Shown piece after piece: positions 1 to 36,672 of a stretch of 36,672 nucleotides of DNA. The position numbers and the translations under genes were made by a program. Below the pieces are notes generated by a model. The model saw only the letters and a program-made list of their open reading frames with translations. It had not been told where the DNA came from and made no database searches. Each line of letters opens with the position of its first letter. Within the stretch, counting starts at the first letter, position 1. This stretch comes from Labilithrix sp. (GTDB taxonomy: Bacteria; Myxococcota_A; Polyangia; Polyangiales; Polyangiaceae). Location of the stretch: the NCBI GenBank assembly GCA_028287065.1, contig JAQBQJ010000360.1:1-36672 (forward strand), given 5' to 3'.

Positions 1-1378
1 CAGGCGCGCTCGCGCCCGGCGCGGCCGCATTCGGATCGGGAAGCTGCGGGATGTCCTCGACGCCGATCGGAACCACGCCCGTCGCGCCGCCGTCCGCGCG
101 CGTCTTCGCGCCGCTCGAGCGTCGCGCATGCGCGTTCACGCGGGTCACGCCCCCGCCGTGCGCACGCGGCGCCGGCGTCGCGGCGATGTTCTGTGCATCG
201 GCCCCGGGACCGCTCGCCGCCGTCGTATCGACGACCTTCGCAGGCTCGGCCGCCGGCACGGGACGCGTGGTAGGAACGAGCCCCGACGCGATGGTTGCAG
301 TCTGCACGGGTTCGTGCGCCGCACCCGCACCGGGCGCTGCACCCGGACGCGGATACAGGATCCCCGCTGCCACCGCCGTCGCCGCGACCACGACGCCGGC
401 CATCAGGAGACCCGTCCGACGAGGGCGCGCCTCGATCTGCTGCAAGAGCCCACCACTCGGGACCATCGGATCGACCATCGCTCGCTCCTCCTCGCCGTAG
501 GCATCGTCATGACCGAGCAGCGCTCGGAGCTCGCTCCGGAGCTCGCGCGCCGACGCATGGCGATCCTCCGGACGCTTCCGCATCGCCTTCAGACAGATCG
601 CCTCGAGCCGCGAGTCCACGCCCGGGTTCAAGAGACGCGGTCGCGTCGGCTCGTCGTTCACGTGCATGAACGCGGTCCCGAACGCCGTCGACGAATCGAA
701 CGGCACCTTTCCGGTCATCAGATGAAACAGCAGCACGCCCATCGCGTAGATGTCGCTGCGCGCATCGAGCGCGTCGCCGCGCGCCTGCTCGGGGGACATG
801 TACTCGGGCGTCCCGACCACCACGCCCTGCGCCGTGACGCTCGGTGCGCGCGAGCCGCCCTCGAGGAGCTTCGCGACGCCGAAGTCGCACACCTTCACGA
901 TGTCGTGCCGGCGTCCCTCGTCGTCCGGCCCGTCGAGCACCATGATGTTCTCGGGCTTCAGGTCGCGATGGATCACGCCGATGTCGTGCGCGACCGCGAG
1001 CGCCGCGAGCGCCTGACATGCGATGTCGACGATACGCGCGACGGGCAGCGGACTGTCCGCCTCGATGATCTGCGCGAGCGTCTTGCCATGCACGTACTCC
1101 ATCGCGATGTAGAGCAGGCCGTCCGGCTCCTCGCCGAAGTCGATGACGCGCATCGAGCTCGGATGATCGACGCGCGACGCCGCCTGCGCTTCACGTAGGA
1201 AGCGCGCCGCGAACATCGGCTCGCCCGCGAGCTGCCGGTGAAGGACCTTGATCGCGAGCGTCGTTCCGAGCGTGACCTGCCGCGCCTTGTAGACGGCGCC
1301 CATGGCGCCCTGTCCGACGAGGGTTTCGATCTCGAATTTGCCTGCGATCGTGCGACCGATGAGCGCCTCCTGCTTCAT
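1..1378 (-). CDS. Serine/threonine protein kinase (Hanks type), C-terminus cut by window edge
   Basis: This membrane-anchored Ser/Thr kinase phosphorylates protein substrates in the cytoplasm. It was read from the ATG at 1378 leftwards and the frame stays open to base 1. The N-terminal kinase domain (about residues 13-290) is complete: glycine loop GQGAMG (22-27), ATP lysine in AIKVL (K44), catalytic HRDLKPEN (137-144), metal-binding DFG (165-167), GTPEYMSPEQ activation segment (189-198) and an SDIYAMG helix F motif. All catalytic residues are intact. A hydrophobic segment (about 323-342) follows, then an Ala/Pro-rich, probably periplasmic tail that continues beyond the window. This is the usual PknB-like layout of myxobacterial kinases, but no PASTA or other sensor is visible before the cut. 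It is divergent from the dehydrogenase at 1482, with about 100 bp between. Substrate unknown. Confidence 0.93.
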   Translation of the reverse strand, partial: MKQEALIGRTIAGKFEIETLVGQGAMGAVYKARQVTLGTTLAIKVLHRQLAGEPMFAARFLREAQAASRVDHPSSMRVIDFGEEPDGLLYIAMEYVHGKTLAQIIEADSPLPVARIVDIACQALAALAVAHDIGVIHRDLKPENIMVLDGPDDEGRRHDIVKVCDFGVAKLLEGGSRAPSVTAQGVVVGTPEYMSPEQARGDALDARSDIYAMGVLLFHLMTGKVPFDSSTAFGTAFMHVNDEPTRPRLLNPGVDSRLEAICLKAMRKRPEDRHASARELRSELRALLGHDDAYGEEERAMVDPMVPSGGLLQQIEARPRRTGLLMAGVVVAATAVAAGILYPRPGAAPGAGAAHEPVQTATIASGLVPTTRPVPAAEPAKVVDTTAASGPGADAQNIAATPAPRAHGGGVTRVNAHARRSSGAKTRADGGATGVVPIGVEDIPQLPDPNAAAPGASAP

Positions 1379-1481
1379 GACGCGAGACGCTACCGGACCG
1401 AGCCCGCATGGGCCATTTTACGGCTCCATCTGCGGCTGTTGACCTCATCCATGGCGCGCTTTCTGGCGTAGATTGCGCGTC

Positions 1482-2333
1482 ATGATCGCGTTCTTCGGCA
1501 CCGGAATGCTCGGCTCGGGTTTCGTTCGTGCGCTGCGACGTCGCGGCGAGGACGTGCAGGTCTGGAACCGCACGCACGCGAAGGCGACGGCGCTCGAGGC
1601 CCACGGCGCGCGCGCGTTCGCCGACCCCGCGGACGCAGCACGCGGAGCCGAGCGCATCCACCTTTCGCTCTCCGACGACGCCGCCGTCGACGACGTGCTC
1701 GAGCGCGCGCGTCCGGGCTTCGCGCCGAACGTGATCATCGTGGATCACACCACGACGTCCGCGACCGGGACTGCAGCACGTGTCGCGCGATGGCAGGAGC
1801 GCGGCGTCCCGTTCGTTCATGCGCCCGTGTTCATGGGTCCGCAGAACGCGCTCGAGTCGACGGGGATCATGCTCGTGTCCGGCGATGCCGCGCGCGTCGA
1901 GGCGCTCACCCCTGCCCTCTCCGCGATGACGGGCAAGCTCTCGTACCTCGGTCCTCGTCCCGACGAGGCGGCAGCGTTCAAGCTGATGGGCAATCTGTTC
2001 CTGATGTTCCTCACGACCGGCCTCTCGGACCTCCTCGCGCTCGGCAAGGCGCTCGGCGTGTCGCCGGACGAGGCATCGAAGCTCTTCGAGATCTTCAACC
2101 CGGGCGCGACGATCGGCGCGCGCATGAAGCGCATGACCGACGCGAAGTTCTCCGAGCCCTCATGGGAGCTGTCGATGGCGCGCAAGGACGCGCGGCTGAT
2201 GCTCGAGGAGGCCGCGCGCGCGAAGGTGCCCCTCGCGGTCCTGCCTTCCATCGCTGCGCGCATGGACGCCGTGATCGCCGAAGGACACGGGAGCGACGAC
2301 TGGACGGTGATCGCGAAGGACGCGCTTCGCTAG
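1482..2333 (+). CDS. NAD(P)-dependent beta-hydroxyacid dehydrogenase (3-hydroxyisobutyrate dehydrogenase-like)
   Basis: This cytoplasmic oxidoreductase belongs to the 6-phosphogluconate / 3-hydroxyisobutyrate dehydrogenase superfamily. Members reduce or oxidise small hydroxyacids and semialdehydes such as 3-hydroxyisobutyrate, glyoxylate or succinic semialdehyde. The dinucleotide fold starts at once with FFGTGMLGSG (GxGxxG at residues 6-11). The DHTTTS segment (about 88-93) matches the family substrate loop, HAPVFMGP (about 113-120) is the second signature, and AFKLMGN carries the expected catalytic Lys (K167) and Asn (N171). The length, 283 residues, is normal. I chose the ATG at 1482 over an in-frame TTG at 1473 because the Rossmann strand begins directly after it. 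The gene ends 14 bp from the convergent deformylase. The exact substrate cannot be read from the sequence. Confidence 0.9.
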   Translation: MIAFFGTGMLGSGFVRALRRRGEDVQVWNRTHAKATALEAHGARAFADPADAARGAERIHLSLSDDAAVDDVLERARPGFAPNVIIVDHTTTSATGTAARVARWQERGVPFVHAPVFMGPQNALESTGIMLVSGDAARVEALTPALSAMTGKLSYLGPRPDEAAAFKLMGNLFLMFLTTGLSDLLALGKALGVSPDEASKLFEIFNPGATIGARMKRMTDAKFSEPSWELSMARKDARLMLEEAARAKVPLAVLPSIAARMDAVIAEGHGSDDWTVIAKDALR

Positions 2334-2347
2334 CGCTGGCCATTCGA

Positions 2348-3046
2348 TCACAGACCGAGCATGCGCCGCACTTCGGCGATCGGCTTGCCCGCGTAGAGCG
2401 CCTTCGCCTGATCGGCATTGGCAAACGAGCGCGTCTTCATGCGATCGACGTAGAGCGTCCCTTCGAGGTGGTCGACCTCGTGCTGGAGGATGCGTGCCGG
2501 CCACCCTTTCACGTGCCACGTCTGCGGCGCGCCGTGCTCGTCGAGGCCCGTCACCTCGACCTCGAGGCTCCGCTCGACGAGGCCGACGTAGCCCTTCACG
2601 CTGAGGCATCCTTCGAAGAACATCGCGTGCTCTTCGCCGATCGGACGGAGCACGGGGTTGACGAACACGCGGGTCTCGAAGGGCGTCCGCTCGCGCTCGC
2701 GTCGCTCCTCGGGCGTCAGGTTCTTCAGCAGCTCTTCGCGATCCTCGAGCACGATGAGGCGCCAGGGGACCCCGATCTGCGGAGCCGCGAGACCGACGCC
2801 CGGCGCCGCGCGCATGGTCGCGATCATCGTCTTCACGAGCTCGTGGAATTCGGGCGTTCCGATCTTCGCGGCGGGCACGTCCTCCGCACGCGAGCGGAGG
2901 ACGGCGGTACCGGCCTGGACGATGGGCGGGAGGTTCATGTTCGGTTTCGGGCTCGCGGGTGGCGGGGTGACCGGCGCGGGCGACGCGGAGCCGCAGCCGG
3001 AGCAGACGGCGACGGTGACGGCGAGCGCGACGAGGATCGATTTCAT
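2348..3046 (-). CDS. def: Peptide deformylase with secretory/lipoprotein-like N-terminal extension
   Basis: Peptide deformylase removes the formyl group from the N-terminal Met of nascent proteins. All three family motifs are intact: GVGLAAPQ (83-90), EGCLS (145-149, metal ligand C147) and HEVDH (189-193, ligands H189/H193 and catalytic E190). Oddly, the longest plausible form begins MKSILVALAVTVAVCSGC, which looks like a signal peptide with a weak lipobox at C18, followed by a Pro/Ala linker. A typical cytosolic deformylase would start near the internal Met37 (ATG at 2938, MNLPPIVQAG), where family homology begins. Either the start is at 2938 and the upstream coding is fortuitous, or this is an envelope-targeted deformylase. 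It converges on the dehydrogenase at 2333 and diverges from the aldo/keto reductase at 3090. Family call is very sure; start and location are not. Confidence 0.9.
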   Translation of the reverse strand: MKSILVALAVTVAVCSGCGSASPAPVTPPPASPKPNMNLPPIVQAGTAVLRSRAEDVPAAKIGTPEFHELVKTMIATMRAAPGVGLAAPQIGVPWRLIVLEDREELLKNLTPEERRERERTPFETRVFVNPVLRPIGEEHAMFFEGCLSVKGYVGLVERSLEVEVTGLDEHGAPQTWHVKGWPARILQHEVDHLEGTLYVDRMKTRSFANADQAKALYAGKPIAEVRRMLGL

Positions 3047-3089
3047 GGCGGCGACACTGCGATACCTTCGAGGGCATCGGAGTTCCATC

Positions 3090-4022
3090 ATGAAGCGCAT
3101 CGGCACCACGGATCTCGACGTGTTCCCGCTCGCGCTCGGCGGCAACACGTTCGGGTGGACCGCGACCGAATCCGAGTCCTTTGCCGTGCTCGATGCGTAC
3201 ACCGGCGCGGGCGGCAACTTCGTCGACACGGCCGACGTCTACTCGGCGTGGGCTCCCGGCAACACGGGCGGCGAGTCGGAGACCATCATCGGTCGATGGA
3301 TGAAGGAGCGCGGCAATCGCGCGCGGCTCGTCATCGCGACGAAGGTGGGCATGCTCGCCGGGTTCGAGGGGCTGTCCGCGAAGACGATCCGCGCGGCTGC
3401 CGAAGCGTCGCTGCGCCGGCTGCAGACCGACGTCATCGATCTCTATTACGCGCACATCGACGATCCACAGGCGCCGCTCACGGAGACGCTCGGCGCGTTC
3501 GACGCGCTCGTGCGCGAGGGCAAGGTCCGTCACATCGCGGCGTCGAAGTACACGGCGCCGCGTCTCGAGGAGGCGCTCGAGGTCTCGAAGAAGAACGGGC
3601 TCGCGCGTTACGTCGCGCTCCAGACGCACTACTCGCTCATCCATCGCAAGGAGTACGAGGGCGCGCTCGCCGATCTCTGCGAGCGCGAGCACGTCGCCAC
3701 GCTGCCGTTCATGGCGCTCGCGAGGGGCTTCCTCACGGGGAAGTATCGTCCCGGCAAGGTCGTCGCCAGCCCGCGCGCGGACGACGCTCTCGAGCTCGCG
3801 GGCAAGGACGGGTATCGCGTGCTCCCGCCGCTCGACGAGATCGCGGCGGCCCACGGCACGACGGTCGCGGCCGTCGCGCTCGCGTGGACGGCGGCACAGA
3901 AAGCGATCGCGGTGCCTCTCGCAGGTGCGCGAGCGCCCGAGCAGCTCGCGGACGTCCTCCCCTTCGTGGATCTCGTCCTCACGCGCGACGAGATCGATCG
4001 GCTCACCCGCGCTTCGGAGTAA
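3090..4022 (+). CDS. Aldo/keto reductase
   Basis: This is a cytoplasmic NADPH-dependent reductase of carbonyl compounds, 310 residues. It has the (beta/alpha)8 aldo/keto reductase catalytic tetrad in order: D46 in FVDTADVY, Y51, K85 in ATKVG and H122 in YYAHID. The start motif (IGTTDLDVFPLALGGNTFGW) and the C-terminal cofactor-binding stretch (AVPLAGAR) resemble the YajO/Tas/AKR11-like subgroup. The ATG at 3090 begins exactly where the family begins. The region between this start and the divergent deformylase is only 43 bp and must hold both promoters. The YjbR-like gene follows 11 bp downstream in the same direction and is probably co-transcribed. Substrate unknown. Confidence 0.93.
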   Translation: MKRIGTTDLDVFPLALGGNTFGWTATESESFAVLDAYTGAGGNFVDTADVYSAWAPGNTGGESETIIGRWMKERGNRARLVIATKVGMLAGFEGLSAKTIRAAAEASLRRLQTDVIDLYYAHIDDPQAPLTETLGAFDALVREGKVRHIAASKYTAPRLEEALEVSKKNGLARYVALQTHYSLIHRKEYEGALADLCEREHVATLPFMALARGFLTGKYRPGKVVASPRADDALELAGKDGYRVLPPLDEIAAAHGTTVAAVALAWTAAQKAIAVPLAGARAPEQLADVLPFVDLVLTRDEIDRLTRASE

Positions 4023-4033
4023 GCTCGCTCGGG

Positions 4034-4516
4034 ATGGCCGCGACCAGAGCGAAGGCGAAGTCAAAGGCGAAGACCGCAGCGAAGCCGAAGCCGCGCGCGA
4101 AGGCGAAGGCGCGGTCCAAGAAGCCGAGCGCGTGGAGCTCGCACCCGATCATCGCCACGTCACCGGAGAACGAGAAGCTGCTCGCGAAGGTGCGCGGCAT
4201 CTCGCTCGCGCTGCCGAGCACGACCGAAGCGTTGAACCACGGACGACCGTGCTTCAAGGTGCGCGACACGACCTTCGTCATGTTCCTCGACGATCACCAT
4301 CGCGACGGCCGTGTCGCGATCTGGTGCAAGGCACCGCCGGGCGCGCAGTCGATGATCGTCGAGAGCGATCCCGTGCGCTACTTCGTCCCGCCGTACGTCG
4401 GCCCGAGCGGTTGGATCGGCGCGAGGCTCGATCGCAAGCCCGACTGGGCGGCGATCGCCGCGTTCATCGGAGAGAGCTACGCGATGACGGCCGCTCCGAA
4501 GTCACGCAAGCGCTAG
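4034..4516 (+). CDS. MmcQ/YjbR-like family protein with Lys/Ala-rich N-terminal tail
   Basis: This 160-residue protein belongs to the MmcQ/YjbR (CyaY-fold-like) family, whose biochemical role is poorly defined. Recognisable segments are LALPSTTEALNHGRPCFKV (about 56-74), FVMFLDDHHRDGRVAIWCKA (about 78-97), and the C-terminal YVGPSGWIGARL and DWAAIAAFIGESY. The first 35 residues are a low-complexity Lys/Ala/Arg tail (KAKSKAKTAAKPKPRAK) like histone-H1-type tails, which could bind nucleic acid non-specifically (inference). The ATG at 4034 lies 11 bp after the aldo/keto reductase stop, suggesting an operon. Such basic tails are common additions in high-GC genomes and do not define function. Confidence 0.85.
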   Translation: MAATRAKAKSKAKTAAKPKPRAKAKARSKKPSAWSSHPIIATSPENEKLLAKVRGISLALPSTTEALNHGRPCFKVRDTTFVMFLDDHHRDGRVAIWCKAPPGAQSMIVESDPVRYFVPPYVGPSGWIGARLDRKPDWAAIAAFIGESYAMTAAPKSRKR

Positions 4517-4699
4517 CGCTCGCGGCGCGCACCTCTGCCACAAACCGCGGTGAACGTGTCGCCGCTACGCGCGGCGCATGACCGCGCCGATGCACGATCG
4601 AACGCGCAAGACGCGCGTTCGAGCAGGCGGACGCGCGCGCTTCGAGGGTGGCGCGCATGTTGCTGACCCGGCGGCAGCAACAGCACACTGGAGGACGAA
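4517..4699 (+). other. Intergenic region with three hairpins upstream of the BON lipoprotein
   Basis: This 183-bp spacer holds three potential stem-loops. The first is GCCGC/GCGGC at 4561-4575. The second is a 9-bp perfect stem with a 5-nt loop (arms 4599-4607 and 4613-4621). The third is a 7-bp stem (arms 4659-4665 and 4675-4681) that ends 18 bp before the ATG at 4700. None has a following T-run, so they are not standard terminators for the YjbR-like gene. They could form part of a structured 5' leader. A Shine-Dalgarno-like GGAGGA at about 4690-4695 precedes the ATG at 4700. No coding is seen here. Confidence 0.4.
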
Positions 4700-5326
4700 A
4701 TGAAGAAGGCATGGGTTGCGATGGTCTGCACGCTCGGCGCGGTCGCGTGCGGCGCGAACAATCGTCCGGCGGAGGAGCCCTCGACGACGACCACCACCAC
4801 CACGACGGAGACGACGTACGCCGCGCGCCGCGCTCCGGTGACGACGACGACCGGCTCGGCGTCGTCCGCCGTGGGCTCGAGCAGCTCGCCGGCGACGGCC
4901 ACGCCCCCGAGCACCGACGGGCTCGACATGACGCGTCCCTCGCATGCCGAAGCGAACGCGAGCTTCCCCGCGACCACGGCGGCGACGACCGGCACGGCAG
5001 CGGCGACCGACAACCCGGGGGTCGCGAACGGCACGGCCGATGCGACGAACACGAAGATCAACGACCGTGATCGTCATGGCGCGCTCACGCCGCTGGATCA
5101 GGGCGGCGGCAACGATCGCGACATCACGGCTGCAGTGCGCCGCGCGGTGGTCGGCGACAAGGCGCTCTCCTTCACGGCGAAGAACGTGAAGATCATCACG
5201 GTCGGCGGCAAGGTCACGCTGCGCGGCCCGGTGAAGAGCGAAGAGGAGAAGTCGTCGATCGAGGCGAAGGCGAAGGCGACGACGGGCGTCGCGTCCGTCG
5301 ACAACCAGCTCGAAGTGAAGAAGTGA
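4700..5326 (+). CDS. BON-domain lipoprotein
   Basis: This is an envelope lipoprotein of 208 residues. The signal peptide MKKAWVAMVCTLGAVAC ends in an AVAC lipobox, with C17 as the lipidated residue. A long Thr/Ala/Ser-rich linker (about 18-125, including a poly-Thr run near 29-36) follows. A C-terminal BON domain (about 138-205) is recognised by DITAAVRRAVVGDKALSF, VKIITVGGKVTLRGPV and VASVDNQLEV. BON domains bind phospholipid or other envelope components and occur in osmotic-shock protein OsmY. The start is supported by GGAGGA about 5 bp upstream. The stress-type gene at 5367 follows after 40 bp in the same direction. Together they suggest an envelope or general stress module, with the shared terminator at 5931. 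Confidence 0.9.
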   Translation: MKKAWVAMVCTLGAVACGANNRPAEEPSTTTTTTTTETTYAARRAPVTTTTGSASSAVGSSSSPATATPPSTDGLDMTRPSHAEANASFPATTAATTGTAAATDNPGVANGTADATNTKINDRDRHGALTPLDQGGGNDRDITAAVRRAVVGDKALSFTAKNVKIITVGGKVTLRGPVKSEEEKSSIEAKAKATTGVASVDNQLEVKK

Positions 5327-5366
5327 ATCGACCCGGTTCGAATCCAAGAGAGAACAGAGGATTGTC

Positions 5367-5900
5367 ATGAAAAAAGCCGTCATGTGCATCGTCCAGCGCC
5401 ACGATCAGGCCGAGGCGATCGTCGCCCAGCTTCAGACCGTAGGCTTCACGTCGAACGACATCTCCGTCCTCTTCCCGGACAAGCAGGGCACGAAGGACTT
5501 CGCGCACGAGCACAACACGAAGGCGCCGGAAGGCGCGGTCGCCGGCGCGGGCACCGGCGGTGTGCTCGGCGGCACGATCGGTCTGCTCGCCGGCATCGGC
5601 GCGCTGGCGATCCCGGGCCTCGGGCCCTTCATCGCGGCGGGTCCGCTCATGGGCGCGCTCAGCGGCGCGGCGCTCGGCGCCGGCGTCGGAGGCCTGACCG
5701 GCGCGCTCATCGGCATGGGCATTCCGGAGATCGAGGCCCGCAAGTACGAGGGCAAGGTCAAGGGAGGCAACCTGCTCATCGCGGTGCACGTCGACAGCGC
5801 GGAGCAGCGCAAGCGCGCCGAGGAGGTCTTCAAGATGGCGCGCGCCGAGGACATCGTCGCGGTCGACGAGAAGGCCGTTCCGCACTCGCCGCGCGTGTGA
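5367..5900 (+). CDS. Glycine-rich general-stress-type protein (YflT/DUF3341-like layout)
   Basis: This 177-residue protein has an N-terminal alpha/beta segment (MKKAVMCIVQRHDQAEAIVAQL, about 1-40, with FTSNDISVLFPD) typical of general stress protein 17M/YflT-like domains. A long Gly/Ala-rich hydrophobic stretch (about 55-118, GAGTGGVLGGTIGLLAGIGA onward) resembles glycine-zipper membrane segments. A C-terminal alpha/beta segment (KVKGGNLLIAVHVDSAEQRK, EDIVAVDEK) completes it. The architecture of two ferredoxin-like halves around a glycine-zipper hairpin is frequent in bacterial stress proteins annotated only as hypothetical. It follows the BON lipoprotein by 40 bp, and a strong terminator lies 30 bp after the stop. 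Function is unknown; membrane association is inferred. Confidence 0.85.
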   Translation: MKKAVMCIVQRHDQAEAIVAQLQTVGFTSNDISVLFPDKQGTKDFAHEHNTKAPEGAVAGAGTGGVLGGTIGLLAGIGALAIPGLGPFIAAGPLMGALSGAALGAGVGGLTGALIGMGIPEIEARKYEGKVKGGNLLIAVHVDSAEQRKRAEEVFKMARAEDIVAVDEKAVPHSPRV

Positions 5901-5930
5901 GCTGAGCCGGCGCACATCGCGAGACACACG

Positions 5931-5960
5931 GAGGGGGACGCGACCGCGTCCCCCTCTTTT
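5931..5960 (+). terminator. Intrinsic (Rho-independent) terminator
   Basis: There is a perfect 12-bp inverted repeat: arms 5931-5942 (GAGGGGGACGCG) and 5945-5956 (CGCGTCCCCCTC). In practice this gives an 11-bp stem with a 4-nt loop. TTTT follows at 5957-5960, then GCTTT. It sits 30 bp after the stop at 5900 and just before the start at 5979, so it should end the BON-lipoprotein/stress-protein transcript. It is the only textbook intrinsic terminator I found in the window. Confidence 0.88.
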
Positions 5961-5978
5961 GCTTTAAGCTGGTGCGCG

Positions 5979-7106
5979 ATGGCCAAGACCACCGCGGTCC
6001 GTACGATCACGCTGCGCGAGCTCAACCGCGCGACGCTCGCGCGACAGATGCTCGTCGCGCGCGAGAATAAGACCCCGCTCCAGGCCATCGAGCGACTCTT
6101 CGGCATGCAAGCGCAGTCGCCGAGGCCGCCGTTCGTCGGGCTGTGGACGCGCCTCGCGAAGTTCGAGCGCGAGGATCTGCTCGGTCTCGTGGAGCGGCGT
6201 GAGGTCGTGCGCGCGACGCTGATGCGCGTGACGATTCATCTCCTGTCGGCGAAGGACTACGTGCGCTTCCGGGCCGCGCTGCAGCCGGCGCTCACGGCGG
6301 GTCTGAGGTCGGCGCTCGGCGTGCGGTTCGCGAAGCTCGACATGAATCCGCTCCTCCGCGAAGGACGGGCGTTCTTCGCGAAGGAGCCCGCGACGTTCAG
6401 CGAGCTGCGCAGCGCTCTCGTGAAGGCGCATCCGAAGGCGGACGATCGTGCGATGCAGTACGCGGTGCGCGCGCAGGTGCCGCTCGTGCAGGTGCCGAGC
6501 GACGCGCCGTGGGGCTGGCCGGGCAACGCGGACTTCGCGCTCGCAGAGACGTGGCTCGGAGAGCACGACGCACCGAAGCTGGGGGACGCCACGCGCGAGC
6601 TCGTGCTCCGTTACCTCGCCGCGTTCGGTCCTGCGACGGTGCGCGATGCGCAGGCGTGGTCGGGGCATCCGGGTCTCGCGCCGGTGTTCGAGGAGCTGCG
6701 GCCGGAGCTCGTGGTGCTCCACGACGAGAAGCGCCGCGAGCTCTTCGATCTGCCGAAGGCGCCACGACCGCCGGCAGACGTCGAGGTTCCGGTGCGGCTG
6801 CTCCCGGAGTTCGACAACGTGCTGCTCGCGCATGCCGACCGCACGCGGGTCCTGGGTGACGTTCCGAAGTCGAAGATCTTCCTGGCCGCAGCACGCGCGC
6901 TCGCGACGTTCTTGATCGACGGCATGCTCGCGGGCACGTGGCGCGTGGAGCGCACGAAGACGAAGGCAACGGTGGTGCTCGAGCCGTATCGGACGCTGCC
7001 GAAGAGCGCGCAGCGGGCGCTGGAGGAAGAGGCGTCGCGGGTGGGGAGGTTCGTGGAGAGGGGGGCGGGGGATGTGGACGTGAAGGTCGCCAAACCGTCG
7101 GGATGA
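5979..7106 (+). CDS. Winged-helix DNA-binding protein of the AlkZ/YcaQ-like DNA glycosylase family (HTH_42)
   Basis: This 375-residue protein belongs to the HTH_42 (winged helix DNA-binding) family. Characterised members AlkZ and YcaQ are DNA glycosylases that unhook interstrand crosslinks or bulky alkylated bases. The start (ITLRELNRATLARQMLV), the LFGMQAQSPRPPFVGLWTRL segment (about 40-59), the RATLMRVTIHLLSAKDY segment and the LLPEFDNVLLAHADRTRV segment match the family layout. Q44-A-Q46 corresponds to the QxQ catalytic motif of AlkZ, rather than the QxD of YcaQ-like enzymes (comparison from memory). A repair or self-resistance role is possible, but no biosynthetic cluster is nearby. The last 28 codons are duplicated downstream at 7271. 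The gene is preceded by a terminator and is probably monocistronic. Confidence 0.87.
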   Translation: MAKTTAVRTITLRELNRATLARQMLVARENKTPLQAIERLFGMQAQSPRPPFVGLWTRLAKFEREDLLGLVERREVVRATLMRVTIHLLSAKDYVRFRAALQPALTAGLRSALGVRFAKLDMNPLLREGRAFFAKEPATFSELRSALVKAHPKADDRAMQYAVRAQVPLVQVPSDAPWGWPGNADFALAETWLGEHDAPKLGDATRELVLRYLAAFGPATVRDAQAWSGHPGLAPVFEELRPELVVLHDEKRRELFDLPKAPRPPADVEVPVRLLPEFDNVLLAHADRTRVLGDVPKSKIFLAAARALATFLIDGMLAGTWRVERTKTKATVVLEPYRTLPKSAQRALEEEASRVGRFVERGAGDVDVKVAKPSG

Positions 7107-7112
7107 AGAGAA

Positions 7113-7236
7113 AAGAGAACAGGGAACAGGAACAGGAACAGGAATCAGGACGAGAATTTTTCGAGACACGCATCGTCTCCGGGACGCATGTCTCGAAATT
7201 CCAATCCCCGTTCCTGTTCCTGTTCCTTGTTCTCCT
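7113..7236. repeat. Imperfect long inverted repeat with hexanucleotide-array arms
   Basis: This starts 6 bp after the stop of the AlkZ-like gene. The left arm is AGAGAACAGG followed by AGGAAC-type hexamers (7113-7145). The right arm (about 7206-7236) is its imperfect reverse complement. Inside is a 10-bp perfect stem, TTTCGAGACA pairing with TGTCTCGAAA, around a GC-rich loop. The whole reads as a MITE-like or cruciform element of about 124 bp. The head AAGAGAACAGGGAACAGGA recurs in reverse orientation at 25295-25326, after another gene's stop. No coding capacity is evident. Confidence 0.75.
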
Positions 7237-7270
7237 CTGACCTCCCCGGTCACATTCCGCTAACGGCCCG

Positions 7271-7380
7271 GCGCGCAGCGGGCGCTGGAGGAAGAGGCGT
7301 CGCGGGTGGGGAGGTTCGTGGAGAGGGGTGCGGGGGATGTGGACGTGGAGGTCGTGAAGCCAGTCCGAGAGAACAGGTGA
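7271..7380 (+). pseudogene. Duplicated 3' fragment of the AlkZ-like gene
   Basis: Bases 7271-7354 repeat 7006-7089 (the end of the AlkZ-like gene) with two mismatches in 84 bp, offset by 265 bp. In the parental frame the copy encodes QRALEEEASRVGRFVERG and GDVDVEVVKPVRENR, and ends at its own TGA (7378-7380). The changes are one silent substitution (GGG to GGT), one Lys to Glu and then divergence. There is no upstream gene body, so this is a remnant. It could come from a local tandem duplication that included the preceding inverted-repeat element, or from deletion between two paralogues. No start codon or ribosome-binding site is seen. Confidence 0.75.
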
Positions 7381-7404
7381 TGGAAATGGAAATGGAAATG
7401 GAAA
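7381..7404 (+). repeat. Hexanucleotide tandem repeat, TGGAAA x4
   Basis: Four exact TGGAAA units follow GAGAACAGG (7369-7377) and the TGA that ends the duplicated gene fragment. It is the third array in the window headed by GAGAACAGG; the others have AGGAAC and AGGACC units. It lies 29 bp from the end of the convergent lipoprotein gene at 7433. Read on the minus strand it would give a Phe-His repeat peptide, which I regard as non-coding. Confidence 0.8.
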
Positions 7405-7432
7405 CGCGAGAGGGCGAGCATGGGGGCTGGGC

Positions 7433-9073
7433 CTACGGAAACGCCGCGAGCAGGCGCGCGCAATCGAGGATCGGCCTCGCGGTCGGGTTGCGAAACGGCG
7501 ATGCGCACGAGCCCAGGAGGAGCCCGATGTCCGAGAACGACATGCCGCTCCCCCCCGGGTCGAACGCGTACGTCCCATCCGGCGTCGCCGCATCGAAGAC
7601 CGCGTAGGTCGTCGCGTTGGCGGGCGCGCGATAGCTGGTCCACGCCGACGCCAGTCGCCCGTGAAGCCAGCGCACCTCCTGGGAGGTGAGCGGGACGCCC
7701 GTGTTGGCGGCATGCAGCAGCAGCGCGACGATGTCGTTGGGATTCACGTTTGCCGGCGGGCTCGCGGACGCGGCCGCCGCGCCGTCGCTGTCGACGCGAG
7801 CGGCGAGCCCTTGCAGCAGCGCCAGCGCGGGCGCGCTCTGCTTGGTGAGGAGCGCCATGTTCACGGCGGCCTCGTGATGCGTGCGCAAGATCTGCTTCAC
7901 GCTGTTGTTCATCTGCGAGCCGAGCAGGATCTCCGCGTTGCTCACCCCGCTGCCGCACGAGAGCGAGCCGGGATCGCCGTGACCGAGCAGACGCATCATG
8001 AGCGCGCCCGGACACTCGACGTTGGCGATGAGCTCGTAGTGCGCGAGGGTCTCGGTCAGCGGAGGCGTGTAGACGGTGGCGCTCTTGTCGAGCGTCGCGA
8101 TCGACCAGCCGCCGGCCTCCACCGCCAGCGACCACGACGTGTAGAGCGCCTTCATCTGCGCCACGTCGGCCTGTCCCGCGGGATCGAGGCGCGCCACGCA
8201 CGGCTCGATCTGCGCCATGGAGCGGAAGATGTGCCCCATGTCGTCCTTGGAGCGCTTGTTCTTGATCCAGACGTCGCCGAACGTCGGGTTCGTTGCAAGG
8301 TGCACGTATTCGGTGGCCGGATTGTCGATGCCCGGTCGATCGAGGCCGTAATCGATGAAGAGGTTCCGCCCGCCCTCGGCGGACGCGACGCTCGCCGGGT
8401 AGATCGCGCGCGAGAGCATGGTGGTCGCGGTGTCGCCGGCGCTGCGCTTCATCGAGAGCGCCCAGGACGAGTAGCCGCGCGCCATGCGACGCACCAGCTG
8501 CGCGGTCAGCGGCTTGCCCCACAGCAGATGCGCGTAACACGCGCCCTCCAGGTACGGCGCCGTGCGCAGGCCGTTGTTGTCCGCCCCATCCGCGCTGTGC
8601 GTGTAGGTGACCTTGCCGGCTTGCTTGGTGATGGTGACGCCGCTCCACCAGGTGCCGTACCAGAAGCCCGGCTGCGTCTGCGGCCAGCCGTGGATGCGCT
8701 GATCGACCACGTCGAAGTAGTGCGTGTCCGTGAGCAGCGCGATGAGCTTGTCGGTCGCGGCGTCGAGCTCGGCTTGCGTGAGCGGGGCGCCGACGTCGGG
8801 GCGGCTGAAGCTGACCGGAAGGGCGCTCGCCGGCGGGCCCTTCGCGGGCGCGGCTCCGTCGGCGCCGCTGTCGGCGCCGGGCGGCACGTCGCTCGACGCG
8901 CCGTCGTGCGCGCTCGCTCCTCCGTCGCCGGGATCCGCGGAGCTTGCCGGAGCTACGGGCGTGCCGTCCTCGCCTGCGCCTGCGCCGGTACTCGCACCGC
9001 CGCCGCCGCAGGCCGCGATTCCGATCGCGACCGCGAGGCTCGCCGCGGCGCGAAGCTGCGTCGCGGATCTCAC
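7433..9073 (-). CDS. Secreted lipoprotein of unknown function (546 aa)
   Basis: I do not recognise a named family. A signal peptide with lipobox IAAC (SLAVAIGIAACGGGG) is followed by an Asp/Gly/Ala-rich linker (to about residue 95), then an apparently globular, mostly helical region rich in Trp and His. Segments include HYFDVVDQRIHGWPQTQPGF, GTWWSGVTITK, RTHHEAAVNMALLTKQSAP and a Cys-containing C-terminus. A discrete extracellular enzyme or binding protein is plausible, but no catalytic motif is clear. I chose the GTG at 9073, which overlaps the upstream stop (GTGA) and has GGAAGG 7 bp upstream. An in-frame ATG at 9088 would add five residues and overlap the upstream gene by 19 bp. It is translationally coupled to the lipoprotein gene ending at 9070. 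Confidence 0.8.
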   Translation of the reverse strand: MRSATQLRAAASLAVAIGIAACGGGGASTGAGAGEDGTPVAPASSADPGDGGASAHDGASSDVPPGADSGADGAAPAKGPPASALPVSFSRPDVGAPLTQAELDAATDKLIALLTDTHYFDVVDQRIHGWPQTQPGFWYGTWWSGVTITKQAGKVTYTHSADGADNNGLRTAPYLEGACYAHLLWGKPLTAQLVRRMARGYSSWALSMKRSAGDTATTMLSRAIYPASVASAEGGRNLFIDYGLDRPGIDNPATEYVHLATNPTFGDVWIKNKRSKDDMGHIFRSMAQIEPCVARLDPAGQADVAQMKALYTSWSLAVEAGGWSIATLDKSATVYTPPLTETLAHYELIANVECPGALMMRLLGHGDPGSLSCGSGVSNAEILLGSQMNNSVKQILRTHHEAAVNMALLTKQSAPALALLQGLAARVDSDGAAAASASPPANVNPNDIVALLLHAANTGVPLTSQEVRWLHGRLASAWTSYRAPANATTYAVFDAATPDGTYAFDPGGSGMSFSDIGLLLGSCASPFRNPTARPILDCARLLAAFP

Positions 9074-10452
9074 GGGCACACCTTCCATCGCAGCGGTTCC
9101 TTGGTGATCGTGTGGTGCCGGAGCTCGACACCGGTGCGGGCCGTCGTGACGTCGAGCGTGTGCAGGAGCGAGCCGTCAGGCCGCGGAAAGAAGGCCAGTC
9201 CCTCCATCTCCACGTCCGCGTTGAGCGCGAAGAGCGGGAAGATCGTTCCGGACGCGAGGTGCACCTTGAGCACCGTCTTCTGCGCATCGTCGGTCGAGAA
9301 ATAGAGCTGGCCCTTCCAGACCTTGCCGCCCTGCACGCGTCCGGTCGGCGTCGAGAGTGGAATGGCGCGCAGGAACGTCATGGTCGCGAGCGAGAAGACG
9401 TTCACGGCGGGCGTGGGGTCCCACTCGGCGAGGTAGGCGAGTCCGCGCGGACCATCGACTGCAATCCAGGGCACGCCCTTGGTCTGCAGGTTCTGCGGGA
9501 TGTCGTAGACGGTGCCGGAATTCAGCGACGCAGGGTCGTAGAGCACCACCTTGGGCGCCGCGTACGTCTTGTCCTCGACGGGCGCGTAGATCTTCCCGTT
9601 CCAGATGTCGATGTCGCCGATGTGATTGCTTCCCTGCGCGGCGAGCAGAAGGGGGATGGCGAGCAGGTTCTTGGTCGTGCTCACGAACGCGCCGCTGGTC
9701 TTCTCGAGCCCGGTGTTGCCCGAGAAGAACCAGGACGTACCGTCCGTGGCGACTCCCTGGCCGCGAACCACGGCGTCTACATACGAGAACGTATCCATCG
9801 TTCCGGTCGTCCACGACTCGGAGTCGAACGCCGTGATGAAGGTGCGGAGCGCGAGCTGGGGATCGGGAGTCGCGCCGCTGCTTGCGCCCGTCGAGGATGC
9901 CGGCACCGTGATGCCGTTCGAGGCGTTCGCGTCGGCGTCGAGCGACTCGAGGAGGCCCACGAGGGTCGTGAGGGCCGCCGTGTCCTCGCAGGTCGCCGCG
10001 CCCGCCACCTGGTAGGGCGAGATGATCGCGGCTCCAGGGGCCGTCCCGAGCAGGACGCTGCCGATACTGAAGCGGACGGGCTTGCCGTCGTCGTACGTGA
10101 ACGTGCCCTTCGCGTCGGTGGTGCCCTTCTGGGCTCCGGACTCGAACGCGACGCCGGCGATCGGCGCGGCGGTGGCGAAGAGCAACACACCGGTCTTGGT
10201 GGTCGTGCCCACGGGAGGGGCCGCGGTCGGGGCGGCGGGGGCGGGCGTGACGGGCGCGGCGCCGGCGACGTCGGCCGGCGGGTTGGCCGGGGACGTGTCG
10301 CCCGTGGCCGAACCGGGCGCGCTCGCCGAGCTCCCGCACGCCGACGCGAGGACGGCGGCGCAGAGCAGAGCGAGCGGGACGAACGGGACGAGCGGCGCGG
10401 CGGGCATTGGGGCCGCGAGGGGCAGGAGGGGCGGCATCGGGGGTCGGTTCAC
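9070..10452 (-). CDS. Secreted lipoprotein with N-terminal surface repeat-like domain and predicted beta-propeller
   Basis: This is a 460-residue envelope lipoprotein. A hydrophobic signal ends in a LASAC lipobox (C39), followed by a Pro/Ala linker. About residues 85-135 (GVLLFATAAPIAGVAFESG, GTFTYDDGKPVRFSIGSVLLG) match a short beta-sandwich segment common in large bacterial surface lipoproteins. The C-terminal 240 residues have recurrent strand patterns (IGDIDIWNGKIYAPVED, VPWIAVDGPRGLAYLAEW, GGKVWKGQLYFSTDDAQ, MEGLAFFPRPDGSLLHTLDV) that suggest a six- to seven-bladed propeller. No enzyme motif was found. The start could instead be Met16 (10407), which gives a more usual signal length. It is the first gene of a two-lipoprotein operon, divergent from the TetR gene; the shared spacer contains the operator at 10530. 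Confidence 0.82.
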   Translation of the reverse strand: MNRPPMPPLLPLAAPMPAAPLVPFVPLALLCAAVLASACGSSASAPGSATGDTSPANPPADVAGAAPVTPAPAAPTAAPPVGTTTKTGVLLFATAAPIAGVAFESGAQKGTTDAKGTFTYDDGKPVRFSIGSVLLGTAPGAAIISPYQVAGAATCEDTAALTTLVGLLESLDADANASNGITVPASSTGASSGATPDPQLALRTFITAFDSESWTTGTMDTFSYVDAVVRGQGVATDGTSWFFSGNTGLEKTSGAFVSTTKNLLAIPLLLAAQGSNHIGDIDIWNGKIYAPVEDKTYAAPKVVLYDPASLNSGTVYDIPQNLQTKGVPWIAVDGPRGLAYLAEWDPTPAVNVFSLATMTFLRAIPLSTPTGRVQGGKVWKGQLYFSTDDAQKTVLKVHLASGTIFPLFALNADVEMEGLAFFPRPDGSLLHTLDVTTARTGVELRHHTITKEPLRWKVCP

Positions 10453-10529
10453 GGTGCGGTAGAGTAATTGCTCTAATCGAGCCGGCTCGTCACGATGGGG
10501 TCTCCGCCGGACCGCGCCGCCTCCTCACA

Positions 10530-10557
10530 AAAACAAACAGGCTTGACTGTTTGTTTT
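10530..10557. promoter_or_regulatory. Palindromic operator, probably for the TetR regulator
   Basis: There is a perfect inverted repeat with 11-bp arms AAAACAAACAG (10530-10540) and CTGTTTGTTTT (10547-10557) and a 6-bp spacer, GCTTGA. This AT-rich palindrome stands out sharply from its GC-rich surroundings. It ends 20 bp before the GTG of the TetR gene and lies 77 bp upstream of the divergent lipoprotein start. The spacer and right arm also contain TTGACT, a possible -35 element. Size and position are typical of TetR-family autoregulatory sites. That it controls both directions is inference. Confidence 0.75.
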
Positions 10558-10577
10558 CCCGCGCCCATTCTTCCCGC

Positions 10578-11177
10578 GTGGCGACCCAGGCCGAGCGCAC
10601 AGCTCTCACCACCGACAAGCTCCTCGTCGCCACCGTCGCGACCCTCATCGAGCGCGGATACCGCGGCACCTCCACGCCCGAGGTCTGCAAGCGCGCGCGC
10701 GTCTCCCGCGGCGCCCAGCTCCATCACTACCCCACGAAGGAGTCGCTCGTGGCGGGAGCGGTCGAGCATCTCCTCTCGCAGCGCGTCGCCGAGCTCCAGG
10801 AGCGCCTCTCGAACGACCCCGCCGGCGTGCTCGATCTCGAGGACGCTGCCGGCTTCCTCTGGAAGGTCTACACGGGCGACACCTTCTACGCGTGGCTCGA
10901 GCTCGTCGTCGCCGCGCGCACCGACGAAGATCTCCGCGCCCTCGTCTCCGAGCTCGACGAGCGCCTCGTCGCGAAGGCCGAGCGCGTCGTGCAGAAGTTC
11001 CTGCTCCCCTACGTCGACGATCCCCGACGCATCAAGGCGACCACGCGCCTCATCCTCGCCATCTTCGACGGGCTCGCCACGCACCGCATCCTCTCCCACG
11101 ACGACGCGCTCGCACGAGAAGCCCTCCGCGTCGCGAAGCGGTGCGGTCTGTTCGCGCCGCAGGAGCCGCGCGCATGA
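10578..11177 (+). CDS. TetR/AcrR family transcriptional regulator
   Basis: This ligand-responsive repressor has 199 residues. The N-terminal helix-turn-helix (about 14-60) reads KLLVATVATLIERGYRGTST, then VCKRARVSRGAQLHHYPTKE, with the family-typical HHYPTKESL end of the recognition helix. The C-terminal helical ligand domain (about 65-195) is undiagnostic. The GTG at 10578 lies just downstream of the palindrome at 10530-10557, its likely autoregulatory operator. Its stop overlaps the ATG of the MBL-fold lipoprotein (ATGA at 11174-11177), so the two are translationally coupled. It may regulate that gene and the divergent lipoprotein pair. Ligand unknown. Confidence 0.93.
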   Translation: MATQAERTALTTDKLLVATVATLIERGYRGTSTPEVCKRARVSRGAQLHHYPTKESLVAGAVEHLLSQRVAELQERLSNDPAGVLDLEDAAGFLWKVYTGDTFYAWLELVVAARTDEDLRALVSELDERLVAKAERVVQKFLLPYVDDPRRIKATTRLILAIFDGLATHRILSHDDALAREALRVAKRCGLFAPQEPRA

Positions 11178-12403
11178 CGCTCTGCAGGCACCTCGCGCTC
11201 GCGTCCCTCACCGCGCTGCTCGCATGCGGCGGAGGCGGCGCGCCCGGCTCCATCGAGCCGCCGTCGCCAGCCTCGCTTCCCTCTCCCACGCCCGCGCCCG
11301 CGCCCACCACGACGTCGACCGCACGTCCGCCCGAGCCCACCGCGTCCGCGCCGTCGCCGCTCCGCGTCCGCTTCCTCGGCGTCGGCGGGTTCCTCGTCGA
11401 GCACGACGACGAGGCCGTCCTCACCGCGCCGCTCTACACGCGACCGTCGATGATCGAGGCCTCGACCGGGATCCCCATCGAGTCCGACGCGGCGCTCGTC
11501 GCCGCACGCCTCCCCGCTCCCGCGCTCGCGAACGTCCACACCGTCCTCGCCGGGCACGCGCACTACGATCACCTCCTCGACGTGCCGGCCGTCATGTCGC
11601 TCGCGCCGAAGGCCACGCTGTTCGCGAACGTCTCTGCGCGGAACCTCCTCGCGGCCTTCGCGCCCGATCGCGCCGCAAAGTGCGCCGGCAAGCCCGCGCA
11701 GCCCGCGGCACGCACCATCGCTCGCTCGCGCGTCGTCGCGGTCGACGACCCCGCCGCGAGCACGGTCGACTACACGAACTGCCCCGGTCAGAAGCCCGCC
11801 GGTGCTCCGCTCCACGGAACGTGGGTGAACGTCCCCGGGTCGCACGTGCGCGTGCTCGCGGTGTGCTCCGAGCATCCCGATCAGATCGGCCCCGTGCACT
11901 ACGGCGCCGGCGACGTCACCGAAGAGGAGTGCACGCCGCCGACGAACATGAACGACTGGAAAGAAGGGCGCACGGTCGCGTACCTGATCGACTTCCTCGA
12001 TCCGAAGACCGACCTCCCCGTGTACCGCGTCTTCTACGAGGACGCGCCGGCCGAGTCACCCATCGGGCACGTGCCGCCGTCGTTCCTCGCCGAGAAGCGC
12101 ATCGACCTCGCGCTCATGTGCGTCGGCACGTACGACCACGTCGACGACGCATCACCCGCGAAGGCGCTCGCCGCGCTCGCGCCTCGCTACGCGCTCGGCG
12201 GTCACTGGGAAGACTTCTTCGGAAGCCTCGAGAGCGCCCCTACGCCGATCCCGTTCCTCGACGTGGGCGCGTGGGGAACGAAGGCGCGCGCGGCGCTCCC
12301 CGACGCGGGCGAGACGCAGCCGCTCGTGCGCAACGGCAAGACCGCGTCGTACCGCGCCGCGCTCCCCCAACCCGGCGACACCTTCGACCTCTCCCGTCCT
12401 TAG
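11174..12403 (+). CDS. Metallo-beta-lactamase-fold lipoprotein
   Basis: This 409-residue secreted hydrolase-like protein begins with a signal peptide ending in LLAC (C18), then a Pro/Thr/Ala linker (about 20-62). The MBL-like domain begins RVRFLGVGGFLVEHDD. It has the metal-binding motif HAHYDH (H128, H130, D132, H133). Later candidate ligands are H230-type residues near VCSEHPDQIG and the C-terminal GTYDHVDD and LGGHWEDFF. The layout resembles the UlaG/RomA-like Zn-hydrolases rather than true beta-lactamases. It overlaps the TetR gene by 4 bp (ATGA), so the regulator probably controls it. Its stop TAG lies inside the first copy of the CCGTCCTTAGTTCCGG repeat. Substrate unknown. Confidence 0.87.
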   Translation: MTLCRHLALASLTALLACGGGGAPGSIEPPSPASLPSPTPAPAPTTTSTARPPEPTASAPSPLRVRFLGVGGFLVEHDDEAVLTAPLYTRPSMIEASTGIPIESDAALVAARLPAPALANVHTVLAGHAHYDHLLDVPAVMSLAPKATLFANVSARNLLAAFAPDRAAKCAGKPAQPAARTIARSRVVAVDDPAASTVDYTNCPGQKPAGAPLHGTWVNVPGSHVRVLAVCSEHPDQIGPVHYGAGDVTEEECTPPTNMNDWKEGRTVAYLIDFLDPKTDLPVYRVFYEDAPAESPIGHVPPSFLAEKRIDLALMCVGTYDHVDDASPAKALAALAPRYALGGHWEDFFGSLESAPTPIPFLDVGAWGTKARAALPDAGETQPLVRNGKTASYRAALPQPGDTFDLSRP

Positions 12404-12428
12404 TTCCGGAAACCGTCCTTAGTTCCGG
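12394..12428. repeat. Two copies of the 16-bp repeat CCGTCCTTAGTTCCGG, 19-bp period
   Basis: Exact copies lie at 12394-12409 and 12413-12428. The CTTAG core supplies the TAG stop of the MBL-fold lipoprotein (12401-12403) and, on the other strand, the TAA stop of the GST-like gene (12419-12421). Four more exact copies lie at 32060-32133, also between convergent genes. No terminator-like T-run follows. It is a dispersed intergenic repeat of unknown role. Confidence 0.9.
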
Positions 12429-13366
12429 TTGGGGGGGAGCTCGAGCTGGGTCGCGACGTCCGGGCCGATCGGCACGATGCGGTGCGGGTTCACCGTCGTC
12501 TGGCTCCAGTAGTAGTGCGTCTTTATGTGATCGAGGCGGCACGTCTTCTTCACGTCGGGCATCTGGTAGATGTCGCGCAGGTAGCCCGACAGGTTCGCGT
12601 AGTCCTGGATGCGCCGCACGTTGCACTTGAAGTGCGCGTAGTACACGAGGTCGAAGCGGAGCAGCGTCGTGAACATCGCCACGTCCGCCTCGGTCAGCAC
12701 CGCGCCGCACAAGAAGCGCTGCTTCCCGAGCACGGCGTCCCACTTGTCGAGCGCCGCGAACACGTCCTTGCACGCCTCCTCGTACGCCTCCTGCTTCGTC
12801 GCGAAGCCCGCGCGATACACGCCGTTGTTCACCGGCGTGTAGATCGCATCGAGCGTCTCGTCGATCGACGCCCGCAGCGAAGGCGGAGCGAGCGACGTCT
12901 TCTTCGTCGCGAAGTCCTCGAACTGCTCGTCGAGCATGCGCATCACTTCGCGCGACTCGTTGTTCACGATGGCGCCGGTCTTCTTGTCCCATAGGATCGG
13001 GACGGTCACGCGGCCGGTGTACCGAGCGTCCGCGCGAGCGTAGACGTCGCGCAAGAACTTCGCGCCGAGGATCGGATCCGGCTCGTCGGGCGCGAACGAC
13101 CAACCGTCGTCGCTCATCTTCGGGTCGACCACAGTGACGTCGATCGCGCTCTCGAGCCCGCGCAGCGCGCGCACGATCAACGTTCGATGCGCCCACGGAC
13201 ACGCGTACGAGACATAGAGATGATAGCGACCCGCCTCGGCGCGGAAGGGGCTGCTCCCGTCACGCGTCACCTGGTGACGGAACGTCGTCTGCGGCCGCTG
13301 GAATGCGCCGCGTGCGTCCGGGTCGTACCAGCCGCTCCTCCACACGCCGTCGACCATCTCGCCCAT
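12419..13366 (-). CDS. Glutathionyl-hydroquinone reductase (Xi-class glutathione transferase)
   Basis: This 315-residue cytoplasmic protein belongs to the YqjG/ECM4/PcpF family. These enzymes use glutathione to reduce glutathionyl-hydroquinones. The N-terminal family signature is present (GVWRSGWYD, FRAEAGRYHLYVSYACPWAH). The catalytic Cys is C56 in CPWAH. DPILGAKFLRDVYARAD, TVPILWDKKTGAIVNNES and the C-terminal helical part (RFLCGAVLTEADVAMFTTLL, IKTHYYWSQTTVNPHRIVPI) are all typical. Length is normal. The stop TAA is provided by the dispersed 16-bp repeat at 12413. It is divergent from the adenylyl cyclase with 79 bp between. Confidence 0.93.
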   Translation of the reverse strand: MGEMVDGVWRSGWYDPDARGAFQRPQTTFRHQVTRDGSSPFRAEAGRYHLYVSYACPWAHRTLIVRALRGLESAIDVTVVDPKMSDDGWSFAPDEPDPILGAKFLRDVYARADARYTGRVTVPILWDKKTGAIVNNESREVMRMLDEQFEDFATKKTSLAPPSLRASIDETLDAIYTPVNNGVYRAGFATKQEAYEEACKDVFAALDKWDAVLGKQRFLCGAVLTEADVAMFTTLLRFDLVYYAHFKCNVRRIQDYANLSGYLRDIYQMPDVKKTCRLDHIKTHYYWSQTTVNPHRIVPIGPDVATQLELPPNRN

Positions 13367-13445
13367 CCGTCCTCCATACCCCGGATCCCCGGCGATCCAC
13401 AGGACGTCTCAAGGTCTGTCGGCAAATCCCGTATCCTCGGAGGCG

Positions 13446-14825
13446 ATGAGCTCGACGCTCCGGGACTCGATGCCGCCCGGCGTGGGCGAGATCCCGAGGA
13501 TCCGCACGCTCTGGGGCACCTTCGTCGATCCCGCGCTCGAGCGCGAGTTCGCGAAGGAGGACTTCGCCGTCGCGGTGCAGAAGTTCGTGCGCTTCAGCGT
13601 CACCGTGAGCCTGCTCGCGTTCCTCGGGTACGGCGTGCACGACGCGCTCGTCATCCCCGAGATTCGAAGCGCAGCCTGGACGATCCGCTTCCTCGCGTTC
13701 GGTCCCGTCGCGGCGCTGCTCGTCTTGTTCGTGTTCAAGAACAAGCGACACGACCTGCATCAGCCCGCGATGCTCGTCTTCGGGCTGGCGGTGAACACGG
13801 TGGTCATCTGGATCGGAGCGATCTCTCCGCCCGCCGGATTCTTCCTCTACACGGCGTACGCGATCGTGTTCGTGACGGTCGGGCCGTTCCTCGCGCGCAT
13901 GAGCATGAAGACGCAGCTCGTGTACACGGCGCTAACGCTCGTCCTCTACAACGCGTTCGATGCCGCGCTCGCGCATGCCGCGCCGATGGTGCACCTCTCG
14001 ATCAACGTCGCCACGCTCACGCTCGGTTGCGTCGGCGCGGTGGCGGCACGACAGCTCGATCTCCAGGGCCGGCTCGCGTTCCTGCAGCGCCGCATCATCC
14101 GCGAGCAGATGGCGGCGCTCGACGCCGAGCGGACCCGCAGCGAGACGCTCCTCTTGAACGTGCTGCCGCGGCGCATCGCCGGTCGCTTGAAGGAGAAGCC
14201 CGGCGTCGTCATCGCCGATCGCTTCGCGAGCGCGACGGTGCTCTTCAGCGACATCGTCGGCTTCACGCAGATGTCGACGCGCCTCACGCCGGAGGAGCTC
14301 GTGAAGCGCCTCGACGAGATCTTCTCGAGGTTCGACGGGCTCGCGGAGCAGCTCGGGCTCGAGAAGATCAAGACGATCGGCGACGCGTACATGGTCTGCG
14401 GCGGGATCCCGAACGCGCGCGCCGATCACGCCGAGGCGGTGTGCGAGATGGCGCTCCGGATGCGTGACTCCGTCGCGGACCTCGCGACCGAGCTCGGCTT
14501 CGACCTCCGCGTGCGCATCGGCGTGCACACGGGCCCGGTGGTCGCGGGCGTGATCGGCAAGAAGAAGTTCATCTACGACGTGTGGGGCGACACGGTGAAC
14601 ACCGCGAGCCGCATGGAATCGCACGGCGTGCCGAATGCCATCCAGGTCTCGGACGCGACCTACGAGCTCACGAAGACCGTCTTCGACTTCGAGCCGCGCG
14701 GAACGATCGACGTGAAGGGCAAGGGCGAGATGAAGACGTACCTGTTGCTCCAGCACCGCCCGCTGCCATCGGAGCGCCAGGCTTCGCTTCCGAGCCAACG
14801 CACGCCGAAGAAGGCGGACGCCTAG
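13446..14825 (+). CDS. Membrane class III adenylyl cyclase
   Basis: This integral-membrane cyclase of 459 residues makes cAMP. About six hydrophobic helices occupy residues 45-200, followed by a linking helix (206-235, QGRLAFLQRRIIREQMAALD) and a class III catalytic domain (about 255-435). The metal-binding aspartates are D269 (LFSDIVGFT) and D313 (IGDAY). The adenine-specifying pair K309 and D378 (IYDVWGD) argues for ATP rather than GTP. Transition-state residues N385 and R389 (NTASRM) are present, so one chain can form an active homodimer. GGAGG lies just upstream of the ATG at 13446. Its TAG stop overlaps the convergent lipoprotein stop in a CTAG (14822-14825). The sensory input through the membrane domain is unknown. 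Confidence 0.95.
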   Translation: MSSTLRDSMPPGVGEIPRIRTLWGTFVDPALEREFAKEDFAVAVQKFVRFSVTVSLLAFLGYGVHDALVIPEIRSAAWTIRFLAFGPVAALLVLFVFKNKRHDLHQPAMLVFGLAVNTVVIWIGAISPPAGFFLYTAYAIVFVTVGPFLARMSMKTQLVYTALTLVLYNAFDAALAHAAPMVHLSINVATLTLGCVGAVAARQLDLQGRLAFLQRRIIREQMAALDAERTRSETLLLNVLPRRIAGRLKEKPGVVIADRFASATVLFSDIVGFTQMSTRLTPEELVKRLDEIFSRFDGLAEQLGLEKIKTIGDAYMVCGGIPNARADHAEAVCEMALRMRDSVADLATELGFDLRVRIGVHTGPVVAGVIGKKKFIYDVWGDTVNTASRMESHGVPNAIQVSDATYELTKTVFDFEPRGTIDVKGKGEMKTYLLLQHRPLPSERQASLPSQRTPKKADA

Positions 14826-15481
14826 GGCTTCAAGAACGACACCAGCGCAGCGCAGCCCTGGCCCGTCATCTTGACGACGATCGGCTGGCCCGGCTTGATC
14901 GTGACCTGACGGCTGTCGCTCTGGACCTCGTCGATGGCGCCGATCTTCGGCAGGTCGAGCGTGAGCGGGCTCGCGGTCGCGGTGCGCTGGAACGGAGAGC
15001 GAAGCGTGGTCGCGGCCGCGTTGCCGACGAGCACGTCGAGCGACACGTCGCGCACGCCGAACGCGAGCACGTGCACCTCCGTGCCCTTCCCCGTGACCGC
15101 GAGCTCCATCGACTTCGCCGCGGAGCCGAGCGGCACCACGCGCTTCGCGACGAGCTGCAGGCCCAGCGGCTTGCCGTCCTCGCCGTTCTTCGCCTTCATG
15201 CCGGCCTCGACGTCGGCGAGCAGCTTCTCGAGCGCTGCCTTGTGGCCCTCGTCGCATGCGCCGCCCTTGCTCTCGCCGGCGACGAGCGCATCGACGGCCG
15301 CCGCCTTCGAAGCCTTGTCGTCCTGAGCGGCGGGCTTGTGCGCGCCGCCGCCCCCTTCGGGCGCGGCGGGCTTCGGAGCTTCCGCGGGCGCGGGCGGAGC
15401 GCCGCCGCACGCAACGGCGAGCGACACGGAGACGGTCACGAGACCGAGCGAGAACGTGGACCACGACGAGGACGAGCGCAT
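14822..15481 (-). CDS. Putative lipoprotein of unknown function
   Basis: This 219-residue protein starts with a signal peptide ending in an AVAC lipobox (SLGLVTVSVSLAVACGG), then a Pro/Ala/Gly-rich linker with Lys (about 26-65). The remainder is a mixed domain with the pattern KSMELAVTGKGTEVHVLAFG and SRQVTIKPGQPIVVKMTGQG, suggesting a beta-sandwich. One C-terminal Cys (GQGCAAL) could pair with an upstream one (GGACDEGHK). No family was recognised. It sits 26 bp downstream of the secreted esterase on the same strand and is probably in its operon. Its stop overlaps that of the adenylyl cyclase. Confidence 0.8.
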   Translation of the reverse strand: MRSSSSWSTFSLGLVTVSVSLAVACGGAPPAPAEAPKPAAPEGGGGAHKPAAQDDKASKAAAVDALVAGESKGGACDEGHKAALEKLLADVEAGMKAKNGEDGKPLGLQLVAKRVVPLGSAAKSMELAVTGKGTEVHVLAFGVRDVSLDVLVGNAAATTLRSPFQRTATASPLTLDLPKIGAIDEVQSDSRQVTIKPGQPIVVKMTGQGCAALVSFLKP

Positions 15482-15507
15482 GCGCGCGTCATCGCGCGTT
15501 TCCGCGC

Positions 15508-16434
15508 TCAGGGCAAGATGGTCGCGATGTGAGCCTGGATGACGGCCTGCTGGTCGAACGCGCAGTGACCGCCGGGCTTCGTGTCGTCCTTCGTGAGCGT
15601 CATGCCCGCGGTCGTGTACGCGGTGACCGCGTTCTTGTAGCTCGTCGGCCAGATCGTATCGCCCGTCGTGATCTCGAAGTGCATGCGGAACCCCTGCTTC
15701 GTCGCGGCGTCCGGAGCGAACGCCGGCACGGGCGGCGCCGCTCCGCACTGGAGGAACGCGCCGCCGCGATAGTCCTTCGCGTGGAGCGGGATGAAGTAGC
15801 TCGACAGGAAACCGCCGCCGCTCGACTGACCGGAGAACAGGACGCGCGACAGATCGATGTCGTACTTCGGCAGGAGGTCCTGCTGCACGAGCTGGTGGAG
15901 GAGCGCCGCGGCGGTCGTCTGGTTGCCTTCGTTCCACCCCTGCCCGTTCGGCGCGAGCGCCGACACGCGAATGAGATCGTAGGTCGACGCGACGTTCGCC
16001 ATCATCGTGATCATCTCGCGGTAGTTGCTCGCGGTGCTCCCGTGCAGGAGGACGAGCAAGCCGCGCGGCTTCGCGGGCGCCGCCGCGGGCACGTTGATGA
16101 TGTACGAGAGACCGCCGGTCGACTTCAGCTCGTTCTGTCCTGTCGCTCCGCCGGTCCCTTTGCTGCTGTTGACCGTCGGCATCGTGCCCGTGCCCGTGCC
16201 CGTGCCCGTGCCCGGCGTCGTGCCCGTGCCCGGCGTCGTGCCCGTTCCCGGCGTCGTGTCGGTCCCGGTGCCGGTCCCGACATCGTCCTGTGTCGGATCG
16301 GCGGAGTCGTCGGCGGGCGTCCCCGTCGCCTTCCCCTTGCTGGGCTTGCGCTGGATCGCGCTGTCGTCGGGCGCGCTGCACGCGGTCACGGAGAGAACGG
16401 ACGCGAGGGCGGCGGCGACGAAAACGAGCTTCAC
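15508..16434 (-). CDS. Secreted esterase / PHB-depolymerase-like lipoprotein
   Basis: This 308-residue alpha/beta hydrolase is exported as a probable lipoprotein, with signal SVLSVTAC and C19 as the lipid site. A striking Gly-Thr repeat linker spans about 53-84, encoded by the tandem DNA repeat at 16184-16279. The hydrolase domain begins near LSYIINVPAA. It has the oxyanion loop LLVLLHGST (H131), the nucleophile elbow SGQSSGG (S204) and a probable catalytic His in GGHCAF near the C-terminus, as in the LpqC/feruloyl-esterase/PHB-depolymerase family. I chose the GTG at 16434 because the signal peptide starts there; an upstream in-frame start would give an implausibly long basic N-terminus. Substrate unknown. 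Confidence 0.87.
   Translation of the reverse strand: MKLVFVAAALASVLSVTACSAPDDSAIQRKPSKGKATGTPADDSADPTQDDVGTGTGTDTTPGTGTTPGTGTTPGTGTGTGTGTMPTVNSSKGTGGATGQNELKSTGGLSYIINVPAAAPAKPRGLLVLLHGSTASNYREMITMMANVASTYDLIRVSALAPNGQGWNEGNQTTAAALLHQLVQQDLLPKYDIDLSRVLFSGQSSGGGFLSSYFIPLHAKDYRGGAFLQCGAAPPVPAFAPDAATKQGFRMHFEITTGDTIWPTSYKNAVTAYTTAGMTLTKDDTKPGGHCAFDQQAVIQAHIATILP
16184..16279. repeat. Coding tandem repeat (CGTGCC / CGGCGTCGTGCC units)
   Basis: Short units, GTGCCC and GCCCGGCGTCGT variants, repeat across about 96 bp within the esterase gene. They encode its Gly-Thr-(Pro) linker. Unit number is likely to vary by slippage in 6- or 12-bp steps, which would keep the frame and only change linker length. 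Confidence 0.8.
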
Positions 16435-16530
16435 GACCTCAGTGTGAATGCGCCGGCGAGCCTCGCAAGATCTTAGACCCTCACCGGATTTGTCCGCTTT
16501 TCCCGTGGATCGACGGCTCCTCACGAGGAC

Positions 16531-16556
16531 GGAGAACTTTCTTTTCGGTCGTCCGT
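16531..16556 (+). promoter_or_regulatory. Candidate ECF-type promoter upstream of the sigma factor gene
   Basis: GGAGAACTTT (16531-16540) followed after about 10 bp by GTCGTCC (16548-16554) resembles the GGAAC / GTC pattern of autoregulated ECF sigma promoters. It lies about 48 bp upstream of the GTG at 16602. The spacing is shorter than the best-known consensus and the match is weak. The rest of the 167-bp spacer to the divergent esterase shows no further clear signal. Confidence 0.3.
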
Positions 16557-16601
16557 TTCACCTCTGTGAATGCAGCGTGCGCCTGCGATAGTACGTGGCG
16601 C

Positions 16602-17222
16602 GTGACCCCTCCCGATCCGCTCGACGAGGTCCTCGTCGTCCGCTTCCAGAGCGGCGATCGAGCGGCGTTCGCGATGCTCGTAAGGCGGCATCAGTCGGGC
16701 CTCTACAACTTCGCGCTCCGCAACCTGCGTGAACGCACCGCGGCGGAGGACATCGTCCAAGAGGCGTTCGTGCGCGTTGCGCAGGCCGCCGCCGACTTCA
16801 AGTCGGACGCTCGCTTCTCGACCTGGGTCTACACCATCGTGCGAAACCTCTGCATCGACCAGATCCGCAAGAACGCGCTCCGGCGACATCCGTCGCTCGA
16901 CGAGTCCGCGCGGCGATCGAGCGACGGTGGAGAAGGGCCGACGCTCGGCGAGCAGACCGCCGATCCGCGTGGTCGCTCCGACGTCGAGCGCTCGGTCGAG
17001 GGCGGCCGCTTGAAAGAGCGCATCCTCGCGGCCATCGATGCGCTGCCCGACGATCAGCGCGAAGTCTACTTGATGCGCGAGATGTCGAATCTACGCTTCA
17101 AGGAGATCGCCGAGATCACGGGCGTCCCCGAGAACACAGTGAAGAGCCGGATGAGGTACGCGCTCGAGCGCCTGCAAGAGGCGCTCGCCGAATTCGAAGA
17201 GCACGCGAGGGCACTCACGTGA
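16602..17222 (+). CDS. ECF-type RNA polymerase sigma factor (sigma-70 family)
   Basis: This 206-residue alternative sigma factor has a region 2 at about 12-85 (FAMLVRRHQSGLYNFALRNL, AAEDIVQEAFVRV, RFSTWVYTIVRNLCIDQIRK). A Gly/Ser/Asp-rich spacer follows at about 95-130. Region 4 is at about 140-195 (ALPDDQREVYLMREMSNLRF, IAEITGVPENTVKSRMRYAL, a helix-turn-helix). The GTG at 16602 gives a normal N-terminus and no better ATG exists. Its stop overlaps the GTG of the anti-sigma gene (GTGA at 17219-17222), the standard coupling for such pairs. It is probably held inactive at the membrane by that partner and self-regulated. Confidence 0.95.
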   Translation: MTPPDPLDEVLVVRFQSGDRAAFAMLVRRHQSGLYNFALRNLRERTAAEDIVQEAFVRVAQAAADFKSDARFSTWVYTIVRNLCIDQIRKNALRRHPSLDESARRSSDGGEGPTLGEQTADPRGRSDVERSVEGGRLKERILAAIDALPDDQREVYLMREMSNLRFKEIAEITGVPENTVKSRMRYALERLQEALAEFEEHARALT

Positions 17223-18319
17223 TCGACTGCTCCACCTTCCACGACTGCGAGCTCGACGCGCTCTACTCCGACGGAGGCGACGCCGCGGAGCTCGACGCCG
17301 AGGGCAAGGCCGCGATGGCCGAGCACGTGGCGAGCTGCGCCGACTGCGCCGCGCGGCTCGAGCGCCTGCGCCGGACACGGCACCGGATCCTGTCCGTCGC
17401 GGTCGAGCCCGTACCGCAGGACTTCGAATCGCGCATCATGGCCGCGGTCGATGCCGGGCTCGCACGGCGCGCGGCTTCGTCTCCTGCTCTCGTCGCGGCT
17501 TCTCCGATGGGCGCTGCCCACCGTGGGCCCGAGCCACAGACCGGTGGCGCGAAGATCCTGAGGTTCATGTCGCGGCCGTCGTTCGCCGTGGCGGCGACGT
17601 TCGTGCTCGTGCTCGGCGCAGGCGCCATCCTCATGACGCGGAGCCGGTCGATGAAATCGACGGCGCGAAGCGACGAGGCACCCGCTGCAGTCGCGGCTTC
17701 GCCGGCGCCAGCAGCGTCGGCCGCACAATCGCCCGCCGAGGATCGAGACGACCTCGCCCTCGCGACGGCGACGGCGCCGCTCTCTCCGCCCGCCGCGGTT
17801 GCCGCCGCGCCGGCCGCAGGAGGTCCGCCTCCGATGATGGCGGCGAAGGCGGCGAAGCCGCCTCTGTCGAGCGCCGCGGACGACCGCGCGTTCACGTCTG
17901 CGAAGGCTCTCTACGCCGCGAATCGCTGCGCCGAGGCGCTGCCGAAGTTCGAAGCGCTCAAGGCGAACATCCCGGAGGCGGAGCTCTACGCGGCGCGCTG
18001 CATCGCGAAGACGCGTGGATGCACCGCGGCTGCGCCTCGCTTCGATCAAGCTGCGCAAGCCAATGCGGGCACCGAGGCCGGGAGCCGCGCGCAGATCGAA
18101 GGCGCGAGGTGTTACCAGTCGACCGGCGATCTCGTCGCCGCGCGCAAGCGCCTCGAGGCGGCGAAGGACGAAGGCGTCCTCGCAGCGGAAGCAGAGCAAA
18201 GCCTCGACGCCCTCGACGGCAAACCCGGTGCGGGCACGCCGAGTGGAGGCGTGCACGCTGCGCCGCGAGCGCCCGCGCGTCCATCCGCCCCCGCCGCCGC
18301 GCCTCCGGCGAAACGCTGA
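17219..18319 (+). CDS. Zinc-finger anti-sigma factor with transmembrane segment and extracytoplasmic TPR-like domain
   Basis: This 366-residue membrane protein is predicted to sequester the upstream ECF sigma factor. The N-terminal zinc-binding anti-sigma signature Hx3Cx2C is present (H36, C40, C43 in HVASCADC), with further Cys/His at the extreme N-terminus (C4, H8, C10). One transmembrane helix spans about 121-139 (FAVAATFVLVLGAGAILM). An Ala/Pro linker follows, and then an extracytoplasmic helical region from about 220 that looks like tetratricopeptide repeats (AFTSAKALYAANRCAEALPK, ARCYQSTGDLVAARKRLEAA). The TPR-like part probably senses an envelope signal or protein partner (inference). 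It overlaps the sigma gene by 4 bp. Confidence 0.9.
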   Translation: MIDCSTFHDCELDALYSDGGDAAELDAEGKAAMAEHVASCADCAARLERLRRTRHRILSVAVEPVPQDFESRIMAAVDAGLARRAASSPALVAASPMGAAHRGPEPQTGGAKILRFMSRPSFAVAATFVLVLGAGAILMTRSRSMKSTARSDEAPAAVAASPAPAASAAQSPAEDRDDLALATATAPLSPPAAVAAAPAAGGPPPMMAAKAAKPPLSSAADDRAFTSAKALYAANRCAEALPKFEALKANIPEAELYAARCIAKTRGCTAAAPRFDQAAQANAGTEAGSRAQIEGARCYQSTGDLVAARKRLEAAKDEGVLAAEAEQSLDALDGKPGAGTPSGGVHAAPRAPARPSAPAAAPPAKR

Positions 18320-18363
18320 CCGTTCTCGTCAGGGGTTCGCGGTCCAGTGCTAGCTTCGGGCGC

Positions 18364-19167
18364 ATGGCGTCTCCCATCCCTCCCCATGCGCTGTCGCGAC
18401 GCACCGTCGACGAGCTCACGATCGAGGACGAGCGATCGTTTCGACACGTCGGCCTCTACGCCGATCTGAAGGAGGTGCTGCGGCGCGCGAAGTATCCGTT
18501 TCGCGTCCTGCCAACGGCGCTGTCGGGCCGTGCAGATCGCGCGCTCCTGTTGAACCTCACGTTCTGGGGACCCGACTCCGGAGGCGACGTGCTGGAGAGC
18601 GACACGCTGCCCGCAGACGTCGTCGCACACGCTGCGTGGCACCATCTCGCCGCGAAGGCGCTGCCGTCGGCCGCGGGCGGTGCGCCGTCGGTCGACTCGC
18701 TCTTTCTCGGCGAGTCGATCGCGAGCGCCTTCGACGTGTACCTCGTCGGTCGGCTGCTCGGCCATGCCCCGAGCTCCACGTTCCTCGAGAGTCAGGTGCC
18801 CGCGATGGCGGACACCGCCGATGCCGCGGGCCTCGACGAGGACGGCTTCGAGGCGATGCTCGAATCGATCGCGCGCGATCCCGAGCGCGCGTTCGGCGAT
18901 CTCCGCGAGCTGCTCTTCGATGCCACGTCGTCCCTCTTTGCATGCGGCAGCGTCGAAGAGGCGAGCGCGGCGCTCGCGAAGCACGACGACCATCGCTTCG
19001 CATCGCTCCTTCATCGCTTCGAGCTGTCGAACTGGGTCCTCTACGCACGCGCCTATGGCGACGCGCAACCCGACGCGCGCGCGCGCAGCATCGACGCGAA
19101 GCTCCGGAGCGAGAAGCTCTCGCTCGAATGGCTGGCGCGCGAGTGGGTCACGCCCGCGATCGCCTGA
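18364..19167 (+). CDS. Conserved-looking hypothetical protein with degenerate metallopeptidase-like motif
   Basis: This 267-residue protein was not assigned to a known family, and no signal peptide is seen. The sequence VVAHAAWHHLA (H89, H93) followed by FLGESIASAFDVYLVGRLL (E117) has the spacing of a zincin HExxH...E site, but Ala replaces the catalytic Glu of HExxH. It could be a non-catalytic or divergent metalloprotein. The rest is helical and acidic, including LYARAYGDAQPD and a C-terminal KLSLEWLAREWV. It is 44 bp downstream of the anti-sigma factor in the same direction and may be co-transcribed. It ends 5 bp before the convergent response regulator. Coding is well supported by codon pattern. 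Confidence 0.75.
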   Translation: MASPIPPHALSRRTVDELTIEDERSFRHVGLYADLKEVLRRAKYPFRVLPTALSGRADRALLLNLTFWGPDSGGDVLESDTLPADVVAHAAWHHLAAKALPSAAGGAPSVDSLFLGESIASAFDVYLVGRLLGHAPSSTFLESQVPAMADTADAAGLDEDGFEAMLESIARDPERAFGDLRELLFDATSSLFACGSVEEASAALAKHDDHRFASLLHRFELSNWVLYARAYGDAQPDARARSIDAKLRSEKLSLEWLAREWVTPAIA

Positions 19168-19172
19168 CGCCG

Positions 19173-19565
19173 TCAGCGAGCGGGCCGCGCCACTTGCTTC
19201 ACCGTGTCGTAGAGGACGTCGAGCTCGACGGGCTTTCCCAGCCAACCGGCTGCGCCGATCTCCTCGGCGCGCGTGCGCGGATCCTCGGCCGCGGTCATGA
19301 CCACGATCGGCGACGGGTCGCGTTCTTCCTCACGGTAGCGGCGCGCGAACTCCCATCCGTCCATGACGGGCATCTTCATGTCGAGGAGGATGAGGTCGGG
19401 CTTCGATCGCTCGGCGATGTCGAGGCCTTCGCGGCCGTCGCACGCGGCGAGCACTTGGTGTCCCCGGTCCTCGAGCATGAGGACCAGGAGACCGCGCATG
19501 TCGGGATCGTCCTCGATGACGAGGACCGAAGAGCCGTGACCGTTGTGCCCGTGTTCCACCTTCAC
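19173..19565 (-). CDS. Stand-alone response regulator receiver protein
   Basis: This 130-residue single-domain receiver is phosphorylated by a histidine kinase. The acidic pocket is VLVIEDDPDMRG, the phospho-acceptor Asp is in LILLDMKMPVMDGWEFA, the conserved Thr is in VVMTAAED, and the Lys is in GWLGKPVELD. All key residues are intact. The GTG at 19565 overlaps the stop of the histidine kinase gene (GTGA), so the pair is translationally coupled and presumably cognate. There is no DNA-binding output domain, so output is by protein contact or phosphotransfer. The N-terminus contains a His/Gly-rich stretch (EHGHNGHG). It is convergent with the hypothetical gene ending at 19167. Confidence 0.94.
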   Translation of the reverse strand: MKVEHGHNGHGSSVLVIEDDPDMRGLLVLMLEDRGHQVLAACDGREGLDIAERSKPDLILLDMKMPVMDGWEFARRYREEERDPSPIVVMTAAEDPRTRAEEIGAAGWLGKPVELDVLYDTVKQVARPAR

Positions 19566-22186
19566 ACCCGCAAGCTGAAGCAGAATTTGCTCCCGCCCCC
19601 TTCTTCGCTTTCGAACCACATCCTTCCGCCCTGCTGCCGCACGATCTCACGCGAGATGTACAGGCCGACGCCCATCCCGCCGTAGTCGTGCGGTGTGTCG
19701 GTGTGCGCCCGATAGAAGCGCTCGAAGATGCGGTCCTGCTTGTCACGCGGGATGCCGACGCCGTGATCGCGCACGCAGACGACGGCCGCGTGCTCCTTGG
19801 CGGCGACCGACACCTCGATCGGGCCGCCGCGCGGTGAGTAGCGAATTGCATTGTCCAGCAGCTTTTCCAGCACGCGCTCGAGCCGGACGCGGTCTGCGTT
19901 CACGACGACCGACTCGCACTCGACGACGCGCACGTCGTGCTTCTTCGTCGTGAGCGCCGCTTTGCGCGTGACCACGTCGACCAGCTCGGAGAGGTCGACC
20001 TTCTCGCGGCGCAGCTCCATGCGCCCGAGCTGGAGCTGCGACACGTCGAGGAGGTCGCCGACGAGCCGATCGATCCGCTTCGCACCGCGATCGATCGCCT
20101 GGAGGCTGCCGGCGAGAACCGGCGGGAGGTCCTGCGCCGAGCGCAAGATCAGCTCTGCATAGCCCTTCATGATCGCGACAGGCGTCTTCAGCTCGTGGGC
20201 CGCGACGCGGATGAACTGGTCCTTCAGTACGTCGAACTCGAACACCTGCGAGACGTCACGATCGACGGCGACGGCGCCGATGATCTCGCCGGCGGCGTCG
20301 CGGATCGCGGTCGCGTTGCAGCGCATGTACACCTTTCGGCCCGTGCGCTCCGACACGAAGGGCGCGCTCATCACGGTCTCGCCCGCGAGGGCGCGCGCGA
20401 GCGGCAGCTCTTCGGGACCGAACGGCGTGGCGTCGAGGTGTCGCAGGTCGAGGAGCTTCGCGTAGTCCCCGAGCGTGTGCGCGAGCACTTGCTTCGGCTC
20501 GACGCCGGTGAGGCGCGTCTCCGCTTCGTTGATGTGCGTGATGTGCCCGCCCGCATCGCAGACCACGACGCTGTCGATCATGCTGTGGTGGATGTGCTGC
20601 AGCTCCGCGGCCTGCCGCTGGGCGACGTTGGCGAGGTCCTCGATTCGCCGTCGTGCCATTACCTGCTCGGTCGTATCGAGGAGCATCGTCAACACCGCGG
20701 GCCCGTGCTTCGTCGGCACACGCAGGTAGTTGACCCAGAAGAAGCGCTCCTCCGGCGGCCCGTCCGTTTGGCGGCGGACGACGTACGGAATTTCGTGGGC
20801 GCGAAAGGGCTCCCCCGTCTCGAGGACGTGGCGGAGGATCGGAAGCAGCTTCTCCGGGTTGTCCGGCGTGACCTGCGCGACACCGAGCCCAACGCGCGGG
20901 CGCTCTCCCATCGTACGTACGAACGCCGGGTTGACGAGGTCGTACACGAGGTCTGTGCCTCGATTGAGCGCGATTCCGACCGGGGCGTTTTCGAAGACGG
21001 TCTGGAGCAGCTCGTGCTTCTTGGCGATCACGGCGAGGAGGTGCTCGCGCTCCGACTCGGCGCGGCGTGCCTCCGTGACGTCGAGGAAGCTCCAGACACG
21101 ACCGACCCAACGATCGTCGAGCCGCTGCGGCTCGGAGTGCCGCTCGAACGTACGGCCTCCCGTGAGCTGGATGAAGTCATGGCTGTGCGTGTGCGCGTCG
21201 CCGCGGAGGTCTCGCATCGCGCCGAGGAACACGTCGCGATTCTCGACCTGATCGAGCACGTACTCGACGGCGCGGTCGTCGTCGCGCAGATCCATGATCG
21301 TGTGCGGGATCCGCCACATGTCGACGAACTTCTCGTTGAAGATCCGGATGCGCCCGTCGTGATCGACGGCGACCAGACCTTCGGCCGCCGCGTCGAGGGT
21401 CGCGCGGAGGAGCGACACCGAATGGTCGAGCGCTCGCTGCACGCGCTTGCGCCCGGAGACGTCCTTCACGAACGCGAGATAGAGCGGCTCACCGCGGCCC
21501 GTGACCGGCATGGCCGACACCTCGACGTCGATCTCGTGTCCGTCGCGATGCAGAAAGCGGTCCTCACGCGCCGGCGCGGTTTGGCCGGTCGCGAGCATAC
21601 CGATGCGCTCCAGGACGATCGGGCGATCATCCGGATGGACGTGATCGAGGATCGGCTGGCCGACGAGGTCGTCCGGGCTGTCGAACCCGAGCATCGCCGC
21701 GAACGCAGGGTTGGCATAGACGACGCGTCCGTCACGGTGGAGCACGATGCCGTCGGGCGACCTCTCGATGAAGGCCTGGAAGTCGAGCTCGGCGCGACGG
21801 ACGCGATCGTCGGCGCGCCGCTGTCCGTCGGTCTCGAGCAGCGAGACGACGGCGCCGTCGACGGCGCCGCATCCGCCCTTCACCAGGGTCGCGGTATGCG
21901 CGACGACCGCGCGCGTGCCGTCGGGGCGCGCGATGGAGTGCTCCGCCGTCGCGCGCGCTTCACCGGTGCGGAGCACACGCAGGACGGGAAGGTCCTCGCC
22001 AACGATGGGCTTGCCGTCGGCGGCCGCAACGTTCCACGTGCGCGGAGAGCTACCGGAGATCTCCGCTGCAGAAGCCCCGAGGATCCTCTCGGCCGCAGGA
22101 TTCGCGTACGTGAACGTCCCAGTGCGGTCGACTAGCAGAAGACCTTCGACGGCGGAGGCAAGCGCAACGTCGGGCGCGAGCACCAT
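19562..22186 (-). CDS. Soluble sensor histidine kinase with five PAS domains
   Basis: This 874-residue cytoplasmic kinase has no transmembrane helices. Five PAS-type domains are recognisable by their start motifs: AVEGLLLVDRTGTFTYANPA (about 12-31), FIERSPDGIVLHRDGRVVYA (about 139-158), LDAAAEGLVAVDHDGRIRIF (about 270-290), FENAPVGIALN (about 398) and IHHSMIDSVVVCDAGGHITH (about 540). A PAC-like segment follows several of them. The HisKA domain has phospho-His H664 in VAAHELKTPVAI. The ATPase domain has an N-box (LLDNAIRYSP, N779), DHGVGIP (G1) and GGMGVGLYI (G2). It is probably a multi-input redox, light or ligand sensor; cofactors cannot be told. It is coupled to the receiver protein by a 4-bp overlap. 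Confidence 0.94.
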   Translation of the reverse strand: MVLAPDVALASAVEGLLLVDRTGTFTYANPAAERILGASAAEISGSSPRTWNVAAADGKPIVGEDLPVLRVLRTGEARATAEHSIARPDGTRAVVAHTATLVKGGCGAVDGAVVSLLETDGQRRADDRVRRAELDFQAFIERSPDGIVLHRDGRVVYANPAFAAMLGFDSPDDLVGQPILDHVHPDDRPIVLERIGMLATGQTAPAREDRFLHRDGHEIDVEVSAMPVTGRGEPLYLAFVKDVSGRKRVQRALDHSVSLLRATLDAAAEGLVAVDHDGRIRIFNEKFVDMWRIPHTIMDLRDDDRAVEYVLDQVENRDVFLGAMRDLRGDAHTHSHDFIQLTGGRTFERHSEPQRLDDRWVGRVWSFLDVTEARRAESEREHLLAVIAKKHELLQTVFENAPVGIALNRGTDLVYDLVNPAFVRTMGERPRVGLGVAQVTPDNPEKLLPILRHVLETGEPFRAHEIPYVVRRQTDGPPEERFFWVNYLRVPTKHGPAVLTMLLDTTEQVMARRRIEDLANVAQRQAAELQHIHHSMIDSVVVCDAGGHITHINEAETRLTGVEPKQVLAHTLGDYAKLLDLRHLDATPFGPEELPLARALAGETVMSAPFVSERTGRKVYMRCNATAIRDAAGEIIGAVAVDRDVSQVFEFDVLKDQFIRVAAHELKTPVAIMKGYAELILRSAQDLPPVLAGSLQAIDRGAKRIDRLVGDLLDVSQLQLGRMELRREKVDLSELVDVVTRKAALTTKKHDVRVVECESVVVNADRVRLERVLEKLLDNAIRYSPRGGPIEVSVAAKEHAAVVCVRDHGVGIPRDKQDRIFERFYRAHTDTPHDYGGMGVGLYISREIVRQQGGRMWFESEEGGGSKFCFSLRV

Positions 22187-22239
22187 GGTTCCTTTCCAGC
22201 TCGCAACTTAACCCGCGAGCGGGAAACCGCTATTCCCGT

Positions 22240-24048
22240 TCAGAACCAGGTCGCGCGGGCTCGTGCGTACGAGTCCTCGTTGCTCCGGCAGAGCGCGCCG
22301 AGCGTGCCGACGCGCGGGAGCTCCGTGCTGACCCAGTACTGCGCGGCCGCGAGCTTGCCCTCGTAGAAGTCGCGATCGGCCTCCGAAGCGCCGCGCGCGA
22401 GCCCTTCCTTCGCCGCCGCGGCTTGAACGATCCACTGCCATGCGACGACGACGATCGAGAGCATCTCCATGTAGTCGAAGCTGTGGCGCATCATCGCGTC
22501 GACGTCGCCCTTCATGCCGAGCTCGCCGAGCTGCATCGTGACCTCACCGACGGCGGTGACGGAGCCCTGCAGGCGGGTGAGCCATGCATCGGGGACACCG
22601 GCGCGCTTGGCGCGGCCGATCGTCTTCTCGATCGCGTCCACGAGCGCACGCAGGGCAGCTCCACCGCCGGCGATCACCTTGCGACCGAGCAGGTCCATGC
22701 TCTGGATCCCGCTCGTCCCTTCGTGCAGCGTGTTCAGCTTCTGATCGCGAAGCCACGACTCGGGCAGGTACTCGCTCGTGTAGCCGTAGCCGCCGTGGAT
22801 CTGCACCGCGAGCGCGTTCGACTCGAAGCCCTTCTCGGCCGGGAACGTCTTCGCGATCGGAGTGAGGAGATCGAGCAACAGGCGTGCGCGCGTGCGCTCG
22901 TCGTCCGAGGTGGCGTGCTCGGAGAGGTCCTGGAGGCGTGCGGCCTCGACGACGAGCGCGAGCCCTCCTTCGACGATCGCCTTCTGGCGCAGGAGCATGC
23001 GTCGCACGTCGGCGTGCTCGATGATGGGCACCTGCGGCGACTCGGGGCTCTTCGCGCCGAGCGGCCTGCCTTGCGGGCGCGTCTTCGCGTACTCGAGCGA
23101 CTCCTGGTAAGCGACCGCCGCCGTCGCGACGGCGTTCAGCCCGACCATGATGCGGGCCTCGTTCATCATCTGGAACATGTACGAGATGCCGCGATGGGGC
23201 TCGCCGACGAGCCAGCCGTGGCAGTCGTCTTGCTCGCCGAAGTTGATCGCGAGGCTCGCGATACCGCGCCAGCCGATCTTGTGGATGACGCCGGCGACGT
23301 GGACGTCGTTCGAAACGAGCGCGCCGGTCTTCGGGTCGATGCGCTTCTTCGGTATCGCGAAGAGCGACACGCCCTTGATCCCGGCCGGCGCGCCTTCGAT
23401 GCGCGCGAGCGTGAGGTGGACGATGTTCTCGGTGAGATCGTGATCGCCTGCAGAGATGAAGATCTTCGAGCCGCGGACGAGGTAGTGGCCGGCGTTCTCG
23501 ACCGGCTTGGCGACGGTCTTCACGTCGGTGAGGCTGCTGCCCGCCTGCGGCTCGGTGAGCGCCATCGTGCCGGTCCACTCGCCGGAGTACATGCGCGTCA
23601 TGAAGCGCTCGCGGAGCTCGTCGGTCCCGAACGACTCGAGGAGCCGCGCCGCGCCGGTGGTCAGGCCCGCGTAGCCGTACGCGCTGAGGTTCGCGGCCAT
23701 GAGGTACGCGTTCGCGAGCGTCGCCACGCAGGTGGGCAGGCTCGCTCCGCCGACGCTCGGCGGCCTCGTCGCGGTGATCGTGCCGAGCTCGACGAGGCGC
23801 GGATAGATGGCGTGCATCGCCGGGTGCACCCGGAGCTGGCCGCCGTCGAGCGCGGGCGGCGCTTGGTCCATCGGCTTGTATGCGGGGTAGAGCACCTCGC
23901 GCGCGAGCTTGCGTGCAGATTGCACGTACATCTCGCAGGTCTCGATGGTGTGATCGGCGAACGCCGGCAGCGCGAGGAGCGCCTTCGTGTCGAGCACCTC
24001 GTGCAGGAGGAACTCGACGTTGCGGTCGGAGAGGAGCGGGTTCGCCAT
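22240..24048 (-). CDS. Large acyl-CoA dehydrogenase (DmdC-like, about 600 residues)
   Basis: This FAD-dependent acyl-CoA dehydrogenase introduces a 2,3-double bond into acyl-CoA. At 602 residues it belongs to the longer class with a C-terminal extension, which includes 3-methylmercaptopropionyl-CoA dehydrogenase DmdC and fatty-acyl enzymes. Motifs seen are the FAD/substrate region WTGTMALTEPQAGSSLTDVK (about 158-177), YLVRGSKIFISAGDHDL, the C-terminal helical domain IHGGYGYTSEYLPE, and the catalytic base E443 in LHEGTSGIQSMDLLGRK. I chose the ATG at 24048 because the family starts there. An in-frame ATG at 24132 lies inside the hairpin element and would add an unrelated basic tail. The DMSP route is not implied; substrate is unknown. 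Gap to the histidine kinase is 53 bp. Confidence 0.93.
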   Translation of the reverse strand: MANPLLSDRNVEFLLHEVLDTKALLALPAFADHTIETCEMYVQSARKLAREVLYPAYKPMDQAPPALDGGQLRVHPAMHAIYPRLVELGTITATRPPSVGGASLPTCVATLANAYLMAANLSAYGYAGLTTGAARLLESFGTDELRERFMTRMYSGEWTGTMALTEPQAGSSLTDVKTVAKPVENAGHYLVRGSKIFISAGDHDLTENIVHLTLARIEGAPAGIKGVSLFAIPKKRIDPKTGALVSNDVHVAGVIHKIGWRGIASLAINFGEQDDCHGWLVGEPHRGISYMFQMMNEARIMVGLNAVATAAVAYQESLEYAKTRPQGRPLGAKSPESPQVPIIEHADVRRMLLRQKAIVEGGLALVVEAARLQDLSEHATSDDERTRARLLLDLLTPIAKTFPAEKGFESNALAVQIHGGYGYTSEYLPESWLRDQKLNTLHEGTSGIQSMDLLGRKVIAGGGAALRALVDAIEKTIGRAKRAGVPDAWLTRLQGSVTAVGEVTMQLGELGMKGDVDAMMRHSFDYMEMLSIVVVAWQWIVQAAAAKEGLARGASEADRDFYEGKLAAAQYWVSTELPRVGTLGALCRSNEDSYARARATWF

Positions 24049-24085
24049 GGCGGGGCGACTGTACTTCACTACCCGAGGGTGCGCG

Positions 24086-24136
24086 CTAAGTGGACGCGCA
24101 TGATTCTCGTCCCTCGAGTCGTGCTCGTCCACTTAG
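24086..24136 (-). repeat. 51-nt hairpin, outer copy A
   Basis: Read on the minus strand, this is an 11-bp perfect stem CTAAGTGGACG / CGTCCACTTAG around a 29-nt core that starts AGCACGACTCGAGGGACGAG. On that strand it is preceded by GTAG-AGG (24143-24137). Copy B at 24334-24384 has the same 11+29+11 design. The 29-nt cores agree at 22 positions, and the stems differ at three base pairs, all compensated. One more flanking base pair (G24085 with C24137) extends the stem. Confidence 0.85.
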
Positions 24137-24143
24137 CCTCTAC

Positions 24144-24327
24144 TCAGGTGGGGCCGGAGGCCCCCTCGTTGCTCCGCAACGATCCTCCCCCATCGCCTTC
24201 GGCGAAGTCGTGCTTCGCACGACGAGAGCTCAGCCCGCCTCTCGCCCGTGCGAAGCACGGTTCGCCGAAGGCGAGTCCAGGGAGGCTCGCGAGCCTGCGA
24301 GCGAGGGGGACGAAGTCCCCACCTGGG
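24144..24327. repeat. Long inverted repeat with hairpin chains in both arms
   Basis: The arms begin CTCAGGTGGGG (24144) and end as its near complement CCCCACCTGGG (24317-24327). The centre is CGAGAG / CTCTCG around 24229-24238. The left arm hairpins are 24150-24164 (GGGGCC stem), 24167-24181 (CGTTGC), 24193-24205 (TCGCC) and 24207-24223 (GTCGTGC). The right arm hairpins are 24246-24260 (CCGTGC), 24262-24274 (TCGCC), a 14-bp palindrome at 24283-24296, and 24306-24320 (GGGGAC). Matching hairpins in the two arms differ in sequence but each remains self-complementary. Confidence 0.85.
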
Positions 24328-24333
24328 TAGGAA

Positions 24334-24384
24334 CTAAATCGCCGAGCACGATCCGAGGTACGAGGATCGCGCTCGGCGATTTAG
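24334..24384 (+). repeat. 51-nt hairpin, outer copy B, just upstream of the hydrolase start
   Basis: The stem is CTAAATCGCCG / CGGCGATTTAG. The 29-nt core begins AGCACGATCCGAGGTACGAG and pairs further inside, so the imperfect stem reaches 21 bp with one mismatch. It is preceded by GTAG-GAA (24327-24333). It is the inverted homologue of 24086-24136. Its last three bases, TAG (24382-24384), are an in-frame stop for the downstream gene, which forces that gene to start after the hairpin (TTG at 24394). Confidence 0.85.
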
Positions 24385-24393
24385 ACTGGTCGC

Positions 24394-25245
24394 TTGGCGA
24401 CGTCCCTCGAAGCTGCGCTCCGCGAGACCCCGAAGCAGCGGCGGATCCGCCGGCTGAAGAAGGCTGGGCTCAACCTCGTGTTCGCGGCGATGGCGTACGC
24501 GATGATCGTGGGTGCGGCGCGGCTGCTTCATCGCCGCGTGCTGTATCAACCGCCGGAGGATGCGCCGGCGGAGCTGCCGGAGGGCGCCACGCTGCTCACG
24601 GCGAAGGCGGCCGACGGCGTCCTCGTGAACGCGCTGGAGTTCTCTGCGCCGAAGGCGACGCGGACGATCGTCCATTTCCACGGCAACGCGGAGACGGCCG
24701 AGGCGAACGCGTTCCTTGCGCGCGAGATGAAGAAGCGCGGCTTCTCGATGGTGCTGGTCGAGTATCGCGGGTACGGGCGGTCGCGCGGGACGTCGCCGAA
24801 CGAGGAGGGGCTCTACCTGGACGCGGCGGCGATCCTCGACGTGCTGGCCGCGCGGGGCGTGGGGCCGGACAAGACCGTGCTGTGGGGTCAGTCGCTCGGC
24901 ACGGGCGTGGCGGCGGAGATGGCGAACCGCGGTCGCGGCGCGCGTCTGGCGCTCGTGGCTCCGTTCACGTCGACGGTCGCGATGGCGTCGAGGGTGGTGC
25001 CGTTCCTGCCGGCGAGGCTGGTGATGGCCGATCGCTTCGACACGCTATCGAAGGCGCCGAGCATCGCAGCGCCGACGCTGGTGGTGCACGGCGACATCGA
25101 CGACGTGATCCCGTTCGAGCAGGGCGAAGAGGTGAGCCGGACGTTGCCGCATGGGACGTTCGTGAAGGTGCCGGAGGGGCGGCACGACAACCTGTACAAG
25201 TCGATGTCGGTCATCGCGGCGCTGGCGTCGCACGCGGGTAGCTAG
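24394..25245 (+). CDS. Membrane-anchored alpha/beta hydrolase (ABHD12/13-like)
   Basis: This 283-residue serine hydrolase is anchored by one N-terminal helix (about 24-43, AGLNLVFAAMAYAMIVGAAR) after a basic stretch (RRIRRLKK). The active-site elements are IVHFHGNAE (oxyanion region, about 92-100), EYRGYGRSRG (about 123-132), nucleophile S167 in WGQSLGTG, an acid in HGDIDDVIP (D234 or D236) and H264 in EGRHDN. This is the usual bacterial ABHD13/BEM46-like pattern, acting on an unknown ester. The start is TTG at 24394. In-frame TAG at 24382 excludes any upstream start, and the next Met lies inside the anchor. Its leader begins immediately after the hairpin element at 24334-24384. Confidence 0.9.
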   Translation: MATSLEAALRETPKQRRIRRLKKAGLNLVFAAMAYAMIVGAARLLHRRVLYQPPEDAPAELPEGATLLTAKAADGVLVNALEFSAPKATRTIVHFHGNAETAEANAFLAREMKKRGFSMVLVEYRGYGRSRGTSPNEEGLYLDAAAILDVLAARGVGPDKTVLWGQSLGTGVAAEMANRGRGARLALVAPFTSTVAMASRVVPFLPARLVMADRFDTLSKAPSIAAPTLVVHGDIDDVIPFEQGEEVSRTLPHGTFVKVPEGRHDNLYKSMSVIAALASHAGS

Positions 25246-25281
25246 ACGAACCGGGGTCATAAAACGAACCGGGGTTCGAAA
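25246..25281. repeat. 18-bp tandem repeat (ACGAACCGGGGT...AAA, two units)
   Basis: The units at 25246-25263 and 25264-25281 share the 12-mer ACGAACCGGGGT and a terminal AAA. The first begins directly after the TAG stop of the hydrolase gene. Two TTCGAA palindromes (25275-25280 and 25289-25294) follow. It is in the 87-bp convergent junction with the lipoprotein gene at 25333. Confidence 0.7.
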
Positions 25282-25294
25282 ACGGCCATTCGAA

Positions 25295-25326
25295 GTCCTG
25301 GTCCTGGTCCTGTTCCCTGTTCTCTT
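25295..25326 (-). repeat. GAGAACAGG-headed hexamer array (AGGACC units)
   Basis: On the minus strand this reads AAGAGAACAGGGAACAGGA, then CCAGGA units (GTCCTG x3 on the plus strand). The 19-mer head is identical to the start of the element at 7113. In both places it begins within about ten bases after the TGA of the gene on the same strand. Here it follows the lipoprotein gene that ends at 25333. Confidence 0.8.
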
Positions 25327-25332
25327 CTCCCC

Positions 25333-26562
25333 TCACGGAAGCCGCACCCTCTCCACGACGAAGCTCGGCGTCTTCAGCTCGCTCATCACGAAGTACGCGT
25401 ACCTCGCCACCACGTCCGGGCCCTGCACGCTCGGCTCGATCGTCAGCGCCGACACGCGTCCGAGCTCACCCGCCAGACGCTCCGGCACGCACGCGCGCTC
25501 CGAGAAGTCGCCCGGCGTTGGCGCGCACGTCCACACCTCCGTACCGGAGCCGCCTCGCTGCGCCCACACGACACGATCGCTCGTGGCCGCCGCCGCCGTC
25601 ACGTCCATGCCCGCCGCCGCGAACGTCGTCACGGAGGTCGGCTCGCACGTCGTCTCGCCTTCGAGGATCTCGCACTGCGCGAGACCACCGCCGCGGTCGC
25701 TCGCGCGCGTCCAGATCACACGCCGCGCCGACACCATGATCGCCGCCTTCGCCGGCTCGGCGAGAAGCGGATCCTCCTTCACGAGCTCGTGGACGACGCT
25801 CGGGCCCGCATCGCTGCCGGTCGGCGTGAAGATCGAGAATGCGCTCCGGCCGATCTGCACCAGCTTGCGCTGCGGTCCGTCGCTCGCGAGCGACACGCCC
25901 GTGCCCGCCGCCGGCAGCGTCACGATGGTGCTCGTCTGGTTCGTTCCGTCCGTCGCCAGCGCGCGCAGATCGGACTGCTTCGCGCCCGCATTGCGATTCA
26001 CCCAGTACAGACGGCCGGTCGAGGTGTCGGTCGTCACGGCGCTCACGCCGGGCTCCGTGAACGTCGTCGCCGACGAGCACCTCACGAGCTGCCCGAAGTA
26101 GCAGTACGAGAGCTTCCCCGCGACGGGATCGGCCCACGTGACGAGGCTCCCGTACGGCGCGAGCACCTGCGGCGACGGATTCACCGACTGCGCGTACATG
26201 ACCGCCGGCATCGGGCACGGCTTGTCCGCGGCGCAGCCGTACACGCCGCCGGTATGTGTAAAATACACGAAGCCGTTCAGCGACAGGACGTCGCCGGGCG
26301 TGCCGTCGAGCGTCGCGATCACCGCCGGATCGCCCCCGGCATCTCCGTTGCCGCCGTCGGTGCATCCGCCGTCGCACGCCGTCTGCGCGACGCAGCGGTC
26401 GCCTCTGCACGTGAGCCCGTCGGCGCAGCCCGTGTGCGTTCCTTCGACGTTGCACGGCTCGCCTTCCCTGCCCTGCGCGAGCGCGCCGTCGTGGAAGCCG
26501 AGGATCGCGCTGCACCCGACGCCGGATGCGCACAGCACGAGCAGCACCGAGAGGCCGCGCAT
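25333..26562 (-). CDS. Cys-rich-start secreted lipoprotein, predicted beta-propeller
   Basis: This 409-residue envelope protein has a signal peptide with a probable lipobox at C17 (LCASGVGCSAI), then FHDGALAQGREGEPC. A Cys-rich segment (about 30-75: CNVEGTHTGCADGLTCRGDRC, AQTACDGGCTDGGN) resembles the small disulfide modules common in myxobacterial extracellular proteins. The rest has repeated beta-strand motifs (VLSLNGFVYFTHTGGVYGCA, GRLYWVNRNAGAKQSDLRAL, ARRVIWTRASDRGGGLAQC, SDRVVWAQRGGSGTEVWTCA) that suggest a propeller. The ATG at 26562 overlaps the stop of the TPR/PEGA gene (TGATG), so the two are translationally coupled. It is the last gene of the OmpA-TPR/PEGA-lipoprotein operon. Function unknown. 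Confidence 0.85.
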   Translation of the reverse strand: MRGLSVLLVLCASGVGCSAILGFHDGALAQGREGEPCNVEGTHTGCADGLTCRGDRCVAQTACDGGCTDGGNGDAGGDPAVIATLDGTPGDVLSLNGFVYFTHTGGVYGCAADKPCPMPAVMYAQSVNPSPQVLAPYGSLVTWADPVAGKLSYCYFGQLVRCSSATTFTEPGVSAVTTDTSTGRLYWVNRNAGAKQSDLRALATDGTNQTSTIVTLPAAGTGVSLASDGPQRKLVQIGRSAFSIFTPTGSDAGPSVVHELVKEDPLLAEPAKAAIMVSARRVIWTRASDRGGGLAQCEILEGETTCEPTSVTTFAAAGMDVTAAAATSDRVVWAQRGGSGTEVWTCAPTPGDFSERACVPERLAGELGRVSALTIEPSVQGPDVVARYAYFVMSELKTPSFVVERVRLP

Positions 26563-27578
26563 CACCACGTGCTCCCGATCCGCAGCGACCCGGGACCGAT
26601 CGACACCGCCGTCTGCCCCGACGCTCTCGCCGGCGTCGCCGTGAGGTAGAGCACGATGCCCGTCCCCGCGAGCACGAGCCCGCCGACGAAGACGCCCGTC
26701 GCCACGCCCGCGATCGTCCCGGCGGTGTCGCGACGCTCGAGCCCGCTCGACGTGCACACGTCGTCGACACAACCGCCGTTCTGGTTCGAGCGCTGGTACG
26801 CGCTGCTCGCGATCGCCCCGGCCACCAGACCTCCAGCGAGACCGAGCGCGCCGGCGCCGCCGATCACGAGCCCCCACGTGCGCTGCGCGCTGCCGCTCGA
26901 GGTCGTCGTGTCGAGCGAGGCCGGAGGCGCGATCGGTCGTGACGCGATCGAAGCCGCGATCGGAGCGGCCGCCGCAGCCTCCGCCTCGAGCGCCGGAACG
27001 GCGACCGTTCTCTGCCCCGCGTCGGTCTTCACGTCGACGCTCTGGCTCCAGGCCTTCCTCTGCGGAGCGCGCGCCTCGACGACGTGCACGCCCGGATCCA
27101 CGGGAACGGCAGACCCGAACGCAGCAGGATCGACGACCGCTCCGTCGCGCCGGATCTCGAGGCCTTCGGGCGCCGGAGCCGCGATCGTGATCGCGAGACG
27201 CGAGAGCTTCGGCGCGAGCGCCGCCGCGTGCGCGCGCGCGAACTCGGCGCGCTCTTGCTGCGAGGCGCGATCGGCCATCGTCGCGGCTTCGGTGAAGCGC
27301 GCCCACGCGCTCGCCGTCTTCCCCGCCTTCTCGTAGCAATCGGCGAGGTTCAGCAGCGTGCCGAGCTTCTGCACGAGGTGATAGCTCGCCTCGAGCTTCG
27401 GACAGCCCTCGGCGTAGCTGCCCTCCGCCGTGAGCCGCTTGCCCTCCTCGAACAACGCGAGGGCCGAGGCGGTGTCGCCGGCTTGCGCGTGCGCCGCCGG
27501 AGCGCGCGCCGTCATCGATGCCACCGTCAGCGCGATGCACGCCACACGAGGCGCCACACGGGAGATCGCCGATCGCAC
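26562..27578 (-). CDS. Exported TPR/PEGA-type membrane protein
   Basis: This 338-residue protein has a cleavable signal (ending AHAQA near 33). TPR-like helices follow at about 35-125 (ALALFEEGKRLTAEGSYAEG, LGTLLNLADCYEKAGKTASA). A PEGA-like beta domain spans about 130-200 (AITIAAPAPEGLEIRRDGAV, VPVDPGVHVVEARAPQRKAW). There is an Ala/Pro linker, then two C-terminal hydrophobic helices (about 235-257 and 288-314) flanking a Cys-containing loop (GGCVDDVC). This layout is very common in myxobacterial genomes, often near Ser/Thr kinases; its role is unknown. It lies 9 bp after the OmpA-family gene and its stop overlaps the next start (TGATG). Confidence 0.88.
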   Translation of the reverse strand: MRSAISRVAPRVACIALTVASMTARAPAAHAQAGDTASALALFEEGKRLTAEGSYAEGCPKLEASYHLVQKLGTLLNLADCYEKAGKTASAWARFTEAATMADRASQQERAEFARAHAAALAPKLSRLAITIAAPAPEGLEIRRDGAVVDPAAFGSAVPVDPGVHVVEARAPQRKAWSQSVDVKTDAGQRTVAVPALEAEAAAAAPIAASIASRPIAPPASLDTTTSSGSAQRTWGLVIGGAGALGLAGGLVAGAIASSAYQRSNQNGGCVDDVCTSSGLERRDTAGTIAGVATGVFVGGLVLAGTGIVLYLTATPARASGQTAVSIGPGSLRIGSTW

Positions 27579-27587
27579 CTCGCCAGA

Positions 27588-29192
27588 CTACTTCTTGCCC
27601 GGCTCCGTCGTCTCTTCGATCGGATGGAGCTCGACGCGGCGGTTCTTCCGGCGGCCCTCCTCGTTGCCGGTCGTGTCGATCAGCCGATCGGCGCCATAGC
27701 CCTCGCTCCTCAGGCGCTCCGCCGCCACGCCGCGCGCCTCGAGCCATTTCTGGACGGCCTCGGCGCGGTCCGTGCTCAGCTTCTTCACGTCGGCGGGCTT
27801 CGCCTCGCGGTCGTCCGCATGGCCCTCGATGCGCACGCGGAGCCGAGGGTTCTCGCTCAGGAGCTTCGCGATCGCCTCGAGCGCGGGCGTCGCCGAAGGA
27901 TCGAGCGCGCTCGCACCCGCCGCGAAGATCACCTGCTGCGGGATCACGATCTTCTCGAAGGGCGCTTCGGCACGCGGACATCCGTTCGTCTTCGGATCGG
28001 CGGTCGGGACGCCCGCGACGTCGACGCATGCGTCCTCGCGATCGGCGACGCCGTCCTCGTCGCGGTCCGGACAGCCCGCCGTCTTCGGATCCGCGGTGCG
28101 CGTCCCGGCGACGTCGGGACAGGCGTCATCGGGATCGTTGAACCCGTCGTGATCGCGATCGGCAGGACAGCCGTGGTTCTCGGGGACGCCGTCGACGCTC
28201 GGACATGCGTCCTGCGCGGCGCAGATGCCGTCGCCGTCGGGATCGACGCAGACGTCCGGCGCATACTCGAGAGAGAAGACGACGCGCATCGTGGGTGTGC
28301 CGTCCGCGCGCGTGAAGCCCGGTCCGATCGCGCTGCCGGTCTTCCAGTGCTGCGCGAGCGTGAGATGCGCGCTGATGAGCATCTCGAGCGGCGTGTTGCG
28401 CGTGCGGAATGGACGATCGCCCCCGGCGACCACCGTGCTCCCGTAGACCTCGGGGCCGAACACGAAGCGGTCGTTGACCTTCACGCCGAACGCCGCGCTG
28501 TAGATCAGCTCGCTGCCGAGCGGGCGCTGCTCGAACGTCGCATCGAGCGGGCGCACCGAGACGCCGAGCTTCGCGGCATACACGAAGCCTTCGAAGTCGC
28601 CGGCGACGAGCACGCGCGGCGTGACACGCACCGTGCCGTCGCTCGCGAAGAGCGAGCGCTGCCCCGTCGGGAAGTGCACCTGCGCGCCGACGGCGCCGCT
28701 GATCGCCGAGCCGTACTCGCCGAGGATGCGGACGTCGCCGGAGAGGCGCGCATCGCCGAGCGCCTGCTTCTCGGGCGTGCTCGTGGTCTGCGTGATGCCT
28801 GTGATGTCCTCGCCGCCCTGGTAGAGCGCGACGGGCAGGTTCGCTGCGACGCGGAAGCGATCGTGGAGGACGATCGAGCCGCCGAGGTGCACGAAGATCT
28901 GATCGGTGATGACGTCCGCGCGCGGATTGCCCTGGATATTCGACGGATCGTAGAGGACGAGCGGACGATACGCCCACTCGAACACGGTGCCGAACGCCGG
29001 CCGGAAGTTGCCGCGGAAATCGAGCGACTCGTTCGCGTACCAATCGCTGCCTCGCTCGGAAGGCTCGAAGCGATCCACCGCGAAGCCGCGAACGGCCGTC
29101 TGGGCCTGGGCGCGCGATGCCCCCAGCGCGACGAACAAAGCGATCGCAGCGCACAGCCGAAAGAAGAGCCGGAGAACGAGGCGCGTAGCCAT
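27588..29192 (-). CDS. OmpA-family outer-membrane protein with thrombospondin type-3 repeats
   Basis: This 534-residue outer-membrane protein starts with a signal peptide ending SRAQAQ (about 30). The N-terminal 300 residues have alternating strands typical of a beta-barrel (GGSIVLHDRFRVAANLPVAL, YAAKLGVSVRPLDATFEQRP). Three calcium-binding type-3 repeats follow at about 310-395 (DPDGDGICAAQDACPSVDG, DRDHDGFNDPDDACPD, DRDEDGVADREDACVD). The C-terminal OmpA peptidoglycan-binding domain (about 415-525) has RVRIEGHADDREAK and LSTDRAEAVQKWLEARGV. It probably links outer membrane to peptidoglycan. It is the first gene of a three-gene operon and is divergent from the PAP2 gene across only 35 bp. 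Confidence 0.95.
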   Translation of the reverse strand: MATRLVLRLFFRLCAAIALFVALGASRAQAQTAVRGFAVDRFEPSERGSDWYANESLDFRGNFRPAFGTVFEWAYRPLVLYDPSNIQGNPRADVITDQIFVHLGGSIVLHDRFRVAANLPVALYQGGEDITGITQTTSTPEKQALGDARLSGDVRILGEYGSAISGAVGAQVHFPTGQRSLFASDGTVRVTPRVLVAGDFEGFVYAAKLGVSVRPLDATFEQRPLGSELIYSAAFGVKVNDRFVFGPEVYGSTVVAGGDRPFRTRNTPLEMLISAHLTLAQHWKTGSAIGPGFTRADGTPTMRVVFSLEYAPDVCVDPDGDGICAAQDACPSVDGVPENHGCPADRDHDGFNDPDDACPDVAGTRTADPKTAGCPDRDEDGVADREDACVDVAGVPTADPKTNGCPRAEAPFEKIVIPQQVIFAAGASALDPSATPALEAIAKLLSENPRLRVRIEGHADDREAKPADVKKLSTDRAEAVQKWLEARGVAAERLRSEGYGADRLIDTTGNEEGRRKNRRVELHPIEETTEPGKK

Positions 29193-29227
29193 AGAGTCTG
29201 GTTGTCGCTGGCTTATAGTGCAGCAGC

Positions 29228-30109
29228 GTGCGGTGCTCGACTGTCATGTTTGCTGCGGCGGTGTTCGCGGCGCTTGCATGCGCGCCGCGAACCGCGCGCG
29301 GCGACGGCGTCCGCGCGCTCCGCTACGACACGCGCATCGATGCCGCAGTGACGTCGGTCGGCGGCGTGTGGTGGGTCACGTCCGAGCTCCTGAAGGCCGA
29401 GCTGGTCCCGGAGAAATGCCGCTGGTGTTACCGCGCCGAGGACGGCGGCGATCTCCTGAACCCGTACGACGGGTGGCTGCGCCGCAAGTTGATCTGGAAG
29501 AGCACGAACGCAGCGGCGACGGCGAGCTCGGTGATCGACTACTTCATCGAGCCGCTCGCGATGATGGGCCTCACCGCAGGCGCCGCGGGCTACGACAAGG
29601 CGATCGGCGGCTTCCCCGTCGACGCGTTGCTCATCACCGAAGCGACGGTGATCGCCGCCGATCTCAACCAGATCGCGAAGTTCGCCTTCGCGCGCGAGCG
29701 GCCGTTCGTGCACTACCTGCCGCGCGCACCGGAGGCCGTCCGCGCGCTCACCGACAGCCCTTCGGACGACAACCTCTCCTTCTTCTCCGGCCACACGACG
29801 CTCGCGTTCGCCCTCGCGACGTCGACGGGGACGATCACGACGATGCGCGGCTACCGGCTCGCGCCGGTCGTGTGGGCGACGGGGCTCTCGCTCGCGACGT
29901 CGGTCGGCTACCTGCGGATCGCCGCCGACAAGCACTACTTCTCGGACGTGATGGTGGGTGCGATCGTCGGATCGATCGTGGGCATCGGCGTGCCGCTCCT
30001 CTTCCACTCGCCGGCGTCGTCCGACGCGGCGAACCCGCCGAGCGCGAGCGGTCAGGCGCTGAGTGCGCCGCCCGTGCGCACGGCGTTCTCGATGAGCGGG
30101 CCGTTCTGA
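29228..30109 (+). CDS. PAP2-superfamily phosphatase
   Basis: This membrane-associated or periplasmic acid phosphatase of the type-2 phosphatidic acid phosphatase family has 293 residues. The three-part active site is complete: K151...R158-P159 (KFAFARERP), SFFSGHTT (S187-G188-H189) and R230...H236...D240 (LRIAADKHYFSD). The family dephosphorylates phosphatidate, undecaprenyl pyrophosphate or similar lipids. The N-terminus (FAAAVFAALACAPRTARGDG) looks like a signal peptide, and further hydrophobic helices occur around 100-150 and 195-260. The start is GTG at 29228; an ATG at 29246 would lose the basic residue of the signal. It is divergent from the OmpA gene. Confidence 0.9.
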   Translation: MRCSTVMFAAAVFAALACAPRTARGDGVRALRYDTRIDAAVTSVGGVWWVTSELLKAELVPEKCRWCYRAEDGGDLLNPYDGWLRRKLIWKSTNAAATASSVIDYFIEPLAMMGLTAGAAGYDKAIGGFPVDALLITEATVIAADLNQIAKFAFARERPFVHYLPRAPEAVRALTDSPSDDNLSFFSGHTTLAFALATSTGTITTMRGYRLAPVVWATGLSLATSVGYLRIAADKHYFSDVMVGAIVGSIVGIGVPLLFHSPASSDAANPPSASGQALSAPPVRTAFSMSGPF

Positions 30110-30165
30110 GGCGTTCGATCCCTCCGTCGATTTCGCGGGCGGCGGAGTCTCGCTACGCTGAGAGG

Positions 30166-30750
30166 ATGTCGATCCACACGCTCGAACCGGGGCTCCTCCT
30201 CGCGGCGCCCCGCCTCGGCGATCCGAACTTCGAGGGCACCGTCGTCCTTCTCGGCGCTCACGAGGACGGCGGGTCGATCGGCTGGACCGTCAACGGCGCG
30301 AGCCTCGCGGGCGCTGCGGAGATCGTCCGCGCCACGCGGCTCGTCGCCGCGACCGACGTCCTCCCCCCGGTCTTCGACCAGCAGGCGCTGAGCGGCGGGC
30401 CGGTCTCGCCCGAGTCGGTGTGGATCCTCTATCGTCGCGCGCCCGGCGCGGAGCTCCTCTCCGGCTCGCTCGAGGTCGGGACGGAGATCGCGGTCACGTC
30501 GTCGATGGATGCGCTGCGCACGATCGTGGCGGGCGAAGGGCCGACCGAAGCGCGTCTCTTGATCGGCTACGCAGGCTGGGGACCCGGGCAGCTCGAACGC
30601 GAGGTGTCGAAGGGCGTGTGGCTGCCTGCGGCCGCGGACGCGAGCCTCCTCTTCGACGGTCCGCCCGCGACGCTGTGGCAGCGCGCGTACGAGCAGGCGA
30701 TCGGCACGATTCCGGCGGCTTTCGTGGGCGGAAAACGCGGCTCGGCCTGA
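30166..30750 (+). CDS. YqgE/AlgH family protein
   Basis: This 194-residue protein of the UPF0301 (YqgE/AlgH) family is widely conserved in Proteobacteria; its molecular function is not settled. It begins with the signature LEPGLLLAAPRLGDPNFEGT. It continues with VVLLGAHEDGGSIGWTVN, LSGGPVSPESVWILY, ARLLIGYAGWGPGQLEREV, then a C-terminal WLPAAADASLLFDGPPATLW. All are diagnostic segments. The ATG at 30166 directly follows GAGAGG, which is unusually close for a Shine-Dalgarno site, but the family starts there. The upstream gap to the PAP2 gene is 56 bp. It is convergent with the receiver-like gene, 24 bp apart. Confidence 0.93.
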   Translation: MSIHTLEPGLLLAAPRLGDPNFEGTVVLLGAHEDGGSIGWTVNGASLAGAAEIVRATRLVAATDVLPPVFDQQALSGGPVSPESVWILYRRAPGAELLSGSLEVGTEIAVTSSMDALRTIVAGEGPTEARLLIGYAGWGPGQLEREVSKGVWLPAAADASLLFDGPPATLWQRAYEQAIGTIPAAFVGGKRGSA

Positions 30751-30774
30751 TCGACGCCATGCGATGGACGGGGA

Positions 30775-31104
30775 TCACTCCGCCGCGACATCGGCCGACC
30801 CCGCGACCGCAAGGACGAGCTCACGGATCACCTCCGGCGAAGCGCCCTCTGCGCGGGAGAGCACGAGGACACGACCGACCAGCTCGGGGTGCGCCGCGCG
30901 GATCTTCTTCGAGGCCGCTGCAGCGCGGCGAACGTCCGCCATCACGACCGCGTCGAACACCGTCCCGGTCGCGATCGCGCGGAGCGCGCACTCGGCCGAG
31001 TCCACGTCCGCGACCACCGCGACCGGCTGGAGCAATCGAACGAGCGCGCGCCTCGCGACTTCGTCGCCGTCGACGACGAGAACGGAAGGACGAGAGGGCG
31101 CCAT
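30775..31104 (-). CDS. Degenerate receiver-domain protein
   Basis: This 109-residue protein has the shape of a CheY-like receiver: SVLVVDGDEVARRALVRLLQ (acidic pocket near 11-14), VVADVDSAECALRAI, VFDAVVMADVRRAAAASKKI (third strand, position of the phospho-acceptor) and RVLVLSRAEGASPEVIRELV. The acceptor region has MADVRR rather than the usual LDxxMP, so the Asp may be shifted. The conserved Lys of the fifth strand is not visible. Phosphorylation is therefore doubtful. It has no output domain and no adjacent kinase. It is convergent with the YqgE gene and divergent from the ACT-domain gene. Confidence 0.75.
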   Translation of the reverse strand: MAPSRPSVLVVDGDEVARRALVRLLQPVAVVADVDSAECALRAIATGTVFDAVVMADVRRAAAASKKIRAAHPELVGRVLVLSRAEGASPEVIRELVLAVAGSADVAAE

Positions 31105-31209
31105 CGCCGCAGAACGTAAATACGGCCGGCGCGTGTCGCCGTGCGGAATGCACTCGAGCTAAGACGTTCGCGCGGCGCGACGCGACGCCGCCTAGGTCAG
31201 CCGTTAACC

Positions 31210-31228
31210 TGCGCGAAACATTCGCGCA
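31210..31228. promoter_or_regulatory. Inverted repeat upstream of the ACT-domain gene
   Basis: An 8-bp perfect inverted repeat TGCGCGAA-ACA-TTCGCGCA lies 36 bp before the ATG at 31265, within the 160-bp spacer between divergent genes (31105-31264). It is compact enough to be a dimeric regulator site, or a small hairpin in the leader. Nothing else clear is seen in this spacer; it is not a tRNA. Confidence 0.4.
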
Positions 31229-31264
31229 AACCGGACGACATGGCGAGGGTGTCACGATTGCGCG

Positions 31265-32038
31265 ATGCTCCCTCTCCACTCACTCGAAGAGTTCACGGCG
31301 TCGATGCCGGACGCATATCGCGAGGCGTTCGACGACGAGGCGATCGCTCTGCACGCGGCCCTCGTCGCGCGTCGCAGCGGGAGCACGACGCGCGTCGAGA
31401 TCTGGAAGGACCTGCCGGAGCGCGTCGTCGCGATCTGCATCGTCGCCGACGATCGTCCCGGGTTGCTCTCGCAGATCAGCGCCGCGCTGGTCGCTCACGA
31501 GATCGACGTCGTGACCGCGCATGCGTACTGCCGCACGCGTTCCGACGGCGCGAAGGAGGCGGTCGACTTCCTGTGGATTCGACGTGTCGCGCGGCCGAAC
31601 GGCTCGATCGGGCCGATCCGCGCGCGTGACGTCGCGGCCATCGGCGAGATGGTCGATGCGCTCGTGCGAGGCAACGCGAAGTTCGACGCGGCGGTGCACT
31701 TCGCGCGCGCGATCCGAACGGCGGAGGCGAACACGCGCGTCCGTTTCGAGAACGCGCCGCGCGGCGAGGGCGACGGCACGATGCTGCTCACCGTCGAGGC
31801 GACGGACCGGCCGGGGCTCTTGCTCGTCGTGACGAAGGCGATCTTCCGCGCCGGCCTGCAGATCATCGGCCTTCGCGCGACGAGCGAGCAAGGACGCGCG
31901 ATCGATCGCTTTCACCTCGCCGAGCAGGACGGGAAGCCGCTCGTGCAAGCGCGGCTGCTCTCGCTCCAGGTCGAGATCCTCACGGCTCTGGAGGACGGCG
32001 GGGCGGACGAGACGAGCTCCGCCGCAGCCCCGCCGTGA
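31265..32038 (+). CDS. Orphan double-ACT-domain protein resembling the GlnD C-terminus
   Basis: This 257-residue protein resembles the C-terminal part of [protein-PII] uridylyltransferase (GlnD) without its nucleotidyltransferase and HD domains. The first ACT domain is at about 53-125 (VVAICIVADDRPGLLSQISA, then AHEIDVVTAHAYCR). The second is at about 173-240 (MLLTVEATDRPGLLLVVTKA, then AGLQIIGLRATSEQGRAIDR). Both carry the DRPGLL ligand-binding turn. In GlnD this region senses glutamine, so an amino-acid-binding regulator is plausible (inference). A full GlnD presumably exists elsewhere in the genome. The start at 31265 is the first ATG; the family match begins near residue 50. Confidence 0.85.
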   Translation: MLPLHSLEEFTASMPDAYREAFDDEAIALHAALVARRSGSTTRVEIWKDLPERVVAICIVADDRPGLLSQISAALVAHEIDVVTAHAYCRTRSDGAKEAVDFLWIRRVARPNGSIGPIRARDVAAIGEMVDALVRGNAKFDAAVHFARAIRTAEANTRVRFENAPRGEGDGTMLLTVEATDRPGLLLVVTKAIFRAGLQIIGLRATSEQGRAIDRFHLAEQDGKPLVQARLLSLQVEILTALEDGGADETSSAAAPP

Positions 32039-32059
32039 CGAGCACCGGTGCCACGCCTC

Positions 32060-32133
32060 CCGTCCTTAGTTCCGGCAACCGTCCTTAGTTCCGGCGACCC
32101 GTCCTTAGTTCCGGCGACCGTCCTTAGTTCCGG
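32060..32133. repeat. Four copies of the 16-bp repeat CCGTCCTTAGTTCCGG
   Basis: Exact copies start at 32060, 32079, 32099 and 32118 (periods 19, 20 and 19). They lie in the junction between the ACT-domain gene (ends 32038) and the convergent GYF-like gene (ends 32170). The same unit occurs twice at 12394-12428. On the minus strand it reads CCGGAACTAAGGACGG; the GGAACTAA part is also present just before hairpin B at 24331-24338. No T-run is present. Confidence 0.92.
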
Positions 32134-32169
32134 GAACCAAGGTTCGAATGGGGGGCGGCGGCCCCGCGG

Positions 32170-32484
32170 TTAGAGCGTTTTCAGCGCGGCGATGATGTCG
32201 GCTTCGTCGAGGATGCCCGACCAGAAGACGTCGCCCTGGCGCTGCACGCTTGCCTCCGTCGGGACGCGGCCCGAGCGGATGCCGCGCGCGAGCGGCCGCG
32301 CGGAGACCGGGCCCACCGTGTCGCCGCCTTCGACCCAGACGAGCCAGATCGGTTGTTCGAGATGTGCCGGATTGCCGAAGCCCGTTTGGTGCGCCTGCAT
32401 CGCCGAGGACTCTCGCCGCGCACGCGCCCGCCGGCAAGCGGCCGAGCCTCCCATTTGCGTCTCGATTTCGGCGCGATCCAGCAT
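32170..32484 (-). CDS. Small protein with GYF_2-like C-terminal domain
   Basis: The last 58 residues (IWLVWVEGGDTVGPVSARPL, RSGRVPTEASVQRQGDVFW and a terminal DEADIIAALKTL) have the layout of the small bacterial GYF_2 / DUF4339-like domain: W-x-V, GPVS, R.G.V and a terminal W. That domain is thought to mediate protein contacts. The N-terminal part is Arg/Ser/Ala-rich and not recognisable. The start is uncertain: ATG at 32484 (104 residues), ATG at 32400 (76 residues) or GTG at 32529. It is convergent with the ACT gene across the four-copy repeat. It is divergent from the OmpA lipoprotein at 32633; the spacer 32485-32632 has only weak promoter-like sequences. Confidence 0.6.
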   Translation of the reverse strand: MLDRAEIETQMGGSAACRRARARRESSAMQAHQTGFGNPAHLEQPIWLVWVEGGDTVGPVSARPLARGIRSGRVPTEASVQRQGDVFWSGILDEADIIAALKTL

Positions 32485-32632
32485 GACTGGCAAGTTCCGC
32501 CATGGCGTACCATCGGGGTCGATGAGCACGTGAAATGAGCCGTTTCGTGGACCTGAGGGCGGCGGGCAGCGCCTGAAAAGTTGTCCGAAGCGAATCCGAC
32601 CTAGTACCGCCGTTGGGACAGGGAGGTTTCCT

Positions 32633-33130
32633 ATGGTCCGAACGTCTTCGATGATTCTCGCCTGCACTCTCGTGCTGGCCGCCGGCTGCGCGAAGAAGCC
32701 CGTCGCCCGTGAGCTTGCGGTCGTGAACACGACGGCCGGCTTGCTCGGCAACGTCCGCCTCGACGATCAGCTCGCAAAGCTGTGCAACGTCACCTTCGGT
32801 AACGTCGATCGTGCCCCGAAGTTCGATTACGACGAGGCCGCGCTCTTGCCGCAGGACCGCGACGTCCTCGAGCAGGTGGCCAAGTGCGTCACCACCGGTC
32901 CGTTGAAGGGCCGCAAGCTGGCTCTCGTCGGTCGCGCCGATCCGCGCGGTGAGACCGAGTACAACATGGTGCTCGGCGATCACCGCGCCGACGCCGTCCA
33001 CATCTACCTCGCGCGCCTCGGCGTCGGCGAGAACCGCATGACCAAGACGTCGCGCGGCGAGCTCGACGCCGAAGGTCAGGACGACGAGAGCTGGTCGCGC
33101 GATCGCCGCGTCGACATCGCGCTCGAGTAG
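32633..33130 (+). CDS. OmpA-family lipoprotein (Pal-like)
   Basis: This 165-residue outer-membrane lipoprotein binds peptidoglycan. The signal ends in an AAGC lipobox (TLVLAAGCAKK, C19). The OmpA C-terminal domain (about 60-165) has FDYDEAALLP, KLALVGRADPRGETEYNMVL and GDHRADAVHIYLARLGV, then a terminal SRDRRVDIALE. These correspond to the strands and helices that contact diaminopimelate in Pal/OmpA. GGGAGG at 32621-32626 gives a well-placed ribosome-binding site for the ATG at 32633. A TTGTCC / TAGTAC pair (32581-32607, 15 bp apart) is a weak candidate promoter. The kinase follows 99 bp downstream. Confidence 0.92.
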   Translation: MVRTSSMILACTLVLAAGCAKKPVARELAVVNTTAGLLGNVRLDDQLAKLCNVTFGNVDRAPKFDYDEAALLPQDRDVLEQVAKCVTTGPLKGRKLALVGRADPRGETEYNMVLGDHRADAVHIYLARLGVGENRMTKTSRGELDAEGQDDESWSRDRRVDIALE

Positions 33131-33178
33131 TCGCAAGTAGCGGAGACTTCCGCGATCCAGAGGGCCCGCGCTCCCCTC

Positions 33179-33199
33179 GAACCGGATCACCCCCGGTTC
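33179..33199. other. Hairpin between OmpA lipoprotein and kinase
   Basis: A 7-bp perfect stem GAACCGG / CCGGTTC (33179-33185 and 33193-33199) has a 7-nt loop. There is no T-run after it, so it is at best a weak or Rho-linked stop. It lies about 30 bp upstream of the kinase start and could equally be part of its leader. Confidence 0.35.
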
Positions 33200-33229
33200 T
33201 CACGTGCAAAGCGCATCACTTCCTTGGGC

Positions 33230-34480
33230 ATGACCGATGCTTCAACAGCGGTCATGCCCTTGGTCGTTTCGTCGACCCTTCCCTCGCTGGGCACGGCGAG
33301 ATCGGGCAAGTCGTTCGCGATGCCGAAGGCACCGATGCCGCCGAGGGTCGAGATCGTCGCGAAGTCGCCGGCCGAGCCGATCGAGATCCTCGAGATCGTC
33401 GACGACGAGACCACGCACGGCACCGGCAAGACGGTCGTGTGCGGCTACACCATCGGCCGTCTCCTCGCCCGCGGCGGCCTGTCCGTCGTGTTCGAGGTGA
33501 CGCATCCGGACGTCGCCGAGCCGCTCGCGATGAAGGTCATCACCGACGAACGCCTGCAGCACGACCTCGCCGCGTCCGCGATCCACACGCATGCCGGCAA
33601 CATCGCGAAGCTCGCGAGCCCCCATGTCGTGCGGACGTTCGATGCCGGTCGCCTGCCGTCGGGCGAGCCCTTCGTCGTCATGGAGCGCCTCCTTGGCGAC
33701 GATCTCGACACGCACCTCCGCGCCCGCGGTCCCCTGCCCGTCGCGGACGCGATCGGCTTCCTGATCCAGGCCTGCGACGGTCTCGCCGAGGCGCACGCCG
33801 CCGGCATCGTCCACGGCGACATCAAGCCGGGCAACCTCGTCATCGAGCCGCGCCCGCAGGGCCCCTGCCTCGAGATCATCGATTTCGCGCCGTCGGTGCC
33901 GCGCGCCTCCGATCCGGACGATCCGCTGGTGACCTGCTCGCCCGGCTATGCGTCGCCCGAGCAGCTCGGGACGCGCCCCGACGTCGACGGTCGCGCGGAC
34001 GTATGGGCGCTCGGCGCGGTGCTCTTCGAGCTCGTCACCGGCGCGCGGGCGTTCGAAGCGACGACGCTCCCCGAGATGCTGAAGGCGACCAGTCGCGTGC
34101 CGCCCTCCATGCGCGCGCAGAGGCGCGACGTGCCCGAAGGCCTCGACGACGTCGTGCGCCGATGCCTCGCGCGGGATCGCGAGCTCCGCTTCGAGGGCGT
34201 GCGTGAGCTGCGCGATGCGCTCGCTGCGCTCTCCACGGTCCCTCGTGCGGAGGTCGCATGGGCGCGGCGCGTGACCGTGCGCGTACGTCGTCCGAATGCG
34301 CGCCTGCGCAGCACGTTCTTCCTCGCAGCGCTCGGGCCCGCGTCGGCGCTCGTGTCGATGACGCTCGTGCGCCTGGTGATGGCCAGCGGCCTCGCCTCAC
34401 CCCCCGTCCCTGCGGCATGGCCTCCGCCCGTCGCGCTGACCGCGCCCTCGACGGCGGAAACGCCCGCAGCCCCTCGTTGA
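33230..34480 (+). CDS. Ser/Thr protein kinase with non-RD catalytic loop and DFA motif, membrane anchored
   Basis: This 416-residue kinase has its domain at about 70-345. The ATP loop is ARGGLSVVFEV, lacking the second canonical Gly. The lysine is K102 in AMKVI and the catalytic loop is VHGDIKPGN (H195, D197, N202), with Gly in place of Arg. The metal site is IDFA (D218), with Ala in place of the DFG glycine. The activation end is YASPEQ and DVWALG is present. The key Lys, Asp, Asn and Asp are all present, so activity is likely despite the variant motifs. One C-terminal helix (about 362-382) precedes a Pro/Ala tail. The N-terminal 70 residues are low-complexity. I chose the ATG at 33230 over TTG at 33224. 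Substrate unknown. Confidence 0.9.
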   Translation: MTDASTAVMPLVVSSTLPSLGTARSGKSFAMPKAPMPPRVEIVAKSPAEPIEILEIVDDETTHGTGKTVVCGYTIGRLLARGGLSVVFEVTHPDVAEPLAMKVITDERLQHDLAASAIHTHAGNIAKLASPHVVRTFDAGRLPSGEPFVVMERLLGDDLDTHLRARGPLPVADAIGFLIQACDGLAEAHAAGIVHGDIKPGNLVIEPRPQGPCLEIIDFAPSVPRASDPDDPLVTCSPGYASPEQLGTRPDVDGRADVWALGAVLFELVTGARAFEATTLPEMLKATSRVPPSMRAQRRDVPEGLDDVVRRCLARDRELRFEGVRELRDALAALSTVPRAEVAWARRVTVRVRRPNARLRSTFFLAALGPASALVSMTLVRLVMASGLASPPVPAAWPPPVALTAPSTAETPAAPR

Positions 34481-34562
34481 TCCGCGGGCGCGCGGGCCTG
34501 TCCGACATTCACCGCAGGCCAAAAACGGTGCGCTCCGCGCGTTCTCGGAACATCATGTGTCG

Positions 34563-35537
34563 ATGCGGAACGTCCTCGTCTTCGCCGCGGCCGGCGGCGC
34601 GCTCGCCGCGGCCATCGCGTGTGGCAAGGGCGGCATCGAGCAGGTCGGCGAGATCGACCTCGACGGAGGCGCGCCGGACGACTCGGTGATCCTCGGTCCC
34701 GACAACAAGCCCGCGCCGACGGGGCCGGCCGGCTCCGGTCTCGCGACCGGTCTGCCGTGCGACGTGCAGGCGGTCGTCGAGAACCGATGCAAGACATGCC
34801 ACGAGGGCAACGCCGGCGCGCCGCGGCTCCTCGACTACGCGGACTTCATGGCGCCCTCGAAGGCGGACCCGACGAAGAACATGGCGCTCATGTCGCTCGT
34901 CCGTCTGAAGAGCACGACGAGCCCCATGCCTCCGCCGCCGGCGGCGTTGCCGAATGCCGACGAGATCGGCGCGTTCGAGGAGTGGGTCGCCGCCGGTACG
35001 CCGAAGGGTGGACTCTGCACGGATCCGCCGCCCGACGGCGGCGTCGACGCAGGCGACATCGGCGATGCAGGCCCCGACGCCACGCCGGGATGCGCGAGCG
35101 GAGCGAAGTGGACGCAGGGCAACCAGAAGTCGCCGCTCATGCATCCGGGCGTCGCGTGCAATGCGTGTCACGGCAAGCTCGGCGGACCGAACCTCGCGTT
35201 CGCCGGCACCGTGTATCGCGGCGGACTGCACGACGTCGACGACTGCAACGGCACGGGCCCGCCTCCGCCGGTCACCGTCGTCATCACCGACAAGATGGGC
35301 AAGACCGTGAACGCGAAGGTCAACGAGGCGGGGAACTTCTACGTCGAGGCCGAGCAGGGCGGCCCCGCGAAAGGCCCTGGCGGAGGAGGCGGAGGCTTCA
35401 AGGCGCCCTTCCGCGCGAAGATCGTCGACGGCACGAAGGTGCGCGCGATGACGGGCTCGGTCACGTCGGGTGACTGCAACTCGTGCCACACGCCCGCCGG
35501 CAAGAACGGCGCGCCGGGTCGCATCCTCGCGCCCTGA
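34563..35537 (+). CDS. Secreted lipoprotein with three CxxCH haem-type motifs
   Basis: This 324-residue exported lipoprotein (lipobox AIAC, C20) has three CxxCH motifs: CKTCH (76-80), CNACH (199-203) and CNSCH (305-309). Around the first, the PMPPPP stretch (about 121-126) resembles the Met-ligand loop of a monohaem cytochrome c domain. The segment LLDYADFMAPS and the later EIGAFEEWVAAGTPKGG fit the cytochrome-c-like domains of surface proteins. A carboxypeptidase-regulatory-like strand pattern (TVVITDKMGKTVNAKVNEAG, then NFYVEAEQ) lies between motifs two and three, with an intervening Gly-rich turn. It is probably periplasmic or surface electron transfer or redox sensing. A GTG at 34557 is the alternative start. 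No terminal oxidase gene is nearby. Confidence 0.85.
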   Translation: MRNVLVFAAAGGALAAAIACGKGGIEQVGEIDLDGGAPDDSVILGPDNKPAPTGPAGSGLATGLPCDVQAVVENRCKTCHEGNAGAPRLLDYADFMAPSKADPTKNMALMSLVRLKSTTSPMPPPPAALPNADEIGAFEEWVAAGTPKGGLCTDPPPDGGVDAGDIGDAGPDATPGCASGAKWTQGNQKSPLMHPGVACNACHGKLGGPNLAFAGTVYRGGLHDVDDCNGTGPPPPVTVVITDKMGKTVNAKVNEAGNFYVEAEQGGPAKGPGGGGGGFKAPFRAKIVDGTKVRAMTGSVTSGDCNSCHTPAGKNGAPGRILAP

Positions 35538-35625
35538 GCGAACGTCAGCCTCCGAGGCTCGACGGCAGGTCGCACCCGACCGCGCGCGAGACGAGCACGC
35601 TTTCTGCTTCTTCGTGACACACGCG

Positions 35626-36135
35626 ATGGAGAAGCACGACCGTAACGGCAGGAGCGACACGGTCCTGCGGATCATCGCCGCGCTGAAGCTCGTCAAGGTC
35701 GCGGTGCTGCTCGCGCTCGGCATCGCGGCGCTCGTGGTCGTCCATCACGATCCGCCCGACGTGCTCGTGCGCGCGGCGAACATCGTCGGCGTCGACCCCG
35801 AGAGCCGCCATCTTCACGCGCTCGCCTCGAAGCTCGGCGGCGTGAGCACGAAGCATCTCGAGGAGGCCAGCTTCGGGAGCTTCTTCTACGCCGCGCTCTT
35901 CGCGGTCGAGGGCGTCGGCTTGTGGATGAAGAAGCGCTGGGCCGAGTACTTCACCATCGGGATCACGCTGTCGTTCGTCCCCATCGAGATCTACGAGCTC
36001 GCCAGGCGCTTCAGCGCGGTGAAGTTGATCACGCTGGGGCTGAACGTCGCGATCGCCGTCTACCTGATCGTGCGCGTCACGAGCGAGCGAGGTCGACGAC
36101 CAGCCCACGCGCGGCTCGGCATCGCTTCGCGCTGA
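35626..36135 (+). CDS. DUF2127-family membrane protein
   Basis: This 169-residue integral-membrane protein has about four hydrophobic segments (about 13-40, 85-105, 110-130 and 133-152) and the DUF2127 pattern. It starts TVLRIIAALKLVKVAVLLAL, then GVSTKHLEEASFGSFFYAAL, EGVGLWMKKRWAEYFTIGIT and PIEIYELARRFSAVKLITLG. Function is unknown. The ATG at 35626 is the first good start; upstream 35538-35625 shows nothing clear. Its last 59 bp overlap the convergent methylase gene on the other strand. The C-terminal RRPAHARLGIASR tail is encoded by that overlap, so the tail is probably not constrained. Confidence 0.88.
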   Translation: MEKHDRNGRSDTVLRIIAALKLVKVAVLLALGIAALVVVHHDPPDVLVRAANIVGVDPESRHLHALASKLGGVSTKHLEEASFGSFFYAALFAVEGVGLWMKKRWAEYFTIGITLSFVPIEIYELARRFSAVKLITLGLNVAIAVYLIVRVTSERGRRPAHARLGIASR

Positions 36136-36672
36136 GCTCCACGCCGATCGCGTCGAGGCCCATCGCATTCGCGACCGCGAGCACGGTGCCGCGACCGCAG
36201 AACGGATCGACGACGACGCGCGCACCGACCTCGTCGCGGAGGTATGCGCACGCGACCTCGCACGCGCGCACGCCCATCGCGCGGCTCCACGGCATGAAGC
36301 CGGCGTCGGGAAGGACGTCCGGGCCGGGGCGCCTCGGCGTGGGCCTGATCTCGTGCGCGATGCACAGCATGTGCGACCAGCTCGGGCGACCGAACGAGAT
36401 CGTGCCAGGCGGCTTCCGGCACACGATCTTGTGCCACAGGAGCGATGCGCCCTCGTCCTCGGCGGCGCGCATCACGAGATGGCTCTTGTCGACGAGCGTC
36501 CCTTCGTGACGGATGTCGCTCTGGAAGAAGATCGCCACGCTCTGCCGCGGCGTCCAGGCGATCACGCGGCGAGCGGCGAGGACGAACCAGTCGCGCCACT
36601 CGTCGAAGCCGAGATCGGCGCGCTCGGACACGTCGGGGAGCGAGGTGACGACGCTCGCGCCCTCGCCCGGCG
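36077..36672 (-). CDS. SAM-dependent DNA methyltransferase-like protein, N-terminus cut by window edge
   Basis: The frame is open to the right edge; 198 residues are visible. They start PGEGASVVTSLPDVSERADL, a segment found near the N-terminus of a family of uncharacterised DNA-methylase-like proteins, so only a few residues are missing. Motif I is near the C-terminus, VVVDPFCGRGTVLAVANAMG followed by LDAIGVEL, as in gamma-class N6/N4-type or TRM11-like methylases. The catalytic (D/N)PPY motif is not obvious; DKSHLVMRA and WHKIVCRKPPG lie in the region where it would be expected. No restriction partner is in view, and the target, DNA or RNA, is unknown. The gene overlaps the DUF2127 gene by 59 bp. 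Confidence 0.82.
   Translation of the reverse strand, partial: PGEGASVVTSLPDVSERADLGFDEWRDWFVLAARRVIAWTPRQSVAIFFQSDIRHEGTLVDKSHLVMRAAEDEGASLLWHKIVCRKPPGTISFGRPSWSHMLCIAHEIRPTPRRPGPDVLPDAGFMPWSRAMGVRACEVACAYLRDEVGARVVVDPFCGRGTVLAVANAMGLDAIGVELSAKRCRAARGLVVDLARS

Follow-up and report, generated by a model that had tools for sequence, protein, structure and literature searches.

A long hairpin palindrome of Labilithrix sp. is very probably a miniature transposon of the IS630 family

The window (the whole stretch of 36,672 nucleotides that was analysed, from Labilithrix sp. contig JAQBQJ010000360.1) carries a palindromic element at 24086-24384, unstranded, which sits between two divergent genes. 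A sequence-only reading had described a two-fold symmetrical array at this place, and both its coordinates and its layout hold: two inverted 51-nt terminal hairpins, at 24086-24136 on the forward strand and, inverted, at 24334-24384 on the reverse strand, surround a linker with four small hairpins in each arm. The left arm holds H1 (24150-24164, loop GGA, of the GNA type), H2 (24167-24181, loop TCC, a TNC loop that is GNA on the other strand), H3 (24193-24205) and H4 (24207-24223), the last two with loop TTC. The right arm holds H5 (24246-24260), H6 (24262-24274) and H7 (24306-24320), each with loop GAA, and a further hairpin at 24286-24301 (all eight given on the forward strand). The latter is a minor blemish on the count of four hairpins per arm, as it is weak, was left out of the covariation counts, and takes a different form in the copies C204, C114, and C303. 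The outer ends read C-TAA...TTA-G. CTAA at 24086-24089 would comprise the C and TA of a presumed CTAG target followed by the first element base, and TTAG at 24381-24384 the last element base, the duplicated TA and the G of the target (both on the forward strand), judging from empty sites at other copies; the limits of the whole element likewise agree with those of further copies and with empty sites elsewhere.

Both flanking genes read away from the element. An acyl-CoA dehydrogenase gene occupies 22240-24048 on the reverse strand, with its start set at the ATG at 24048 (the longest frame would begin inside the element), and an alpha/beta hydrolase gene occupies 24394-25245 on the forward strand. 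The first possible start of the hydrolase gene is a TTG at 24394, 9 nt beyond the element, so its 5' leader may lie in the element. Because the genes diverge, this copy supplies no stop codon here. A transposase gene is absent from the 299-bp element, and the open frames spanning it are continuations from the flanking DNA.

The folding energy of 24076-24394 lies 11.5 SD (as DNA) and 11.8 SD (as RNA) below that of dinucleotide shuffles, with 0 of 100 shuffles as low. GNA loops closed by C-G form very stable DNA mini-hairpins, and such loops, or their complement TNC, recur in the linkers of the copies described below (H1 12/13, H2 11/13, H3 12/12, H4 12/12, H5 9/10, H6 8/9, and H7 12/12). The claim that differences between stems are compensatory was corroborated in the 51-nt hairpin, where both partners have changed in 12 of 21 pairs. 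Here, 92.1% of 669 cells were paired, compared with 22 to 40% in slid controls, and none of 500 shuffles reached as high a covariation score. This alignment comprised 34 sequences (30 from the own genome, three from the relative G010 and one from G009; 32 distinct), all of them regular-expression matches, and omitted the C137 duplicate, the C129 solo hairpin, and the C340 left hairpin. Left and right terminal hairpins form two separate old lineages, and many rows are closely related; the cells therefore outnumber the change events. In the local linker hairpins, counting seven of the eight, 99.6% of 471 cells are paired and both-sided change occurs in 3 of 41 pairs (2/6 in H2 and 1/7 in H4); most pairs in these seven are invariant, and further pair types were not above shuffles. 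Long-range pairing between the arms was rejected as a conserved fold, with covariation not above shuffles.

The further suggestion of selection on folding fared less well: the paired change is real, but selection itself was not borne out, as terminal stem mismatches show no G-T excess outside columns 15 and 16 (28 G-T versus 17 A-C over all columns; 11 versus 15 when the two columns are removed). With these small numbers, the mismatch pattern appears to give RNA-level selection no clear support. Template switching can create, keep, and pairwise change hairpins, according to the available text of PMC8794818, and could be the cause of the compensatory stem changes. The hairpins might thus be kept either for transposition or by a replication process that corrects palindromes, and the copies of the element offer a natural series for asking whether paired palindrome changes come from folding selection or from template switching.

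The sequence-only reading had named the lack of a second copy as a refutation; many further copies were found in the own genome and in relatives. The own genome (G000) is a draft of 7.09 Mb in 577 contigs that is 72% complete, and copies are named here by contig (C-number). A DNA search gave 53 matches, many being one copy on both strands, from which 29 places were laid out; among these, C137 and C438 are one locus with the same flank, several pieces at contig ends may pair up as single copies, and the weakest places consist of short matches to the linker. Beyond the 29 places, C531 and C366 are further element ends. Seven full-length copies have both ends (C234, C262, C438, C311, C321b, C204, and C114, the last with a decayed right end), and so do four internally deleted copies (C399, C191, C151, and C340). 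From their sequence, C129 and C559 look like single hairpins that join the left arm of one end to the right arm of the other. The ends, with their terminal inverted repeats (TIRs), are constant across many copies; the outermost stem bases differ from copy to copy, and some copies may therefore be immobile. The element lies at the start or end of nine contigs (C76, C91, C137, C303, C305, C321, C366, C417, and C522), which limits the assembly and makes the true copy number uncertain. In practical terms, the element breaks assemblies. Single TIR arms outside known copies gave seven matches with 2 or 3 mismatches each. Of these, C366 marks where another copy reaches the edge of its contig, C214 resembles a decayed hairpin, and five (C67, C212, C414, C423, and C433) look like chance; none of the seven was shown to lie at a transposase.

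Presence among relatives is patchy. Counting the own genome in both cases, the DNA search matched 4 of 12 genus genomes and the hairpin model, under stricter filters, 5 of 60 family genomes; a one-arm pattern matched 14 of 108 family genomes and its reversed control none. G020, from another genus, has the same layout with very different sequence. A pattern scan of named genomes, whose scope may not include the own genome and whose exact pattern misses diverged members, returned 23 stretches. Six belong to the family of the window element (four in Myxococcales bacterium GL140_1_metabinner_44, and one each in 340R_metabat_70 and Labilithrix sp. ACE_MYX8), and 17 are without CTAA/TTAG ends, several of them terminator-like. 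Linker-like hairpin arrays without visible terminal hairpins of the window type were also seen in G005 and G009 (L041:4076-4143, L043:3780-3860, L044:3230-3289, and L045:3699-3800); they could belong to a separate repeat or be bounded by different ends.

Most outer ends read C-TAA/TTA-G, and CTGA, CTAG or decayed variants also occur. For 12 copies, a genus-wide search with the joined flanks gave 30 loci, to which 13 more stretches were added, and eight sites could be aligned across the junction in some relative among them. The relative without the element reads CTAG at three of these eight sites and TTAT at a fourth, and four show no CTAG. Since element-free relatives have CTAG at these three, TA is doubled there, and the same may be presumed for the remaining copies. 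At C204, G005 reads GGGCGG-CTAG-AATG versus GGGCGG-CTGA...TTTAG-ACTAG in the own genome, and the orthologue stops at TAG in six of the seven relatives examined and at TAA in one. At the C129 solo hairpin, G005 reads CGA-CTAG-GATGC, and the left flank of C438 combined with the right flank of C262 is continuous in G011 as AAGG-CTAG-CGCG, where CTAG is the common stop of two convergent genes. At C340, G010 has TTAT in the CTAG position, with matching flanks on either side. CTAG was not seen at C311, C321b, C114 or C151 in any fetched relative aligned across the junction; the orthologues at C311 have their stop (TGA, TAG or TAA) at nearly the same place. The right flank of C559, compared on one side only, is preceded by CTAG in G010 but not in G005. 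The flanks of the window copy are ~1.2 kb apart in G010, where its empty site is not resolved.

The left flank of C438 and the right flank of C262 are neighbours in G005, G009, and G011, and lie at different copies in the own assembly (L037 for C262; L035/L065 for C438/C137). This exchange reflects either recombination between copies or a misjoin in the draft. Beside the left flank of C399, a G010 locus (L271, G010:C505) has a different hairpin array starting C-TGA in place of the C399 element, perhaps another or a decayed insertion at the same gene end.

No DDE_3 (IS630) match was found in the 72% complete draft of the own genome; an autonomous partner in the same genome is usual for such a MITE but not indispensable. 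Elsewhere, 21 matches were found, spread over six of the 12 genus genomes and two of another four. Testing 14 of these 21 loci gave a TIR pair scoring 12 or more in six, and all six sit in C-TA...TA-G, a context wider than the TA that the search required; L196, L201, and L210 gave pairs with lower scores (8 to 10) outside this context. The hairpin model found a terminal hairpin at 0 of 18 genus IS630 loci. For the TIRs of the genus IS630 elements, the target agrees with that of the palindrome, but the end sequences mostly differ.

IS630 elements of the relatives G049 and G012 have their first 21 to 25 terminal bases in common with the element. Because a pattern derived from the element located these ends, the end match was selected for, but the transposase between paired ends was not. 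G049, an assembly of one contig with 16,040,666 bases, has three elements of 1189 to 1191 bp that are 98.7-99.8% identical, begin CTAAATCACCGAGCGCGATCC, and have C...G ends. Compared with the right end of C191, their left ends match at 22 of 25 bases, with the first 21 identical, and their right ends at 19 of 25; the match extends for ~21 bases only and comes without the hairpin. In the L248 copy, the encoded protein is an IS630 transposase (NCBIfam NF033545, 204.9 bits against a cut-off of 100; Pfam DDE_3), L243 has a frame of the same length, and the gene in L247 looks frameshifted. Two G012 ends match the C191 right end at 25/25 and 24/25 bases and run on into a small palindrome resembling the one in the hairpin; one of them lies 93 bp from a DDE_3 match, and only ends and a fragment were seen in G012. 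In the window element, the right terminal hairpin is the end closer to the IS630 ends, matching a G012 end at 24 of 25 bases. With the 51-nt hairpin model (34 sequences, 30 of them own), the own genome showed no end pair spaced like a 1.2-kb element. Other long palindromes with similar CTAAAT..CGAGCGTGATT ends and different middles were seen in G039 (L249:2324-2628, 305 bp; L250:2315-2603, 289 bp), and G049 has palindromes with ends of the same type and again different middles (L245:2813-2978, 166 bp; L246:2355-2526, 172 bp). They probably represent additional MITE families within the same IS630 group.

The dispersed copies, their constant ends, the empty CTAG sites at three loci, the stop codons that the element supplies, and ends common to the IS630 elements of relatives together argue strongly that the palindrome is a non-autonomous MITE of the IS630 (Tc1/mariner-like) family, and I hold this reading with high confidence. 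Among the options first offered from sequence, a mobile miniature element is thus the one supported by the target site, by the empty sites in relatives, and by an autonomous transposon family that matches. The two outer arms, roughly C-TA-AATNNCCGAGCNNGATTC, serve as terminal inverted repeats, the outer arm of the left hairpin as the left TIR and that of the right hairpin as the right TIR. An IS630-type DDE transposase made elsewhere would bind and cut these ends, acting in trans, and a mobilising IS630 with ends CTAAATCACCGAG would be expected in the own species. Insertion at the palindrome CTAG would double TA and yield C-TA-[A...T]-TA-G.

The plan had also been likened to BIMEs, in which two inverted REP hairpins are moved on single strands by a RAYT, a Y1 tyrosine transposase. 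Two inverted hairpins with a linker, a GTAG just inside some of them, and 13 Y1_Tnp matches in the own genome (L024-L031 and five more places, with open frames of 131 to 461 aa) would suit such a REPIN. However, the analogy was not borne out: only 7 of 14 left ends and 8 of 13 right ends carry GTAG, so the tag is not conserved; insertion is into CTAG, a palindrome, with TA on each side; and the ends match IS630. The proposed search for a RAYT gene did turn up the Y1_Tnp matches, but none was seen beside the palindrome. Eight of the 13 Y1 loci were scanned and had no terminal hairpin, the other five being covered by the whole-genome hairpin-model search only, among the matches listed. A REP/BIME-type origin is accordingly very unlikely.

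About equally improbable is a conserved structured RNA or 3' UTR element under RNA-folding selection, such as a terminator or mRNA protector of convergent genes, even though the fold is strong, the stems covary, and copies often lie right at gene ends. No Rfam match above the gathering score was found in the window (0 matches), relatives with the same genes have empty sites, G-T is no commoner than A-C outside two stem columns, and the window copy lies between divergent genes; a tRNA scan found nothing. A secondary RNA-level role after insertion is possible. Least probable of all is a host site for the nucleoid or for recombination rather than a transposon. Its extreme palindromy and the exchanged flanks of C262 and C438 would fit, whereas the patchy presence, the empty sites, and the IS630 ends speak against it.

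Returning to the IS630-derived MITE, its ends often supply the stop codon of the adjacent gene. To call the coding frame next to 37 own-genome ends (C366 excluded), a codon model was trained on five genes of the window: 25 genes read in, 10 read away, and 2 were ambiguous with negative scores. The stop of the gene is the first in-frame codon of the element on 17 of the 25 inward-coding sides, the right side of C559 among them; seven stop 4 to 26 bases before the element, and one (C303) stops inside at +48. The C303 gene seems to enter the element in another frame near position 201 of L063 and to end at the TAG of an inner hairpin foot, 48 bases inside. Outside the own genome, three of seven ends were inward-coding and all three were exact stops. 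Insertion in a CTAG stop leaves the gene intact, as the first in-frame codon of the element is TAA, TGA or TAG.

CTAG itself is ~13-fold rarer than base composition predicts in the GC-rich own genome (43 observed versus 569 expected in 197.7 kb of loci, which were chosen around copies), and 9 of 30 testable CTAG sites outside elements are exact gene stops. As CTAG is rare and often a gene stop, the stop-codon habit follows at least partly from target choice and the loss of harmful insertions. I would put forward only tentatively, as a possibility I lean against, that this is a stop-codon-seeking lineage of IS630-type MITEs. Such a lineage would use CTAG stops as safe havens in GC-rich myxobacteria, its ends acting as replacement stops on both strands and changing together with their hairpin partners, which would let it enter the joint of convergent genes harmlessly; each 51-nt terminal hairpin, with CTAA and TTAG at either side, may be the smallest mobile unit in its own right. 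Tenzen and Ohtsubo reportedly found in 1991 that IS630 prefers TA within CTAG (cited in PMC2170065). In a genome where CTAG seldom occurs and commonly serves as a stop codon, such a known preference can become a near-harmless niche.

The available open-access texts yielded no description of the element or of stop-codon targeting by such a MITE. The element is best regarded as a known kind, an IS630-derived MITE, in an unusual form marked by hairpin TIRs, a linker of GNA hairpins, and stop codons supplied by the ends. Like REP/BIME elements and REPINs, as far as the available part of PMC3733652 describes them, it has inverted hairpins with a linker and a location at gene ends; unlike them, the family has no conserved tag motif, no linked RAYT was found, and the target differs. 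MITEPsy1 of Pseudomonas syringae, a 100-nt MITE at CTAG or YTAA, is similar in its target but duplicates the 4 nt, and its authors suggest an origin from ISPsy2 (available text of PMC3189936). The TA duplication is common to IS630 of Shigella sonnei and ISY100 (as given in the accessible portion of PMC2170065), which encode their own transposase, whereas the window element does not. The IS630-type elements of G049 and G012 have the first 21 to 25 terminal bases in common with it, and the three G049 copies also its C...G ends; the G049 elements, however, are ~1.2 kb long, coding, and end without a hairpin. A further counterpart is RUP of Streptococcus pneumoniae, a MITE of IS630-Spn1, which is likewise a short repeat with IS630-like TIRs and a TA-containing target, according to the accessible text of PMC2229807. 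Unlike the 107-bp RUP, the window element has TIRs that are each a 51-nt hairpin with CTAA/TTAG on both sides, and its middle is an array of small hairpins.
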